The position numbers were made by a program, and so were the translations under genes. A stretch of 64,000 bases of DNA from Candidatus Methylobacter favarea (GTDB lineage Bacteria > Pseudomonadota > Gammaproteobacteria > Methylococcales > Methylomonadaceae), in the NCBI RefSeq assembly GCF_902806695.1, contig NZ_CADCXN010000001.1:1-64000 (forward strand). The letters are read 5' to 3'. Each line of letters begins with the position of its first letter. Position 1 is the stretch's first letter. Below, piece by piece: positions 1 through 64,000 of the stretch. The notes beneath the pieces were generated by a model. The model did no database searches and had not been told where the DNA came from. It saw nothing but the letters and a program-made list of their open reading frames with translations.

Positions 1-6
1 GGGAAG

Positions 7-513
7 ATGGTGAATATCAAACGCTGGCTGGTTCACACTTTTATGCCACCCTGGCGCTGGCGTATGGCTTTTTCGGCAAACCTGCTCACGGAGATTGAAA
101 ACGCCATAAAACAGTCTGAACGCAAGCATCGTGGAGAGCTTCGTTTTGCCGTTGAAAATGCACTGGCGTCCAGCCGGGTCTGGCACGGCATGTCAGCTCA
201 ACAGCGTGCGCTGGAAGTCTTTTCCAATCTGCAGATATGGGACACCGAAGAAAATAGCGGCGTGTTGATTTATCTGCTGTTGGCCGATCGGGAAGTCCAT
301 ATCATTGCTGACCGCGGCATTGCCCGAAAGGTGGCGCAGACTGAGTGGAATCAGATAGCACAGATTATGCAGGACGCATTTCGGGCACAGAATTTCCGGC
401 TTGGGTCGCTGGAAGGCATAGCCCGCATCACGGACTTGCTGGCTGCTCATTTTCCGCCGCAAGCCGATAACCCTAATGAACTTTCCGACCAGCCCGTTAT
501 TGTAAAACAATGA
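7..513 (+). CDS. TPM domain-containing protein
   Basis: A 168-residue protein with a TPM (YgcG-type) fold: an N-terminal helix, then the pattern IENAIKQSERKHRGELRFAV, a central hydrophobic strand VLIYLLLADREVHIIADRGI and a closing helix. TPM domains in bacteria are mostly uncharacterised; plant homologues act in photosystem assembly and have phosphatase activity. The family usually sits in a lemA-TPM-TPM cluster, and this looks like the last, signal-less member, with the partners lying left of the window. No signal peptide is seen, although an aromatic and basic stretch lies at residues 5-20. The start ATG has a GGGAAGATGG context right at the window edge, so a start further upstream cannot be excluded. 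Confidence 0.75.
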   Translation: MVNIKRWLVHTFMPPWRWRMAFSANLLTEIENAIKQSERKHRGELRFAVENALASSRVWHGMSAQQRALEVFSNLQIWDTEENSGVLIYLLLADREVHIIADRGIARKVAQTEWNQIAQIMQDAFRAQNFRLGSLEGIARITDLLAAHFPPQADNPNELSDQPVIVKQ

Positions 514-625
514 GAAAGGCGGATAACCGTAATGGATTGGTGGAACTGTCGAAATAATAAATGCTACGAGAGGCTTTGCACGTCAAGCTCTATAGGCATT
601 TTATTTTCGCCTGCACATCACTCCT

Positions 626-1510
626 TTAGCTCTTTTTCAGCTCATCCAGAGTACCCGTTATGTTAAAAATCATATTGCTGTTTTTGAGCATATTATTATC
701 GCTCAACAGTTTACAGCGGAAGTTGATTTTAAAAGGCGTTCCGGCTTTATCAAACAGCATTTTCCAGAGAAATTTCCCCATTTTTGTCGTTTTTAGATCC
801 AGATGCATCGAAACGGATGATGAGCCTTTGGCAGGAATAGCTATAATCTTTTCCAGCCTGCCTTCCATAATAATATCATTATCCACCGTGAAGGAATACC
901 TTCCGTCTTTCATTTTCAAAGGGAAAAGGTTGGGATTGCTGACTTGAGCTACAAGGTCGATTTTTGATTCGTCAAAGCCGAGCGCATTGACATCGACATC
1001 TTCCGTTTCCATTTTAGGGAGCCTGAAAACCGGCAGCCTTTTGCTAAATGCCATAGTAAATTCTTTTTCCCCTACTACCGGGAAATCTACCTTGATGGCG
1101 GCTTTAAAAGTATGATCGGCCGTTTTTGTCTTATGTTTTTCAAAATGCTTCAATAACCTGGCCATCGGTTCTTTCAGTATCTCGATGGGAACTTCTATGA
1201 CCGTAGTATCTGAAGAATGTATAAGAATAGGCTTGGTGTAGGAACTTTCAGCGACTTTTATGGAATCAATAAAAATGCTATAGTCCAAACGCTTGGTTTT
1301 GATGTTTATCGGCAGAGAATTGCTCAGAATAATTTTACTGGTCATTTTTATTCTTTCTGATTCGATATTTACATTATTTATCGCCGCTACTTTTAAGGCA
1401 GGCAATAAATGTATTCCCTCGCCCTCGGCGTTTCTTAAGTTCCATCCCACATAGCCCAACAGTAAAAGCCCTGTAACTACCAGTAATCCCAGCCAATATT
1501 TTTTTTTCAT
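626..1510 (-). CDS. LEA type 2 (WHy domain) family protein, membrane anchored
   Basis: A 294-residue protein starting with a charged, lysine-rich N-terminus and one hydrophobic segment (about residues 6-24), so it is either exported or anchored in the inner membrane facing the periplasm. The rest looks like two successive water-stress/hypersensitive-response (WHy, LEA-2) beta-sandwich repeats, about residues 40-160 and 175-290; the second carries the family pattern VAQVSNPNLFPLKMKDGRYS. Bacterial LEA-2 proteins are linked to desiccation and envelope stress, with no enzymatic role known. It is convergent with the TPM gene and divergent from the alkylation-repair operon. Function beyond the fold is not established. 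Confidence 0.7.
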   Translation of the reverse strand: MKKKYWLGLLVVTGLLLLGYVGWNLRNAEGEGIHLLPALKVAAINNVNIESERIKMTSKIILSNSLPINIKTKRLDYSIFIDSIKVAESSYTKPILIHSSDTTVIEVPIEILKEPMARLLKHFEKHKTKTADHTFKAAIKVDFPVVGEKEFTMAFSKRLPVFRLPKMETEDVDVNALGFDESKIDLVAQVSNPNLFPLKMKDGRYSFTVDNDIIMEGRLEKIIAIPAKGSSSVSMHLDLKTTKMGKFLWKMLFDKAGTPFKINFRCKLLSDNNMLKNSNMIFNITGTLDELKKS

Positions 1511-1775
1511 AAAGGTTTTTCAAAGAGTTCGGGGGCATCAATAAAAGCCTGGTTTAAGCAAATACAGCCGCATACGTCCAAACTGTTACCGCAAGCTACG
1601 GCAAAAAGTTCCACGTTTTTTTGCTATTTAGGGGTATAGGCGCCATAACTTTTCAATGATTGCCAAGGAATTTTCCCCAACAATTATGCTCGAATTTGAA
1701 AGCAAGACCTGGCGTGCAAAATGCCGGAAAACTGTTAAATTACATTGCCCTGATTGAATGATGTAAGGATTTTAT

Positions 1776-2369
1776 ATGAGCCATACCGCCAAAAGCCCAA
1801 AACCAGCCGGCCCAATTTTAGGCCCAATATCAGACATGGCGCCGTCGAGCTGCCGCACCGTCGGCGTAACTACTGAAATACATTTCACTCTAGGGGAGTG
1901 TTCATTGGGCGCTATTCTTGTCGCAATGAATACACGCGGCGTATGCGCCATTACTCTGGGTGATGACCCGGAAATTCTGGTGCGAGCGCTGCAGGCCAGA
2001 TTTCCGCATGCCGAATTGATGGGCGGCGACAGTGAATGCGAACAACTCATGGACAAAGTGGCAGCCTTTATTGAAGCGCCAATCCTAGGGCTTGACTTGC
2101 CGCTCGATGTGCAAGGAACGGCTTTTCAACAACGGGTGTGGCAGGCCCTGCGCGAAATTCCGGCCGGCACTAAAGCCAGCTATACCGACATTGCCCGGCG
2201 CATCGGTGCGCCGAAGTCTGTCCGGGCAGTAGCCGGAGCCTGCGCAGCCAATATGTTGGCGATAGCCATTCCATGCCATCGCATAATAAGGAATGACGGC
2301 GGCTTATCAGGCTATCGCTGGGGCGTTGAGCGCAAGCGCGCCCTTCTCGAACGTGAAGCTAAGCTATGA
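1776..2369 (+). CDS. Methylated-DNA--[protein]-cysteine S-methyltransferase, Ada C-terminal type
   Basis: 197 residues. It transfers the O6-alkyl group from guanine (and O4 from thymine) to its own cysteine in a suicide repair reaction. The acceptor motif is IPCHR with Cys167-His168, preceded by the helix-turn-helix region AFQQRVWQALREIPAGTKAS and followed by the GYRWG loop. The sequence is closest to the C-terminal half of Ada (GDDPEILVRALQARFPHAE, GTAFQQRVWQALR) rather than to Ogt, but the N-terminal zinc and AraC domains of Ada are missing, so it cannot be the autoregulatory sensor. A TAAGGA ribosome site lies 7 bases before the ATG. It is the first gene of a three-gene repair operon, overlapping the next gene by ATGA. 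Confidence 0.9.
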   Translation: MSHTAKSPKPAGPILGPISDMAPSSCRTVGVTTEIHFTLGECSLGAILVAMNTRGVCAITLGDDPEILVRALQARFPHAELMGGDSECEQLMDKVAAFIEAPILGLDLPLDVQGTAFQQRVWQALREIPAGTKASYTDIARRIGAPKSVRAVAGACAANMLAIAIPCHRIIRNDGGLSGYRWGVERKRALLEREAKL

Positions 2370-3115
2370 CCGTAAGGGCGAAAATCAAAACTGACATTGT
2401 TTCCGTACCCCCTATCCCGGAACGGGTTAATGCCCTTGAGTGGCAACGTGTTTCACAAGACCTTGACTCGCAAGGCAACGCGCTGCTTGAAAATCTTATT
2501 TCTTCGGCCGAATGCCGGACATTGGCAGAGCTATACACGAAAGAGGCTATTTTTCGTCGCCGTATAATTATGGAGCAGCATGGCTACGGTCAGGGCGAGT
2601 ACAAGTATTTCAGCTATCCGCTTCCCGATATGATCGACGGCCTTCGGATGGCCATCTACCCGCATCTTGCGCCGCTTGCCAACCGCTGGAATGAAGCTAT
2701 GGGCATTGATGTTCGCTATCCGGCACAGCATGCGGATTTTATCGCACGCTGCCATGAAGCCGGACAGATCAGGCCGACGCCGCTGCTGCTTCAATACCAG
2801 ACCGGCGATTATAATTGTCTGCATCAAGACCTCTACGGCGAGCATGTGTTCCCGCTACAGGTGGCAATTTTACTGTCCGAGCCTGGAACAGATTTCACCG
2901 GCGGTGAATTCGTGCTAACCGAACAGCGTCCGCGCAGGCAGGCGCGGCCGGAAGTCGTACCGCTTCGCCAGGGCGATGCCGTTATTTTCGCTGTTCATCG
3001 TCGCCCAATGCAGAGTATTCGCGGTATTTATAAAGTCAATCTTCGCCACGGCGTCAGCCGCGTTCGCTCGGGGCATCGCTATACGCTCGGCATTATTTTC
3101 CATGACGCGCTATAA
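2366..3115 (+). CDS. 2OG-Fe(II) oxygenase (COG3826-like)
   Basis: 249 residues. A double-stranded beta-helix dioxygenase: the iron-binding H-x-D is visible in CLHQDLYGEHVFPLQ, and the distal histidine and 2-oxoglutarate-binding arginine in RHGVSRVRSGHRYTLGIIFH. It resembles the COG3826 group of uncharacterised oxygenases rather than AlkB itself; AlkB's RxNxTxR signature is absent. Its position, translationally coupled to an Ada-type methyltransferase (4-base ATGA overlap) and 10 bases ahead of alkB, suggests a role in handling alkylated substrates, possibly modified bases, protein or RNA. That substrate assignment is inference from context only. Confidence 0.8.
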   Translation: MTVRAKIKTDIVSVPPIPERVNALEWQRVSQDLDSQGNALLENLISSAECRTLAELYTKEAIFRRRIIMEQHGYGQGEYKYFSYPLPDMIDGLRMAIYPHLAPLANRWNEAMGIDVRYPAQHADFIARCHEAGQIRPTPLLLQYQTGDYNCLHQDLYGEHVFPLQVAILLSEPGTDFTGGEFVLTEQRPRRQARPEVVPLRQGDAVIFAVHRRPMQSIRGIYKVNLRHGVSRVRSGHRYTLGIIFHDAL

Positions 3116-3125
3116 GAGCGATTCA

Positions 3126-3779
3126 ATGACCATGAGTCTATTCGATCTTCCCGGCGTAGCCGAATCATGGCAGGAGCCGCTGGCGCCAGGTGCGGTGATT
3201 CTGCGCGGCTTTGCTAATCAGGATGAAGCGGAGCTCTGGGCCGAATTGGAGGCCGTGACCGCTAGTGCTCCGTTTCGCCACATGATCACGCTGGGCGGCT
3301 TTCGGATGTCGGTGGCCATGAGCAATTGCGGCGGCCTGGGCTGGGTCTCGGACAGCACAGGCTATCGTTACGACGCCATCGATCCTTTGACGGGGCGTCC
3401 ATGGCCGCAGATGCCGGAGTCATTTTCAAGGCTTGCGGAAAAGGCGGCAGCGCAGGCAGGCTTTACCGGCTTCGTGCCGGATGCCTGCCTTATCAATCGC
3501 TATGAGCCGGGAGCCAGGCTTTCGCTGCATCAGGATAAAAACGAGCGGGATTTTGACCAGCCGATTGTTTCAGTTTCACTGGGCATTCCTGCCGTGTTTT
3601 TATTCGGCGGCTTGAGCCGGGCCGATAAACCCGGCCGCGTGCCGATTATGCATGGCGATGTGGTCGTCTGGGGCGGCCCGACCAGATTTCGCTATCACGG
3701 CATCATGCCTCTTAAAGACGACTGTCATCCTCTGCTTGGCAGACAAAGGATTAATCTTACTTTTCGTAAAGCCGGCTAA
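3126..3779 (+). CDS. alkB: Alpha-ketoglutarate-dependent DNA dioxygenase AlkB
   Basis: 217 residues, the same size as E. coli AlkB (216). It oxidatively demethylates 1-methyladenine and 3-methylcytosine in DNA using iron and 2-oxoglutarate. All active-site positions are present: His135, Asp137 (LSLHQDK) and His191 (RYHG) for iron, and the C-terminal RINLTFR motif (Arg208, Arg214) for 2-oxoglutarate. The open frame extends 150 bases upstream through the previous gene, but the ATG at 3126 (or the in-frame one at 3132) gives the normal N-terminus SLFDLPG and sits just after the upstream stop. Third gene of the alkylation-repair operon. Confidence 0.93.
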   Translation: MTMSLFDLPGVAESWQEPLAPGAVILRGFANQDEAELWAELEAVTASAPFRHMITLGGFRMSVAMSNCGGLGWVSDSTGYRYDAIDPLTGRPWPQMPESFSRLAEKAAAQAGFTGFVPDACLINRYEPGARLSLHQDKNERDFDQPIVSVSLGIPAVFLFGGLSRADKPGRVPIMHGDVVVWGGPTRFRYHGIMPLKDDCHPLLGRQRINLTFRKAG

Positions 3780-3792
3780 GCTGCGAAAAGCT

Positions 3793-4476
3793 TTATGTTT
3801 TTAGCAGCTTGCGTAATACTTCCACAGCGGCAGGCGCTGAAGAGGCAGGATTTTGCCCGGTAATCAGATTCCCGTCCGTGATGACATAAGGCTGCCAATT
3901 ATCCGCCTTGCTATAATTGCCGCCCTTCCTGATCAACTCGTCCTCGACCAGAAACGGCACTATATCAGCCAACTGGACTGCTGCCTCTTCCGAATTGCTA
4001 AAGCCGGTTACCGGTTTGCCTTTAACCAGGGGAGAGCCGTCGGGTGCCCTGGCATGGCGCAATACGCCGGGCGCATGGCAAACAGCCGCTACCGGCTTGC
4101 CGGCCGCGTACATGGCTTCTATCAGCTTGATGGAATGGATATCTTCGGCCAGATCCCATAGCGGTCCATGTCCTCCGGGATAAAACACCGCGTCATAGTC
4201 TTCTGCTACTACTGTAGAAAGTTCGATTGTGTCGGCGAGCGCAGCCTGAGCTTCCCTGTCCTCTTTGAAGCGGCGCGCAGCTTCGGTTTGTGAATCAGGC
4301 TCATCGCTTTTCGGATCAATAGGCGGCTGCCCGCCTTTTGGCGAAGCCAGGGTAATCCCGGCACCTTTATCCTTAAATACATAATACGGCGCGGCAAATT
4401 CTTCAAGCCAGAAACCAGTTTTTTTACCGGTATCGCCGAGCTGATCATGCGATGTCAGTACCATTAATATTTTCAT
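3793..4476 (-). CDS. DJ-1/PfpI family protein (type 1 glutamine amidotransferase-like)
   Basis: 227 residues. The nucleophile elbow AAVCHAPGVL places Cys133 next to His134, with a family glutamate near Glu26 (FWLEE); the GGHGPLWDL loop is also conserved. This arrangement is that of the Hsp31/HchA-like branch of DJ-1, whose members act as glyoxalase III, deglycase or chaperone-type stress proteins; which of these applies here cannot be read from sequence. The start at 4476 is chosen because a GGGAGG ribosome site precedes it; a longer frame to 4719 lacks family similarity. It is convergent with alkB and divergent from the wrbA-like gene. Confidence 0.85.
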   Translation of the reverse strand: MKILMVLTSHDQLGDTGKKTGFWLEEFAAPYYVFKDKGAGITLASPKGGQPPIDPKSDEPDSQTEAARRFKEDREAQAALADTIELSTVVAEDYDAVFYPGGHGPLWDLAEDIHSIKLIEAMYAAGKPVAAVCHAPGVLRHARAPDGSPLVKGKPVTGFSNSEEAAVQLADIVPFLVEDELIRKGGNYSKADNWQPYVITDGNLITGQNPASSAPAAVEVLRKLLKT

Positions 4477-4728
4477 GAAAACCTCCCGAAAGCGTTGCTT
4501 ATGTTGCTTAGAGCAGTAAAGAGGCCCAATAGACCGTGTCAAGAGCAAAAAAATCCTGAAAGCCGATTCAGCGCTGAAATTGCGGCAACAGTAGCCAAAC
4601 AATTTCAATGATTGGCTGAACAAAGAGTTTCCTTGCCGACTTGGCGGGATTAAGTGATAATTCTGCCTTGCTGCCTGACTTCCATACCGATTAAAAATTA
4701 TTCTTGTGCATCCTCGCAAGGAGGGGAA

Positions 4729-5352
4729 ATGACGAAAATTCTTGTTCTATATTACAGCATGTATGGTCATACCGAAATCATGGCCAAGGCCGTTGCCGAG
4801 GGAGCAGGCAGTGTGGAAGGAATCGATGTCGCAATCAAACGGGTGCCGGATATCATGCCCAAAGACATCGCTCAAAAAGCCGGCGCAAAACTGGATCAGG
4901 AAGCAGCTCTCGCCACGGTGAATGAACTACCGGGCTATGATGCCATTATCTTCGGCACGCCTACACGGTTTGGAAACATGTGCGCTCAAATGCGCAATTT
5001 TCTGGATCAAACCGGCCAGCTGTGGCTCAGCGGCGGACTGATCGGCAAAGTGGCCAGCGTCTTCACATCCACCGCCACGCAGCATGGCGGCCAGGAAACC
5101 ACTATTACGTCATTTCATACCACCTTGCTGCATCACGGGATGATTATTGTCGGAGTACCCTACTCCTGTGCGGAAATCATGAATATGAGTGAAATTACCG
5201 GCGGCTCGCCTTATGGCGCCAGTACACTGGCAGGAGGAGACGGCAGCCGCCAGCCTTCTGAGAACGAACTTAAAATTGCGCGTTTTCAAGGCCGGCATGT
5301 CGCCCATATAGCCAGGAAACAGGCCGCCTCGTGCAATAGCGAGAGCAAATGA
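4729..5352 (+). CDS. wrbA: NAD(P)H:quinone oxidoreductase, WrbA family flavoprotein
   Basis: 207 residues, flavodoxin fold. The FMN phosphate loop is [12 protein letters not shown] at the N-terminus, with [20 protein letters not shown] and the family sequence [11 protein letters not shown] in the middle, all typical of WrbA, which carries out two-electron reduction of quinones to prevent redox cycling. An AAGGAGGGG ribosome site sits directly before the ATG at 4729, so the upstream extension of the open frame is not translated. The 252-bp divergent spacer with the DJ-1 gene suggests that both stress genes may share a control region. Confidence 0.9.
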
Positions 5353-5811
5353 TTGCTTTAAGTTTGGCCTTTTACTACCTACTCTTTCCCTTTTTTCGGC
5401 TGAACCACTTTTTCCGGGTTTTCTGATAAACCTATTATCTTTATTGAGCCTGGCAAGATGGCATTGCAATTCTCGATATTAACGTTAGCTGCTGGTTCGT
5501 CTGCGGTTTCTGCTGTTGTTTATTTCAAAATATTTGCAAAGCTTCCGTGAGTAAAGACAGGGGTAATTTTTTGGCTATTGTTGCGATAGTGGATAGTTTC
5601 CTTACCGTTGCAATCATTCCATACATGCCATAGTTTTCGCGGTGAATGGAAAAATAGCGTATGAAAAAGCCCGATTTTGTGTAGCAGGAGGCTTTTTTAT
5701 TCCCGGCAATAAAATCACTGTAGTTCTTAATTTACGCTAAAGTAATAAGGCAATGTCGATACCTCTGTCAATTACAAGCAGCTATGAATATCTACAATCA
5801 GGAGTCAAATT
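5353..5811. other. Intergenic region with possible terminator
   Basis: No convincing gene is seen. A possible stem (AAAAGCC near 5664 pairing with GGCTTTT near 5690-5696, followed by T residues) could be a weak terminator. The final 50 bases hold the leader of the alanine dehydrogenase gene with an AGGAG ribosome site. Confidence 0.4.
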
Positions 5812-6924
5812 ATGCTCATAGGACTACCCAAAGAAATCAAGGATAACGAGAACCGCGCCGGCATGACGCCAGGCGCAGTCCAGGCCCTGATAAAGCGCGG
5901 GCATCAGGTTTTGGTGCAAAGCGGGGCGGGTGAAGGCAGTTCGCTTTCCGATGAAGAATACCGGTCTGCCGGCGCAAAAATTGTCCCTTATGAGGAAGAT
6001 GCGTGGGCGGCGCAGATGGTAGTTAAGGTCAAAGAGCCGGTGGCCTCGGAATACCAATTCCTGCGGCAAGAGCTGATTCTGTTTACTTATTTGCATCTGG
6101 CATCGAACAAGCCGCTTACCGATGCTCTGCTGGCAAGTGGAACCACAGGGATTGCTTATGAAACCGTACAAACTCGAACCGGTCAATTACCTTTATTAAC
6201 ACCCATGAGTGAGGTCGCCGGGCGGATGGCGACTCAGGTTGGCGCAACCTACCTGCAAAAAACGCATGGCGGCCGCGGTGTGTTAATAGGCGGCGTGCCG
6301 GGCGTCGCTCCGGCAAATGTAGCCATTCTGGGCGGCGGCATTGTCGGCACCAATGCCGCGCGCGTGGCCGTTGGTCTGGGCGCCCACGTCACGGTGCTGG
6401 ATGTTAGCCACGCCCGCCTGAAATACCTCGATGACATTTACCGAGGACAATTACAGACGCGTATCAGTGATGAATATAATATCGAAGATGTGATCTATGA
6501 AGCCGATCTCGTGATTGGAGCAGTCTTAATTCCAGGCGGGCGCGCGCCCTGGCTGATTACGCGGAACATGTTGCCGAATATGTACAAAGGCTCGGTAATT
6601 GTGGATGTGGCCGTCGATCAGGGAGGCTGCGTAGAGACTACGCGAGCGACTACTCACAGTAATCCGACCTATGAAATAGACGGCGTAGTGCATTATTGCG
6701 TCGCCAATATGCCGGGCGCTGTGCCGCGCACCAGCACCTTTGCGCTGAATAATCAAACGGCTGTTTATACGCTGCGTCTGGCCAATGAAGGCTTAGACGC
6801 CGTGCGTAAGGATCCGGCGCTGCAATACGGGCTCAATACCTATCATGGTTTGGTGACTTATCCTGCGGTAGCTGAGGCGTTTGGTCTAGAATATACTGAT
6901 CCCATGCAGGCATTGAGGAGCTAG
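5812..6924 (+). CDS. ald: Alanine dehydrogenase
   Basis: 370 residues (Bacillus Ald is 378). It catalyses reversible NAD-dependent oxidative deamination of L-alanine to pyruvate and ammonia. The N-terminus [20 protein letters not shown] is the family signature with the substrate arginine and lysine; the Rossmann motif is [21 protein letters not shown]; and the conserved substrate histidine region YLHLASNK is present. The C-terminus ([18 protein letters not shown]) is also typical. The gene stands alone, with about 460 bases of spacer upstream and a decayed region downstream, so it is probably monocistronic. Confidence 0.95.
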
Positions 6925-6983
6925 CCGATTGGGTCATATCCTAGGATCATTAACGTAATACAGGCACAATTCTCCGACCTTCC

Positions 6984-7275
6984 GGCAAAGGGATTATCCG
7001 TGCAGGCTATACCCACGGCTCGCGCAGCCGATCCTATTTGTTTGGCTAATGCCGAATAAGTTATTGTTTCGCCAAAGGGAATTTTACAAAGTTCGGGCCA
7101 AACGGGATTTCTGTAACTACCCCCTGCTCTAACAAATTAATAGTGATGGTTTTATCTTTATGCAGCCAGTACTGATTTAACTGCTGTAACAGGTGATGTT
7201 CTTGCGCGCCAATAACCTCACTATGCTGCACAAAGTCCTGATCTATTTCCCAGGCTGCTGTAGTTATTACTCCTG
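6984..7275 (-). pseudogene. Decayed O6-methylguanine-DNA methyltransferase (Ogt-type) remnant
   Basis: Reading leftward there is an uninterrupted N-terminal-domain stretch containing EDFVQHSEVIGAQEHHLLQQ-like sequence (the exact first residue is Q in IDQDFVQH), then after a frameshift near 7100 the typical methyltransferase segment LCKIPFGETITYSALAKQIG followed by RAVG and DNPFA. The active-site PCHR and everything after NPFA are gone. This is therefore a broken copy of an Ogt/MGMT-type gene, distinct from the intact Ada-type one at 1776. The identification rests on the segment around IPFGETITYS. Confidence 0.6.
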
Positions 7276-7633
7276 CCGGGTACCTGAAACAAGTTTACCT
7301 GCCAGAGTTGGAATTTTTAAAACTTCCTCAGCGCCTGTGCAGTTTTGTATCCAGCGAATTATAAATGACATTTATAACATTCCGGGCTACTTTATTTAAT
7401 TGGCAAACAGGCGATTAAGCTATAGCGAACCCCGTTGTCCAGGTAAATAATACCCTAATTTAACCTGAGTTCGGGATAAAAAAGAGCAGCTTTTTGCTAT
7501 AAATGGAACAGAAGTTTTCGACGCTGATTTTCCCGATAAAAATCTTCTACCGATGAAATTAAGGTACTTATATGGCGATGTGGAGGGTTTTTGCGAAACC
7601 TTTGCCGGAATAGCAAAACATCAACCAGGCTAA
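7276..7633. other. Gene-free decayed spacer
   Basis: No open frame of recognisable family was found. The sequence lies between two pseudogene remnants and is probably leftover mobile or recombined DNA. Confidence 0.35.
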
Positions 7634-7872
7634 GGCAAGAAGAAACGCAACCGCACTTGGATAAGTTATGAAGAGATTGCCTTGGCTATATCAGCCGTTC
7701 ACTTTTCGAATCTTAAGCGGTTTTAGCAGAAGCCTTTACAGCGCCCGTAAAATCCAGGTTTCCCCAGCGGTTGAGCTATGATCAATTTATCGAGCAACTG
7801 TTCAAACTGTTAGTGCCGCTTTGCTACCAAGCCGGATTGGCGATGAACAGCTCGAAATATTTGTTACAATGA
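7634..7872 (+). pseudogene. IS982-like transposase remnant
   Basis: Two short frames separated by an in-frame stop and a one-base shift at about 7724-7726. The first resembles the N-terminal IS982 segment (WISYEEIALAISAVHFSNLK), the second the segment RFPQRLSYDQFIEQLFKLLV followed by PLC, which matches the IS982 pattern of LxSYxRFxxLxxxxLxPL. The catalytic DDE part is absent. The family call is from motif memory only; another DDE family is possible. Confidence 0.45.
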
Positions 7873-7920
7873 TAGTGAAAAAATAGTTATAGTAAAAAAC
7901 TCTTGAGATTATGAAAGCGC

Positions 7921-8244
7921 TTGCTGATTATCTATTTCGTCGCCTTAGCCTTCCTCAACCTGAACCCGTGGCTGCGCCCGGATTCTTGGCCAGCATTTGG
8001 ATTTGTTGCCTGGGGTCTGGTAGCTCACGCTATCGCTCATGGAGCATTATCTATTTTGCTTCTGTCGGCTTTTACGAAACAAAGAAAGCAACTATTAGTA
8101 ACGCTTATTGGCGTGCTGGTTTGCAGCCTGACCGGGCTTATCTTCGAATATAGCCAGAACTGGTTTATTTCAACCCGGCATTTCTCATTTCATGACGCTG
8201 TTGCGAATGTTTTTGGGTCAATGCTGGGGATAGCCACGTTTTAG
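7921..8244 (+). CDS. VanZ-like family membrane protein
   Basis: About 107 residues with three hydrophobic segments and the VanZ C-terminal pattern: an acidic FEYSQNW motif, then RHFSFHDAVANVFGSMLGI. VanZ-like proteins are small inner-membrane proteins of unclear role, often near cell-envelope polysaccharide genes, which fits the rfb genes downstream. The frame begins at TTG 7921. An ATG at 7911 (MKA) is one base out of frame with it; a one-base deletion there would give MKALLIIYFVALAFLN, a typical VanZ N-terminus. So either a TTG start or a real or sequencing frameshift exists. Confidence 0.65.
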   Translation: MLIIYFVALAFLNLNPWLRPDSWPAFGFVAWGLVAHAIAHGALSILLLSAFTKQRKQLLVTLIGVLVCSLTGLIFEYSQNWFISTRHFSFHDAVANVFGSMLGIATF

Positions 8245-8466
8245 GGCATCAAATTTTGCCTGTCCGTTAGCGCTGAGCGCGCAAAATTAGTACAATCTGT
8301 GGAATAATGGCAATAAAAAATAGCATAAAAATATAAAGCAGGGGCTTGCTTACAGTGCAAAAGCTAAACACGAGTTGAACTAAAGACGGCAGGTTAATTT
8401 TTTGTTACGGCACCAAAAATTTATTGCAACTCACTCCGGGAATAACCCGACTATAAGGCTAAATAT

Positions 8467-9531
8467 ATGATACTTGTTACCGGCGGCGCAGGCTTTATTG
8501 GCGCGAATTTCGTTCTGGACTGGCTGGCTAATAGTGATGAGCCCGTCCTTAATCTGGACCTTCTATCCTATGCCGGTAATCTGGAAAACCTGGCTTCGCT
8601 GCAAGGCGACAAGCGCCATATTTTTTTGCAGGGTGATATCGGGGATTTCGATCTGGTTAGCCGTCTGCTGGCCAAGCATCAGCCAAGAGCTGTAATCAAT
8701 TTCGCAGCTGAATCCCATGTAGACCGCTCGATTTATGGTCCCGAAGAGTTTATTCAGACGAATATCGTAGGCACGTTCCGAATGTTAGAGTCAGTGCGGG
8801 CTTATTGGAATAATTTGGAAAGCAACGCCAAACCGGAGTTTCGGTTGCTCCATGTTTCAACTGACGAAGTATACGGCTCGCTGGGCAAAGGCGATACGGC
8901 TTTTAGCGAAACTCACCGGTATGAACCCAATAGCCCCTATTCCGCCTCCAAGGCCGCCTCGGATCACCTGGTCAGAGCCTATCATCATACTTACGGCTTG
9001 CCCGTATTGACGACGAACTGTTCAAATAACTATGGGCCTTTCCATTTTCCGGAAAAACTGATTCCTCTCATTATCGTGAATGCGCTGGCAGATAAACCTC
9101 TGCCTGTCTATGGGGACGGCCTGCAAATTCGCGATTGGCTGTATGTAAAGGATCATTGCAGCGCCATCCGATGCGTACTGGCGAAGGGTCGCCCGGGTGA
9201 AACCTATAACATCGGCGGATGGAACGAGAAGGCGAATATTGAAATCGTACATATTGTTTGCTCGCTGCTGGATGAACTCCGGCCACGAGCCGATGGCAAA
9301 CCCTACAAAGACCAGATCAGCTATGTTACTGACCGTCCCGGCCATGACCGGCGCTATGCCATTGATGCTGGAAAGATAGAGCAGGAGCTGGGCTGGAAGC
9401 CGGCAGAGACGTTTGAAACCGGTATTCGCAAAACGGTAACGTGGTATCTGGATAATCAGCCCTGGGTAGCGAATGTTTTAAGCGGGGCGTACCGGGACTG
9501 GGTGGCGCGTAATTACGAATCCCGAGTATGA
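8467..9531 (+). CDS. rfbB: dTDP-glucose 4,6-dehydratase
   Basis: 354 residues, extended short-chain dehydrogenase. It converts dTDP-glucose to dTDP-4-keto-6-deoxyglucose, the second step of dTDP-L-rhamnose synthesis. The NAD motif is [11 protein letters not shown] at the N-terminus, the catalytic STDEVYG carries the Asp-Glu pair, and [11 protein letters not shown] contains the active-site Tyr and Lys. It is the first of three coupled genes; its TGA overlaps the ATG of rfbD (ATGA). Confidence 0.96.
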
Positions 9532-10415
9532 AAATTTTAATTTTGGGCGGCAACGGTCAGGTGGGTTGGGAGCTTCAGCGCAGCTTGGCGGCACTGGGTG
9601 AAGTAGCGGCTGTTGATCGGCGCCAAGCTGATCTGGCCGATGCTGAATCGCTGCGTCATGCCCTTCGCAATTTTACACCCGAGGTAATTGTAAACGCCGC
9701 AGCTTATACTGCCGTGGATAAAGCGGAATCAGAGCCTGATCTCGCTTATCGTATCAATGCCATTGCGCCTTCTGTCATGGCTGATGAAGCTAAATCTACA
9801 GGGGCATGGCTGGTGCATTACTCCACTGATTATGTATTTGATGGACGCCAGGAAATTTCCTACACAGAAGCCGATGCAACGGGACCGTTAAGTGTATATG
9901 GCCGCACCAAACTGGAAGGCGAGCGTCTTATTCAGGCAAGTGGTTGCAAGGCGCTTATTTTTCGCACCAGCTGGGTGTATGCCGCACGCGGCAATAATTT
10001 TGCCAAAACCATGCTGCGTCTTGCTAAAGAGCGTGGGCAGTTGCAGATTGTCTCCGATCAATGGGGCGCGCCAACCAGCGCCGAGCTCATTGCCGATATT
10101 ACCGCACAGGCTTTACATCAAGCCATGCAAAAACCCGAACTGGCCGGGCTTTATCATTTGACTGCCGACGGTGCGACCACTTGGCATGGTTATGCCTGTC
10201 ATGTGCTTGCCCAAGCCCAGGCGCTGGGGCAACTGCTTAAAGTCAGACCTTCTGAAGTGAGGGCAATTGCAACGGCAGATTACCCGTTGCCAGCGGCTCG
10301 ACCGAAGAGTTCTCGGCTGGATACGACGAAATTGCAGAATGCCTTTGATCTTTATTTGCCGGCTTGGCAGGTTCATATAAATCGAATGCTGAAAGAAACT
10401 CTGGGAGACTATTAA
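9528..10415 (+). CDS. rfbD: dTDP-4-dehydrorhamnose reductase
   Basis: 295 residues. It reduces dTDP-4-keto-L-rhamnose to dTDP-L-rhamnose with NAD(P)H, the last step of the pathway. The nucleotide motif is [12 protein letters not shown]; the YGRTKLEGE segment holds the catalytic Tyr and Lys; and [10 protein letters not shown] and [14 protein letters not shown] are family signatures. It overlaps rfbB by 4 bases and is followed 3 bases later by rfbA. The epimerase gene rfbC is not seen next to it, so the C3/C5 epimerase must be encoded elsewhere. Confidence 0.95.
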
Positions 10416-10417
10416 CA

Positions 10418-11302
10418 ATGACAAAACGAAAGGGCATTATCCTTGCCGGCGGCTCCGGCACCCGGCTTTACCCGGCCACGCAGGCGATGTCCAAGCAAAT
10501 GCTGCCGATTTTTGACAAACCGATGATCTATTATCCCCTTTCTACCCTGCTGTTGGCGGGCATCCGTGAGGTTCTGGTCATTTCCACTCCCGAAGACACG
10601 CCCCGCTTCGAGCAATTGCTGGGAGAAGGCAGCCAATGGGGCATCAACCTCTCTTTCGCCGTACAACCTTCACCTGATGGTCTGGCACAGGCCTTTCTGA
10701 TTGGCGAAGCCTTCATCGGCGATACTCCCTCGGCGCTGGTTTTAGGAGACAATATTTTTTACGGTCATGATCTCGCCAGCTTGCTTAAAAATGCCGATAA
10801 CCGGAGTACAGGCGCCACCGTATTTGCCTATGCCGTCCATGATCCTGAACGATACGGCGTCGTGGAGTTTAATAATATGGGAAGAGCCATCAGTCTTGAA
10901 GAAAAACCTGAACAACCAAAATCCCGGTATGCGGTGACGGGGCTTTATTTTTATGACGAGCAAGTAGTCGAACTGGCCAAATCCATTTGTCCTTCCGCAC
11001 GCGGCGAACTCGAAATCACCGACTTAAACCGACGCTACCTGGAGCAGGGGAGTCTGGATGTAGAAACTATGGGACGAGGCTATGCCTGGCTTGATACCGG
11101 CACGCACGAGTCGATGCTGGAAGCGAGTCAATTCATCCAGACTATCGAGCGGCGTCAGGGATTGAAGGTGGCAGCACCGGAAGAAATCAGCTGGCGTCAT
11201 GGCTGGATCAATGATGCACAGCTTGAAACACTGGCCAAACCATTAGTAAAGTCGGGCTACGGTCAATACCTGCTCAGCTTGCTTCATGAAAAGGTGTATT
11301 AA
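10418..11302 (+). CDS. rfbA: Glucose-1-phosphate thymidylyltransferase
   Basis: 294 residues. It makes dTDP-glucose from dTTP and glucose-1-phosphate, the first committed step of dTDP-rhamnose synthesis. The nucleotidyltransferase signature [16 protein letters not shown] begins at residue 6, with [15 protein letters not shown] and the metal-binding aspartate in VLGDNIFYG. The start at 10418 follows a GGGAG ribosome site at 10403-10407 inside the end of rfbD. It is the third gene of the rfbBDA operon; the order B-D-A without C is notable. Confidence 0.96.
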
Positions 11303-11379
11303 GCAGAAACTATCCCGGTGAATCGGCTCGGCTTTCAAGAGAGGAAAAAACTTTCCGACACGGCATTGACCTTCCTATC

Positions 11380-11587
11380 TCAAGTAGCACAAGCCGTACC
11401 TTTGAGATGCGCCAGAATAAGCGGATAAAGTTCGCGGCCGCTGTAGCGTTTCAAGCAAGGCTGAATTTCTTTGGTTGATTTGCCTTCGAAGGTCCGGCGG
11501 GCGGCATCGGTTGTACGGATGTAGTGGCGCGTTTTATCGCTGGTTCGCTGAATTCAGGAGTCTAAATTTTCGTTTTCCTTGGCTCAT
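11380..11587 (-). pseudogene. Transposase C-terminal remnant, IS110-like
   Basis: Leftward from an ATG at 11587, preceded by an AAGGAGTGAG ribosome-like site, a short frame is followed after a frameshift by RTTDAARRTFEGKSTKEIQ, then CLKRYSGRELYPLI. The pattern of GK-T-KE-I-CLKRY-ARE resembles the C-terminal part of IS110-family transposases of the long type. It is short and frameshifted, so non-functional. The family assignment is tentative. Confidence 0.35.
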
Positions 11588-11647
11588 GATCTCACTCCTT
11601 CTTTTAAATAGGGTTAAGGGTGAGGCCGGTTTAGTGTAGGCACATCA

Positions 11648-11672
11648 CTTTCGACAGGCTCAAGGCGAACGG
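11648..11672. repeat. Possible dispersed REP-like sequence
   Basis: The stretch around TTTCGACAGGCTCAAGGCG followed by AACGG resembles the dispersed element with consensus TTCGACAGGCTCAGGGCGAA seen in many proteobacterial genomes. Only one copy is visible in this window, so the assignment rests on memory. Confidence 0.35.
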
Positions 11673-11855
11673 TTTCAAAAGGCCGAATCAAAAGCCGAAA
11701 AACAGGCCTGCAAAACTATTTACCAATACATTACAAGCGCAACTTTGAAAGTTGTAGCATTAAGCTATTGTTATAGCCGACAAAATTCATCTGTTTAAGT
11801 ATAATAAATTTTTTCTGCCTGAATTTAATTTCCGGCTTGCCACCTGGAATACTGT

Positions 11856-12851
11856 ATGCCTCAACTAGTCGTTTGCGCCCTATACAAATTTGTTACCCTG
11901 GAAAACTATCAATCCCTCCGGCAACCGCTGCATGCTTTCATGGAAAGCAATCAGCTTCGCGGAACCTTGCTGCTGGCTAAAGAAGGTATAAACGGTACCG
12001 TAGCCGGATCCCGTCAAGCCGTAAATAATCTGCTGGACTGGTTGCGCAGCGACCCGCGCCTTGCCGATATTGATCATAAAGAATCCCTGACTGACAGCCA
12101 GCCTTTTAAGCGCGCCAAAGTTAAACTGAAAAAAGAAATTGTCACTCTGGGCGTTGAAGGGATAGACCCTAAACGAGTGGTAGGCACGTACGTCAATCCG
12201 CGCGATTGGAACGAACTGATTTCTGATCCCGATGTCATTCTGGTGGATACCCGCAATGACTATGAAGTTAAAGTCGGCACATTTAAAAACGCCATTAATC
12301 CTGGCACCGAAAGCTTCAGGGAATTCCCCCGTTATGCAAAGAATAACCTCGACCCCAAAAGACACCAAAAGATTGCCATGTTCTGCACGGGCGGGATTCG
12401 TTGCGAAAAATCAACCGCCTACTTAAAAGAACAAGGATTTGAAGAAGTCTATCATCTCAAAGGCGGCATATTAAAATATCTGGAAGAAGTGCCTGAACAG
12501 GAAACGCTATGGGAAGGTGAATGCTTTGTTTTTGATGACCGGGTAACGGTTAATCTGCAACTTGAAAAAGGCCATTATGATCAATGCCATGCCTGCCGCA
12601 TGCCAATCACAGCAGCAGACAAGGCCAGTGATAGATATCAACAAGGATGTGCATGTCCGCATTGTTACGACAAGATTACGCTCGAGCAGAAGGCGCGCTT
12701 TATGCAGCGGCAAAAACAAATGGAGTTGGCCGGAAGGCAAGGCATTGCCCATATGGGTTCTGATGCAGCCAAAGCGCTGGCTGCCAGTCGTGAAGCCAAG
12801 TTTAAACGCCAGCAAGAAGCCCTGGAAGAACAGAAGCTGAAAACATCCTGA
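11856..12851 (+). CDS. trhO: tRNA uridine(34) hydroxylase / rhodanese-domain protein
   Basis: 331 residues (E. coli TrhO, formerly YceA, is 350). Members install the hydroxyl in 5-hydroxyuridine at tRNA position 34 using molecular oxygen. An N-terminal ferredoxin-like domain contains [17 protein letters not shown]; the central rhodanese domain has the active-site loop [11 protein letters not shown] with Cys177 and Cys183; and a C-terminal cysteine cluster ([16 protein letters not shown]) is the zinc-like tail of the family. The short basic C-terminus is typical. It probably forms a unit with the thioredoxin-like gene 53 bases downstream. Confidence 0.93.
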
Positions 12852-12904
12852 ATTTCAAACGGCCAGCCAGGCAAAAAATCAGCAGTTTTAGTGAGGAGTA
12901 AATA

Positions 12905-13567
12905 ATGAAAGCAAGAATAGGACAAAAAGCTCCTCCATTGTCAGTAGCTGCCTGGGTTCAGGGTGAACCGGTCACTTTAGATGAGTTATCAGGCCAGGTC
13001 ATTTTGGTGGAAGTATTCCAGGTGAACTGTCCGGGTTGTTTTCTGTACTCTTTACCGCAAGCTGTAAATCTGTACCGGAAATATTCAAATCATGGTTTAG
13101 TGGTAGTGGGAATAGCCACTGCATTTGAAGATTTTGATAAAAACAATCTGGAAAATTTAACCAGGCTGGCTGAAAAAGGTGAAGTTACAGGCGAAACCTT
13201 ACGGGCATTAAGTCAGCACGGCAAATTAACAATAGCGGGGCGCTTGCCCTATCCTATCCCTTTCCCTTTGGCTATGGATCGTTTGAGCAAACGCCAAGGC
13301 GGCATAACTGATAACGAAGTTGCGGCCTTTATCAGGGAGCGTATTCCAGATTTTGAGCAAAAACCTCCACTTTATCAACAACAAATCCGTCTGCAAGTGC
13401 AGCATTATTTTGAAGCGCTAAGCTATCACGCAGAAACCTTTGAGACTTTCGAGTTAAAAGGCACCCCCTCACATATCCTCATCGATAAACAGGGACGACT
13501 ACGCGCTTGCGCATTTGGTGCTTACCCTGAACTGGAAGAGAATATAAAAGAGTTATTGGAGGAATAA
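12905..13567 (+). CDS. Thioredoxin-like (redoxin/AhpC-TSA type) protein
   Basis: 220 residues with no signal peptide. The N-terminus IGQKAPPLSVAAWVQGEPVT and the VILVEVFQVNCPGCF segment form a thioredoxin fold with a CPGC motif (Cys42, Cys45), as in TlpA-like reductases. A long helical insertion follows, then the cis-proline strand GTPSHILIDKQGRL. It is probably a cytoplasmic thiol oxidoreductase; the physiological partner is unknown. A GAGGAG ribosome site precedes the ATG. It follows trhO closely on the same strand. Confidence 0.8.
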   Translation: MKARIGQKAPPLSVAAWVQGEPVTLDELSGQVILVEVFQVNCPGCFLYSLPQAVNLYRKYSNHGLVVVGIATAFEDFDKNNLENLTRLAEKGEVTGETLRALSQHGKLTIAGRLPYPIPFPLAMDRLSKRQGGITDNEVAAFIRERIPDFEQKPPLYQQQIRLQVQHYFEALSYHAETFETFELKGTPSHILIDKQGRLRACAFGAYPELEENIKELLEE

Positions 13568-13849
13568 GTAACGCGGACGGAAGTTATAAAGCGCTTATTT
13601 TGCCAGTAAAGACAGATAACTCGTCTGAAGATTTCCTTATGATAGATTCCAATAAATTTAAGCAACAAGGAAACATGTCTTTGAGATGAACCTCCTGATC
13701 GGGACGAGGCCTGCCGCGTCCCAAGTAAAGCAACGACGCTTGGCTGGTTGCAGTCGGTTCATACCGAAGTCCGGAATCGGCAAGCCGATTTGATTTAAAG
13801 TTCATGGTAGTTTTATCAGCTATGGAAAGAATTATGCAGCTGATCGAGT
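13568..13849. other. Spacer without recognised gene
   Basis: A 73-codon minus-strand open frame (13584-13805) is present, but it resembles no family and has no clear ribosome site, so it is not called. Confidence 0.35.
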
Positions 13850-13883
13850 AAAAAATGGCTTAGCCCGGAAGAACTAAGCCATT
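13850..13883 (-). terminator. Rho-independent terminator of the KGG gene
   Basis: A perfect 10-bp stem, AATGGCTTAG at 13854-13863 with CTAAGCCATT at 13874-13883 and a 10-base loop. Read leftward it is followed by a run of six T, immediately downstream of the KGG protein gene. Confidence 0.8.
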
Positions 13884-13895
13884 CATTAATGAAAA

Positions 13896-14096
13896 TTACT
13901 TTTCATTTTTCTTGGATTTGCCGCCCTGTGAATGCTCGCCGCCTTTGCGGCCTGCTTCACTTAGACTTTCGTGGCCTCGAGTCTTCGCAGCTTGCTCGTG
14001 ATCAGCAGCTTTTCCGCCTTTGCGGCCTGCTTCGCTCAAGCTTTCATGGCCGCGCTTTTGTGCAGCTTTTTTTCCGCCTTCAGTTGTACCTGTCAT
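13896..14096 (-). CDS. KGG-motif stress-induced protein
   Basis: 66 residues, very hydrophilic, made of two copies of a glycine- and lysine-rich unit: GHESLSEAGRKGG occurs twice, and shorter GGKKAAQKRG and GGKSKK flank them. These KGG repeats are the hallmark of the general stress family of E. coli YciG and Con-10-like proteins, thought to be disordered and protective; no enzymatic activity is known. A GGGGAAA ribosome-like site precedes the ATG, and a strong terminator follows, so it is a single-gene transcript. RpoS-like control is typical of relatives but no promoter could be assigned. Confidence 0.85.
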   Translation of the reverse strand: MTGTTEGGKKAAQKRGHESLSEAGRKGGKAADHEQAAKTRGHESLSEAGRKGGEHSQGGKSKKNEK

Positions 14097-14495
14097 AATA
14101 TTTCCCCTTTATTTTAAAATAAACGGTTAAGTTATGATTACAGCAAAGTTTATGAATCAATAGCGTAACAAGCAAAAAAGTCCGATTAAATTAAAAGTGG
14201 TACAAGTACCTGCAGCTTATTAAATTTAACAGCTCCTGAAAAATTAAATTATCGAACTTTTGTTAAATAAATAATGCTCGTTAACTAAAAATCCATAGCT
14301 ATATACCTTACCTTTCTGGAAGATTAAGTCAATAAGTAATATCCCGTATATTTATATTTTCATTGGCTTTTTTAAAAAGATTTAGTGAATATTCGGTCAG
14401 TAAATCCTTATTTTCCGTGAATGCATTAATGCCGCGCTTCAATACCGTTCAGCTTTGTCTATTGAAAAGTAGAAACACTGATAAGGTAGATTACT
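14097..14495. other. AT-rich spacer, promoter region of the KGG gene
   Basis: No gene is supported. The right part is the 3' flank of ligD and the left part must contain the KGG promoter, but no clear hexamers could be assigned. Confidence 0.35.
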
Positions 14496-16990
14496 CTAAA
14501 AGTTGGCCATTTTTTTCAAGCATTTGTCTAAATTTATTCCTTTACCGAGAACGCCTTTAAATAAATCGCCGGTCTTTTGCACTCTGGCCGGTACAGTATG
14601 AATAGTAAACTGGGCCGGGATTAATCCAAGCTTTACTTCTTCCCATTTTAGCGGAGTTGACACTGTGGCTCCGGGATAAGGCCTCAGGCTGTATGCAGCG
14701 GCTATAGTTTGGCCCTTGCGGTTTTGCAAGTGATCCATGTAGATTTTATGGCCGCGTTTGCTGATACTCCTTTCCGTGCTGGTTGTTTCAGGTAACTGTT
14801 CATGAGTCAGGACACAAATCAATTCGGCAAAGTCTTTCAATTGATCATAGGTGTATTTTTTTCTGGTAGGAATATAGACATGCAAACCGGTAGCGCCTGA
14901 GGTTTTACAAAAATTGGCAGCCCCTGCCTTTTCCAGAATTTCATGAACCACATTCGCCGCGTCAATGACCTCTTCAAAGGTATTTTTATCGGAGGGATCA
15001 ATATCAATTATCAAGTAATCAGGACGCTCCAGAGCCTGAATGGTTGAGTGCCAGGGATTGATTTCTATGCAGCCCAGGTTGTTAAGATAAGTCAAGGTCG
15101 CCTTGTTGTTGCAGACAATATAATCAATTTCCTTATCGGAAGATTCTGAATGAAGAGCGATGGTCTGCACAAAGGCAGGCACATCCTCCGGCATCCTTAT
15201 GAAAAAAGCCTTTATCGGTTATGCCGCCCGGATTTCTTTTTAAAGACTGGGGACGATTTTTTAAATACGGCAACATGTAGTCCGCCATGCTTAAATAGTA
15301 ATTGACCACATCGCCTTTAGTAATTTTTTCTTCAGGCCAGAATGATTTGCCCCAGTGCGTTACAGGAACTTTCAGGCGTCCAAAAGAAATCACGGCGTCC
15401 TTTTTTTCTTCTGTACTTTCTATTTCAGCCTGTCTTTTGGTAACAGTTTTTGAGCTGTTCAGAGTAGTATCCTCGACGGATTTATCGTCCCGTATTCTTA
15501 TAAAAATGGGTGACGCAACTTGCCGTCCCTGGTTTTCTCGGTAAATTTGACTTCACACACGATAGCAGGTTTTACCCAGGTTACCGGCGTATTGGTTTTT
15601 ACTCTTTCATCAAAGGGAGATTGAAAAGTGATCAACGGCTGTAGCTGCTCATAGATTTTTTTTAATAGCGAAGCATTAAATCCCGAGCCGGTATGTCCGA
15701 TATATTCAAGGGTATCTCCCTGCTTTAAACCCAGCACCAGGGCGCCAAAATATTTCCTTTCCCCCGCAGGCTCGGTAAACCCGCCTATTATGGCGTCCAT
15801 GGTTTTATGATATTTTATTTTTAACCAGTTGGCAGTGCGTCGGCCGGGTAAATACCTGCTGTCGGCCTTTTTTGCCATAATGCCTTCCCTATTTTTCTCC
15901 CCGGCAAGCGCAAACATTGCCTTGCCCTGTTCTTCAATAGGGTCAGAGTATTTAATAATGTCACTCTCCTTTAAAAGCGTCCGTAATTTTTCTTTTCTTT
16001 CAAGGAGGGGAAGCTGCATGACGGATTGGCCATTTATTTTTAAGCCATCAAATACATAGTAATAAATCGGATGCGCTCTGTCTTCGCCATAATGCTGCAA
16101 TAACTGAAAATTGGGATTGCCCGCTTCATCCATGACCACAATTTCTCCATCAATTACCGCATCAATAGCCATTTGCGCCAAGGCGTCTATTACTTCAGGA
16201 TAAGCGGCATTGAATAAATTCCCGTTTCGGGAATACAGCTTTACATCAGCTTTATTTAATTCAGCGATTGCCCGGTATCCATCCCATTTAGTTTCAAATA
16301 TCCAGTCCTTGTCATCAAAAGGCTCTTCAGTTTCTTTGGCCAGCATGGCCGGTATATAGTTCTGGAGTTTTCTGGCGGGGGCTGGCGCAGGTTTTTTCAG
16401 GATTTTTTTTTATCCTGACTGTTTGCACTTAGCCATTTATTGATGGGAGAATCTTTTGGCGTATCGGCTTCGCTGTCATAATCGTCCGGCACCGCATATT
16501 TATCCTTATGCTTGATCAGCAGCCAGGCGTTATCTTTTTTTGCCTTTAGCTTGACCAGGGCAAATTCACCTTTCAGCTTATTACCGCGCAAAGTGATTTT
16601 TAAATGCCCGGCTTTTAATGCCTTCACTAATTGTTTTTCCGCGTCCTTGCCTGAATTTTCACTAGCGGTGTAATTGCCCTGATCCCATATTTCAACTATG
16701 CCGGCGCCGTAGTTTCCGGCCGGGATGAGGCCTTGAAAATCCTTATAATCATAAGGATGATCTTCTACCATCATGGCCAGTCTTTTATCAGCGGGATTTA
16801 GCGAAGGGCCTTTGGGTATGGCCCAGCTTTTTAAAACGCCTTCCATTTCCAGTCTGAAATCATAATGCAGACGCGACGCTTTATGCCGCTGCACGACAAA
16901 GATTAATTTGCCGGCATCATTTGCCGCTTTTCCTTGCGGTTCAGGCGACTTTTTAAAATTCCTTTTCTGCCGATACTCTTCAAGCGTCAT
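14496..16990 (-). pseudogene. ligD: ATP-dependent DNA ligase D, interrupted by three single-base frameshifts
   Basis: One ligD gene read leftward in four pieces. From 16990 comes the 3'-phosphoesterase domain (VVQRHKASRLHYDFRLEMEG), then the ligase domain with the lysine motif FETKWDGYRAIAEL, then the polymerase/primase domain (IDIDPSDKNTF, SGATGLHVYIP). Together they give a normal order and near-normal length (about 830 residues). Each break is mended by adding one base: in the T9 run at 16403-16411, in the A5 run near 15502-15506, and in a GG near 15191. The spliced linker then reads KKPAPAPARKLQNYIPAMLA. Ku follows upstream by 3 bases. Either the gene is decaying or the sequence has homopolymer errors; all three are apparent deletions. 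Confidence 0.85.
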
Positions 16991-16993
16991 AAC

Positions 16994-17767
16994 TCAGGAA
17001 ACTTTTTTACGATTATTCAGGCTGGCTTTTAATTGTGCCATTAGATCCGTAGATTTTGTAGGTACCACTTTCAAATGCGGCGTTCTGGTTTTAACTCCTT
17101 TTGCCTTGGCTTTTATCAGCTTTAATAACGTGTCGGTATAGGTATACTTATAGGCAGTAATATCAAAGTCGCCGGAAAGCTGATTAATCAGTGAAACGGC
17201 CATTTCCAGCTCGTCTTTCTTCAGACCGGTTCTGGCAGGTAAAGCCAGTTCAGAAGCATCCCGAATTTCCTCGGCAAAGCGTATTTTATTTAAAATGATG
17301 ACATCGCCGTCAGCTCGCAAAATTGCCAGATTTTCCCGGCTGCGCATTACGAACGTGGCGATACCGGCCTTTTGTGTTTTCATCAAGGCTTCACGCAATA
17401 AGGCATACGCTCTCTCGCCGGATTTATCCGGCTCAACATAATAGGGGGTTTCAAAATAAATGCTGTCAATTTCATCTTCATTGACGAAATCGGAAATAGC
17501 AATGATTTTAGACTTTTCTACGCTGGCTTTTTCGAAATCCTCATCGCTAAGAATCACATACTCATCATTCAATTTATATCCTTTAACAATATTTTCCCAG
17601 CTCACTTCCTTGCCGCTGCGTTCACTCACATGCTTAAACCCGATAGGGGAATGATCTTTTTTATCAAGCATATCCAGGTCAAGTTCACTGGATTCAACAG
17701 CGCTGTAGAGCTTTACCGGTATATTGACCAGACCGAAACCTATTGCACCCGTCCAGATTGATTTCAT
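16994..17767 (-). CDS. ku: Non-homologous end-joining protein Ku
   Basis: 257 residues. Prokaryotic Ku forms a homodimeric ring on double-strand break ends and recruits LigD. The N-terminus MKSIWTGAIGFGLVNIPVKL is the family signature, followed by FKHVSERSGKEVSWENIVKG and the core FETPYYVEPDKSGERAYALL. The start at 17767 is used because it gives this canonical N-terminus; 23 further in-frame codons upstream lack similarity. The C-terminus is a short basic tail (KAKGVKTRTPHLK). ligD begins 3 bases after the stop, so the two form an NHEJ operon. Confidence 0.93.
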   Translation of the reverse strand: MKSIWTGAIGFGLVNIPVKLYSAVESSELDLDMLDKKDHSPIGFKHVSERSGKEVSWENIVKGYKLNDEYVILSDEDFEKASVEKSKIIAISDFVNEDEIDSIYFETPYYVEPDKSGERAYALLREALMKTQKAGIATFVMRSRENLAILRADGDVIILNKIRFAEEIRDASELALPARTGLKKDELEMAVSLINQLSGDFDITAYKYTYTDTLLKLIKAKAKGVKTRTPHLKVVPTKSTDLMAQLKASLNNRKKVS

Positions 17768-17903
17768 AATTTCACCGTCAAGATCAACTTTTGAAATGCA
17801 CTTTATATTGAGCTGATTTCCCCCTACCTGTAACAATCAAGTTAGCCTTAGCAGCGCTAAAATCCTGAAACACTGGTTTTTTCAATCGTAGCGTTCAAGG
17901 ATA

Positions 17904-18749
17904 TTAACCGGAATGCATCGATTCCGTGACATCCTTGCCGATTCCCCGATAACCGATGAAGCGCCCCGACGTATCAAACATCGGCTCACCGCTAACCATC
18001 AAATACTGATGGGAGCCATTTGGATTGGTGCGCGTGTAAACAAAATCCAGAAACGGCTTTCTGGCTGCAAGATTCGCGTCCAGCGCTTCCCTTTCAGCTG
18101 CATTCCAGCGCGATTTATCCACTACTGCCTTATCTTCCACTGTTTCTCCCAGCAAGTCGCCAGCCTCAATACCGAGCATTTCCAGAACCGGGCCATAAAT
18201 TTTGGTAAAATGGCCATTTTCATCCTGTTCCCAATACCAATCGGATGACAATTCGGTAAGACGGCGCGCGCGCGCTTCGCTTTCCCGTAATTCGGCGGTT
18301 CGCTCCAGAACCGTCTGTTCCAGTTCCTTATTGTAATTCTCCAGTTTCTTGTACAGCAGGCGCACCTCGAGCATATTATGAATACGCGTCTGAACTTCGA
18401 CAAGATCAAACGGCTTAGTGACAAAATCCTTGGCGCCGGCTTGTAAGGCGCGCAATTTATGATCGGGTTGGGCGGTGATTACCAGGACAGGAAGATAACT
18501 ATCTGCCTCAATCTCTTTAAGTTCTTCCATCACCTGAAAACCATCCTTGCCCGGCATAAGAAGATCAAGCAGGATCAAATCGTAGTGGTTAGTATGATGA
18601 AGCCGTCCAACTTTGTTGGGGTCGGTGGTCGATTCAATATGCATATAGCCTGCCTGTTGAAGCATTTCTTCCACCAGAAGGAGATTGGATTTCTGGTCAT
18701 CAACGATCAATATGCTGGCGTTGAGAATGTCTGATTTGCTAACCATCAT
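17904..18749 (-). CDS. Response regulator with receiver and PAS domains, no output enzyme
   Basis: 281 residues. Residues about 12-128 form a receiver (ILIVDDQKSNLLLVEEML, phosphoacceptor in YDLILLDLLMPG, VTKPFD lysine), followed by a coiled coil (LYKKLENYNKELEQTVLERT) and one PAS/PAC domain (DWYWEQDENGHFTKIYGPVL to GYRGIGKDVTE). It ends right after the PAC motif, where GGDEF, EAL or kinase domains usually follow, so it may signal through PAS contacts or be C-terminally truncated. It lies 12 bases downstream of the hybrid kinase gene on the same strand, a likely cognate partner. Confidence 0.82.
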   Translation of the reverse strand: MMVSKSDILNASILIVDDQKSNLLLVEEMLQQAGYMHIESTTDPNKVGRLHHTNHYDLILLDLLMPGKDGFQVMEELKEIEADSYLPVLVITAQPDHKLRALQAGAKDFVTKPFDLVEVQTRIHNMLEVRLLYKKLENYNKELEQTVLERTAELRESEARARRLTELSSDWYWEQDENGHFTKIYGPVLEMLGIEAGDLLGETVEDKAVVDKSRWNAAEREALDANLAARKPFLDFVYTRTNPNGSHQYLMVSGEPMFDTSGRFIGYRGIGKDVTESMHSG

Positions 18750-18761
18750 ATATTACCTGTT

Positions 18762-21700
18762 TTATTTTGAATTGACTGATCCTGCTTCCGCAAGTTTCAC
18801 CGCCTCATTCAGCGTATTCATAAGTTCTTCCAGTTTGATGGGTTTGGTGAGGTATTTGAAGAATCCGGCTTTTATGCTTTTTTCAATGTCCCGAAACATG
18901 GCATTCGCGCTGAGTGCAACAATGGGAATATGCGCTGTCGCGGGATCTTCCCGCAAAATTTTCAAAGCTTCCATGCCGCTGAGTCCAGGCAGATTAATAT
19001 CCATCAGAATCATATCGGGCTGATGAGTGCGGGCAAGTTCAATGCCCAGCTTGCCATTTTTCGCCTGCAACAGGCGTATGTTGGGATAATCCGAAACAAG
19101 ATGCTCGACTAAAAGTAAATTGGCCGGATTATCCTCCACATACAGCAGGGTGCGTGAAGAGGCATCAGTCAGGTAGTGGGGAGCAAAAGCAAGGACGCCG
19201 GTTTTTTCATGCGCGGATTGCGCCGAAACATGTCTGATCAATTCAATCCAGAACTCGCTTCCTACGCCCACCGTACTTTCCACGCCGATAGTGCCGCCCA
19301 TCAGTTCGACAAGCTGCCTGGTTACGACCAGGCCGATGCCGGTACCTTCCTGAGCGCCGTTTTCCTGGCCAAGACGGTTAAATGGCTGAAAAAGCTGCCC
19401 CAGCATTTCAGGCGTTATGCCTTCGCCGGTATCGGTGATACTGATGCGGATACGCTCCGGAGAAATCACGCTGCATTTCACTTCGACCTTACCTTGCTCC
19501 CGATTGTATTTAATTGCGTTGGAAAGCAGATTAATCAGAACCTGTTTCATGCGGGTTCGATCTGCCATGACAAACAAATCACAATCAAATTCATGAAAGG
19601 ATAGCTGAATGCCCCGATTTTTCGCCTCCGGTTCAATCATGGTCTGACATTCATGCATGATTTCAATTATAGACAAGGGTTCCTGCGACAGCGACACTTT
19701 TCCTGATTCAATGACCGCCAGATCAAGAATTTCATTGATCAGGTCAAGCAGATACCAGCCAGCCTTAAGAATCTCGTGAAGCCTGACACTCTGGATAGCC
19801 GTGGGCGGAGGTGAACCTGCCTCCAATAACTGGGCAAAACCCAGGATGGCATTGAGGGGAGTGCGCAGCTCATGGCTCATTCGGGACAGAAAATCCGATT
19901 TCGCCAGATTAGCTTTTTCCGCCGCAGTTTTTGCAGCCTCCAGCTCGATATTATTTTCATACAGCTTTTGTTCAAAACGCTTCCGCTCGGTAACGTCGCG
20001 CGCGGCGGCAAATATGCCCAGCAGCTTTCCGCTCCGGTCATAAAAGGTAGCGGCATTAATGGAGACTACCTTTTCTGCACCATTTCTGGCTCGCGCTGTA
20101 AGCTCATAGTCGATAAGCTTTTTCTCGTTCAGCACCCGCTTGTTCACAGCTTCGGCGAAATTCGGGTCAGTGAAATAATTCTTGAACGATGTGCCGATCA
20201 GCTCATCGCGGGAGCAGCCGGTCAGCAGTTCCATCTGCTGGTTAACATCAGCAATAATGCCGAGCGGATCGATGGTAGCCAGCGCATCCACGTTGGATTC
20301 AATAAGCGAGCGGGTATTTAACTGCTGGTCGCGCAAACGTTGTTCAAGTAGCGCCTGTTCAGCCTCTATACGCTTGCGCACTGTAATGTCGCGTAATATG
20401 CAGGTGAAATAATGCTGCCCTCCCAACCACATTTCACTCACCGCCATATCTATAGGAAAGCTGCTCCCGTCTTTACGCCTTCCCTCAACTTCGCGTCCGG
20501 TATCGGCAGTGCGCTCCTCATCCGTGGCACTGTAAAATCCAAGCGAACCTTTGCCCTGGTTAAATTTCAGCTCGGGTATTAGCAGGCTGAAGTTTTGACC
20601 GATAAGCTCAACTGCAGAATAGCCGAAAATACGCTCAACTGCGTGATTTACAGTTTCAATCATGCCATCACGCTCATCGACAGTAAGAATGCCATCCACG
20701 ACTGTATCAAGGAGGGTCTGGATGCGCGCGGCGCTATTATTTAACGCCTGCTGGGCGGCATATTCTTGCGTTACATCGCGAAATACCAGCACCGCGCCGA
20801 TTACCTTACCGTCGAGGTCATGAATGGGAGCACAACTATCAGCGATGACGTATTCCTTGCCGTCCCGCGCAATCAATACGGTATGATTGGCCAGACCTTT
20901 TATGATACCGTGCTTTAAGGTTTCCATCACCGGAATAGCGGCGGGTTGACGGGTTTCCTGATTGATAATGTTAAAAACATCCGCGATCGGGCGGCTCCTC
21001 GCTTCCTGCAAAGACCAGCCGGTATATAATTCGGCGAGCGGGTTGAGATTAGTCACTCGTCCCTCGGCATCAGTAGTCATTACCGCATCGCCGATAGAGT
21101 TAAGCGTTACTGCCAGTTTCTCCTCCTTGACCTTCAGCTCAGCATTGCTTAGCTCGAGTTGCTTGTTAGCTGCTCTCTGCATTTCAAGATGCCGCTGAGC
21201 TTCCGCATACGCCAGAGCATCGAGCCGCCGCTGGGATTCCCGATACAGCAGAAAGCCCATTAACACCGCTATCAGCAGCCCTCCTCCGCTTATGACCGTG
21301 AGATTTACGAATAATCGCTGCATGCTTGTGTGAAACCGTGCATCGCGTTGCGCGAGTATATCATCCTCAACTTTAATAAACCGTCTTAACTCGTTGCGAA
21401 TGGAAGTCATTAATTTTCTGCCTTCTCCTCCTGAAAATACCTCTATCGAGCCTTGGGAATGCTGCTTATTAGACAATTCAATCGCCTCATCCAGAAGGGC
21501 TGCATGGGCTTCCACCAATGGTGATAATGCTTTAAGGCGCGCTATCTGCACAGGATTGTCCCGGGTCATCTGATATAATTCATCCATCTGCTGTTTAATA
21601 GTGCCGCGCACTTCCACACCCGGTTCGAGATAGCTTGCGTCACGGGTTAATAAATAGCCGCGCCGTCCGGTTTCCGCATTTTCCAATTTGGACAACAGGC

Positions 21701-21857
21701 TATTGGCTTTTTCTAATAACATGAAGCTGTGCTTGCGCCACGCCGCCGCTTCTTCGCTATGCTCGAAGGTAAAAAATGCCAGTAATAGGCCGATCCCCAA
21801 GACAATCAACAGGCTGACATCACAGAGCCAGGATATTTTTTTATAAAATGTTTTCAA
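18762..21857 (-). CDS. Hybrid sensor histidine kinase (CHASE3-PAS-PAS-PAS-HisKA-HATPase-REC)
   Basis: 1031 residues. An N-terminal membrane helix (about 12-30), a periplasmic CHASE3-like four-helix domain (NAETGRRGYLLTRDASYLEP) and a second membrane helix near 183-206 are followed by three PAS/PAC units (about 245-640). The kinase core has the H box SHELRTPLNAILGF with His662, the N box INLLSNAIKYN, and ATP loops DTGEGI and GTGIGLVVTRQ. A C-terminal receiver (LLYVEDNPANLLLVEHLV, MILMDINLPG, LTKPIK) ends the protein. The start is TTG, with an AAGGTAAG ribosome site before it. It is followed by a receiver-PAS protein, suggesting a phosphorelay; the signal is unknown. Confidence 0.92.
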   Translation of the reverse strand: MKTFYKKISWLCDVSLLIVLGIGLLLAFFTFEHSEEAAAWRKHSFMLLEKANSLLSKLENAETGRRGYLLTRDASYLEPGVEVRGTIKQQMDELYQMTRDNPVQIARLKALSPLVEAHAALLDEAIELSNKQHSQGSIEVFSGGEGRKLMTSIRNELRRFIKVEDDILAQRDARFHTSMQRLFVNLTVISGGGLLIAVLMGFLLYRESQRRLDALAYAEAQRHLEMQRAANKQLELSNAELKVKEEKLAVTLNSIGDAVMTTDAEGRVTNLNPLAELYTGWSLQEARSRPIADVFNIINQETRQPAAIPVMETLKHGIIKGLANHTVLIARDGKEYVIADSCAPIHDLDGKVIGAVLVFRDVTQEYAAQQALNNSAARIQTLLDTVVDGILTVDERDGMIETVNHAVERIFGYSAVELIGQNFSLLIPELKFNQGKGSLGFYSATDEERTADTGREVEGRRKDGSSFPIDMAVSEMWLGGQHYFTCILRDITVRKRIEAEQALLEQRLRDQQLNTRSLIESNVDALATIDPLGIIADVNQQMELLTGCSRDELIGTSFKNYFTDPNFAEAVNKRVLNEKKLIDYELTARARNGAEKVVSINAATFYDRSGKLLGIFAAARDVTERKRFEQKLYENNIELEAAKTAAEKANLAKSDFLSRMSHELRTPLNAILGFAQLLEAGSPPPTAIQSVRLHEILKAGWYLLDLINEILDLAVIESGKVSLSQEPLSIIEIMHECQTMIEPEAKNRGIQLSFHEFDCDLFVMADRTRMKQVLINLLSNAIKYNREQGKVEVKCSVISPERIRISITDTGEGITPEMLGQLFQPFNRLGQENGAQEGTGIGLVVTRQLVELMGGTIGVESTVGVGSEFWIELIRHVSAQSAHEKTGVLAFAPHYLTDASSRTLLYVEDNPANLLLVEHLVSDYPNIRLLQAKNGKLGIELARTHQPDMILMDINLPGLSGMEALKILREDPATAHIPIVALSANAMFRDIEKSIKAGFFKYLTKPIKLEELMNTLNEAVKLAEAGSVNSK

Positions 21858-21993
21858 AAACTTACCTTTATTCCAGTGGTAATATTCTACGATTAATACT
21901 GTAGTATAGTGAATGAATCAAATGCTGCCCCAGGTCAAAAAAGTCAAAAATAACAGCCTCATTTCCGGCTATCCGGGTAAACAGGCTGCGCTT

Positions 21994-22725
21994 TTAAGGC
22001 CGGACTGTTCGCTTATCGTACCGCACATTGCAGAGCAGGCGTTCTTGTTCACTTTTTACTACGTCATAACACTCACAGACGCGAGCTTTAAGGCCCGATC
22101 TGTCGAGGACGGAAATATGACCCCGGCGATAACTGATCATTCCGGCGCGCTGCAATTTCCCCGCCGCTTCCGTAATGCCTTCGCGGCGCACGCCGAGCAT
22201 ACTGGCTATTAACTCCTGGGTAATGGTCAATTCATTTGACGGTAATCGATCAAGCGTCAGCAACAGCCAGCGGCATAGTTGCTGCTCCACTGTATGATAT
22301 CGATTGCAAACCACATTCTGAGAGATGTGGACAATAAGCGCCTGCGTGTAGCTCAGGATTAAATTCATCATGGAGCGGGAGGAATTAAATTCGCTCAGCA
22401 AGATCTGCGCTTTAAGCCGATAACTATGGCCGGCCGTATTAACAACAGCCAGGCCTGGCAGGGTATCGCCGCCCATTAGCAGGGAAATGCCGAGCATACC
22501 TTCATTGCCCACCCCGATGATTTCTATGGACGAGCCATTTTCCATAATATTGTGCACGGATATAATAGCCGTAGTAGGAAAATAGATGTGTTGCAGCTTG
22601 GCTCCTGCTTCATAGAGCACTTCGCCGAGAGACAGGAAGATGGGATCTAAAAAAGGCGCGATACGTTCAAATGCATCCGCCGGCAGCGTGGCGAGAAGAT
22701 GATTTTGTATTTTGCTATTCGGCAT
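21994..22725 (-). CDS. Crp/Fnr family transcriptional regulator
   Basis: 243 residues. An N-terminal cyclic-nucleotide-binding-type beta barrel (FLDPIFLSLGEVLYEAGAKL, then GNEGMLGISLLMGGDTLPGL) is followed by a long helix and a C-terminal winged helix (LTITQELIASMLGVRREGIT). The Fnr-type cysteine cluster is absent, so it is not an oxygen-sensing Fnr, and the classical cAMP phosphate-binding RxA motif is not evident, so the ligand is unknown. It lies upstream of the hybrid kinase on the same strand with 136 bases between them. Confidence 0.88.
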   Translation of the reverse strand: MPNSKIQNHLLATLPADAFERIAPFLDPIFLSLGEVLYEAGAKLQHIYFPTTAIISVHNIMENGSSIEIIGVGNEGMLGISLLMGGDTLPGLAVVNTAGHSYRLKAQILLSEFNSSRSMMNLILSYTQALIVHISQNVVCNRYHTVEQQLCRWLLLTLDRLPSNELTITQELIASMLGVRREGITEAAGKLQRAGMISYRRGHISVLDRSGLKARVCECYDVVKSEQERLLCNVRYDKRTVRP

Positions 22726-22963
22726 ACATGGCTCAAAAATTGATTAAAAGCGCAATCCAAAAAGTATAAATATTTTCGTTAAATAAAACTGCTTGTACGT
22801 ATGCTGCAAAAACTCTACAACTTTAGCCTGATGCTTATCCTGGCCGCTTTTTTCAATATCCGATCCAGTGCTGTTCAAGCCTTAATAGTCCAGTTTAAGG
22901 AGGCAAATATATTTTTCGATAGTTGGGAAAAACTTTGAAATGTTGCACGCCAGGAATAAAAAC

Positions 22964-22991
22964 TTGACAGCCGATAGTGGTCTTTTATGAT
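22964..22991 (+). promoter_or_regulatory. Near-consensus sigma-70 promoter, antisense to the DUF1244 gene end
   Basis: TTGACA at 22964-22969, 16 bases, TATGAT at 22986-22991. The -35 is perfect and the -10 matches 5 of 6. It points rightward into the 3' end of the leftward DUF1244 gene, so any transcript would be antisense to it. No gene in this direction starts nearby until 23404. Confidence 0.45.
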
Positions 22992-23284
22992 GCTGGCTGT
23001 TGTTTACGCGCATACGCGGCTAATTGCTCGGCCGTCGCTTGGCGTTGAAATTTAGCTTGCCATTCCTTATAAGGCATGCCGTAAACAAGCTCTCGGGCTT
23101 GTTCATAATCCACCGCTACGCCCCGCTCTAACGCAGCTGCCGCATACCATTTCGCCAGACAATTTCGGCAAAAATCAGCCAAAATCATTAACTCAATGTT
23201 TTGAACTTCAGTATGCTCTTGTAAATGGCTGACTAAACGTCTGAACGTGGCGGCTTCCAATTCTGTTTGAATATTTTTATCCAT
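22985..23284 (-). CDS. DUF1244 family protein
   Basis: 99 residues. The sequence LADFCRNCLAKWYAAAALER with its CRNC motif, followed by AREL-VYGMPYKEWQAKFQ, is the signature of the small DUF1244 family. The two cysteines may bind metal. No function is known. It is a stand-alone gene with a CCATGGG start context and an AGGAAG ribosome site (leftward) before the ATG. Confidence 0.85.
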   Translation of the reverse strand: MDKNIQTELEAATFRRLVSHLQEHTEVQNIELMILADFCRNCLAKWYAAAALERGVAVDYEQARELVYGMPYKEWQAKFQRQATAEQLAAYARKQQPAS

Positions 23285-23403
23285 GGGCTTCCTCCAAAAT
23301 TTAGAATTATTCTAGCAGAAACTACTATCGGGTCATGTACATTCTTCGCTAAAGATTTTACAATAGAAAATATATCCAGTTTGCATAAGCCGTCCGCTCA
23401 TGT

Positions 23404-23754
23404 ATGAAAATTCACAGCTCCTCATTAGCTTTTTCACCTATTGGTTTTAATCGACAGCAGGTCGATAAAAACAACAAGGCACGAAACACAAATGCGGACA
23501 ATGAACTATCGATTGCTAAAAAAGCGCTTGACAAAAAAAAATCGGACAAGTCAATCGTGCCTGCCTATTCGTCAGCAGGAATCAGGCAAACTCTAATTAA
23601 TCCCGGCTCAAGCCTTAATGAGGCAAAACGGGATAACATTAACATTATTGATACAAGAACTTTAAGAGCGCTTACGGCCTACCATCAGGAGCTCAATAAG
23701 CCTCTTCAGGAACAGTCTGCCAAGTTGATCCAGGGAATAGATATTTATGCCTGA
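23404..23754 (+). CDS. Hypothetical protein
   Basis: 116 residues, unrecognised. No signal peptide or membrane segment. The first 60 residues are polar and lysine/asparagine-rich (low complexity around KKALDKKKSDKS), and the last part (DTRTLRALTAYHQELNKPLQ) is predicted helical. It lies 19 bases upstream of yciB on the same strand, so it may lead the yciB-yciI-bolA-parvulin run. No strong ribosome site was seen, which lowers confidence. Confidence 0.55.
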   Translation: MKIHSSSLAFSPIGFNRQQVDKNNKARNTNADNELSIAKKALDKKKSDKSIVPAYSSAGIRQTLINPGSSLNEAKRDNINIIDTRTLRALTAYHQELNKPLQEQSAKLIQGIDIYA

Positions 23755-23773
23755 CCTTACTTAACTACATAAT

Positions 23774-24310
23774 ATGAAACAGCTTTTTGAATTTTTTCCG
23801 GTTATTTTATTTTTTATAGTATTTAAGCTCTACGATATTTATGCAGCAACTGCTGTCGTTATTGTTGCCACTATTGTTCAGGTGACCTTCACGTGGTTTA
23901 AATACCATAAAGTTGAAATCATGCAATGGATTACTCTGGCTCTGATTCTGGTTATGGGAGGGGCCACCCTTTATTTGCAGGATGAGCAATTTATCAAATG
24001 GAAGCTTTCCATCATAGAATGGTTATTCGGCGTAGTTTTTTTAGGCAGTCAATTTATTGGCAAAAAACCAATTATTGAAAGAATGATGTCTGACAATCTA
24101 GCCTTGCCGTCGGTAATATGGAAACGCCTCAATACGATGTGGGGCTGCTTTTTTATCAGCATAGGCTTTATCAATCTTTATGTCATGTATAATTACAGCA
24201 CCGAGGACTGGGTTACTTTCAAAACTTTCGGCGTACCCGGATTAATGGCTGTTTTTATTCTGCTGCAAATGATTTTTTTATATAAATACATTCCGGAGGC
24301 AAAGGAATAA
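23774..24310 (+). CDS. yciB: Inner membrane-spanning protein YciB (septation protein A)
   Basis: 178 residues, five to six hydrophobic segments. Begins with MKQLFEFFPVILFFIVFKLY and contains the family stretches GSQFIGKKPIIERMM and WKRLNTMWGCFFISIGFINL. YciB (IspZ family) contributes to cell-envelope synthesis and septation in Gammaproteobacteria and some intracellular pathogens. It is followed 3 bases later by a YciI-like gene, then a BolA gene, an order conserved in many gammaproteobacteria. Confidence 0.95.
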   Translation: MKQLFEFFPVILFFIVFKLYDIYAATAVVIVATIVQVTFTWFKYHKVEIMQWITLALILVMGGATLYLQDEQFIKWKLSIIEWLFGVVFLGSQFIGKKPIIERMMSDNLALPSVIWKRLNTMWGCFFISIGFINLYVMYNYSTEDWVTFKTFGVPGLMAVFILLQMIFLYKYIPEAKE

Positions 24311-24313
24311 ATC

Positions 24314-24616
24314 GTGTTATATGCAATTGTCTGCGAGGACACGGCGGATAGTCTGGAAAAGAGGCTATCAGCTCGACCCGCCCATATTTCCAGGCTACAG
24401 GAACTTCAGAACGCCGGAAGGCTGCTTTTAGCCGGACCCCATCCTGCCGTGGATAGCGACAATCCGGACTTGGCCGGTTTTACCGGCAGTTTGATAATTG
24501 CTGAATTTGATAGTCTTCAGGATGCTCAACAATGGGCGAATGCAGACCCTTACAGGGAAGCCGAAGTTTACGCCAGGGTTTCAGTCAAACCTTTCAAAAA
24601 GATCTTTCCACAATGA
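24314..24616 (+). CDS. yciI: YciI family protein
   Basis: 100 residues, GTG start at 24314, 3 bases after the yciB stop. A small dimeric alpha/beta barrel with the YCII pattern: [42 protein letters not shown] at residue 41-42, [10 protein letters not shown] and [20 protein letters not shown]. The conserved His near residue 24 and Asp in the ADPY motif form the putative active site. The biochemical role is unknown. Its TGA overlaps the start of the BolA gene. Confidence 0.92.
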
Positions 24617-24891
24617 CATCTGAATTAATTAAACAAGCATTAACTGCGGCATTTAAGCCTGCACTAATAGAAATCATAGACAATAGCGCGGCACATGCCG
24701 GACATGCAGGCAGCCAAAGCGGCGGCGGTCACTTTCATGTCACCATTGTAGCTCAAGCCTTTGAAGGCAAATCCTTAGTTCAGCGGCACCAGTTGGTTTA
24801 TAAAGCGCTGGGCGATATGATGAAGCAGCAGATTCACGCATTAGGTATTAATGCCCTTTCACCCTCCGAAGATACTAAAGGAAGCTTGTAA
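24613..24891 (+). CDS. BolA family protein
   Basis: 92 residues. Class II KH-like fold: after the helix [20 protein letters not shown] comes a glycine/histidine insert ([14 protein letters not shown]), then the strand [20 protein letters not shown] and [20 protein letters not shown]. BolA/IbaG proteins work with monothiol glutaredoxins in iron-sulfur handling and in stress morphology; the sequence looks like the BolA type. The ATG at 24613 overlaps the yciI stop (translational coupling), and the stop directly abuts the parvulin gene ATG. Confidence 0.9.
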
Positions 24892-25893
24892 ATGAAAAAA
24901 AAAATAATCCCTCTGCTTGTGGCCGGTACCGTATTGATTGCCGGCTGTAATCAACAAAAAACTGCCGGTACAACGAGCACCTCTACGGCAACGCCTATTG
25001 AAAAAGCCGATGCTGTGGCCGTTGTCAACGGCCAGTACATCAGCAAATCCGCCCTTGCAGAGTTGGAAAAAGACATTGCCGAGCGTAGTCACGGACAAAC
25101 TTTCCCCAAAGAAAAATTAGTCGAGGAGTTGGTTCAGCGGGAATTGCTGGTTCAGGATGCCTTACAAAAAAACCTGGATAAATCGCCGGAAGTTATAGCC
25201 CAGCTTGACGTTGCCAGAAGATCAATACTTTCCCAGGCCGCTCTGCAAGACTTTCTTAAGGCTAATCCGGTAACGGATACGGATGTTAAAGCAGAATATG
25301 AGAGTAAGGTAGCCAGTGAAAAAGGTACTGAATACAAAGCGCGTCATATTCTAGTCAAGACTGAAGCAGAAGCTAAAAAGATTATCGCACAGTTAAACAA
25401 AGGCGCAGATTTTGCCAAACTAGCGAACAAGTATTCTCTCGATGCTAAAGAGTCGCAAAATGGCGGCGATTTAGGCTGGTTTGTTTCCACGCAAATGGTG
25501 GCTCCCTTTTCGGAAGCGCTGGTTAAACTTGAAAAAGGCCAATATACTAAAACGCCTGTTAAAACCCAGTTTGGCTGGCATATAATTTTAAAAGAGGATT
25601 CCCGTGTCCAAACCCCTCCTCCTCTAGAAGCAGTAAAAGAACAGCTTATGCCTTACCTGCAACGCCAAAAAGTCCAGAACATGCTGGAGGCTCGACGCAA
25701 ACAGGCCAAAGTAGAAATTCTGGTGCCGCTGACGGAGGAAAAGCCCAAACCTGAAACTTCTGCACCTGCCGTTACGGAACCTGCGGCTCCCCCAGCGCAA
25801 CCGGCTACTACAGGAGAAAGCGGTGAAAAAGCTGCTCCAGCTGGAGCAGTAAAAGAAACAAATCCGGCAACTCCTGCTGAACCCAAGAAATAA
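24892..25893 (+). CDS. Peptidylprolyl isomerase lipoprotein (parvulin/SurA-like)
   Basis: 333 residues. A lipoprotein signal with the lipobox LIAGC (Cys19) suggests anchoring in a membrane facing the periplasm. Residues about 40-130 form the SurA_N-like chaperone helices (AVVNGQYISKSALAELEKDI), and about 145-240 a parvulin PPIase domain: YKARHILVKTEAEAKKIIAQ, FAKLANKYSLDAKESQNGGD, LGWFV, FGWHIILKED. The last 60 residues are rich in Pro, Ala, Glu and Lys, an unstructured tail. It likely aids folding of exported proteins. It abuts the bolA stop and is followed by a strong terminator. Confidence 0.92.
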   Translation: MKKKIIPLLVAGTVLIAGCNQQKTAGTTSTSTATPIEKADAVAVVNGQYISKSALAELEKDIAERSHGQTFPKEKLVEELVQRELLVQDALQKNLDKSPEVIAQLDVARRSILSQAALQDFLKANPVTDTDVKAEYESKVASEKGTEYKARHILVKTEAEAKKIIAQLNKGADFAKLANKYSLDAKESQNGGDLGWFVSTQMVAPFSEALVKLEKGQYTKTPVKTQFGWHIILKEDSRVQTPPPLEAVKEQLMPYLQRQKVQNMLEARRKQAKVEILVPLTEEKPKPETSAPAVTEPAAPPAQPATTGESGEKAAPAGAVKETNPATPAEPKK

Positions 25894-25910
25894 ATAATTA
25901 CTGTATTTAA

Positions 25911-25937
25911 AAAGGGCGGTTTAACCGCCCTTTTTTT
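25911..25937. terminator. Bidirectional rho-independent terminator
   Basis: GGGCGGT (25914-25920), loop TTA, ACCGCCC (25924-25930), then seven T; on the other side the stem is preceded by a run of A. It ends the yciB-parvulin transcript and lies at the 3' end of the converging recJ gene. Confidence 0.92.
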
Positions 25938-27681
25938 ATATTACTTTTTCCAGATACTGCAAAACAAGCTGTATATTGCGAGTGCCCCTGAATTCATTTA
26001 TATCCAGCTTATAGACCGCATGAATCTGCCTTAAGCCCAGCCATTGCTCAGGTTTATCAATAAAAAAGGCAATTGCATCTATCAGGGAATTCTGACCGGG
26101 TTTTCTCAATACTAATTTAAGATGCCGCTGCCCGACAATACGTGATTGAATAACATCAAATACCCCTTCAAAAACAGGCTCCGGAAATTCCTGTCCCCAG
26201 ATACTGGCATTCTGTAACAGGTCAGCGAATTCAATTGTCATATCCTGTTCCGTCAACTCGCCATCAGTAACGATTTTTTGTTCCAGGTCGATGTCAGCCA
26301 GGCGTTTTCCTACCATCTCATCAAAAGCCAAGGCAAAAGGCGGATAATCATGCAATGTTAAAGTCATTCCCGCTGCCATCGCATGGCCGCCAAACTTGTT
26401 GAGCAATTTCGGATGCGCCGCCGCAATATCCGCTAATACATCGCGAATATGAAGGCCGGGAATTGAGCGTGCCGAGCCTTTTATCAGATCTTTGCCAGCC
26501 GGCGCAAATGCAATAACCGGGCGATGCAGGCGGTCCTTTATCCGAGATGCCAAAATACCGATAATTCCCTGGTGCCAGTTGGCATCGAACAAGCAGACAC
26601 CGGCAGGCAAATGATGTGCATCAAGCGTTTTCATTTCACTTAATAATGCTATCGCCTCCTTTTTCATTTGGCCTTCAATTTCCTTACGGTCATTATTCAG
26701 CTCATCAAGCTGTAGCGCCATGTCTTTTGCATGAACAGGATCTTCCGTTAACAGGCATTGAATCCCCAATGACATATCATCCATGCGGCCTGCGGCATTA
26801 AGCCTGGGGCCCAGTTTAAAGCCTAAATCCGCTGCCGTAATAGCATTATATTTTTTGCCCGCTAATTCAATGAGCGCCTTTAAACCCGGATGACAGCGGC
26901 CCGTGCGTATTCTCAACAGGCCCTGATAAACCAGAATCCGGTTAATCTGATCCAGCGCCACTACATCGGCCACTGTACCTAAGGCCACATAATCCAGTAA
27001 CTGGGCAAGATTCGGCTCTGGAATCTGCTTATGCTCGAACCAGTTCCGCTCTCTTAACCGGCTTCGTAAAGCCATCAGGACATAAAAAATCACCCCGACG
27101 CCGGCAAGCGCCCCGCTCGGAAATTTATCATCAGGCAGGTTGGGATTGACGATGGCATCTGCCGCCGGCAACTCATGCCCTGGCAGATGATGGTCGGTAA
27201 CCAGGACTTTTATGCCTGAATCCTTGGCTGTCCTCACCCCCTCAACACTCGATATACCATTGTCAACCGTAATAATAATGTCGGGAGTTTGTTGCTTGAC
27301 CAGTTCGACAATTTCAGGCGTCAATCCATAGCCATATTCAAACCGGTTGGGAACAACGAATGATACTTGCCCTGCTCCCAGCAATTGCAAACCCTTGACC
27401 GCGACGGCGCAACTGGTGGCTCCGTCAGCATCAAAGTCGGCTACTATGGAAATGCGTTGCTGCTCCTGGAAAGCTGTAAGCAGATGAGATGTCATCTCTT
27501 CCATGCCTGATAACAGCCAGGGAGAAGGCAGTTTTGCCAGAGTTCTGTCCAGTTCCGCCTTTGAAGTTAATCCTCTGGCTAGAAATATACGTTCCAGAAT
27601 GGGATGAAGATCGCCGAATTGAGCGCTTTTTTTTGGTACCGGCCGAGAAACTATGATTTTTTTTTCGCCTTGATAATACAT
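25936..27681 (-). CDS. recJ: Single-stranded-DNA-specific exonuclease RecJ
   Basis: 581 residues (E. coli 577). 5'-3' exonuclease for recombination and mismatch repair. Motifs of the DHH phosphoesterase core are present: VADFDADGATS, TVDNGISS, the DHH triplet in VTDHHLPG (Asp163-His165), and the C-terminal DHHA1 part GRMDDMSLGIQCLLTEDP and FGGHAMAAGMTL. It is convergent with the parvulin gene across a shared terminator and stands alone. Confidence 0.95.
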   Translation of the reverse strand: MYYQGEKKIIVSRPVPKKSAQFGDLHPILERIFLARGLTSKAELDRTLAKLPSPWLLSGMEEMTSHLLTAFQEQQRISIVADFDADGATSCAVAVKGLQLLGAGQVSFVVPNRFEYGYGLTPEIVELVKQQTPDIIITVDNGISSVEGVRTAKDSGIKVLVTDHHLPGHELPAADAIVNPNLPDDKFPSGALAGVGVIFYVLMALRSRLRERNWFEHKQIPEPNLAQLLDYVALGTVADVVALDQINRILVYQGLLRIRTGRCHPGLKALIELAGKKYNAITAADLGFKLGPRLNAAGRMDDMSLGIQCLLTEDPVHAKDMALQLDELNNDRKEIEGQMKKEAIALLSEMKTLDAHHLPAGVCLFDANWHQGIIGILASRIKDRLHRPVIAFAPAGKDLIKGSARSIPGLHIRDVLADIAAAHPKLLNKFGGHAMAAGMTLTLHDYPPFALAFDEMVGKRLADIDLEQKIVTDGELTEQDMTIEFADLLQNASIWGQEFPEPVFEGVFDVIQSRIVGQRHLKLVLRKPGQNSLIDAIAFFIDKPEQWLGLRQIHAVYKLDINEFRGTRNIQLVLQYLEKVI

Positions 27682-27945
27682 ACTGTTCCTGATAAAGCGG
27701 GCTTTACCAGCTTTATATTACTTGCTTGACATTATAATGATGGATTCATCAAGGAGACGGAATTTAATTCAATCGTAATAGTAAACTTTCACCCCATACT
27801 CAGATTAATGTGTTCCAGGCTAACATCCGGTGGACCGCATAACTTTCCGGATCCTATTCTGTATGATGAAAATAAAGCTTCCGATAATGAGAAGCCTGTG
27901 ACTTATTCATGGAACCAAACCATATTTTTCCGGAGGCTCAGTAGC

Positions 27946-28836
27946 TTAACCGGGAAATACCCCGGTCGATAAATACCGGTCTCCCCGGTCGCAGATAATA
28001 ACCACAATCAGCGCGTTTTTGACTTCTTCAGACAATCTCAATGCAGCAGAGACAGCGCCGCCCGAAGATACGCCGGCAAAAATGCCTTCCTTCGCGGCTA
28101 AGGCGCGAGTTGTTTGTTCCGCCGCTTCCTGATCCACTTCCATAATCCGGTCAACCCGATCGGCCTGGTAGATTTTCGGCAAATATTGTTCAGGCCAACG
28201 CCTGATGCCGGGAATTTTAGAGTCACCTTCAGGCTGTACCCCGATAATCTGGATAGCCGTATTTTGTTCCTTTAAAAATTTTGACGTCCCCATAATCGTG
28301 CCGGTGGTACCCATGGAGCTGACAAAGTGGGTAATTTTACCGCGCGTATCACGCCAGATTTCAGGGCCGGTGCCTTCATAATGAGCGCGCGGATTATCCG
28401 GATTCGAAAACTGATCCAGAACCCGTCCTTTGCCGGCCTTTTCCATCGCTCTGGCTAAATCAATCGCCGCTTCCATACTGCCCGCAGCAGGTGTCAGAAT
28501 GATTTCAGCGCCATAAGCTTTCATCGAGGCCCGACGTTCTTCGCTCATGTTATCCGGCATAATCAAGATCATCTTGTAACCTTTGATAGCCGCCGCCATT
28601 GCCAGGGCAATACCGGTATTGCCGCTGGTGGCTTCAATTAAACTATCGCCGGGCTTGATCTCACCCCTTTCTTCGGCATGTTTAATCATGCTAAGGGCCG
28701 GGCGGTCTTTTACCGAGCCTGCCGGATTATTGCCTTCCAGTTTGGCCAGGATAGTATTGCCGGCCGTGACGGACAAGCGCTGAAGCCTGACTAAAGGCGT
28801 ATTGCCGACAAAAGATTCAATAGTGGAAAAAGTCAT
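27946..28836 (-). CDS. cysM: Cysteine synthase B (O-acetylserine/phosphoserine-type sulfhydrylase)
   Basis: 296 residues. PLP-dependent synthesis of cysteine from O-acetylserine and sulfide or thiosulfate. The PLP lysine is Lys43 in NPAGSVKDRPAL, followed by the substrate loop EATSGNTGIALAMAAAIKGY and the phosphate-cup GTTGTIMG. The CysM-type RRWPEQYLPKIY stretch and the length support CysM over CysK. It lies upstream of recJ on the same strand with 264 bases between, so it is probably a separate transcript. Confidence 0.93.
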   Translation of the reverse strand: MTFSTIESFVGNTPLVRLQRLSVTAGNTILAKLEGNNPAGSVKDRPALSMIKHAEERGEIKPGDSLIEATSGNTGIALAMAAAIKGYKMILIMPDNMSEERRASMKAYGAEIILTPAAGSMEAAIDLARAMEKAGKGRVLDQFSNPDNPRAHYEGTGPEIWRDTRGKITHFVSSMGTTGTIMGTSKFLKEQNTAIQIIGVQPEGDSKIPGIRRWPEQYLPKIYQADRVDRIMEVDQEAAEQTTRALAAKEGIFAGVSSGGAVSAALRLSEEVKNALIVVIICDRGDRYLSTGVFPG

Positions 28837-29041
28837 AGCGGTTGTGGTGATGTGGACAGAGAATGAATTATCCCATAAAATTAAAAGCGGATTTTACTAA
28901 ATGGCCGGATAGCCATAAAACCGCCTCCTATTCCGGCGCTATACTCTTCATTTGAAATTACAGGCCGGTTCCGCTTTGCTGTTGATTGGGCAGGATAATT
29001 GCTAGAATAGCGGACATTCTATTTAAATTAAAATCAAGATT

Positions 29042-30127
29042 ATGACCGCAAGAGATATAGTAGTAATCGGTGCTTCGGCAGGCGGTATACAGCCCTTGAT
29101 TGAATTGATTCAGTCTTTACCTGAAGACTTTAGCGGTTATATCTTTATTGTGGTTCATATACCCCCGCACTCGCCCAGCCAGCTCCCTGAGATTCTGACT
29201 TGTTCGGGCTCATTGAAAGCCGTTCATCCAAAAGATGGAGAGAAACTCAAACAAGGCATGATTTATATAGCGCCGCCCGATCATCACCTGTTGCTGGAGC
29301 ACGATCATGCAGTAGTTAGAAAAGGACCGAAAGAAAATCGCTTTCGCCCTTCTATTGATGCCTTGTTCAGATCGGCTGCTTATGAATTTGGTCCCAGAGT
29401 CATCGGCGTAGTATTGTCCGGTTTATTAAATGACGGCACTTCAGGTTTATGGTCTGTCAAGAGAATGAACGGAATAGCCATCATCCAGGATCCGAATGAT
29501 GCCGATCACGATAGCATGCCTGTCAGCGTGCTTGAATATGTAGACGTTGACTATTCCGTTCCCAAAGAAGAAATCGGGCCTTTGATAGTCGGGTTAATGA
29601 AAGAGAAAATATCCAAAAAGGCCGCTATCAGCAAGAGTGAAAAAAAACTGTTACAGATGGAAGTAAAAATAGCCCTTGAAGATAATGCTTTTGAAAAAGG
29701 CATTTTGGATATGGGAGAATTAACCACCTTTACCTGCCCCGAGTGTCATGGCGCATTGGTCAGGCTTTTGGAGGGAAAAATAATCCGTTTCCGTTGCCAT
29801 ACCGGACATGCTTATACTGCCAGCGCGTTATTGTCCGGTATTACCGAATCCGTTGAAAACACTCTTTGGGAAACCATGAGGGGAATGGAAGAAGCTATCT
29901 TATTATTGAATAAAATGGCAGAGCAGTTTACCAAAGCCGGCCAGTTATCAGATGCCGAATTATTTAAGAAAAAAGCTGATATGACGGCTGAGAAAGCCAG
30001 AATCATTCATGAGTCTGTTTTTTCCCAGGAACTTCTCAGTGAAGACAAGATTGTCAAGAAACCTGAAAATATAAAAAAATCAAAGCATAAAAAACACAAA
30101 CAGAACAATAAATCTGACCGGGCGTAA
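29042..30127 (+). CDS. Orphan CheB-type methylesterase with C-terminal zinc-finger-like region
   Basis: 361 residues. The N-terminal 190 residues are a CheB esterase domain with the catalytic triad Ser12 (IGASAGG), His39 (VHIPPHSPSQLPE) and Asp131 (LLNDGTSG). Unlike chemotactic CheB there is no receiver in front. After a basic linker comes a cysteine-histidine motif (FTCPECHGALV, then RCHTGHAYTA), probably metal-binding, and a helical C-terminus ending in a lysine-rich tail. No cheR or chemotaxis gene is nearby. Relatives are often paired with CheR-PAS hybrid regulators; here the partner is unknown. Confidence 0.85.
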   Translation: MTARDIVVIGASAGGIQPLIELIQSLPEDFSGYIFIVVHIPPHSPSQLPEILTCSGSLKAVHPKDGEKLKQGMIYIAPPDHHLLLEHDHAVVRKGPKENRFRPSIDALFRSAAYEFGPRVIGVVLSGLLNDGTSGLWSVKRMNGIAIIQDPNDADHDSMPVSVLEYVDVDYSVPKEEIGPLIVGLMKEKISKKAAISKSEKKLLQMEVKIALEDNAFEKGILDMGELTTFTCPECHGALVRLLEGKIIRFRCHTGHAYTASALLSGITESVENTLWETMRGMEEAILLLNKMAEQFTKAGQLSDAELFKKKADMTAEKARIIHESVFSQELLSEDKIVKKPENIKKSKHKKHKQNNKSDRA

Positions 30128-30192
30128 ATTACGGCATGCCTGTTTCACAGCCTTAAAACCCTATCCCGCCAAATTAACCTTAGCTTTCATAA

Positions 30193-31107
<915 letters not shown>

Positions 31108-31223
31108 AGTAGGCAGCCCATTCTCAGGCCGCCTAGACATAACTCTCGGAAATATCATCAATTACTTCTTGCCAAGCAAATAAAAGAGTTAGTTATTTTT
31201 AGAAGATTTAATAGCGCATACAA

Positions 31224-31709
31224 TTACTCAAACGGTATGTACTGTATTACATTAATAAACCATTCTCTTGCCCCTCCGGGCGTATGCACGATAACCTCAT
31301 CATTCACTGTTTTTCCGATAAGCGCCCTGGCCATTGGAGAATTTATGCTGATGGCATTATTTTCAGGGTTAAATTCATCAGAACCTACAATACGATAGTG
31401 AAAAACTTCCCCGGATTCGTTTTCAAGCTCCACCCAGGCGCCAAAGAAAACTTTACCTTCCTGTTCAGGAGCATAATCGACAATTTGTAAAACTTCCAAA
31501 CGCTTGGTAAGAAAACGAATTCGTCGATCTATTTCTCTCAACCGGCGCTTTCCTTCCTTATACTCGGCATTTTCCGATCGATCTCCATGGGCTGCAGCCT
31601 CGGTCACCGACTGGACTACAGATCTTCGTTCAATACGCCACAGGGAGTCCAGTTCGTTTTCCAATTTTGACCGGCCTTCACGGCTAATCAGATTGCTTCC
31701 GTCGTTCAT
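31224..31709 (-). CDS. greB: Transcription elongation factor GreB
   Basis: 161 residues. The N-terminal antiparallel coiled coil (LISREGRSKLENELDSLWRI to RRLREIDRRIRFLTKRLEVL) contains the tip with acidic residues GDRSENAEYKEGK, which reach the RNA polymerase active site to stimulate transcript cleavage. The C-terminal FKBP-like domain (FGAWVELENESGEVFHYRIV to ISINSPMARALIGKTV) contacts polymerase. The length and the KRRLREIDRRIRFL segment favour GreB over GreA. The gene faces hemF and reads away from tRNA-Ser. Confidence 0.94.
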   Translation of the reverse strand: MNDGSNLISREGRSKLENELDSLWRIERRSVVQSVTEAAAHGDRSENAEYKEGKRRLREIDRRIRFLTKRLEVLQIVDYAPEQEGKVFFGAWVELENESGEVFHYRIVGSDEFNPENNAISINSPMARALIGKTVNDEVIVHTPGGAREWFINVIQYIPFE

Positions 31710-31956
31710 GGATTATCTCCATTAATTTATTGACTATGAAGATTCAATGCTTTTAGTCCTGCTGCACCAGGGAAACCTGTTTGAATACAGGCATCTTTGA
31801 CGGGATCATCATTATCTTAAATAATATTATCAAAACATCTGCGATGATTCGAGCCTTTTTCCCTGCTATTCGGTCAAATTCCGAATGATTTTAATTGACT
31901 TTATGCCAATTAAAAATTGATTTTTTAAATCATTGCGTTATTATACCCTGCTTGCT

Positions 31957-32046
31957 GGAGAGGTGGCTGAGCGGCCGAAAGCGGCGGTCTTGAAAACCGT
32001 TGAGGGTTGATCCCCTCCCAGGGTTCGAATCCCTGCCTCTCCGCCA
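31957..32046 (+). tRNA. tRNA-Ser (anticodon UGA)
   Basis: A 90-base cloverleaf with a long variable arm (GGGTTGATCCCC region) typical of class II. The acceptor stem is GGAGAGG with CCTCTCC, then discriminator G and encoded CCA. The anticodon loop CTTGAAA is flanked by GCGGT/ACCGT, so the anticodon is TGA. The T loop GGTTCGAATCC is canonical. The tRNA lies 900 bases left of the CRISPR locus; no duplicate of its 3' end was seen in the window. Confidence 0.97.
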
Positions 32047-32633
32047 CACTTCGCAATGTTATTGATTAGAAATACTTTTTCTAAAAAAGCCCCTCAATAT
32101 AAAATTTGTGTAATACAAAGGGGTTGGCGTAACCAAAGTCAGCTATTTGTTTAGACGCATTAACGCGTATCATTTCCGCATTCGACATACCTGTCGAACT
32201 TCAGATTGCTCTCGACGCTCGGGAACAGGTATTTCAGGCTCTCTTTTTGACCGCTGCAACAATAAAATCAGAGGCCTTTTTTATTCACCCTGAGTTTAAG
32301 ATACCTCTATAACCCCCACCTCTTCTGTACGTAAAGACACAAAACCAAAGCCGCATCTTTGCTCCGTGTGCTTGCCTCTTGGACAAATTGAATTAGTAGG
32401 AGCAAATGCAATTGTTACGCTACAAGTCTTTTCTTTTAAAGCTTGCCTAAAGCTTCAAGGTAGTGAAGGAAAGCTGAAAAATTCTGAGCGTAATAAATCC
32501 CTGTCTTTTCCGAAATACCCAAACGTTATACTTAGGCAAGAGTTGATAATTCTTGAACTCATTAAATAACGTCGTATAAAAGCCCAACAAAATAAACTTG
32601 ATTAGCAAAAATCTTCCGCTGAGCGCGAATATC
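32047..32633. other. Intergenic region after tRNA-Ser
   Basis: No convincing gene. A CCCCT/AGGGG stem near 32090-32125 is followed, in the leftward direction, by T residues and could terminate leftward transcription. An open frame at 32366-32569 matches no family. Confidence 0.35.
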
Positions 32634-32778
32634 GGCAGGGAGTCATGTCAGTATACAGGGAGGCGGGCTAGGAAAGCTATCCCTGGCTTCCGGATTCCTG
32701 CCCAAATCCATCTGGAACGAATTTGCATTAACCCGAAGGGTGTCAGGCAGTGAGGATAGCCTGACATGACTCCCTGCC
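32634..32778. repeat. 145-bp element with 18-bp perfect inverted ends (MITE-like)
   Basis: GGCAGGGAGTCATGTCAG at 32634-32651 is the exact reverse complement of CTGACATGACTCCCTGCC at 32761-32778, with 109 bases between. No coding sequence lies inside. No clear target-site duplication flanks it. It could be a miniature inverted-repeat element or a large structured RNA hairpin, located between tRNA-Ser and the CRISPR locus. Confidence 0.6.
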
Positions 32779-32917
32779 TGAACGACGAAAATTAATACAT
32801 TTTTCGTATTGGCGGACGATTCTTGCTGATCAGAAATAACTATTATGCTGAAATCTATACTTTAACCAGCTGAACGGTTGGCATTAAAGCGAGCTCGACG
32901 GCAAATCAATAAGCAAT

Positions 32918-33033
32918 AAAAAGCCCCCTTAAGTTTTAACTTTGCGAGGGCCGGGGTCGCTTGAAAGCGTTGCCTACGGAATAACGTTCCATTGGTATGA
33001 AAAGCAAAACAATAGGCTATAGTTGGTTACACT
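32918..33033 (-). ncRNA. tracrRNA of the type II-C CRISPR system
   Basis: Leftward RNA of about 116 bases. The anti-repeat spans 33033 down to 32994. The first 21 bases are exactly complementary to the 3' 21 bases of the crRNA-sense repeat. Then comes a 4-base tracr bulge, five pairs to repeat positions 11-15 (two of them G-U), a 3x3 loop of U, and pairs to repeat positions 1-7 with one mismatch. The tail has a GGAA/UUCC hairpin, a GGCAACGCU stretch like the Neisseria tracrRNA, a CGCU/AGCG hairpin and a terminator (GCCC stem with GGGGGC, inner AAGTT/AACTT, then TTTTT at 32922-32918). It overlaps the region just before the cas9 start. The 5' end and promoter are not determined. Confidence 0.8.
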
Positions 33034-33062
33034 ATGGCCTTAGATTAACCTTAATGACACCA

Positions 33063-36000
33063 ATGGGCAAGAAAATTTTAGGACTGGATTTAGGCAGCAA
33101 TTCAATCGGCTGGGCATTACTTGGAGAAAAAAACGGCAAGCCTGCTGAAATTATCAATCTTGGCAGCCGGATTTTCACCAAAGCAGTGGAAGAAAAAATA
33201 CCCACACCCAAAAATGTAAAGCGCAGAAATGCACGATTAGCAAGGCGAATTATCCAGCGACGAGCGAGACGTAAATTAAGGATGCTCAATTATCTGATAA
33301 TGTTAAGACTGCTGCCGCGAGAATTGGCCGGCCATGCTGCGCCGGAAATTATCCTCAACGAACTGGGTAACCCTTATTTTTTACGCGCCAAAGCGCTCGA
33401 TAATTCCCTGACTCCGTTTGAGTTAGGCCGTGTATTTCTGCATCTTGTCCAGCGGCGCGGTTTTTTAAGTAACAGAAAAACCTTATTAGGCGATATGGCA
33501 GATGATCCTGATGTGTTAGATGTTTTAACCGAGCTTGAAGGTAAAAATGACAATAGCTCAGAACGCGCCAAAGAAGAAACGGCCTTTAAAGCGGCCATTA
33601 GTCAATTAAAAAATACTATCGCTGAATTGGGTTTTCGCACGGTTGGGGAATATCTCGCTTCCTTAGACCATCATGACTGCAAACGTAACCGCTCCAGAGA
33701 TGGCGGGCATTTGCGTACAGATCGTCAAATGTATCGTGACGAACTGGATTTAATCTGGGAACAGCAAAAACAACATCATGCTGCTTTAACCGACGACGTA
33801 AAGGAACAGCTGGAAGAAATTATTTTTAAGCAAAGGCCTTTAAAACTAAATTCTGACCGCAGAGGGAAATGTTCGTTGGAACCCGCCCGAAAACGCGCCC
33901 GGATAGCCCGACTGGAAAGCCAGAGATTCCGATATCTTCAGGACATTAACAATCTGCAATATTTTGACTACTACACAGAAAAATCAGTATCCCTCAATGA
34001 ACCTGCCAAACAAAAACTGGTGCAACTGTTTGAAACTACCGCAGATGTGAGTTTTGCAGGCATAAGAAAAAACTTGGGTTTTGATAAAACCCTGGAATTT
34101 AACCTGGAAAACGGCAATAAAAAACTGAAAGGCAATATTACCGCCTGTGAAATCCGCAAACAATTGCCCGAATGGGATTTATTTGATGATGCCAAGCAAC
34201 ACGCTTTAGTAGAAGACCTGCTTACTATCACTAAAAAATCGGTACTTAAAAACCGACTCATGAATCACTGGGCATTCAGCGCTAATACGGCAGTACAACT
34301 TTGCCTGTTAGAATTTGAGCCGGGACATAGCAACCATTCCATAAAAGCCATCAATAAACTGCTGCCTTTTTTGCAACAAGGCCGGATTTATTCCGATGCG
34401 CGGGTTAGCGCAGGTTATGGCTATGAAGTAACAAACATAATTGCCAATGACAGATTAGGCATACCTCCACAACTTCCTAATCCTATCGTACAAAAAGCCT
34501 TGCACGAATTACGGCGGCTCATTAATGCCATTATTGCTGAATACGGCAAACCGGATGCCATTCGGGTTGAAATGGCGCGCGATCTGGAAATGAATACCAA
34601 GCGCTATCAGGAGTTTATCACGCAACAAGCCAAAAACGCCAAAGCCAACGATGAAGCTGTCAGCAAATACCAGGAAATGGCACAGAAAAATCCACAGCTC
34701 GCTTTATCAAAATACCCCGCCAAAACAGACAAACTCAAATACCGTTTATGGCAAGATCAAAATTATTGCTGTGCCTACAGCGGCAAATCCATCAGCCTGG
34801 CTACATTATTCAGCGCCGAGATTGATATAGACCATATCCTGCCTTACAGTGCATCGCTCGATGACTCATTCATGAATAAAGTGGTGTGTTTTGCAGGCGA
34901 AAATCGCTTTAAAGGCCAAAAAACGCCAGTGGATGCTTTTGGCGGCAATACTGATAAATGGAATCAGATTACTCAAGCCATAAGCCGCTGGCATAAATCG
35001 CTTAAATCCAAAAAAGCACGCTTTTTTACCACGGCTGCCGAATTGCAAAAACGTGACTTTATCAGTACCCAACTTAATGATACACGCTACATTAGCAAAA
35101 TTGCGCAAACCTACTTAGCCGAATTGGGCGCGGATATTTCTGTTAGCAAAGGCATTACTACGGCTTGGCTCAGGCATCAATGGGGATTGAATAGTTTAAT
35201 TGGCGAGACCGATAAAAAAGAGCGTACTGATCATCGTCATCATGCTATTGATGCTGTCGTTATCGCGTGTGTCGATAGGCGCTTGTATCAGGATTTAGTT
35301 AATACCGCCCACGACCTTGAACGCAAACAATCCGAACTCAACATGAAAGATATTCATATTGATCCGCCTTGGCTGAATTTACGTGAGGATTGCCAGCAAG
35401 CACTAAATAACGTGATTATTGCTCATACGCCGCAACGCAAATTAATCGGGGAACTGCATGAAGTGACCGGAGCCGGCTTTATTGACGGAGTAGGCAACGT
35501 TAATCGTAAAAACCTGGATGGCAACTTCACTCAGGTGAATAAGATTATTGATCCTGATGTCAAGACGCTGGTTGAAGAGCATTTGAGAATTTATAGCAAT
35601 AATCCAAAGACGGCCTTTGCTGAAGGCGTAACCGTTTTTCACAAAGACGGCAAAACACCTATAAAGCGCGTTCGTATCGTGCAATCCAAAACCACGCTCG
35701 CCAAGCTTGAAAACACCAAATTTGGCGCAAAAGATAAACAAGGCAAAGTCTTTAAATGGCTTGCTTTTGGCAACCTGCATCATGTGGAAATAATTAGACA
35801 CAACAAGACTGGCAGTTATTCCGGGCAATTTGTAACCATGATGGAAGCCTCGCATCGAGCCAAAGGCATTAAAATGAACCGCCAGCCGATTATTAAAAAG
35901 GATCATGGTGAAGATTATGAATTTATCATGGCGCTGCATATTAATGACTTGATAAGCATTGAGAAAGACGGGCAACGAGTGTTTTACCGTATACAAAAAT

Positions 36001-36158
36001 TGGATTCTGGCGGCAATAGGATAATGATTCGCCTAAATACAACAACCGTGTTGGACCATAAAAGCGAGGAAATTTATTTTAGTATTAATGAAAACTCATT
36101 TACCACTTGGCAATTTCAAAAACACTCGATAAACGCTATCGGAAAATTAATCGAATGA
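33063..36158 (+). CDS. cas9: CRISPR-associated endonuclease Cas9, type II-C
   Basis: 1031 residues, a short Cas9 of Neisseria type. RuvC-I: LGLDLGSNSIGWAL with Asp9. Arginine-rich bridge helix: RNARLARRIIQRRARRKLRM. RuvC-II: RVEMARDLEM with Glu503. HNH: DIDHILPYSASLDDSFMNKV with His591 and Asn605. RuvC-III: DHRHHAIDAVVIACVD with His727 and Asp730. All nuclease residues are intact. The C-terminal third should contact the PAM. ATG 33063 gives the normal N-terminus MGKKILGLDLG; ATG 33054 is possible. An open frame from 32997 adds residues that merely translate the tracrRNA anti-repeat (GYSWLHY). No strong ribosome site is visible. Coupled by ATGA to cas1; no csn2 or cas4 is present. Confidence 0.95.
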   Translation: MGKKILGLDLGSNSIGWALLGEKNGKPAEIINLGSRIFTKAVEEKIPTPKNVKRRNARLARRIIQRRARRKLRMLNYLIMLRLLPRELAGHAAPEIILNELGNPYFLRAKALDNSLTPFELGRVFLHLVQRRGFLSNRKTLLGDMADDPDVLDVLTELEGKNDNSSERAKEETAFKAAISQLKNTIAELGFRTVGEYLASLDHHDCKRNRSRDGGHLRTDRQMYRDELDLIWEQQKQHHAALTDDVKEQLEEIIFKQRPLKLNSDRRGKCSLEPARKRARIARLESQRFRYLQDINNLQYFDYYTEKSVSLNEPAKQKLVQLFETTADVSFAGIRKNLGFDKTLEFNLENGNKKLKGNITACEIRKQLPEWDLFDDAKQHALVEDLLTITKKSVLKNRLMNHWAFSANTAVQLCLLEFEPGHSNHSIKAINKLLPFLQQGRIYSDARVSAGYGYEVTNIIANDRLGIPPQLPNPIVQKALHELRRLINAIIAEYGKPDAIRVEMARDLEMNTKRYQEFITQQAKNAKANDEAVSKYQEMAQKNPQLALSKYPAKTDKLKYRLWQDQNYCCAYSGKSISLATLFSAEIDIDHILPYSASLDDSFMNKVVCFAGENRFKGQKTPVDAFGGNTDKWNQITQAISRWHKSLKSKKARFFTTAAELQKRDFISTQLNDTRYISKIAQTYLAELGADISVSKGITTAWLRHQWGLNSLIGETDKKERTDHRHHAIDAVVIACVDRRLYQDLVNTAHDLERKQSELNMKDIHIDPPWLNLREDCQQALNNVIIAHTPQRKLIGELHEVTGAGFIDGVGNVNRKNLDGNFTQVNKIIDPDVKTLVEEHLRIYSNNPKTAFAEGVTVFHKDGKTPIKRVRIVQSKTTLAKLENTKFGAKDKQGKVFKWLAFGNLHHVEIIRHNKTGSYSGQFVTMMEASHRAKGIKMNRQPIIKKDHGEDYEFIMALHINDLISIEKDGQRVFYRIQKLDSGGNRIMIRLNTTTVLDHKSEEIYFSINENSFTTWQFQKHSINAIGKLIE

Positions 36159-37057
36159 TTAAGCGTACACTGGACATCAGCGAGCCTGCTTACCTGCATT
36201 TAAAGCATCAGCAATTATTGATTGATAAAAAAGGCGAAACTATGGCGCAAATAGCAATTGAGGATTTAGGCGTTGTTATCTTGCAGAACCCGGCTATTGT
36301 TATTACACAAGCCGTAATTATTGCTTGCCAGAAAAACAACGTAGTCTTGATATTTTGTGACGAGCGGCATTTACCTTATTCGGTTTTGTTACCGATTAAT
36401 GAAGGTAATAACCTACACAATAAAGCATTGAAACAACAAATGGGCTTAAAGTTGCCGACTAAAAAACGTTTATGGCAACAGGTTGTCAAACGCAAAATTA
36501 CCGAGCAAGCAAACACCTTAAAAATGCTGGATAAAACCTATAAACCATTGGAACGATTGGCTGAAGTCGTTAAAGCAGGTGATCCGGAAAATTTGGAAGC
36601 GCAAGCCGCCCAAAAATACTGGAAACTGCTTTTTGGAAATGAGTTCAGGCGCGATGTGGAATTGGACGGCATCAACAGTTTATTAAATTACGGTTATTCC
36701 ATTATGCGGGCTATGGTAGCTCGCGCCATTGTCGGCAGTGGCCTACACCCAACTATCGGTCTGCATCACCGCAACCAGTATAACGGCCTGTGCCTGGCTG
36801 ACGACCTGATGGAACCCTTTAGACCCTGGGTGGATTTTAAGGTATATCAAATGGCGCAAAGCGATCCACAGCTTCAGGTGAATAAAGCGTCAAAAATTCC
36901 TCTGCTTAATTTATTATCTGAAACGGTGCTGTGGGATAAACAAAATATGCCCTTAATGGTTGCCTGTCATTATATGTTGGCTAATCTTAAACGCGCTTAT
37001 GAAGACAATACCATTATGCTGGATTATCCGAAAATAATTAGCCAGCGGCAGCCATGA
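36155..37057 (+). CDS. cas1: CRISPR-associated endonuclease Cas1 (type II)
   Basis: 300 residues. Integrase subunit for spacer acquisition. Metal ligands are visible: Glu163 (FGNEFRRD), His204/His205 (GLHHRNQYNG) and Asp216/Asp217 with Glu220 (LADDLMEPFRPWVD). The ATG at 36155 overlaps the cas9 stop (ATGA) and gives the usual N-terminus MIKRTLDISEPAYLHLKHQQ; a longer frame from 36107 lies inside cas9. The sequence is of the short type II-C branch. It is followed by cas2 with another ATGA overlap. Confidence 0.96.
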   Translation: MIKRTLDISEPAYLHLKHQQLLIDKKGETMAQIAIEDLGVVILQNPAIVITQAVIIACQKNNVVLIFCDERHLPYSVLLPINEGNNLHNKALKQQMGLKLPTKKRLWQQVVKRKITEQANTLKMLDKTYKPLERLAEVVKAGDPENLEAQAAQKYWKLLFGNEFRRDVELDGINSLLNYGYSIMRAMVARAIVGSGLHPTIGLHHRNQYNGLCLADDLMEPFRPWVDFKVYQMAQSDPQLQVNKASKIPLLNLLSETVLWDKQNMPLMVACHYMLANLKRAYEDNTIMLDYPKIISQRQP

Positions 37058-37383
37058 GCTTTGGCGGATTAAACTCAGTGTGGGTGATTGTCATCTTTGA
37101 TCTTCCAACGGACACCCCGCAAGCCAGAAAACAATACACAGTTTTCAGAAAACATCTGCTTGATAATGGGTTTGGTATGATGCAGTATTCAGTTTATATG
37201 CGCCACAGCGCGAGTGACGAAAATGCACAAGTCCATGCAAAACGGATAAAATCCCGTTTACCGCCAGATGGCGAAGTTCGAATTATTAAGATAACCGATA
37301 AACAGTTTGGCAGAATTGAGGTTTTTTATGGCAAAAAACACAAGAAGATTGAACAAGCACCGGATCAACTGTCACTTTTTTAA
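37054..37383 (+). CDS. cas2: CRISPR-associated protein Cas2
   Basis: 109 residues. Ferredoxin-like fold; forms the Cas1-Cas2 acquisition complex. VWVIVIFDLPTDTPQARKQY carries Asp16 of the family, followed by FRKHLLDNGFGMMQYSVYMR and GEVRIIKITDKQFGRIEVFY. It overlaps cas1 by 4 bases and its stop lies inside the loop of an 11-bp hairpin before the array. Confidence 0.95.
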   Translation: MSFGGLNSVWVIVIFDLPTDTPQARKQYTVFRKHLLDNGFGMMQYSVYMRHSASDENAQVHAKRIKSRLPPDGEVRIIKITDKQFGRIEVFYGKKHKKIEQAPDQLSLF

Positions 37384-37398
37384 CCACAAAAGTGACAG
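37369..37398. terminator. Hairpin at the cas2 stop codon, possible operon terminator
   Basis: CTGTCACTTTT (37369-37379) pairs perfectly with AAAAGTGACAG (37388-37398) around an 8-base loop that contains the cas2 stop. Only weakly T-rich sequence follows, so termination efficiency is uncertain. It separates rightward cas transcription from the leftward array. Confidence 0.6.
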
Positions 37399-37433
37399 CT
37401 TATTCTTTAAAATCAAGTTATTAGCATAAGGCA

Positions 37434-37667
37434 AGTGTAACCAACTATAGCCTACCTGCAAATCACAACCACACAGAACCTTTCTTGCTTGAGTGTGAGA
37501 GTGTAACCAACTATAGCCTACCTGCAAATCACAACAAGACGCAGATACAGGCGCAGGTGGCCGGTAGTGTAACCAACTATAGCCTACCTGCAAATCACAA
37601 CCATGAGTTCAGTAACAAAAGAAACCGCATCAGTGTAACCAACTATAGCCTACCTGCAAATCACAAC
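37434..37667 (-). CRISPR. CRISPR array, 4 repeats and 3 spacers (type II-C)
   Basis: Four identical 36-bp repeats at 37434-37469, 37500-37535, 37566-37601 and 37632-37667, separated by three spacers of exactly 30 bp (66-bp period). On the plus strand each repeat starts AGTGTAACCAACTATAGCC and ends ACAAC; in crRNA sense (minus strand) it starts GTTGTGATTTGC and ends GGTTACACT, the usual II-C polarity. The direction matches the leftward tracrRNA. The terminal TACACT occupies the place of the TACAAT promoter element of Neisseria repeats. No repeat has degenerated, so the array is young, small or trimmed. Confidence 0.97.
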
Positions 37668-37672
37668 ATCGC

Positions 37673-38092
37673 CTAGTAATTTTCATCACTATTTCCCTTA
37701 CTGCTTGGCTTTGGCTTGCTACCCGTTCCTACACCTAAACGTTCAGTCTTATAGCCAGTCTCGAGATAACCTCCACCTGTTCCTACGCCCAATCTTTTGG
37801 ATTCGTGAAAGCGTTTTACTATACTGCTGCCAGTGCCTGCGCCTATCCGTTCTGAATTGCCAGCGGATTCAGGGAGTCCCTCCCCTGACCCTGTCCCTGT
37901 GCTCGCGCTTCCGGAACTATTTTTGGTTGCCAATAAACTTGCTATTATTATGGAATTTTTCATTTGATCCGCAGTTGTTGGTAAAAATCGGGCTTGCTTC
38001 ACATCATGAGTATCTGGAAGAGGTAAGGCCACTATACGGTTTGGTGCCAAGGTACTAAAAAGAAAGGTCAGGCAAAGGGGTAGTAGTTTCAT
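37673..38092 (-). CDS. Secreted repeat protein, unknown
   Basis: 139 residues, unrecognised. An N-terminal signal-like segment (MKLLPLCLTFLFSTLAPNRI) is followed by a Ser/Gly/Thr-rich region with three tandem 18-residue units opening SERIGAGTG, SKRLGVGTG and TERLGVGTG, preceded by a degenerate STGTGSG copy. The tail is Lys/Ser-rich and low complexity. A GGAGAA ribosome-like site lies before the ATG. Its stop is 5 bases from the last CRISPR repeat and it reads leftward into the array, so run-through could feed the array. Function unknown; no Cas role is implied by sequence. Confidence 0.65.
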   Translation of the reverse strand: MKLLPLCLTFLFSTLAPNRIVALPLPDTHDVKQARFLPTTADQMKNSIIIASLLATKNSSGSASTGTGSGEGLPESAGNSERIGAGTGSSIVKRFHESKRLGVGTGGGYLETGYKTERLGVGTGSKPKPSSKGNSDENY

Positions 38093-38607
38093 AATTATTC
38101 TCCTTATCCGAGGAATTGTTATTAATATATTTTCGGCTCTGTAAACTCTTCAGGACATTAAGGTTTATAAAAATCATGATAGGAATAATATAAAATAGCG
38201 TCGGTTCGAAATCGTACATACAGTAGCTTTCTTATAAATGATTAACAGCCTTTGTCTTGATCGATTCCATACCTCACTAATAATGACTACTCACCCCATG
38301 CTTGAAGCATCAATTTTCCCGGCATTGAAATCCGCCACGATGCTCCTTTACATTCAACAATATCGTAATTTCCCCTAAAGCTATCAATGTAAAAGGGAAA
38401 TGCTATCCTTGACGATAAAGTGTATTCACAGGTTCGCTTGGGCGCCGACGTTTTTTAAGCATTTATGGAGGACGGCAAAGTATTATGTACCGATCAGTTA
38501 GCGCCCTGCCGGCCTATGGTATTCGGTTAAAAATCTATCTATCGGCACTTCACCTTATAACTAAAACAAAATAATTACTTTCTAAAAATCAATCGAAAGG
38601 ATGATTC
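38093..38607. other. Spacer upstream of the glucan synthase
   Basis: No gene supported. It contains the promoter regions for the leftward secreted protein and the rightward glucan synthase; the latter has an AAAGGATG ribosome site ending 6 bases before its ATG. Confidence 0.4.
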
Positions 38608-41600
38608 ATGAGAACGATAGCGGAATATAAACACATGCTAAACCTGCGCGATCGCAGGCGTTATTTGCGACTGGAAGATCCGGGAGGAAATGATGCACCG
38701 ATCAGAAACGAGCTTTTCAGCAACGAACGCCTGGCCCAACACGCGGACAGTTTAGCCAAAGCGCAAAACATAGGCATAGGGCCTAAAGGCCGCAAATTAA
38801 TCCCGCGAGTTCGGGAAAACTCCCGAGTATTACTGGAGGCCTATAAAGCGGTTGGTAAAGCCTCAATCGAGCAGCGAGCCATTACTCCCGCTGCAGAATG
38901 GCTGCTGGACAATTTCCATGTGATCGAAGAACAGGTAAATGACATCAACATTCAGCTGCCGGAAAGCTATTACCGGCAATTGCCCAAGCTGGCTGCTGGA
39001 TTTCTGGCCGGATATCCGCGCGTATACGGCATTGCCTGGGCTTTAGTGGCCCATACTGACAGCCGTTTTTCCCCCGAAACATTGACCCTTTTTATAAAAG
39101 CGTATCAGGAAACTCAATCTCTACATATTGGAGAACTGTGGGCAATACCTATCACGCTGCGTATCATGTTAATTGAAAACCTGCGGCGTTTGGCGATTAG
39201 AATAATGCGCTCGCAGACCGGGCGGCGCCTGGCTGATGAATATGTTGATCAACTTGAGAAATCCGAGTCGGCAACCTTGCCTGTAGTATTGCCGTCCGCG
39301 CCATTACGTCGAGCTTTTGTGGTGCAACTCGTGCAGCGTTTACATGATCCTCATCCGGGGCTGACTCCTTCGCTTGAGTTTCTGAATGAATGGCTGGCCG
39401 ATCAGAATATCACCGTAGATGAGATCGTCCATCAGGAGCATGCCCTTCAGATCGCCGCTAATCTCACCATGCGCAATATCATCACCAGCATGCGAGCGAT
39501 ATCAGCCTTCGATTGGCCAAACTTCGTTGAGAAAGTAAGTCTGGTTGACGATTGTTTGCGTGCTCATCCTATCTATAGCGCGATGGACTTTCTCAGCCGC
39601 GACCGATATCGCCATGCAATTGAAGAACTGGGCAAGCACTCGCCTCACCCGGAGCTGGAAATCGCTCAAAAGGTGATGGATAAGATTCATCGTCTTCCTG
39701 AAACCACAACCGACAAAAGAAAGCAGGAGCCAGGGTATTATCTGATAGGCCCCGGCCGCACTGAATTCGAGCGCGAATTAAACTGCCATCCGCCCTTCCT
39801 TCAGCGACTGCTGCGCAAATACATTACCCATGCAGCGCTCTCTTATCTGAGCAGTTTGTTTATAGTTACCGCGGTGTTGCTTGCGCTCATCGTAGATGCC
39901 GCCAGTAAAGCTGGACTTGGCGAATTGCAGATTTTTATTCTTGCCCTGCTCGCTATATTCCCTATTTCAGATATCGCCGCCGCCCTGGTTAACCGAATTA
40001 TTATCAGGGTGATTCCACCGGCTCATATACCGCGACTTGAGCTTAAGGAAGGCATTGACAGCGAACTGCGAACTTTTGTCGTCGTGCCTACCCTGCTTAT
40101 GAGCGAAGCCGGTGTTAAAATGCAAATTGATGAGCTGGAAATTCTTTATCTATCCAATCCATCCGGCGATGTTGTCTTTGCTCTTTTATCGGATTGGGCT
40201 GATGCGGATCAGGAAACTACGCCTGAAGATGCTCACCTGCTAAGCCTGGCCACTGCCGGAATAGCCGCGCTTAACGTCAAATATAACGAGCAGCGCTTTT
40301 ATCTGTTTCACCGCAAACGCTTGTGGAATTCCAGTGAAGAAAAATGGATGGGATGGGAACGCAAGCGCGGAAAATTGCAGGAGTTCAATCGGCTTCTGCG
40401 AGGCGCGGAAAATACCTCTTTTATAACCATTGACGGGAAAGCCGCTGTTGCCCCGGCCGGTGTTCGTTATGTCATTACCCTCGATGACGATACCAAGCTG
40501 CCTATCGGGGCTGTATCAGAATTAGTCGGAACAGCCGCTCATCCGCTTAATCATCCTGTTATAGATACGGTAACGCGTTGTGTCATTGAAGGTTATGGAA
40601 TTCTTCAGCCCCGGGTAACGGCTACGTTGCCGCATAGAGGCGAGCGTTCTATTTTTCATCGGCTTTTCTCCGGGGCATGCGGTATGGATGCCTATTCAAC
40701 CACGGTATCCGAAGTCTATCAGGATCTTTTCGGACTGGGAACTTACAGCGGCAAAGGATTGTACGATGTCGATGCCTTTGAAACTTCCCTGGCCGGCCGC
40801 GTCCCGGAAAACTCCCAGCTTAGCCATGACTTGTTTGAAAGTACTTATGCCCGTTGCGGCCTAGTCAGCGACATTGAAGTGTTTGAAGAATTTCCTTCGG
40901 ATATTGAAGTTGCGGCTTATCGCTCCCACCGCTGGGCGCGGGGCGACTGGCAGTTGCTGCCCTGGATTTTCGGACCTCTTGGAAAAGGCATGCCGATGAT
41001 CGGCCGCTGGAAAATGCTGGACAATCTGCGCCGCTCGCTGTCTGCGCCAGGAGCATTTTTCCTTTTGCTAGCGGCCTGGACAATGCCAAATGCTCCGCAA
41101 ATCGTTCTATTAGGCCTGGTATTGACAGCGTTGGCTTTTCCGGCGATTTTAACCCTCGCAAGCGGGTGCGCATCAATATATGCCGGGCCTCTACGCTCTC
41201 AGCTGCGCGCCCTTGCAGAAAATCTGGGCAAGAGTCTGGGTAATAGCCTGGTCAACTTAATGCTGCTTGCCCAAAATGCCTGGCTTATGCTGGATGCGAT
41301 TGTAACGACCCTGGTGCGGGTTTTTATAACCCGGCGCAAGTTACTCCTGTGGGTTACCGCCCGGCAGACAAAAACCGCTGCCGAATATTCCCCGAAAAGA
41401 GTAATTCAGCCTTTAGGCCGCACTACCGTTCTCGTTGTATCTGTCAGTCTGGTAATTTTTCTTTTTAATCCTGCTGGGCTGGAAATTGCATGGCCAATTC
41501 TTTTATTGTGGTGGCTGGCTCCCGTTTTTTCCCATATATTGAGTCTTCCTCCGCGGCCGGAGAGGGAGGAAGCACTGCTCCCTGAACAGGCTCTGCAACT

Positions 41601-44600
41601 GCGTCTTATCGGGCGCCGCACCTGGCGTTTTTTTACAACTTTCGTGACACCCGAAGAGCATTACCTGCCGCCGGATAATTATCAGGAGGACCCGGAGCCG
41701 GTGATAGCTCACCGCAGTTCGCCCACCAATTTTGGCCTCTATCTGTTATCGGTGCTGGCAGCGCATGACTTTGGCTGGCTCGGCATCCTGGATACCGTTG
41801 AGCGGCTGGAGGCCACTTTATCGACATTGAACGGCCTTCCCAGACTGAACGGGCATTTTTATAACTGGTATGACACTAGCGATCTGCGCCCCCTGGAGCC
41901 CCGATATGTGTCAACCGTAGATAGCGGCAATCTTGCCGCCAACTTACTGGTGCTGGCCCAAGGCTGCGGGGATATTGCCCGCCAGCCGCTGGCAATTTCG
42001 ATGGCGGCGAACGGGATTTTGGATACCCACAGAATCCTGTCCCATAGTTTTGCCAAAATCGCTGACGACCGGCGAATAGTTACAGTAAGCCGGGAAGAAC
42101 TTCAGAAAAAATTAACCAAGATTGAAACTTTATTAGCCAATTCCCCAGGCAGCCATGAAGAGGGCCTGCAGTTTTGGCGGCAACTGACTTCATCTGCCGA
42201 AACCCTGATTGATATGGTGCGCGCCTATAATACAGAACGCGGAGACTCAAGCGATAGCGAAGTATTCATCTGGGCTTCTTTGCTGCGGGATGATATTCGC
42301 TCTCATCAACGCGATATGGAGAAGCTGGGGCCGTTTATCCATAACATAGTCCCGCTTGAACAGTATACAGACTCTCCTCAAGCGTACAAATGGACAGAAG
42401 TGACAGGGCGTTTACAGAAAATTTCGGAAAATGCCCGGGAACTGTTTTTGAATATGAATTTCGGGTTTTTATATGATCAGGACCGGTTTTTATTTTCTCT
42501 CGGGTACCGCGTGGAAAACGGTATTCCGGACGATAGCTATTATGATCTTTTAGCCTCGGAAGCGCGTCTGGCCAGTCTGATCGCTATAGCCAAGCGCGAG
42601 GCGCCGAAGGCTCACTGGCTTCACCTGGGGCGCCGCGTCACGCGGGCAGCCGGAGGAACGGTATTGTTATCGTGGTCCGGCTCCATGTTCGAATACCTGA
42701 TGCCATCATTGATATCGTATACGCCGCGCTATAGTCTGCTGGATGAAACTTGCCGGACAGTTATTAAGCGCCAGATCGAATATGGCAAGGAATGCGGCGT
42801 TCCGTGGGGAGTATCCGAATCGGCGTTCAACGGGCGCGACCGTGAATTCACCTACCAGTATTCGCCTTTCGGCGTGCCGGGTTTGGGCATGAAGCGGGGA
42901 CTCGGCCATGATTTGGTAATTGCCCCTTATGCTACGGCTTTGGCGGCCATGTACAATATTCCTGCGGCTGCCGAGAATTTTCAGCGCCTGGAAGCAATCG
43001 GCGCATTGGGACCTTTCGGGTATTACGAAGCCCTTGATTTTACGCCGTCAAGACTGGCAGAAAACCAGCATGTGGCCATCGTGCGTTGCTATATGACTCA
43101 TCATCAGGGCATGTCGCTGTTAGCCCTGGCAAATGTTTTGCATGACGGCAAAATGCGCCACCGTTTCCATAATGTGCCATTAATAGAGGCGGCGGAATTA
43201 CTGCTGCAGGAACGGGTTCCGCGCGGTGCGGAAAGCAGTATTCCCGACCACACCCAGGCTCAGGCTGAGGCCGTGCAGTTAGTGCAGCCGCCCGTACGTC
43301 GTGTGCATTCGCCCATGGCCAGCACACCTTCAGCGCATTTGCTCTCCAATGGCCGCTATGCTGTGATGATCACGGCCGCAGGTTCCGGCTACAGTATGTG
43401 GAAAAAGCTGGCAGTGACGCGCTGGCGGGAAGATGTAACCCGTGATAGCTGGGGCAGCTATATTTATTTGCGTAATTTGGCAAACGGTCAGGTCTGGTCA
43501 GCGGGTTATCAACCTACTGTAACGGTTCCCGACAAGTACGAAGTAGTTTTCCTTGAAGACCGGGCGCGAATTTTCCGGGTAGATGGAAACCTGGTAAGCC
43601 GTCTGGAAATTGTGGTATCACCTGAAGACGATGCGGAAATCAGACGCTTGAGCCTGACCAATAACGGAGCTCGCACCCAACACATCGAGATTACCTCCTA
43701 TGCCGAAATCGTACTCGCCCCCCCGCTGTCGGACATCGCTCATCCTGCCTTTTCCAATTTGTTCGTGCAAACCGAATTTCTGCCTCAGGCACATGGATTA
43801 ATTGCGCATCGACGACCGCGCTCGACAAATGATCCCCATACCTGGGCGGCACATATACTGGCCGGTGCGGATGCTGACGCGGGTCTTCAATATGAAACCG
43901 ACCGGTTTCGCTTTGTGGGCAGAGGACAAACGCTGCGGGCCCCGGTCGCCGTAATGGATGGCCGCCCGCTCACTAATACGGTAGGGGCGGTGCTGGATCC
44001 GATTTTCAGTTTGCGTACGCGTGTCAGTATTGAATCGGGCGCAACCGTTCACGTAGCTTTCACAACCCTGATTGCGTCGTCGCGTCAAGTTGTTGAAGAT
44101 CTGATAGACAAATACCATAGCCCAGCCACTTTCGAGCGGGTTTCTGCTCTGGCCTGGACGCACGCCCAGGTCCAGTTGCGCCATTTGCGCATCAAGCCGG
44201 ATGAAGCCCAGTTATTTCAAGCCCTGGCTAATCGCTTGCTCTACGCCGATCAGTCATTGCGCCCAAGCAGCAAGCTCATGCAACTCAATAGATTAAATGT
44301 CACCGGTCTGTGGCGCTTGAGTATCTCCGGCGATCGCCCTCTCATCCTGCTGCGAGTGACGGGGACAGAAGACCGGGCTATAGTTGATCAGTTATTACGC
44401 GCCCATGAATACTGGCGGATGAAACGGCTAGCGGTCGATATCGTCATATTAAGCGAAAAAGGCACAACTTATGCGGATGAATTAATAAATTTATTAGAAG
44501 GAATGGTGCGCGATAATCAAGCTGTTACAGCTCACCATGAGCATGGCGAGCACGGCGAGATTTTTGTCTTGCGCGCCGATATGCTCTCTGATGATGAAAG

Positions 44601-47163
44601 ATTACTTCTGCGAACTGCTGCTCGGGCCTTGCTCGTGAGCAGCCGGGGTACTTTGGCTGAACAATTATTAAGACTTCCCATCCCTGCCGAAATCTTCATT
44701 CCCGCCAAACCAGCCTATGCATCGGGCGCTGAAACACCCGCGCCAAAGCCGCCGAAGCTTGAGTATTTCAACGGCCTGGGCGGATTTGCCGAAGATGGAC
44801 GGGAATACGTGATTGTACTGGATAAGGGCCAATGGACGCCGGCGCCGTGGATAAATGTTATCGCCAATGCTGAATTCGGTTTTACAGTATCGGAATTGGG
44901 CAGCGGCTGTACGTGGTGTTTAAACAGCCGCGAAAACCAATTGACACCGTGGTCCAATGACCCCGTCGTCGATCCGCCCGGAGAAATTTTTTATTTACGG
45001 GACGATAATACAGGCGATTTATGGAGTCCAACTGCGCTGCCGATCCGTATAGAAAATGCAAGCTATGTGATCCGCCATGGTCACGGCTATAGCCGGTTTG
45101 AGCATGCATCGCATGGAATACACAGTGAATTACTGCAATTTGTAAGTCCGGACGATCCGGTCAAGATTTCGTCTCTGCTGCTTAAGAATATTTCCGGGCG
45201 CACTCGCAAATTAACCATAACGGCTTATATAGAATGGGTGTTGGGCGCTTCGCGAACAGTGACTGCGCCTCATATCATTACTGAGCTGGATAGCGCTACA
45301 GGGGCTCTGTTTGCCGCTAACACATGGCACCCGGAATTTGGCGAACGCATTGCTTTCGCCGATCTTGCCGGCACGCAAACTGCCTGGACTGGCAACAGAA
45401 CTGAATTTATCGGGCGTAACGGCAGCCTGGATTCGCCGACGGCTTTACGTTTGTCTTCAGAACTTAAAAACAGCGTCGGGGCCGGACTCGACCCCTGTGC
45501 GGCAATGGGGGCAAGCCTGCAACTGGCACCCGATGAACAAGTCGAGATTGTTTTTTTGCTGGGTCAGGGCAGGAATCGCGACCATGCCCGCGAGCTGGTA
45601 AAGCGTTATCGTTCTACCCCGGTGCAAACCACTATCGCTGCGGTTAAGGAGCAATGGCGGCAAGTACTGACTAAAGTCCAGGTAAAAACCCCTGATCGGG
45701 CTCTGGATTTAATGATAAACGGCTGGTTATTGTACCAGACCCTGAGCTGCCGCATGTGGGCTCGCGCCGCATTTTATCAGGCCGGCGGGGCCTTCGGCTT
45801 CCGGGATCAGCTGCAGGATAGCATGGCGCTTGCCGTAGCCAAACCGGATGTGGTGCGCGCCCATATTCTCCGTGCTGCCGCCCGCCAGTTCGCGGAAGGA
45901 GATGTTCAGCACTGGTGGCATCCCCCCGCTAACCGGGGTGTACGTACTCATTTTTCGGATGACCGTATCTGGCTGCCCTATGTCATTTCTCACTATGTAA
46001 AGGTAACGGGAGACGCCGATATACTCAATGAGATTACGCCTTTTCTTGATGGCCCGTTGCTGACTCCGGAACAGGAAGACGCTTATTTCGAGCCGACCGT
46101 ATCCACCCATCAGGCAACTGTGTTTGAACATTGCGCGCGAGCGCTTGATTTGAGCCTGGCAGTCGGCGCCCATGGTCTGCCCTTGATAGGCAGCGGCGAC
46201 TGGAATGATGGCATGAACCGCGTCGGCCACGAAGGTAAAGGAGAAAGCGTGTGGCTTGCCTGGTTTTTGATTTCTGCCTTGTCGGAATTCGCCACTTTGG
46301 CCGAAACGCAGGGATATTCAGACCATGCCGCGCGATGGCGCGACCATGCCGCAAAACTTAAACTAGCGGTAGAAGCCGAAGGCTGGGATGCAGCCTGGTA
46401 CCGCCGCGCTTATTTTGATGACGGCACACCACTGGGCTCTGCCTCGAACGCGGAATGCCGCATTGATTCAATTGCCCAAAGCTGGGGTATTATTTCCGGC
46501 GCAGCCGAACCGGAACGAGCCCGACGCGCCATGAATTCGGTAAAGGAATACCTCATCCGTTATGGCGATGATCTGGTATTGCTGTTTACGCCGCCTTTTG
46601 ATAAAACACCACTGGATCCCGGCTACATCAAAGGATATCTCCCCGGTGTGCGGGAAAACGGCGGCCAGTATACGCATGCCGCAATCTGGTGTGTCATTGC
46701 TTACGCGCTGCTTGGGGAAGGCGATCAGGCTGCAGAACTCATACGCATGCTGAACCCGGTAAATCGCACCTCAAGCCGGACCGGCGTCTATGCTTATAAG
46801 GTTGAGCCGTATGTAATTGCCGCCGATATTTATGCCGTGCCGCCTCATGTGCGGCGGGGCGGCTGGACATGGTATACCGGTGCGGCAGGATGGTTTTATC
46901 GGGCCGGGCTGGAATGGATGCTGGGATTGCAAATACGCGCCGGTCATATATATTTCAACCCGTGTATTCCGCATGAATGGCGCAGCTATAACCTGTATTA
47001 CCAACATCAGGATTGCTCCTATGAGATTACTGTGGAAAACCCGAATGGCGTGTCAAAAGGTGTGGTTCTAATCGAATTGGATGGAACAGAGCAGTCTCAG
47101 GAGGCGGGTATTCCGCTGCTGCAGGATAATCAGATCCATCAGGTTCGGGTAGTGCTTGGTTGA
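38608..47163 (+). CDS. ndvB: Cyclic beta-1,2-glucan synthase, NdvB/ChvB type (GT84-GH94)
   Basis: 2851 residues, the size of Brucella Cgs and Rhizobium NdvB. Residues about 411-460, 813-853 and 940-978 are membrane segments. Between the first two lies the glycosyltransferase-84 domain with the DDD motif (Asp626-628 in ITLDDDTKLP). After about 1030 comes a glucoamylase-like domain (STVDSGNLAANLLVLAQGC), then two GH94 beta-sandwich regions (near 1572 and 2051) and the C-terminal GH94 phosphorylase barrel with general acid Asp2531 in GSGDWNDGMN, which trims chain length. It makes cyclic osmoregulated periplasmic glucan from UDP-glucose. Stand-alone gene; no ndvA-like exporter is adjacent. Confidence 0.93.
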   Translation: MRTIAEYKHMLNLRDRRRYLRLEDPGGNDAPIRNELFSNERLAQHADSLAKAQNIGIGPKGRKLIPRVRENSRVLLEAYKAVGKASIEQRAITPAAEWLLDNFHVIEEQVNDINIQLPESYYRQLPKLAAGFLAGYPRVYGIAWALVAHTDSRFSPETLTLFIKAYQETQSLHIGELWAIPITLRIMLIENLRRLAIRIMRSQTGRRLADEYVDQLEKSESATLPVVLPSAPLRRAFVVQLVQRLHDPHPGLTPSLEFLNEWLADQNITVDEIVHQEHALQIAANLTMRNIITSMRAISAFDWPNFVEKVSLVDDCLRAHPIYSAMDFLSRDRYRHAIEELGKHSPHPELEIAQKVMDKIHRLPETTTDKRKQEPGYYLIGPGRTEFERELNCHPPFLQRLLRKYITHAALSYLSSLFIVTAVLLALIVDAASKAGLGELQIFILALLAIFPISDIAAALVNRIIIRVIPPAHIPRLELKEGIDSELRTFVVVPTLLMSEAGVKMQIDELEILYLSNPSGDVVFALLSDWADADQETTPEDAHLLSLATAGIAALNVKYNEQRFYLFHRKRLWNSSEEKWMGWERKRGKLQEFNRLLRGAENTSFITIDGKAAVAPAGVRYVITLDDDTKLPIGAVSELVGTAAHPLNHPVIDTVTRCVIEGYGILQPRVTATLPHRGERSIFHRLFSGACGMDAYSTTVSEVYQDLFGLGTYSGKGLYDVDAFETSLAGRVPENSQLSHDLFESTYARCGLVSDIEVFEEFPSDIEVAAYRSHRWARGDWQLLPWIFGPLGKGMPMIGRWKMLDNLRRSLSAPGAFFLLLAAWTMPNAPQIVLLGLVLTALAFPAILTLASGCASIYAGPLRSQLRALAENLGKSLGNSLVNLMLLAQNAWLMLDAIVTTLVRVFITRRKLLLWVTARQTKTAAEYSPKRVIQPLGRTTVLVVSVSLVIFLFNPAGLEIAWPILLLWWLAPVFSHILSLPPRPEREEALLPEQALQLRLIGRRTWRFFTTFVTPEEHYLPPDNYQEDPEPVIAHRSSPTNFGLYLLSVLAAHDFGWLGILDTVERLEATLSTLNGLPRLNGHFYNWYDTSDLRPLEPRYVSTVDSGNLAANLLVLAQGCGDIARQPLAISMAANGILDTHRILSHSFAKIADDRRIVTVSREELQKKLTKIETLLANSPGSHEEGLQFWRQLTSSAETLIDMVRAYNTERGDSSDSEVFIWASLLRDDIRSHQRDMEKLGPFIHNIVPLEQYTDSPQAYKWTEVTGRLQKISENARELFLNMNFGFLYDQDRFLFSLGYRVENGIPDDSYYDLLASEARLASLIAIAKREAPKAHWLHLGRRVTRAAGGTVLLSWSGSMFEYLMPSLISYTPRYSLLDETCRTVIKRQIEYGKECGVPWGVSESAFNGRDREFTYQYSPFGVPGLGMKRGLGHDLVIAPYATALAAMYNIPAAAENFQRLEAIGALGPFGYYEALDFTPSRLAENQHVAIVRCYMTHHQGMSLLALANVLHDGKMRHRFHNVPLIEAAELLLQERVPRGAESSIPDHTQAQAEAVQLVQPPVRRVHSPMASTPSAHLLSNGRYAVMITAAGSGYSMWKKLAVTRWREDVTRDSWGSYIYLRNLANGQVWSAGYQPTVTVPDKYEVVFLEDRARIFRVDGNLVSRLEIVVSPEDDAEIRRLSLTNNGARTQHIEITSYAEIVLAPPLSDIAHPAFSNLFVQTEFLPQAHGLIAHRRPRSTNDPHTWAAHILAGADADAGLQYETDRFRFVGRGQTLRAPVAVMDGRPLTNTVGAVLDPIFSLRTRVSIESGATVHVAFTTLIASSRQVVEDLIDKYHSPATFERVSALAWTHAQVQLRHLRIKPDEAQLFQALANRLLYADQSLRPSSKLMQLNRLNVTGLWRLSISGDRPLILLRVTGTEDRAIVDQLLRAHEYWRMKRLAVDIVILSEKGTTYADELINLLEGMVRDNQAVTAHHEHGEHGEIFVLRADMLSDDERLLLRTAARALLVSSRGTLAEQLLRLPIPAEIFIPAKPAYASGAETPAPKPPKLEYFNGLGGFAEDGREYVIVLDKGQWTPAPWINVIANAEFGFTVSELGSGCTWCLNSRENQLTPWSNDPVVDPPGEIFYLRDDNTGDLWSPTALPIRIENASYVIRHGHGYSRFEHASHGIHSELLQFVSPDDPVKISSLLLKNISGRTRKLTITAYIEWVLGASRTVTAPHIITELDSATGALFAANTWHPEFGERIAFADLAGTQTAWTGNRTEFIGRNGSLDSPTALRLSSELKNSVGAGLDPCAAMGASLQLAPDEQVEIVFLLGQGRNRDHARELVKRYRSTPVQTTIAAVKEQWRQVLTKVQVKTPDRALDLMINGWLLYQTLSCRMWARAAFYQAGGAFGFRDQLQDSMALAVAKPDVVRAHILRAAARQFAEGDVQHWWHPPANRGVRTHFSDDRIWLPYVISHYVKVTGDADILNEITPFLDGPLLTPEQEDAYFEPTVSTHQATVFEHCARALDLSLAVGAHGLPLIGSGDWNDGMNRVGHEGKGESVWLAWFLISALSEFATLAETQGYSDHAARWRDHAAKLKLAVEAEGWDAAWYRRAYFDDGTPLGSASNAECRIDSIAQSWGIISGAAEPERARRAMNSVKEYLIRYGDDLVLLFTPPFDKTPLDPGYIKGYLPGVRENGGQYTHAAIWCVIAYALLGEGDQAAELIRMLNPVNRTSSRTGVYAYKVEPYVIAADIYAVPPHVRRGGWTWYTGAAGWFYRAGLEWMLGLQIRAGHIYFNPCIPHEWRSYNLYYQHQDCSYEITVENPNGVSKGVVLIELDGTEQSQEAGIPLLQDNQIHQVRVVLG

Positions 47164-47352
47164 CTGTGCGTATTGTGGTGAAATTGGTAGAATTAATCTT
47201 CCCTTACTTTGAAATGGTATTCACTAAACCTGGTTTTCCCTTCATTATTTTATGGGAAAGAGGTAATAAGCGTATTTTTCGGGCTTATATAAAGTATTGG
47301 GTATCAGGAGATTTATTTTGTCCAGCCTGGCTATTTTTTAGGAGTAAATGAT

Positions 47353-47574
47353 ATGAGTGGAATAAAAATTTTTGCAATATTGTTGATCATAGCAGGCGCA
47401 CTGGGTCTTGGTTATGGGAGTTTCAGCTATACCAAAGACACACAAGAAGCCAAGCTAGGCCCCGTAGAGCTTACGGTTAAGGATACCGAGACTGTTAACA
47501 TCCCGGTCTGGGCAGGAGTAGGCACAATAGTAGCCGGAGCCGTGCTATTGCTGTTTTCCAATAAGAGAAGCTAG
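47353..47574 (+). CDS. Small membrane protein, two predicted segments
   Basis: 73 residues. Hydrophobic helices at about 5-25 (IFAILLIIAGALGLGYGSF) and 50-68 (VWAGVGTIVAGAVLLLFSN) flank a polar loop containing KLGPVELTVKDTETVNIPVW. This layout is common among small proteobacterial stress-linked membrane proteins, but no named family is assigned with confidence. A strong AGGAG ribosome site precedes the ATG. It stands between the glucan synthase gene and CsbD/DUF4398-type stress genes. Confidence 0.75.
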   Translation: MSGIKIFAILLIIAGALGLGYGSFSYTKDTQEAKLGPVELTVKDTETVNIPVWAGVGTIVAGAVLLLFSNKRS

Positions 47575-48133
47575 CGCATTTTCAGCTTGTATAAAGGGAA
47601 AGGCAGACGCATGGCCCAGCCAAGAGGACTTTGCTGAACGGGAGATTATGATGCCCTAACTCTGTTAGATGGCGGAAGCCGCTCTGATCAATGCTCGCAA
47701 CCAGGGGATGGCGCCGCCAAGCGGCGAAGTGGATTGCCGTGAGCGAAACGATGAAGCACCGGCGGCACCACGCAACGCTTGCCCCCAAACTTAACCCAAG
47801 CCTGCGGACCTGATGACGCGATGCCTCTGTAGCAGCAAATCGCTAACATGTTGGCGGTACAGCCGGCGCTTGGCCCGGCCCTGCTGGTGTTCATCGACGA
47901 TACCAATTGGAACAGCCAGGTTAAATGGTTGGCTCAATTCACCCGGCTGAATGCGAAATTATCTTCAGGAAGCTGCCTAGTCCAGGCAGGCAAAAAGAAA
48001 AGGCTCTAATGGTTTATTTCCTGCCCGCCCTTCTCCTCTGCTCTGTGTTCGCTGCCGCACAGACGGTTTTTGAAATTATTTATATACTTTTTTAAAAAGA
48101 ACAACTCAGAATGAACGTTACAGTGGAGACTTG
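47575..48133. other. GC-richer spacer with possible decayed coding sequence
   Basis: No intact gene. Around 47840-47960 a frame reads ALLVFIDDTNWNSQVKWLAQ, which looks protein-like but has stops on both sides and was not matched to a family. Possibly a pseudogene. Confidence 0.3.
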
Positions 48134-48266
48134 ATGATAGCCACAGATCACGCCCAAGGACGAGTTAATGAAGTTAAAGGCAAAGTTGAAAAAATATCGG
48201 GCGCAAGCAGGTTTTGCTAAGCTTCAGGACGAGCTTGAAGGTACTATTGATCAGAAAAATCCTTGA
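48134..48266 (+). pseudogene. CsbD-like stress protein, frameshifted
   Basis: Starts at ATG 48134 with DHAQGRVNEVKGKVEKISGA, the CsbD amphipathic pattern, then runs into a stop; in the next frame AKLQDELEGTIDQKNP continues the pattern to a stop at 48266. One frameshift near 48210 separates them. Joined, the product would be about 44 residues, somewhat short for CsbD. Either a recent pseudogene or a sequencing error. Confidence 0.6.
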
Positions 48267-48381
48267 TTCCATCTGCATTTACTGTTCGGCCATAGCAGGA
48301 GTGATCATGAGCGTTACATCAATTTTAATTCAACCTTTATAGAGTGATTCCAATAACAATTCAGAGCAGCGAAGGTTAATT

Positions 48382-48762
48382 ATGAAAAATAAAAACATTA
48401 TAAAATTACCGGTACCGGTTCTGACTCTGGCACTGGCTATTCTTATTGGCGGTTGCAGTTCAAATCCGCCGGTAGATAAAATGTCGGTGGCGGAACATTT
48501 GCTTGAAGATGCCGATGTTAATAAATCCCCACAATATTCTCCGCTGGAAATGCGAATTGCGAGAGAAAATTTTGAAGCAGCGAAAGCCGCCATGGCGGAC
48601 GAAGATTACGATAAGGCCAGACGCTTGGCGGAAAAGGTCGCGGTTGATGTGGAAACTGCTTCAGCCAAAGCGGATTCCATCCGGGCTAAAAATGCTGTGG
48701 ATGAACTCAAAAGAAGTTTGGACACCCTGCGTCAGGAATTAAATTCCAAAAATAACAGTTAA
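48382..48762 (+). CDS. DUF4398 domain-containing lipoprotein
   Basis: 126 residues. A lipoprotein signal with lipobox LIGGC is followed by a helical DUF4398 region (SPLEMRIARENFEAAKAAMA then DYDKARRLAEKVAVDVETAS) that resembles the N-terminal part of the OmpA-like protein just downstream. Probably an outer-membrane or periplasmic helical protein. The gene is 22 bases upstream of the OmpA-like gene, so the two are co-transcribed. Confidence 0.85.
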   Translation: MKNKNIIKLPVPVLTLALAILIGGCSSNPPVDKMSVAEHLLEDADVNKSPQYSPLEMRIARENFEAAKAAMADEDYDKARRLAEKVAVDVETASAKADSIRAKNAVDELKRSLDTLRQELNSKNNS

Positions 48763-48784
48763 TTGGCGACAAGAGATTCATACC

Positions 48785-49597
48785 ATGAAAAATAAAAAAC
48801 TTATGAATAAGGTGTTATTGATTGCCGGGCTGACTGCAATGTATGGCATGCTTTCCGGATGCGCTACGCCGCCCAATGCAGCTTTGGATGAAGCCCGCAG
48901 CGATATTGCCAATCTGCGCAGTGATTCGGTCGTAGCGTCCAAAGCGCCGGTAGCCTTGTATGATGCGGAAAAAGCCTTGAAACAGGCTGAAAATACCTGG
49001 AGCGATACTGAAGATGAGGAAGAAGTCAGCCATTTGTCTTATTTGGCCAAGCGCAAGGCTGAAATTGCAAAATATACCGCTGAGCGGAATATGGCAGAGG
49101 AGCAGTTGACAGCCTTGAAAGAAGATCGCGACAAAATGATGCTGCAATCTAAAACGGAAAAAGTGCGCTCTTTGGAAGAGGAGCTCATGAAAATGAAAGA
49201 GTTCGACCCGCGCAAGACTAATCGCGGCTTGGTTTTAACCTTGGGGGATGTGCTGTTTGCAACCGGTAAAGCCGAGCTCAATAGCGGTTCGCAAAATAAT
49301 CTTTATCAGCTGACTACATTTTTGAGAGAGAATCCGGATCGCAATATTCTTATTGAAGGTCACACTGATAGCGTAGGCTCTGAAGATATGAATTTACGGT
49401 TATCACTGAGACGCGCTGATTCTGTTGCCAATTTTCTGGCCGCCAATGGTATTGAACGCAGCCGGATCGCTACCAAAGGTTATGGCGAAGCCTATCCAAA
49501 AGACTCAAATGATACGGTTACGGGACGTCAGTATAATCGCCGCGTAGAACTTATTGTTCTTGATCCCGGTAAAACGGCTGACGACGTAAGAAGATAA
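48785..49597 (+). CDS. OmpA family lipoprotein with helical N-terminal domain
   Basis: 270 residues. Lipobox LSGC near residue 25, a helical DUF4398-like region (ALDEARSDIANLRSDSVVAS to about residue 125), a coiled coil (EKVRSLEEELMKMKEF), then an OmpA/MotB peptidoglycan-binding domain from about 140: LGDVLFATGKAELNSGSQNN, IEGHTDSVGSEDMNLRLSLR, NGIERSRIATKGYGE and NRRVEL. It likely links the outer membrane to peptidoglycan. Paired with the preceding DUF4398 lipoprotein. Confidence 0.9.
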   Translation: MKNKKLMNKVLLIAGLTAMYGMLSGCATPPNAALDEARSDIANLRSDSVVASKAPVALYDAEKALKQAENTWSDTEDEEEVSHLSYLAKRKAEIAKYTAERNMAEEQLTALKEDRDKMMLQSKTEKVRSLEEELMKMKEFDPRKTNRGLVLTLGDVLFATGKAELNSGSQNNLYQLTTFLRENPDRNILIEGHTDSVGSEDMNLRLSLRRADSVANFLAANGIERSRIATKGYGEAYPKDSNDTVTGRQYNRRVELIVLDPGKTADDVRR

Positions 49598-50005
49598 TAA
49601 TCTTTTATTATCAATCGACTCGATAACTATACAGGGAAGTGCTGGTTCATATGCATGAGTTGTATTAATTCAGATTCGATCCGGACACAGCTGTTGAAAT
49701 GAGCGAAGGTTACTGCTTAGCGGGACGTGTCGAATCTTTATCACCTCTTAAAGACGCAACCCTCATGCCAGAGAATAACGCAAGCGCATCACTCAAAAAG
49801 CCGGCTTGCTGAAGAACTGGGCCCTATGCCTACAACCCAGATGGTCTTCAGGCACATTATCCGAAACCCACGCCGGCAAGAGATAAGGCGATCGCCGTCA
49901 ATCACCACGAATGGAGCATTATGCTATTAATTCAGCGTTTCGATAGCGCTAATTTAACATTTTTATACAGCCAAATCCGATCGCCAGACTGTTAGAATGT
50001 TGGAC
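49598..50005. other. Spacer downstream of the OmpA-like gene
   Basis: Nothing recognisable is seen beyond a small AT-rich hairpin right after the stop; a 67-codon open frame at 49727 has no support. Confidence 0.35.
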
Positions 50006-52417
50006 TCAGTTTTCTATAGCAATTTTTAAACCGTCATCGACTTTTTCCAGCCAGATAAAGCGCAGTTGATTTCTTACCGCTTCGGGTATTTCTTCAAAGT
50101 CCCGTTGGTTGCGGGCGGGAAGCATGACGGTTTTTATTCCTGCCCTGGCAGCAGCAATGACCTTCTCTTTAATGCCGCCGACCGGCAATACCAGTCCACG
50201 CAGGCTGATTTCTCCAGTCATCGCAACATCGCTGCGCACGGTGCGCTCGGAGAATGCAGAAAATAATGCAGTAAACATGGCGACGCCGGCGCTCGGGCCG
50301 TCTTTAGGAATGGCGCCTGCCGGCACATGAATATGGATGTCGTTTTTCTCGAATATTTCCGGATTTAAACCCAGCTCGCGGGCGCGCGATTTCACCAAGC
50401 TTAAGGCTGCCTGGGCGCTTTCTTTCATGACTTCGCCCAGTTGTCCCGTAAGGATCAGTTTGCCGTTGCCATGCAAGCGGGTAGCTTCAATAAAAAGAAT
50501 ATCGCCGCCAACCGGCGTCCATGCAAGCCCTGTCGCCACGCCAGGCACACTGGTGCGCATGGCGATGTCGCTTTCAAACTTTTTCGGCCCGAGAATGCCC
50601 GGTATTTGCTCGCTGTCGATTATTTCGCTAGTAACAATACCCTCGGCAATACGCATGGCTACATGACGACATACTCCGCCGATTTCCCGCTCCAGATTTC
50701 TGCACCCGGCTTCCCGTGTATAGTCCTGGATAATGGTTAGTATGGCCGGGTCAGTAATAGTAAATTGCTCAGGCGTCAAGCCGTTGTTTTCCATTTGTCT
50801 TTTTACCAGATAGCGTCTGGCAATTTGGGCTTTTTCATCGGAAGTATAACCGGTTAAGGCGATTATTTCCATCCGGTCGCGCAAAGGCGCTGGAATGCTG
50901 TCAAGCACATTGGCAGTGCCGATGAACATGACCTGGCTCAGATCAAACGCCACGCCGAGATAGTTGTCGCGGAAAGTTGAATTCTGCTCCGGATCCAGCA
51001 CTTCGAGCAAGGCTGACGATGGATCGCCATGAAATCCGCCTGAACCGAGCTTGTCCATTTCATCAAGCATAAATACCGGGTTATTGGTGCCGGCTTTGCG
51101 AATGGATTGAATTATGTTGCCCGGCAAAGCGCCAATATAAGTGCGTCTGTGGCCTCGGATCTCGGCTTCATCATGCATTCCGCCCAGGCTGGCTCGTATA
51201 AATTCACGCCCGGTTGCCCGGGCTATGCTGCGTCCCAGGGAGGTTTTGCCGACGCCCGGCGGACCTACAAAACATAAAATAGGACTTTTGCCATGCGGGT
51301 TCAACTTGCGCACGGCCAAAAATTCCAGAATGCGCTGCTTGATTTTATCCAGACCGTAGTGATCTTCATTAAGAACTTCCCGGGCTTTAGCGATATCAAT
51401 AAAGCCTGCGCTTGCGATAGCCCAGGGCAGTTCTATCAGCCAATCAAGGTAAGTGCGAATCATTGAATATTCGCCGCTGGCTTCCGGCATATGCTGCAAG
51501 CGGCCCAGTTCCTTGCGCGCCTGTTTTTCCGCCTCTTCCGGCATCTTGGCAGCAGTAATGGCGTGGCTGAGTTCTTCAATTTCGGCAGCATTGCCCTCAT
51601 CTTCTCCCAATTCCTTCTGGATAGCCTTCATTTGCTCCCGCAAAACGAATTCCCGCTGCCGCTGTCCCATGGTTTCCTGGGTCTGTTCATTAATCTGGTT
51701 TGAAAGTTTTAATACCTCGATACGGTAATTAAGTAACTCCAGAAGCTTGTCAAGACGCGCCTGAATGTCAAACAGGGCCAGTAATTCCTGCTTTTCTTCA
51801 GGTTTTGAAATCAGGTAACTGGCGATCAAGTCAGTCACTATGGTCGGCGAGGTTACCGATCGAATTGCGTTAACCAGCTCCTCGGGCGCTTGCCGCGTCT
51901 GAGTCAGTACTTCCATGGCTTTTTGTTTAAGCGTTATTACTCGCGCCTCAATATCTTTGGAAACCAGGTCAGATTCTCCGTAACGTTCAATACGGGCGAC
52001 AAGGAAGGGGTAACCCTGTAAAAATTCCTTGGTCCGAAAGCGCTGCTCACCCTGGCAAACGATTTGATGAGTGCCGTCAGGAGCGGTTATATAACGTAAG
52101 ATTTCCGCGACCGTACCGACTTTGTGAAGATCATCGGGGCCGGGTTCTTCATCCTTGTCGCGCAGCTGCATGATCAATCCGACCGGTTTTTGAGAACGAA
52201 CCGCCTCCTGCACAGCAGCAATGGAGGCTTTCCGGCCAATCACCAGCGGAAAAACAATTTGCGGGAAAAGCACCGTGCCGCGCATAGGCACAATGATAAG
52301 TGCATCGTTTGGAACAGGCGGAATATGTAACGTATCTCCCTGCATTTTCTCTGCTGAGGTTTCTTCCATTTCTGCCGTTGATCCCAGAAGCTTGTTTTTC
52401 AGGTCCTTGATTTGCAT
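50006..52417 (-). CDS. lon: ATP-dependent endopeptidase La (Lon)
   Basis: 803 residues (E. coli Lon 784). LonN domain (ALIIVPMRGTVLFPQIVFPL), coiled region, AAA+ module with Walker A GPPGVGKTSLGRSIA and Walker B VFMLDEMDKLG, and the C-terminal serine-lysine protease domain with Ser709 in PKDGPSAGVAMFTAL and Lys in GGIKEKVIAAARAG. It degrades misfolded and regulatory proteins. The N-terminus has a slightly extended polar start (EETSAEKMQG). It lies 9 bases downstream of an hsp20 gene on the same strand: a heat-shock operon. Confidence 0.96.
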   Translation of the reverse strand: MQIKDLKNKLLGSTAEMEETSAEKMQGDTLHIPPVPNDALIIVPMRGTVLFPQIVFPLVIGRKASIAAVQEAVRSQKPVGLIMQLRDKDEEPGPDDLHKVGTVAEILRYITAPDGTHQIVCQGEQRFRTKEFLQGYPFLVARIERYGESDLVSKDIEARVITLKQKAMEVLTQTRQAPEELVNAIRSVTSPTIVTDLIASYLISKPEEKQELLALFDIQARLDKLLELLNYRIEVLKLSNQINEQTQETMGQRQREFVLREQMKAIQKELGEDEGNAAEIEELSHAITAAKMPEEAEKQARKELGRLQHMPEASGEYSMIRTYLDWLIELPWAIASAGFIDIAKAREVLNEDHYGLDKIKQRILEFLAVRKLNPHGKSPILCFVGPPGVGKTSLGRSIARATGREFIRASLGGMHDEAEIRGHRRTYIGALPGNIIQSIRKAGTNNPVFMLDEMDKLGSGGFHGDPSSALLEVLDPEQNSTFRDNYLGVAFDLSQVMFIGTANVLDSIPAPLRDRMEIIALTGYTSDEKAQIARRYLVKRQMENNGLTPEQFTITDPAILTIIQDYTREAGCRNLEREIGGVCRHVAMRIAEGIVTSEIIDSEQIPGILGPKKFESDIAMRTSVPGVATGLAWTPVGGDILFIEATRLHGNGKLILTGQLGEVMKESAQAALSLVKSRARELGLNPEIFEKNDIHIHVPAGAIPKDGPSAGVAMFTALFSAFSERTVRSDVAMTGEISLRGLVLPVGGIKEKVIAAARAGIKTVMLPARNQRDFEEIPEAVRNQLRFIWLEKVDDGLKIAIEN

Positions 52418-52426
52418 AAGAAGTCC

Positions 52427-52828
52427 TTATATTTTTCGCAGTGAGATTAATAAACAACCGTTCACCAATTCACGAGTGCCGATTTCGAAACGTCCGGCGG
52501 GCATTGCAATATGCCGCTCAAATCTTCCATAGGGAATTTCCAGGCGCCGAATATGAGATTCGGCCTTGGCAGGAAGATTCCGCTCCCCCTCAATAATCAA
52601 ATGGTCGTCTTCAAGCATTATTCTTACATGCTCCTGCGTCACCCCCGGCAGTGCAATCATAATTATAAATTCATCGCAAGTTTCGTAGACATCGACCGGG
52701 GGCTCCCAGGTGCATCGCTTGGCATTCATAACAGCCGGTCTGAAGAATTGCCGATGCAGCCGATCGGCCTGATCCAGCAGATCGCAAGCTTCTGCCCACA
52801 TCCAGGATTCAAGATTACGTATTGCCAT
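52427..52828 (-). CDS. Hsp20/alpha-crystallin family small heat-shock protein
   Basis: 133 residues. The alpha-crystallin domain covers about residues 40-130: PPVDVYETCDEFIIMIALPG, VTQEHVRIMLEDDHLIIEGE, and the conserved MPAGRFEIGTRELVNGCLLI near the C-terminus. The C-terminal IxI-type tail is short. A holdase chaperone that keeps unfolded proteins soluble. First gene of an hsp20-lon unit; a clear sigma-32 promoter was not found in the AT-rich upstream DNA. Confidence 0.9.
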   Translation of the reverse strand: MAIRNLESWMWAEACDLLDQADRLHRQFFRPAVMNAKRCTWEPPVDVYETCDEFIIMIALPGVTQEHVRIMLEDDHLIIEGERNLPAKAESHIRRLEIPYGRFERHIAMPAGRFEIGTRELVNGCLLISLRKI

Positions 52829-53415
52829 AATAGGATGTTATTCCGGGTTGTCGAATTATTGAGTAATAGATCCAGATTGAAATTAATATCCACCCGATTC
52901 ACTGACTTTTAAATACGTCAGCACGAATACATTTATAGTCAAACTTCACTAGACCTGAAGAATATAGCCTAAAGAACAAACGGATTCATTATATAAATAA
53001 AAGCTCATGGAAACAATTGGTAGCACTACTTAGTCACAGTAAGACTTATAGTTTTTGGAAGGCTGCAGTCGTAATAAATACGATAATTCTATAGCTGAAA
53101 GCGGGAATAATAAACTTCAACCTTAATCAATCATTCTGTTTCTGATCGTCTTGCAAGTAGCTTACAATCAATAGTTAAAGTTTAATAATATGAATTTATA
53201 TAAAATGTTGAAATGTATATTTTTTTTCTTTAAAGTACAGGTCTGTTCAATTTTGCGGCAGGTAAATGAAAACTGCTTTATAAATTCCTGAAAACAAGCT
53301 TAACTTTTTTGAGGGGGTTATATATAAACTTTTATTGAAAGCTAGATATTTTTATTCGTGATCGGAAGGAGCTTAAGCTTCATAATGTACAGAAGAGGAA
53401 TTAATCGCAAGATAA
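52829..53415. other. AT-rich intergenic region
   Basis: About 590 bases without any open frame of interest. It separates the leftward hsp20-lon unit from the rightward phage-type genes and must contain their promoters; it could also hold a small RNA, but none can be defined. Confidence 0.4.
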
Positions 53416-53450
53416 ACGGCGCCAAATCGAACTTTTCGATCTAACGCCGT
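53416..53450. other. Strong two-part RNA/DNA hairpin
   Basis: ACGGCG (53416-53421) pairs with CGCCGT (53445-53450), and inside, ATCGAA pairs with TTCGAT around a 3-base loop CTT. The two stems are separated by 4-base linkers on each side. No T tract follows, so it is a structural element in a leader or spacer rather than a clear terminator. Confidence 0.5.
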
Positions 53451-53542
53451 TCTAAGTATGCTGGTTAAGCATTTGTGTATGGATCAGGGTAGCCGCCCTG
53501 ACCCTTACGGTCCCAAGTTTGCACATCAGGAGTAAACAGCTT

Positions 53543-53833
53543 ATGACAACTTCATCGGTAATTCAAGCAAAACCGTTTTTTGAATTGACGCGTATTTTTG
53601 TAATAGCGGATGCCCTAAGGGTCATGCAATATTTAAAAATATTATCGTCAGCATTATTAAACCGCAACTCGTGCGGCCGGGACGGGGAGCCCCGCGAAAA
53701 TAAACTTTCGCTTAATGAAAGCCGGCAGGTTTTTCCCCTATTCATTCTAGGGAAACGGTTAGGTACCAGGCTATTGCTGGGGCTGGTTGGTCAGCACCAG
53801 ACATTCTTTTATCAGAAAAATTGTAAATCTTAA
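53543..53833 (+). CDS. Small hypothetical protein, possibly a degenerate copy of the next gene's start
   Basis: 96 residues, unrecognised. The leader before it (GTAGCCGC..., CCCAAG, CACATCAGGAG) is an imperfect copy of the leader of the gene at 53889, and the first residues (MTTSSVIQAKP) resemble that gene's MQTAPTIIKAQ. The rest has no family features. It may be a real small gene or the remains of a partial duplication. Confidence 0.35.
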   Translation: MTTSSVIQAKPFFELTRIFVIADALRVMQYLKILSSALLNRNSCGRDGEPRENKLSLNESRQVFPLFILGKRLGTRLLLGLVGQHQTFFYQKNCKS

Positions 53834-53888
53834 TGGGTGCAAGTAGCCGCTTATGCCCTTTATTTCCCAAGCACATCAGGAGATTTTT

Positions 53889-54728
53889 ATGCAAACTGCA
53901 CCAACAATAATTAAGGCCCAGGCTGAAAAAAAACCCGCTAAATTGCCGGCCGTTATTTCAGCAAATCCACTGGACCTACCGGCCACAACTTTTAAAGAAG
54001 GATTGGATCGCCGTAAAGAAAATCGGGCCACATTAATGGCCTGGATTCGTGATGCGCTGGTGGATGGCTCCGACTTTGGAAAAATTCATGTAGTGGGCCG
54101 AAACCGATGTCAAGCTGGTAAAAATTGCCACAACCCTGAGCATTACAGCAAGCCGAGCCTGTTCAAGGCCGGTGCCGAGAAAATATGCGGCATGCTGGGT
54201 TTAACGATACATTATCCAACTTTGGCGGAATACGAAAAAGCCGCCTTAACCGGTACCCATCTTAGCCAGATCATTATGCGCTGCGAGATTGTCGATGCCT
54301 CCGGGCGCGTGGTAGCGGATGGCGTAGGAGCGCGCTTACTGAGCCAGGACAATGGCGATATTAACAAGGCGCTGAAAATGGCGGAAAAGTCCGCCCATAT
54401 CGATGCTACTCTGCGCATGGCCGGTCTATCCGAAGTCTTTACTCAGGATATTGAAGACATAATGCCACAGCGAGAAGTTGAAAGTAGTCAACAAGCTGAA
54501 AATAGTGAGCAGGGAAGCCCGGTTGAGGAACAACTTGCCACTGTCAGTAAGACCGACTGCCAACGGTTAGAGGACAGGATAAAAGAGCTGGGATTAGACC
54601 ATAAACGGGTAAAGGACTGGATGTTTAAGGCCTCCCACCACCGTTTTAAGGACTTCATGGAATTAAGCCCCGAGTTTTATCAGACCCTCTACAGCAAACT
54701 GGACCAATTTGCGAAGGTGGCCTCATGA
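53889..54728 (+). CDS. Phage-associated protein of unnamed family
   Basis: 279 residues. Hallmarks are a small cysteine/histidine loop (NRCQAGKNCHNPEHYSKPS), the stretch KAGAEKICGMLGLTIHYPTL, and VADGVGARLLSQDNGDINKA followed by LKMAEKSAHIDATLRMAGLS. Proteins of this kind occur in phages and some free-living bacteria next to Gp157-type genes and recombination functions, suggesting a role in DNA processing; the molecular activity is unknown. The ATG at 53889 follows a CAGGAG ribosome site, preferred over ATG 53853. The acidic Gln/Glu-rich linker (ESSQQAENSEQGSPVEE) precedes a C-terminal helical part. It overlaps the Gp157 gene by ATGA. Confidence 0.75.
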   Translation: MQTAPTIIKAQAEKKPAKLPAVISANPLDLPATTFKEGLDRRKENRATLMAWIRDALVDGSDFGKIHVVGRNRCQAGKNCHNPEHYSKPSLFKAGAEKICGMLGLTIHYPTLAEYEKAALTGTHLSQIIMRCEIVDASGRVVADGVGARLLSQDNGDINKALKMAEKSAHIDATLRMAGLSEVFTQDIEDIMPQREVESSQQAENSEQGSPVEEQLATVSKTDCQRLEDRIKELGLDHKRVKDWMFKASHHRFKDFMELSPEFYQTLYSKLDQFAKVAS

Positions 54729-55228
54729 ACAAGCTGTCTTTATATGATTTAAGCAGTCATTATCTTTCAGCACTGGATACATTAACCGACCCGGAAATGG
54801 ATTTACCGGCTGAGGTAATTAATGACACACTTGAAGCCTTGACCGGCGAAATAGAAGATAAGGCTGTCAATGTGGCTAAATTCATGAGGAATATGGAAAC
54901 TACTGCCCTGGCCATAAAAGAGGCTGAAGCGGCTATGGCTAAACGCCGCAAAGCTTTGGAAAACCGGGTTAGTTGGATGAAAGCGTATTTGAAGGAAAAT
55001 ATGGAAAAGAGCGGCATTACTAAAATTGAATGTCCCTATTTTAAACTTTCTCTTCAGGCCAATCCTTCAGCTGTCACTGTTCTGGATGAAGCGGCTATCC
55101 CTGCCGAGTTTAAGGAGCCGGTCATAAGCTGGAAGATTGATAAAACAGCAATAAAGGAGGCGATAAAACTGGGTAAGTCTGTGCCGGGGGCAGATCTGGT
55201 GAATGGCAGCCGGCTGGTTATTAAATAA
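54725..55228 (+). CDS. Siphovirus Gp157 family protein
   Basis: 167 residues, mostly helical. A coiled coil (EALTGEIEDKAVNVAKFMRN to AMAKRRKALENRVSWMKAYL) is followed by the family C-terminus: GITKIECPYFKLSLQANPSA, VISWKIDKTAIKEAIKLGKS and VPGADLVNGSRLVIK. In phages Gp157 has been linked to resistance to superinfecting phage in streptococci. Here it is translationally coupled to the preceding phage-type gene, with no structural phage genes nearby. Confidence 0.85.
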   Translation: MNKLSLYDLSSHYLSALDTLTDPEMDLPAEVINDTLEALTGEIEDKAVNVAKFMRNMETTALAIKEAEAAMAKRRKALENRVSWMKAYLKENMEKSGITKIECPYFKLSLQANPSAVTVLDEAAIPAEFKEPVISWKIDKTAIKEAIKLGKSVPGADLVNGSRLVIK

Positions 55229-55240
55229 ATACAGGCAGAA

Positions 55241-55263
55241 AGAGTCGTACAAAGCGGCTCTTT
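55241..55263 (+). terminator. Weak terminator after the Gp157 gene
   Basis: AGAGTCG and CGGCTCT pair (one G-T pair) around a short loop, followed by TTT, 13 bases past the Gp157 stop. Confidence 0.5.
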
Positions 55264-55699
55264 CCAGAGCCTTATTAATAATAATGAAACATCCTCCCGA
55301 GGGAATGAAAAGCCAAGGATTGAGGTGAGGTTTAAAACCGGCAAGGCGCGATTTAATTATTCCTTAGGATTATTATGTATTGCATGTGTTCTTACGCTAA
55401 CCTTAGTTTTGGATAAATTTATGAAGTCAAGAACAATGGATTAGCAAGCATTAGATTCAAGGCCAGTTTATCAGTCGTTAAATAACAGGTGATTTAGCCG
55501 GATTAAGAAAATTCAGGTTGCCGTATTATAGAAAGCGCTAATGCAAGAAAATGATTTTAGCCTTCGTGCGTGTACGCTGTGCTTACTTGTCCTCCTTAGT
55601 CTTTTAAGACATAACCCTTATGGTTTCAAGCGATGCCGTAAAAGGTCAGCCCTTGGCCACAGTACCAAGGCTCTCAGCTTAAGCCTTACGAAGTCGACA
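55264..55699. other. Spacer, no gene recognised
   Basis: A 66-codon open frame at 55541-55741 runs antisense to the IS5-like remnant that follows and is not supported as a gene. Confidence 0.35.
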
Positions 55700-55801
55700 T
55701 TAGAACGCTGGGTTCTGTTGACATTTCAGCGTAGCCAATAGCCAAATCAAAGCCGAGACAACATGCACACGAGCGGAATAATTCCGGGCCAGTTTCTTGA
55801 A
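55700..55801 (-). pseudogene. IS5-family transposase C-terminal remnant
   Basis: Leftward, a short frame reads FKKLARNYSARVHVVSALIW followed by LLATLKC and a stop. The pattern KLARNY-A-VH--SALIWL is the C-terminus of IS5-group transposases. A stop lies just upstream in the same frame, so only the end of the gene remains. Confidence 0.55.
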
Positions 55802-56915
55802 CCGGGATTAAATTTGACGGTAATGATTGCTTTTATTGAAAAGCAATCACTCAAACGGCGCTGCTTATAAATAAACCCGTCACAGCTACGGGATTGTTTA
55901 CCGTGGCTGTAAGGCGGAATCACCGCCTCAACAGCTTAAGCCCTGAAGGGTGTCAATAAACACATCACTGTCATAGTCTTTAGAAGAGGCTGTTCCATTT
56001 GCCCTTTTTTCCGGCAAGTTTTGCTACTGACCCCCCCCCTAAATACCGAGGTCATAAGGCCCAGAAAGCTTACTCTGACCCCACATCAACATGCTGATGG
56101 GTCGCCAAGGGGAAAATAAAGCGCCATTCCTCAGCACTGAGACTAATCATTTGCCCTTTCTCTAAAAAGAAGGGTTAATTTCCATAACACCTACGTGATA
56201 GAATAAATTTGCCTGCCGCCTTAAAGTCATGAGCTGAACCCGGTTGAATACGTATTTGTCCGCTTTTCAAACTATGCCGAAGGCACGGGGAGGAAGGAGC
56301 CAAAATGGTTACAGGAGTGTTAGAAAAGGAGCTTCGAAAATCGGCGGAAGATGATAGGAACGGCCGATAGAGGCAGCAAGAAGCCACAGTTAGGGATGTT
56401 TGCGAAAGCCTTTTACGTGGCATAATGGCTGTATGAGGAGGCGGGTCGGGATGCTTGCCTGAGGCCTTGACGGGGGCCGCTAGTGCCCAATGGAAAGTGT
56501 CCAGCGTTATAGCCCGGACCTGTGCCGACCCGCCTTCAACGACGAGTTGGCCAGCGGGCAAAGACACTGGTTTGAGGTTTGCAAGCCTGACATTGCGCTG
56601 CGGAATGGCGGCACCACTGCCTCTAGGTCACGCATACATCACTATCAGCAGGACGGCACAAGAGATTTTCCATAACTGTGGCGGTTTGGCTGAATAAGCT
56701 GCTAAAGACACACAGGCCAATTACTGGCAATCCAATTAAGGCTGCCATGTAACTCCATTTCGCGTGCTATGTGACCGCAGACAATTCATTGTCTATAAAC
56801 CGGACATTCCTATTTAGGGGTTACAGGTGAATGAACAATTTATTGCCAAAAACGTATCTACTGCTACCGTTTTTGCCTTTATGCTGTAAAATCATTCTTT
56901 TTTTATTTCCATCTC
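55802..56915. other. Long region without recognisable genes
   Basis: About 1.1 kb with several short, unsupported frames on both strands. A C10 run lies near 56030. Frames such as FNDELASGQRHWFEVCKPDI (plus, near 56540) look protein-like but are short and unmatched. Probably eroded mobile DNA; the last part is the pdxA leader. Confidence 0.4.
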
Positions 56916-57914
56916 ATGGCATCAAGTCAATCAATACAACGCATCGCATTAACGCCGGGCGAACCTGCGGGCATTGGTCCAGATCTTTGTATACAGCTTG
57001 CACAGCAGTATTTACCCTGCGAAATTATCGCGATAGCCAGTCCTGAATTACTGGAGCAACGCGCCCAACAGCTGGGCCTGCCTCTGCGGTTAAAGGAATT
57101 TGACAACTCCTTACAACCCTCCATCCAGCCTTCCGGAACCTTAACAGTATTGCCGGTCGAACTGGCGGAACCCGCTCAGCCCGGTCAATTAAACTCGGCC
57201 AACAGCCGTTATGTATTAAAAACCATTACTAAAGCGACCAAAGGCTGCATGGATGGCGTTTTTGAGGCAATGGTCACTGCGCCTATCCACAAAGGCATCA
57301 TCAATGATGCCGGTTTCGCCTTTAGCGGCCATACCGAATATATAGCGGGTATTACCGGCGGTCATCCAGTGATGATGCTGGCGACGCCGGGATTGCGCGT
57401 AGCTCTGGTCACCATCCATTTGCCCTTATCCGAAGTGAGCCAGGCCATTACCCATACCCGCTTAAGAGCGGTTATTCGCATATTGGATAATGATCTGCGT
57501 TCACGTTTTCATATTGATAACCCAAAAATACTGGTATGCGGCCTTAATCCTCATGCCGGAGAAGGCGGCCATCTGGGCAAGGAAGAAATTGAAGTCATTG
57601 AACCTGTGCTTGAGGCTTTTCGCAATCAAGGCCTGAATCTTCAGGGACCCTTACCGGCAGATACTTTATTTACAAGCAAATATCTGGCCTCGGCAGATGC
57701 TGTCTTGGCCATGTATCATGATCAGGGATTGCCCGTGCTTAAACATATCGGTTTTGGACAGGCCGTCAATATTACCCTGGGATTGCCTATTATTCGCACG
57801 TCTGTTGACCACGGCACGGCTTTAGATCTGGCCGGTACCGGTAAAGCTGAAACCGGCAGTCTGCAATATGCGATTCAAACTGCCTTGGCAATGGCTTCTG
57901 GCAAATCTCAATAA
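56916..57914 (+). CDS. pdxA: 4-hydroxythreonine-4-phosphate dehydrogenase
   Basis: 332 residues. NAD-dependent oxidation step of pyridoxal 5'-phosphate synthesis. Signatures: [16 protein letters not shown] at the N-terminus, [20 protein letters not shown], the metal histidines ([37 protein letters not shown]) and [16 protein letters not shown]. The stop TAA is immediately followed by the ATG of rsmA, the conserved pdxA-ksgA order of Gammaproteobacteria. Confidence 0.95.
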
Positions 57915-58694
57915 ATGGCGCATACGCATAATCCACGCAAGCGCTTTGGCCAGAATTTTCTCAAAGCTCAAAATGTAATTGACGACATTATAGCCAGCCT
58001 ACAAATAAAACCCGGCGAACACTGGGTTGAGATAGGTCCGGGCCTGGGCGCTTTAACCGCGCTTTTGTTAAATGAAGGGATTCGCCTGGATATAATAGAA
58101 CTCGACAGGGATCTGGTCGTATTACTCAAAAAGCAATTCAAGCACCAAAATCAGCTGCAAATTCATAGTGCCGATGCCTTAAAATTTGATTTCTCGGCGC
58201 TGGCCGACGATAACGAAAAACTGCGCATTACAGGCAATCTGCCCTATAATATTTCAACACCATTAATGTTCCATTTAATTGATAACGCTCTTTGCATACA
58301 CGACATGCATTTTATGCTGCAAAAAGAAGTGGTTGACAGGATTTGTGCGGCTCCGGGCAGCAAAAAATACGGCAGACTCAGCGTCATGATGCAATTTTAT
58401 TGCGCGCCGGAGTTTTTATTTGATGTCCCTCCGCAAAGCTTTGAACCCGCACCTGAAGTCATGTCGGCTATTGTCAGGCTTGTGCCCCACGCAAGGCCGC
58501 CTGTGCAAGTTAATGATATAACCAAGCTCAATAGAGTCGTAACTGAGGCCTTCTCACAGCGCCGCAAGACCCTGCGTAACTCGTTGAAAAAGCTCATTTC
58601 TGAAGAAAGCATTGCCGCACTGGCTATAAATCCTGCGTTAAGAGCCGAGAATATATCACTTAACGATTTTGCAAAACTGAGCAATCTTTTATGA
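57915..58694 (+). CDS. rsmA: 16S rRNA (adenine(1518)-N(6)/adenine(1519)-N(6))-dimethyltransferase
   Basis: 259 residues. Dimethylates two adjacent adenosines in the 3' hairpin of 16S rRNA (KsgA). Motifs: RKRFGQNFLKAQNVIDDIIA, the SAM loop VEIGPGLGALTALL, IELDRDLV, and the catalytic GNLPYNISTPL; the C-terminal EAFSQRRKTLRNSLKKL is typical. No gap to pdxA, so the two are co-transcribed; a strong terminator follows at 58836. Confidence 0.95.
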   Translation: MAHTHNPRKRFGQNFLKAQNVIDDIIASLQIKPGEHWVEIGPGLGALTALLLNEGIRLDIIELDRDLVVLLKKQFKHQNQLQIHSADALKFDFSALADDNEKLRITGNLPYNISTPLMFHLIDNALCIHDMHFMLQKEVVDRICAAPGSKKYGRLSVMMQFYCAPEFLFDVPPQSFEPAPEVMSAIVRLVPHARPPVQVNDITKLNRVVTEAFSQRRKTLRNSLKKLISEESIAALAINPALRAENISLNDFAKLSNLL

Positions 58695-58835
58695 GAATGC
58701 TGCCTAAGCTGCGACAATCTGACACGCGACAATTTGCCACATTCCCATCCTAAATTTTAATCGCTACTATATATTTAACTCTTGAGATGCATTCCCTCCT
58801 CGGGGAAATCAGAGTTTTATATCCTTCTCTTTAAT

Positions 58836-58863
58836 GCGGCTTAAATATGCCGCTTTTTTTTTT
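58836..58863 (+). terminator. Rho-independent terminator of pdxA-rsmA
   Basis: GCGGC (58836-58840), an 8-base loop TTAAATAT, GCCGC (58849-58853), then ten T. Confidence 0.9.
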
Positions 58864-59082
58864 GCCTGCCGTTCAGCAAATCAATTTTTTACGTTAGCAA
58901 GATACCTCCTTTGTACATAAAAGTCTGAATCAGCGCCACCGCAAGTAAAGATTTTTATGATGAAAAATTCAAGTGCTTGACCGCGTAAAAGCCACTTTTG
59001 CTGGCGGAGGAGAACCTCATGCCCAAAGGCTGGTGGATGGCTTTGCTGCGAAAGTGGGTGATCGAAGTCTGCAATAAGGGAC
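58864..59082. other. Spacer, no gene recognised
   Basis: Nothing with coding support is seen on either strand. Confidence 0.35.
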
Positions 59083-59268
59083 ATGTTTAGTCCCCTAAAT
59101 AAAGGTTATATTCTACTCCCCACTGGAACAGGAAAAGCGAGGAGACAAGTACCCCAGGGAACAGCTACGACCCTGTCCGCTATTGGAGAAAAAATTCAAG
59201 ACTTTCACGAGAGTCTCATTAAACTTGCTAAGCTTTACGCCATCAATTTCAAAACTGTCCAGAAGTGA
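59083..59268 (+). pseudogene. IS481-like transposase N-terminal remnant
   Basis: A short frame contains TTLSAIGEKIQDFHESLIKL followed by AKLYAINFKTVQK, the helix-turn-helix start of IS481-type transposases (pattern ...ES-KLAK-YGIN-KTV-KW), then a TGA exactly where the invariant tryptophan is expected. The downstream rve catalytic core is not present. Confidence 0.45.
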
Positions 59269-59731
59269 AAAATCGGGACTTTGCAGAGGTTCGACTGCGG
59301 TTTCAAACCTGGACAGGGCAGCGTACGACTAAGCCTTCATCGCCGAAATGCGATGCAAGTTTTTGATCCCCTTTGTATCACCTGTAAGTTCTGCTGCTAC
59401 CTCCGATAACCGCGCTGACCTGTTGCCGGATAAGAAAAAGACTAGCATCGGGATGGCCCATAACCTGCGCGCCCGCTTCCTCCACTTTGATACGGCTCAA
59501 ATCACCCAGATCAAAGACAAGATGACGACAGCGCTTTTAGATCGTATTATTCCTCACTTTAGTATTTTGACGACCGATAGTAATTTCTATCGGTTTAGGC
59601 AATTAAAAAGATTACTGCAACAATAATCCTACAACATAATTGGAAACTTCTAGATGCCCTTAACTGGAAATTTTTCAACGCCGTTTGACCACAAAGGCCC
59701 TTTCCTTGGATATTTCTCAGTAAGGAAATAA
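59269..59731. other. Decayed DNA between mobile-element remnants
   Basis: A 92-codon open frame (59348-59626) ends HFSILTTDSNFYRFRQLKRL; no family recognised. The stretch sits between transposase and resolvase remnants and is probably eroded mobile DNA. Confidence 0.35.
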
Positions 59732-59937
59732 CAAGGGGAAGGCATTTATCTCGCTAAAGCGGATAGTAAATATAAAGGCCGAAAGCAGATTAATGAAGCT
59801 AAGCTACAGTAAGTATAAAAGCTGGCCGAAAATGGCACAAGTATTAGCAGAGCGGTTTCTGAAGTAAGTATACCGGTCAGCGCACTCCTTATAAAACTAT
59901 TGAAAGAAAGCCGGTTTAACTCCAGTCTGGATGGAAG
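59732..59937 (+). pseudogene. Serine resolvase/invertase C-terminal remnant
   Basis: The frame starting at 59738 reads EGIYLAKADSKYKGRKQINE, two stops, then KLAENGTSISRAVSEVSIPV. This is the end of the catalytic domain and the helix-turn-helix of Tn3/TnpR-type resolvases (pattern EGI-LAK--GKYKGRK). With stops and no N-terminal serine domain it is non-functional. Confidence 0.6.
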
Positions 59938-60222
59938 ATCAAAGTGCAAACTTACGCTTATGAACCGCAAGCTGATGCCGAAACCGTAATTTTCTGTTTA
60001 AATGCTTCCGCTAGTCCCTGTTTAGCTCCGGATTTCAAGCACAAGATTAACATGCAAAATTAACTTGCAAACTAGCTTTCCCAGCCCTAAAGAAATTGCA
60101 TGCCGGTTTAAATACTTCTAATTGGTGCGGTAGCGGACAGACAAATTCATGAAAATTAGTTAATGTTTTTATATTATTTAATTTAACCCAGGCTCTATAT
60201 CCATAATTAAGGAGAACTATTT
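59938..60222. other. Spacer with promoter of the secreted protein gene
   Basis: No gene; ends with an AAGGAG ribosome site. Confidence 0.4.
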
Positions 60223-60645
60223 ATGAAACGATTATTCCATATATTCTTTACTTCTTGTTTTCTATTGAGTCTATCTGCCTTTGCAGATGAGCATTTACTC
60301 AAACCACAGTCTCAAGGCGAGGTAACTTTCATAAGTGGCGGCGTTGGCGAGAACCAGCTTAAGGCTATGCAAGCCATGAGAAACTCATATAATTTAAACC
60401 TGCTCTTTGCCCTTAAAAAGAGCGGTAAATTTATTGCTGACGTCAATGTTCAAATTGCCGATGCCAAGGGCAACATACTGGTCGAAACTGTAGCGGAAGG
60501 CCCTTATCTATTTGCCAGTCTCAAGCCAGGAAAATACATAGTTACCGCTGAGGAAGAAGGAAAGGTAATGCGCCAGAAAGCCCGGGTCAGCGATAGGGGC
60601 ACAACCACATTATCATTCTATTGGCCAGAGGAGTACGGTGATTAA
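60223..60645 (+). CDS. Secreted carboxypeptidase-regulatory-like domain protein
   Basis: 140 residues. A signal peptide (MKRLFHIFFTSCFLLSLSAF, cleavage likely after FA-D near residue 22) precedes a conserved segment GEVTFISGGVGENQLKAMQA, then a small beta-sandwich of the carboxypeptidase regulatory type (VNVQIADAKGNILVETVAEG, LFASLKPGKYIVTAEEEGK). No catalytic residues; a periplasmic protein of unknown role, typical of proteobacteria. A strong AAGGAG ribosome site precedes the start. Monocistronic by spacing. Confidence 0.78.
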   Translation: MKRLFHIFFTSCFLLSLSAFADEHLLKPQSQGEVTFISGGVGENQLKAMQAMRNSYNLNLLFALKKSGKFIADVNVQIADAKGNILVETVAEGPYLFASLKPGKYIVTAEEEGKVMRQKARVSDRGTTTLSFYWPEEYGD

Positions 60646-61086
60646 TTCCGTAGAAAAGATTGGCAGTGCTGCTAAGGAGATTCAGGTAAAGCAGGTTATT
60701 TCTACTTAGAAAACTTTTCCAGTCGCTTAATAAGTAGCCTATTAGTAAGGATTTTATATTATCCTTCACTTTTTTCCTGCATCAGAAATTTTCCTGAACT
60801 ATTTTATGTTTTAACCCGAAATGGTTGAAAACTATTTGGATGTTCAGGCCAAACCAGGCAGTTTTTCACATGATTGGCACAACTATCTCAACTGTATGCA
60901 GTAAAGCGCAGGGCCCCTCTACTCGGCTTGGCTGCGCTTCTTATAGATCAGATTTAATTGACTGGTAAAATCCAGCTCCCTCTTTATCATCCATTACAAA
61001 TTTCAATACTATTAACTAAAAAAGCGTATAAAATAAATCCGGTCCCATTCAGTGGTTTGTTGATAACTATTTCATCCCCAATACAC
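60646..61086. other. Spacer, promoter region of the phosphatase gene
   Basis: No gene supported. An in-frame upstream extension of the next gene to TTG 60958 is present but lacks family similarity. Confidence 0.35.
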
Positions 61087-62337
61087 ATGAATAATTGCAC
61101 AGGACATGTCGCCGATCTTTTACAAGTCCTGGAAATTTCCCGCACGCTTGCTTTGAATCAGGATTTGCAAACTTTGCTCAAGCAAATCGAACAAGCCGCA
61201 GTCAAGGTACTGAATTGCGAGCGCGCAACCGTTTTTGTCTACGAAAAAAATACTGACGAACTATACAGCCTTGTCTCGGACAGAGCGGAAAAACTTCGCC
61301 TTTCTTCGGATTTGGGTATTGTAGGAGCTTGCTTTAAAAGCGGTAAGTTGATTAACGTTCCCGATGCCTATAAAGATCCGCGCTTTAATAAATCAATAGA
61401 TAAAAAAACTGGTTTTAAAACCCGTAACATTTTGGCCTCGCCTTTATTGAGCGGCGACCAAAACATTGTGGGCGTATTAGAGGTACTCAATAAATCAGAC
61501 GGTTCATTCGATGAATGGGATGAGTTATTACAGGAAACATTTTCCGCACAATGCGGTGTGGCTATCCATAGACACGCCTTAATGGAAGAATTTGCAACAC
61601 GTAAACGCCTGCAACAGGAGTTGGCTATTGCCAGACGCATCCAAAGAAGTCTGCTCCCGCAATCAGCTCCGATTATTGAAGGCTTCGATATTGCCGGCTG
61701 GAGCCAGTCGGCAGAAGAAACCGGCGGTGATTTTTTCGATTTCCACCTACTTGACGACCGCAAATTAATACTGCTAATAGCTGATGTTTCGGGACATGGC
61801 ATAGGTCCTGCGCTGCTTGCGGCGGAATGCTGGGCGTTGCAAAGAGCAATTTTTTCTTTGGCTTCCAATTACCGGGCAAGTTTATCACATATAAATCAAT
61901 TGCTTTGCCGTCATATGCTGAGTGACCGGTTTATAACGGCATTTACTGGCTGCTTGAACCCTAATGACAATACGCTGACTTTTTTATCGGCCGGTCACGG
62001 TCCTGTATTTATGCTGCGCGTTGCTCCGCGACATATTGAGACCTTAGCGGTCAGTGATATGCCGTTGGGAATAATGGCAAACAATTCTTACCATCAATGG
62101 AAATCCATAGCATTTAATACGGGCGATATCCTTATTGCCTTTACGGATGGTTTTTTTGAATGGGAAGATGCGCTCGGAAACTGTTTTGGAACCGACAGAA
62201 TTTGCAATACTGTATTTTGTAATGCAGAGCTGCCCGCCGCGGCCATTATCGAGAAAGTTCACAGTCATTTGCTCAGCTTCACTAAAGGCACTCAGCAGCA
62301 GGACGATTTGACTGCTATTGTCATTAAAAAATTATAG
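61087..62337 (+). CDS. GAF domain-containing PP2C-type (SpoIIE/RsbU) phosphatase
   Basis: 416 residues. An N-terminal GAF domain (about 15-175: CERATVFVYEKNTDELYSLV, GIVGACFKSGKLINVPDAYK) joins through a helical linker (QQELAIARRIQRSLLP) to a SpoIIE/RsbU phosphatase domain: EETGGDFFDF, LIADVSGHGIGPALLAA, LSAGHGPVFML and QQDDLTAIVIK, with the metal-binding aspartates in place. Such proteins dephosphorylate anti-anti-sigma factors in partner-switching. No anti-sigma or STAS gene is adjacent. The ATG at 61087 gives the usual GAF-led start; no strong ribosome site was found. Confidence 0.87.
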   Translation: MNNCTGHVADLLQVLEISRTLALNQDLQTLLKQIEQAAVKVLNCERATVFVYEKNTDELYSLVSDRAEKLRLSSDLGIVGACFKSGKLINVPDAYKDPRFNKSIDKKTGFKTRNILASPLLSGDQNIVGVLEVLNKSDGSFDEWDELLQETFSAQCGVAIHRHALMEEFATRKRLQQELAIARRIQRSLLPQSAPIIEGFDIAGWSQSAEETGGDFFDFHLLDDRKLILLIADVSGHGIGPALLAAECWALQRAIFSLASNYRASLSHINQLLCRHMLSDRFITAFTGCLNPNDNTLTFLSAGHGPVFMLRVAPRHIETLAVSDMPLGIMANNSYHQWKSIAFNTGDILIAFTDGFFEWEDALGNCFGTDRICNTVFCNAELPAAAIIEKVHSHLLSFTKGTQQQDDLTAIVIKKL

Positions 62338-62658
62338 GTTGGGAAGATTTGGATAAGGCATTCAACCGCTGCCTGTATAAAAACACCGGCATACTCATCG
62401 CCTGATTTCTGTTAAAAGCCGGTAAACTTTTCCATCTTGACAAGTTACGGTTAGCTTGCGATAAACACAGCTGTTCCTTCAATCCTATTTGTTCATACAG
62501 CACTGTATTTTAATTAAGCACGTTCTCGGGACAAGACTACGCTGGTGAGGAAGCGCCGAGCGATTAAGCAAGGCCTTAAATTAATCGTCATATTGAACAC
62601 AACCCGAAGCGAGGGCACAAAAGCCGAACTATTTAAAAGCCTGGCGAGTCATAAACAG
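62338..62658. other. Spacer upstream of uvrC
   Basis: Nothing recognisable as a gene; contains the uvrC leader. Confidence 0.4.
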
Positions 62659-64000
62659 ATGATTACGTTGAGTGAAAATTCAGAAAATACATTTGATGTC
62701 AAGACGTTTTTAAAACATCTGACCTCGCGCCCGGGCATTTACAAAATGCTCAATGAGCAAGGCGAGATTATTTATATCGGCAAGGCCAAAAATCTTAAAA
62801 ATCGCGTTTCCAGTTATTTCAAAACCCAGACAGCCTCATGTAAACAACAGACCATGGTCGCTAAGGTAGCGGCCATTGAAGTGACAGTGACGCGCACCGA
62901 AGGCGAAGCATTGTTGCTCGAATGTCAACAAATAAAACGCTATAAACCGCGCTACAATATCTGTTTAAGAGATGATAAATCCTATCCGTATATTTTTCTG
63001 TCAAGCTCTCAGGATTTTCCGCAACTCACGCTGCACCGCGGTGCAAAAAATAAACCCGGAAAATATTTCGGCCCGTATCCCAGTGCAGGCGCCGCGCGGG
63101 AAAGCCTGAAGCTGCTGCAGAAAATATTTCCGGTCAGGCAGTGTGATGATTCCATCTATAACAATCGTACCCGCCCTTGTCTGCAATATCAGATAGAACG
63201 CTGTACCGGCCCCTGTGTGGGCTTGATTGACAAGCAAAGCTACGCACAGGATGTTAATAGCACTGTAATGTTTCTGGAAGGCAAAGGCGGCCTGCTTATC
63301 GAGCAATTGATTGCCAAAATGGAGCAGTCAGCAGAAGCTCATGACTATGAACAGGCCGCCGGATTCAGAGATCAAATCGCAAAATTACGCGTTGTGCTGG
63401 AAAAGCATTTCGTTCATGGCGAACGGGGGGATGTCGATATTATTGCCTGCGCAACCAAACTCGGCGTGGCTTGTGTTCAGGTATTTTTTATACGCCACGG
63501 ACAACAGTTGGGCAATAAAATATTTTTTCCGAAAATCACTGATGAATACGACCCGGCAAAAATCGTGCAGGCTTTTATTCCCCAATATTATCTGGATAAG
63601 CAGGTACCCCATGAATTAATAGTAAGTCATGAGCCGGAGGAAATGGAACTGTTAATGGAAGTTTTATCCCGGCAGGCAAAGCATTCAGTGAATATTTCGC
63701 CCAACGTCAGGGGCGAGCGTTTAAAATGGCTGCAAATGGCTGGCGCCAATGCGGAAAATTCCTTATTAGGAAAGTTATCCGATAAACAGGGCATTTATGC
63801 GCGCTTTTTAAGCCTGCAGGAAGAGTTAGGCTGCAAAGAACTGCCAAAACGCCTGGAATGCTTTGATATCAGTCACATGCAAGGTGATCAGACGGTCGCT
63901 TCGTGTGTTGTTTTTGACCGGGAAGGACCGGTTAAATCAGCTTACCGCCGCTTTAATATAGAAGGCATAAAAAGCGGGGATGATTATGCAGCCATTAATC
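62659..64000 (+). CDS. uvrC: UvrABC system protein C (5' part, runs off the window)
   Basis: 447 codons are visible of an expected 600 or so. The GIY-YIG nuclease domain is at the start (SRPGIYKMLNEQGEIIYIGK), which makes the 3' incision in excision repair. RTRPCLQYQIERCTGPCVG is the family cysteine cluster; the UVR motif for UvrB contact is AHDYEQAAGFRDQI; and the RNase H-like C-terminal nuclease begins with LECFDISHMQGDQTVASCVV. The start at ATG 62659 gives a normal N-terminus (FDVKTFLKHLTSRPG); TTG 62668 is an alternative. It is separate from the phosphatase gene by 321 bases. Confidence 0.95.
   Translation, partial: MITLSENSENTFDVKTFLKHLTSRPGIYKMLNEQGEIIYIGKAKNLKNRVSSYFKTQTASCKQQTMVAKVAAIEVTVTRTEGEALLLECQQIKRYKPRYNICLRDDKSYPYIFLSSSQDFPQLTLHRGAKNKPGKYFGPYPSAGAARESLKLLQKIFPVRQCDDSIYNNRTRPCLQYQIERCTGPCVGLIDKQSYAQDVNSTVMFLEGKGGLLIEQLIAKMEQSAEAHDYEQAAGFRDQIAKLRVVLEKHFVHGERGDVDIIACATKLGVACVQVFFIRHGQQLGNKIFFPKITDEYDPAKIVQAFIPQYYLDKQVPHELIVSHEPEEMELLMEVLSRQAKHSVNISPNVRGERLKWLQMAGANAENSLLGKLSDKQGIYARFLSLQEELGCKELPKRLECFDISHMQGDQTVASCVVFDREGPVKSAYRRFNIEGIKSGDDYAAIN

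What the first reader, a model, noticed from the sequence alone, without database searches (positions are those of the whole stretch)
32918..33033. tracrRNA found in front of cas9, with anti-repeat pairing along the whole 36-nt repeat
The minus strand holds an anti-repeat whose first 21 bases match the repeat perfectly. It continues in register with a 4-base bulge, five pairs, a U-rich internal loop and seven more positions with one mismatch. The tail shares a GGCAACGCU stretch with the Neisseria tracrRNA and ends in a stem with a T tract. This makes the locus a complete, apparently functional II-C system with a new tracrRNA sequence. The perfect-then-bulged layout is the same as in Neisseria.
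Basis: partly seen in the sequence, partly recalled or inferred. Interest (0 to 1): 0.75.

Follow-up and report, generated by a model that had tools for sequence, protein, structure and literature searches.

The report
Methanotroph Cas9 system's tracrRNA gene
This is the small helper RNA gene of an ordinary-looking CRISPR-Cas9 immune system in a methane-eating bacterium; its relatives change in step with the CRISPR repeats they pair with, which is strong evidence that the gene is real.

Summary
Minus strand 33033-32918 is a tracrRNA gene: 21 bases pair perfectly with the 3' part of the 36-nt repeat, the duplex covers 32 of 36 repeat positions, then come a nexus hairpin, a small hairpin and a terminator. 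It is the only non-array copy in the genome within 3 mismatches. The same gene lies antisense, 28-32 nt before cas9, in 26 of 28 loci compared. Repeats and anti-repeats covary: none of 50,000 reshufflings of partners pairs as well; the hairpins covary too. It is a type II-C tracrRNA family without a match in Rfam: a new member of a known kind. Transcription is untested, and the window's -10 box and cas9 ribosome site look poorer than in most relatives. Two leads go further. In 27 of 33 members the free tracrRNA is predicted to lock its anti-repeat onto its own tail (weak covariation). And one genus keeps this tracrRNA beside a Cas9 lacking RuvC catalytic residues, with no array of this family in four genomes, while three control genomes show theirs.

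The parts
32918..33033 (-). tracrRNA gene (116 nt with its T tract)
   Evidence: anti-repeat, hairpins, terminator; family model match at exactly these bases, 135.5 bits, E 3.1e-29 (the window is one of the 25 sequences the model was built from)
33013..33033 (-). anti-repeat, perfect 21-nt part, pairs with repeat positions 16-36
32993..33012 (-). anti-repeat, bulged lower part (4-nt bulge, UUUxUUU loop, CAUACC facing GUUGUG)
   Evidence: duplex fold; CUUUUCAUACC nearly invariant in the family
32973..32995 (-). nexus-like stem-loop 1 (CC-A-AUGGAA...UUCCGU-A-GG)
   Evidence: at one pair 14 sequences have both sides changed, 3 of 8 pairs show such changes
32958..32969 (-). small stem-loop 2 (CGCU-UUCA-AGCG)
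   Evidence: both-sided changes at all 4 pairs
32918..32952 (-). terminator: stem GCCCUC...GGGGGC, then T tract
33036..33070 (-). likely tracrRNA promoter; a -35-like TTGCCC lies inside the first cas9 codons; at the family's -10 place the window reads GTTAAT instead of TATAAT
   Evidence: comparison of 26 loci; inference
33063..36158 (+). cas9 (start at 33063 as in the relatives, or in-frame ATG at 33054; the longer open frame from 32997 runs into the tracrRNA gene and is probably not the real start)
   Evidence: TIGR01865, E 2.2e-189; catalytic residues present
36155..37057 (+). cas1, type II
   Evidence: TIGR03639 cas1_NMENI, E 1.5e-88
37054..37383 (+). cas2
   Evidence: TIGR01573, E 9.2e-19
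37434..37667 (-). CRISPR array, four identical 36-nt repeats and three 30-nt spacers; crRNA sense is the minus strand

Best explanation
Minus-strand 33033-32918 encodes the tracrRNA of a type II-C CRISPR-Cas9 locus. It is transcribed away from cas9, from a promoter that overlaps the cas9 start. The anti-repeat pairs with the repeat part of each crRNA over nearly the whole 36 nt; the crRNA-bound RNA forms the nexus and the second hairpin, which Cas9 holds; the 3' end is made by an intrinsic terminator. Cas9 loaded with this dual RNA cuts matching invader DNA. Shown here by sequence and comparison: the pairing, the hairpins, their covariation, and the conserved place beside cas9. Inferred: transcription, the ends of the RNA, Cas9 binding, cutting and the PAM.
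For: Perfect 21-nt anti-repeat, the only non-array copy in the genome within 3 mismatches. Duplex over 32 of 36 repeat positions, nexus, second hairpin, terminator. Full-length Cas9 with the seven checked active-site residues, type II Cas1, Cas2, array. tracrRNA upstream and antisense of cas9 in 26 of 28 loci, 28-32 nt from the start codon in all 26 (25 by script, L049 by eye from its printed sequence). Own repeat/anti-repeat partners make 19.43 of 20 Watson-Crick pairs against 16.98 for swapped partners in 23 loci, and 19.08 against 16.54 in 13 distinct types; 0 of 50,000 permutations reach this in either set; 9 of 20 positions have both-sided changes. Nexus and second hairpin: 7 of 12 pairs with both-sided changes, 0 of 500 shuffles on all five measures. 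Beyond the loci used to build the model it hits 3 further genomes of the order and 6 of the class; 8 of these 9 hits lie upstream of a cas9, within 400 nt. RNase III is encoded in the genome.
Against: No RNA evidence. The window's -10 box is degenerate (GTTAAT) and its cas9 lacks a recognisable ribosome site. Three spacers only, no exact viral match over 22-23 nt. The free RNA folds only modestly better than shuffles (z -1.59, 12 of 200 as good). The simple scan lists neither this terminator nor a promoter here. The family co-occurrence count (26 genomes shared between 28 with cas9 and 28 with tracrRNA, of 237) is partly built in, because the model was made from tracrRNAs found beside these cas9 genes. 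In the slid control of the hairpins, a slide of -1 keeps 5 pairs with both-sided changes and a covariation score of 0.149 against 0.170, though only 49% of cells pair.
Confidence: 0.95

Rival explanations
1. The gene is the tracrRNA of a locus that is fading: sequence still good, but tracrRNA and Cas9 too weakly expressed to serve.
For: -10 box GTTAAT in the window against exact TATAAT in 16 of 26 loci; no Shine-Dalgarno-like stretch before the window's cas9, against 20 of 25 loci scored with one; short array, no exact spacer matches; several relatives keep tracrRNAs beside cut-down cas9 genes (L051, L059, L060, L062, L094).
Against: Cas9 is full length with all seven checked active-site residues; the anti-repeat and all four repeats match perfectly; the window's Cas9 shows low dN/dS against L050 and L037 (0.04 and 0.05, with synonymous sites near saturation); L039 and L040 have a similar -10 region (GTTAGT) and carry arrays; L041, L042, L045 and L048 also lack the ribosome-site stretch, and the first two carry arrays.
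Confidence: 0.18
2. The anti-repeat is an out-of-place CRISPR repeat or a chance match, not a tracrRNA.
For: 21 of its bases are those of the repeat.
Against: It departs from the repeat beyond base 21, is followed by covarying hairpins and a terminator, and is kept in place in its relatives; chance expectation about 2e-6.
Confidence: 0.01
3. An addition to the best explanation: in its free state the tracrRNA is locked. Anti-repeat GCCUA pairs with UAGGC of the tail and UUUUCAU pairs with the 5' strand of the nexus; crRNA pairing opens the lock and lets the nexus form, so that Cas9 prefers tracrRNA that already carries a crRNA.
For: Minimum-energy fold of the free RNA in 27 of 33 members; lower in energy than the forced nexus fold in 28 of 33, by 5.7 kcal/mol in the window; 94.5% of cells paired against at most 47.7% when slid; an A-U to G-C change on both sides in L099 and L101.
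Against: Covariation support is weak: 2 pairs with both-sided changes (47 of 500 shuffles reach it), further pair types 277 of 500, covariation score and changed cells 6 of 500. L099 and L101 are long branches that join in the tree, so the change may be one event. The conserved GUAGGC may be kept for Cas9 contacts or for its two nexus pairs. Predicted folds only; the window's fold makes up 5% of its ensemble.
Confidence: 0.3

Closest known systems
Neisseria meningitidis type II-C tracrRNA (guide sequence printed in PMC9674691, passage seen)
   Same: Anti-repeat well paired at the distal part and bulged lower down, nexus hairpin, terminal stem; 8-mer GCAACGCU in the tail; the solved Cas9 chains nearest to this Cas9 (best 8ja0, 6kc8, 6jdq) are, from memory, N. 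meningitidis Cas9.
   Different: Short nexus here; an extra 4-bp hairpin between nexus and terminator; lower stem of 5 pairs plus 1 with a UUUxUUU loop; the shared 8-mer partly forms the arm of that extra hairpin. The Neisseria structure is recalled, not folded here.
Campylobacter jejuni type II-C locus (PMC3656092, passages seen)
   Same: Minimal system with three cas genes and a tracrRNA; there a -10 box sits in the 3' part of each repeat. Here the 23 repeats compared end TACACT (21) or TACAAT (2) in crRNA sense, which could serve the same end.
   Different: No sequence comparison was made; promoter activity in these repeats is not shown.
S. pyogenes tracr-L, a tracrRNA acting as a natural single guide on the cas promoter (PMC11417352, passages seen)
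   Same: A tracrRNA gene beside cas9 with a link to cas control sequence.
   Different: Type II-A; needs a long form with its own 5' guide. [quoted passage not shown] No such guide was looked for here.
Francisella novicida tracrRNA-scaRNA regulation by Cas9 (PMC8616872, passage seen)
   Same: A model for what an array-less Cas9 with tracrRNA, as in L054-L057, might do: bind DNA without cutting.
   Different: Type II-B from memory; no scaRNA-like partner was looked for or found here.

Membership tests
tracrRNA of a type II CRISPR-Cas system | anti-repeat complementary to the repeat of the neighbouring array, outside the array | tested here: met
tracrRNA of a type II CRISPR-Cas system | conserved hairpins 3' of the anti-repeat | tested here: met
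   covariation, 0 of 500 shuffles
tracrRNA of a type II CRISPR-Cas system | intrinsic terminator | tested here: met
   predicted stem plus T tract; not listed by the simple terminator scan, whose loop limit is 8
tracrRNA of a type II CRISPR-Cas system | transcribed, processed with crRNA, bound by Cas9 | not testable with these tools
   needs RNA and protein work
Type II-C CRISPR-Cas | cas9, cas1, cas2 and no fourth cas gene | tested here: met
   of the next open frames, 37673-38092 minus matches no NCBIfam or Pfam family and 38608-47163 plus is a 2851-aa protein (by size neither csn2 nor cas4; not searched)
Type II-C CRISPR-Cas | Cas9 falls in the II-C clade | tested here: inconclusive
   best solved matches are chains recalled as N. 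meningitidis Cas9, above S. thermophilus 1 Cas9 (254 against 146.9 bits); no tree against II-A and II-B was built
[quoted passage not shown]
   TACACT or TACAAT at the end of all 23 repeats compared; no TGN directly before it (by eye); no transcript data
Rfam families (release 15) | match to a curated covariance model | tested here: not met
   at gathering cut-off only a tRNA in the window; in 32300-33200 up to E 10 only mir-1231 at E 5.5, not over this gene

The most novel reading that the evidence does not exclude
This tracrRNA family has a second role that does not need a CRISPR array. In one related genus the tracrRNA and its promoter are kept beside a Cas9 that has lost RuvC residues, with no array of this family and no neighbouring cas1 or cas2. 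There tracrRNA-Cas9 would act as a natural RNA-guided DNA-binding or nicking regulator, aimed by a cellular RNA that pairs with the anti-repeat, and the locked free fold of the tracrRNA would set which RNAs may open it.
Probability: 0.15. Interest if true: 0.78.

Novelty: new member of a known kind. Interest (0 to 1): 0.36.

Why it matters
The window supplies a complete guide-RNA set (repeat, tracrRNA, Cas9) for a Cas9 lineage of methanotrophs, without a match in Rfam and not met in the paper searches made here. The alignments show which bases follow the repeat and which are fixed, which is what is needed to design a single guide. The bound and free folds make a clear, testable prediction about how crRNA loading is controlled. 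The related RuvC-defective, array-less Cas9 clade could be a natural case of Cas9 turned regulator.

Tried and rejected
Chance match: rejected. A second tracrRNA elsewhere in the genome: none within 3 mismatches of the 21-nt anti-repeat. A self-paired, single-guide-like form of the tracrRNA in the array-less genus: thought of by eye, not borne out by the minimum-energy folds. Spacer targets: no exact match of the last 22-23 nt of the three spacers in viral contigs; one of the three was also tried in the own genome with up to 3 mismatches and hit only the array; the other two were not. PAM: not determined. A shared promoter for cas9 and crRNAs from the TACACT element: considered, no conserved -35 seen by eye, left as inference. 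The energies labelled 'anti-repeat kept free' are wrong (the anchor also matches inside the anti-repeat) and were replaced. The pattern was out of register by one base, missed the known arrays of G000 and G164, and is not used; one search replaces it. One search is a fair test for G023, G025 and G026, whose own tracrRNAs it found, but not for G024, whose anti-repeat has one more base and was not found. Paper searches: 'tracrRNA, type II-C, anti-repeat, Cas9 orthologs' 10 papers; 'Cas9, tracrRNA, Methylovulum', two of three terms needed, 10 of 5,177 listed, none of the 10 with Methylovulum; 'methanotroph, type II-C, CRISPR, Cas9' none; 'methylococc, Cas9, tracrRNA' one review on bacterial editing, not opened; tracrRNA with covariance model and anti-repeat, one paper; tracrRNA conformation and autoregulation, 57 papers, 12 listed, none on a locked free tracrRNA by title; six phrases for naturally inactive or solitary Cas9, none; five words including 'catalytically inactive' and 'orphan', 29 papers, 12 listed, none on this by title. 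The main text of the Cas9 catalogue PMC7606464 has no word beginning 'methylo' (supplements not seen), nor has that of PMC3936727. These do not prove absence from print.

Full report
What is there. The window comes from a 4.07 Mb genome, G000. Of the 15 named loci with a related Cas9, 14 bear names that I recall as Methylococcales and one is a MAG labelled Alphaproteobacteria. The window holds cas9 from 33063 (or 33054) to 36158, cas1 36155-37057, cas2 37054-37383 and an array of four identical 36-nt repeats with 30-nt spacers at 37434-37667. Read in crRNA sense (minus strand) the repeat is GTTGTGATTTGCAGGTAGGCTATAGTTGGTTACACT. On the same strand, just before cas9, 33033-33013 is complementary to its last 21 bases. 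The search of the whole own genome with up to 3 mismatches finds 5 places, four in the array and this one; the control pattern finds none.

Structure. Folding repeat and anti-repeat together gives 22 contiguous pairs, a 4-nt bulge, 4 pairs, a 3x3 U loop and 5 pairs, and repeat base 1 also pairs across a mismatch at base 2: 32 of 36 positions. With the whole tracrRNA that last pair is given up to the nexus. Then follow a nexus-like hairpin, a 4-bp hairpin and the terminator.

Relatives. Cas9 relatives were found in 28 of 237 genomes of the family and at 15 named loci, with overlap between the two sets. Of 32 loci oriented (window included), three are second copies of the same contigs and L043 has a tracrRNA identical to that of L038; of the remaining 28, 26 carry this tracrRNA antisense to cas9. 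Its anti-repeat starts 28-32 nt before the cas9 start codon in all 26, exactly 29 nt in 19 of them (25 by script, L049 by eye). The two without it are L019, whose cas9 match lacks the first 47 residues, and L061, a 60-residue remnant; neither has a model hit up to E 1. A covariance model from 25 of the 26 (R1) hits 28 of 237 genomes of the family, 31 of 311 of the order and 7 of 369 drawn from the class. In the family 26 genomes have both (Fisher p 4e-30), but that count is partly circular, since the model was built beside these cas9 genes. The independent part is three further genomes of the order (L102-L104) and six of the class: all three and five of the six carry a cas9 downstream on the other strand within 400 nt; the sixth, L100, has none in the 11 kb taken. 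G002 and G089 in the family carry the match without a usable cas9: L094 has a 20-codon remnant, L095 only the tail of the tracrRNA.

Covariation. In 23 loci with a repeat and a tracrRNA, own partners make 19.43 of 20 Watson-Crick pairs (18 to 20), swapped partners 16.98; reduced to 13 distinct types, 19.08 against 16.54; 0 of 50,000 permutations reach the observed total in either set. Nine of the 20 positions show changes on both sides. Sixteen of these loci were first tested alone over 21 positions: 20.56 against 18.51, 0 of 20,000. In a few loci only one repeat copy was held. Permutation ignores relatedness, so the number is not a probability, but the changed positions are many. In the nexus and second hairpin 7 of 12 pairs have changes on both sides, 93.7% of cells pair, and 0 of 500 shuffles reach any of the five measures; sliding the partner by -1 keeps a fair covariation score (0.149 against 0.170) but only 49% of cells pair.

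Promoter. In 16 of 26 loci an exact TATAAT lies between the cas9 start and the anti-repeat, and a TTGCCC- or TTGCTC-like -35 is common inside the first codons of cas9 (TATAAT counted by eye from that listing). So the tracrRNA promoter overlaps the cas9 start codon and its ribosome-binding region, and a cas9 mRNA with a leader longer than about 29 nt would carry sequence complementary to the anti-repeat. The window reads GTTAAT at the -10 place; L039 and L040 are alike (GTTAGT). A TARTCT with 17-bp spacing is a possible substitute; this is inference. The window also has no AAGG, AGGA, GGAG or GAGG before its cas9 start, while 20 of 25 loci scored have one; its in-frame ATG at 33054 lies where others have that stretch.

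Function of Cas9 in the window. D10, E504, D591, H592, N615, H728 and D731 (counted from 33060) are present. RNase III is encoded elsewhere in the genome. Against function speak only the weak -10 box, the missing ribosome site and the lack of exact spacer matches.

A possible switch. Without crRNA, the minimum-energy fold pairs GCCUA of the anti-repeat with UAGGC of the tail and UUUUCAU with AUGGAA, which excludes the nexus. This holds for both helices in 27 of 33 members and for the GCCUA-tail helix in 30 of 33. In a second set of 33 (alignment A2) the locked fold is lower in energy than the forced nexus fold in 28, by 5.7 kcal/mol in the window, and higher in five (L039, L042, L045, L062, L094) (in some members fewer pairs could be forced, so their gaps are rough). 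On A2 94.5% of cells pair against at most 47.7% for slid versions, but only 2 pairs have both-sided changes and 47 of 500 shuffles reach that; the covariation score is reached by 6 of 500. The A-U to G-C change in L099 and L101 is the best single sign; these two are long branches joined in the tree. I hold this as a lead, not a result.

A related oddity. In genus g10, L054 and L055 encode open Cas9 frames of 1016 and 1003 residues that have lost D10 (to S) and E504 (to Q and R); L057 (972 residues, open) has lost E504 (Q) and N615 (K); L056 keeps D10 but its frame is broken. H592 is kept in the three open ones, and L055 has the checked HNH residues intact, so nicking is not excluded there; in L054 D591 is G. 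The three open ones form one clade (100/100). No cas1 or cas2 like the window's lies in the 10 kb taken around each of these cas9 genes, and the Cas1 family matches elsewhere in these genomes are weak (best E 2.5e-13). The repeat pattern of this family (GTTGTGR, 18-22 any, GGTTACA) has no match in any of the four genomes, while in three control genomes it finds whole arrays: 4 in G000, 5 in G164, 10 in G115. A near-complement of their anti-repeat is likewise absent but for scattered singletons with 2-3 mismatches in G023, G025 and G026. An array with a quite different repeat is not excluded. dN/dS between L054 and L055 is 0.28 (dS 0.28), higher than in the intact pairs that could be scored (0.04-0.15) but well below 1. 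The tracrRNA body differs at 2 of 87 bases between L054 and L055 and at 7 of 87 between L055 and L057, where dS is 1.08. Slow decay of a lost system is the plain rival to a regulatory role.

Verdict. The finding is correct: a new member of a well-known kind. Its interest lies in the clean comparative proof, the missing Rfam match, the testable lock of the free RNA and the array-less, RuvC-defective relatives.

Noticed in passing
L054-L057 (genomes G023-G026, genus g10): Cas9 with lost RuvC catalytic residues (D10 and/or E504) in three open frames, tracrRNA with TATAAT promoter kept in all four, no neighbouring cas1/cas2, no array of this family in the genomes: possible natural Cas9 regulator or slow decay.
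   Followed up: partly
L100:5104-5198 (G660): A lone CRISPR repeat of this family joined directly to the tracrRNA tail and terminator with no anti-repeat between; no cas9 within the 11 kb taken.
   Followed up: no
L094, from 5278 (G002): tracrRNA with a 20-codon cas9 remnant, followed from 5493 by an array with a different, about 28-nt repeat (looks like type I-F from memory): one CRISPR type seems to have replaced another at the site.
   Followed up: no
L041:3831-3971 (Methylovulum miyakonense): The tracrRNA contains a second AUACCAAUG stretch, an internal duplication, giving 141 nt where most others have 99-123.
   Followed up: no
window 32997-33062: The cas9 open frame extends upstream into the tracrRNA gene to an ATG at 32997; automatic annotation may place the cas9 start too early.
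   Followed up: no
window 32634-32651 and 32761-32778: An 18-base inverted repeat (ggcagggagtcatgtcag) bounds a stretch of about 145 bp beyond the tracrRNA terminator; it may be a small mobile element remnant. Seen by eye.
   Followed up: no
L097, L098 arrays: In these two the repeats end TACAAT in crRNA sense instead of TACACT, a better -10 box, with the anti-repeat changed to match.
   Followed up: partly
G000 contig C61, 1662-2534: A second, different Cas1 (E 2.6e-102 to PF01867) lies in the same genome, so another CRISPR system is probably present.
   Followed up: no
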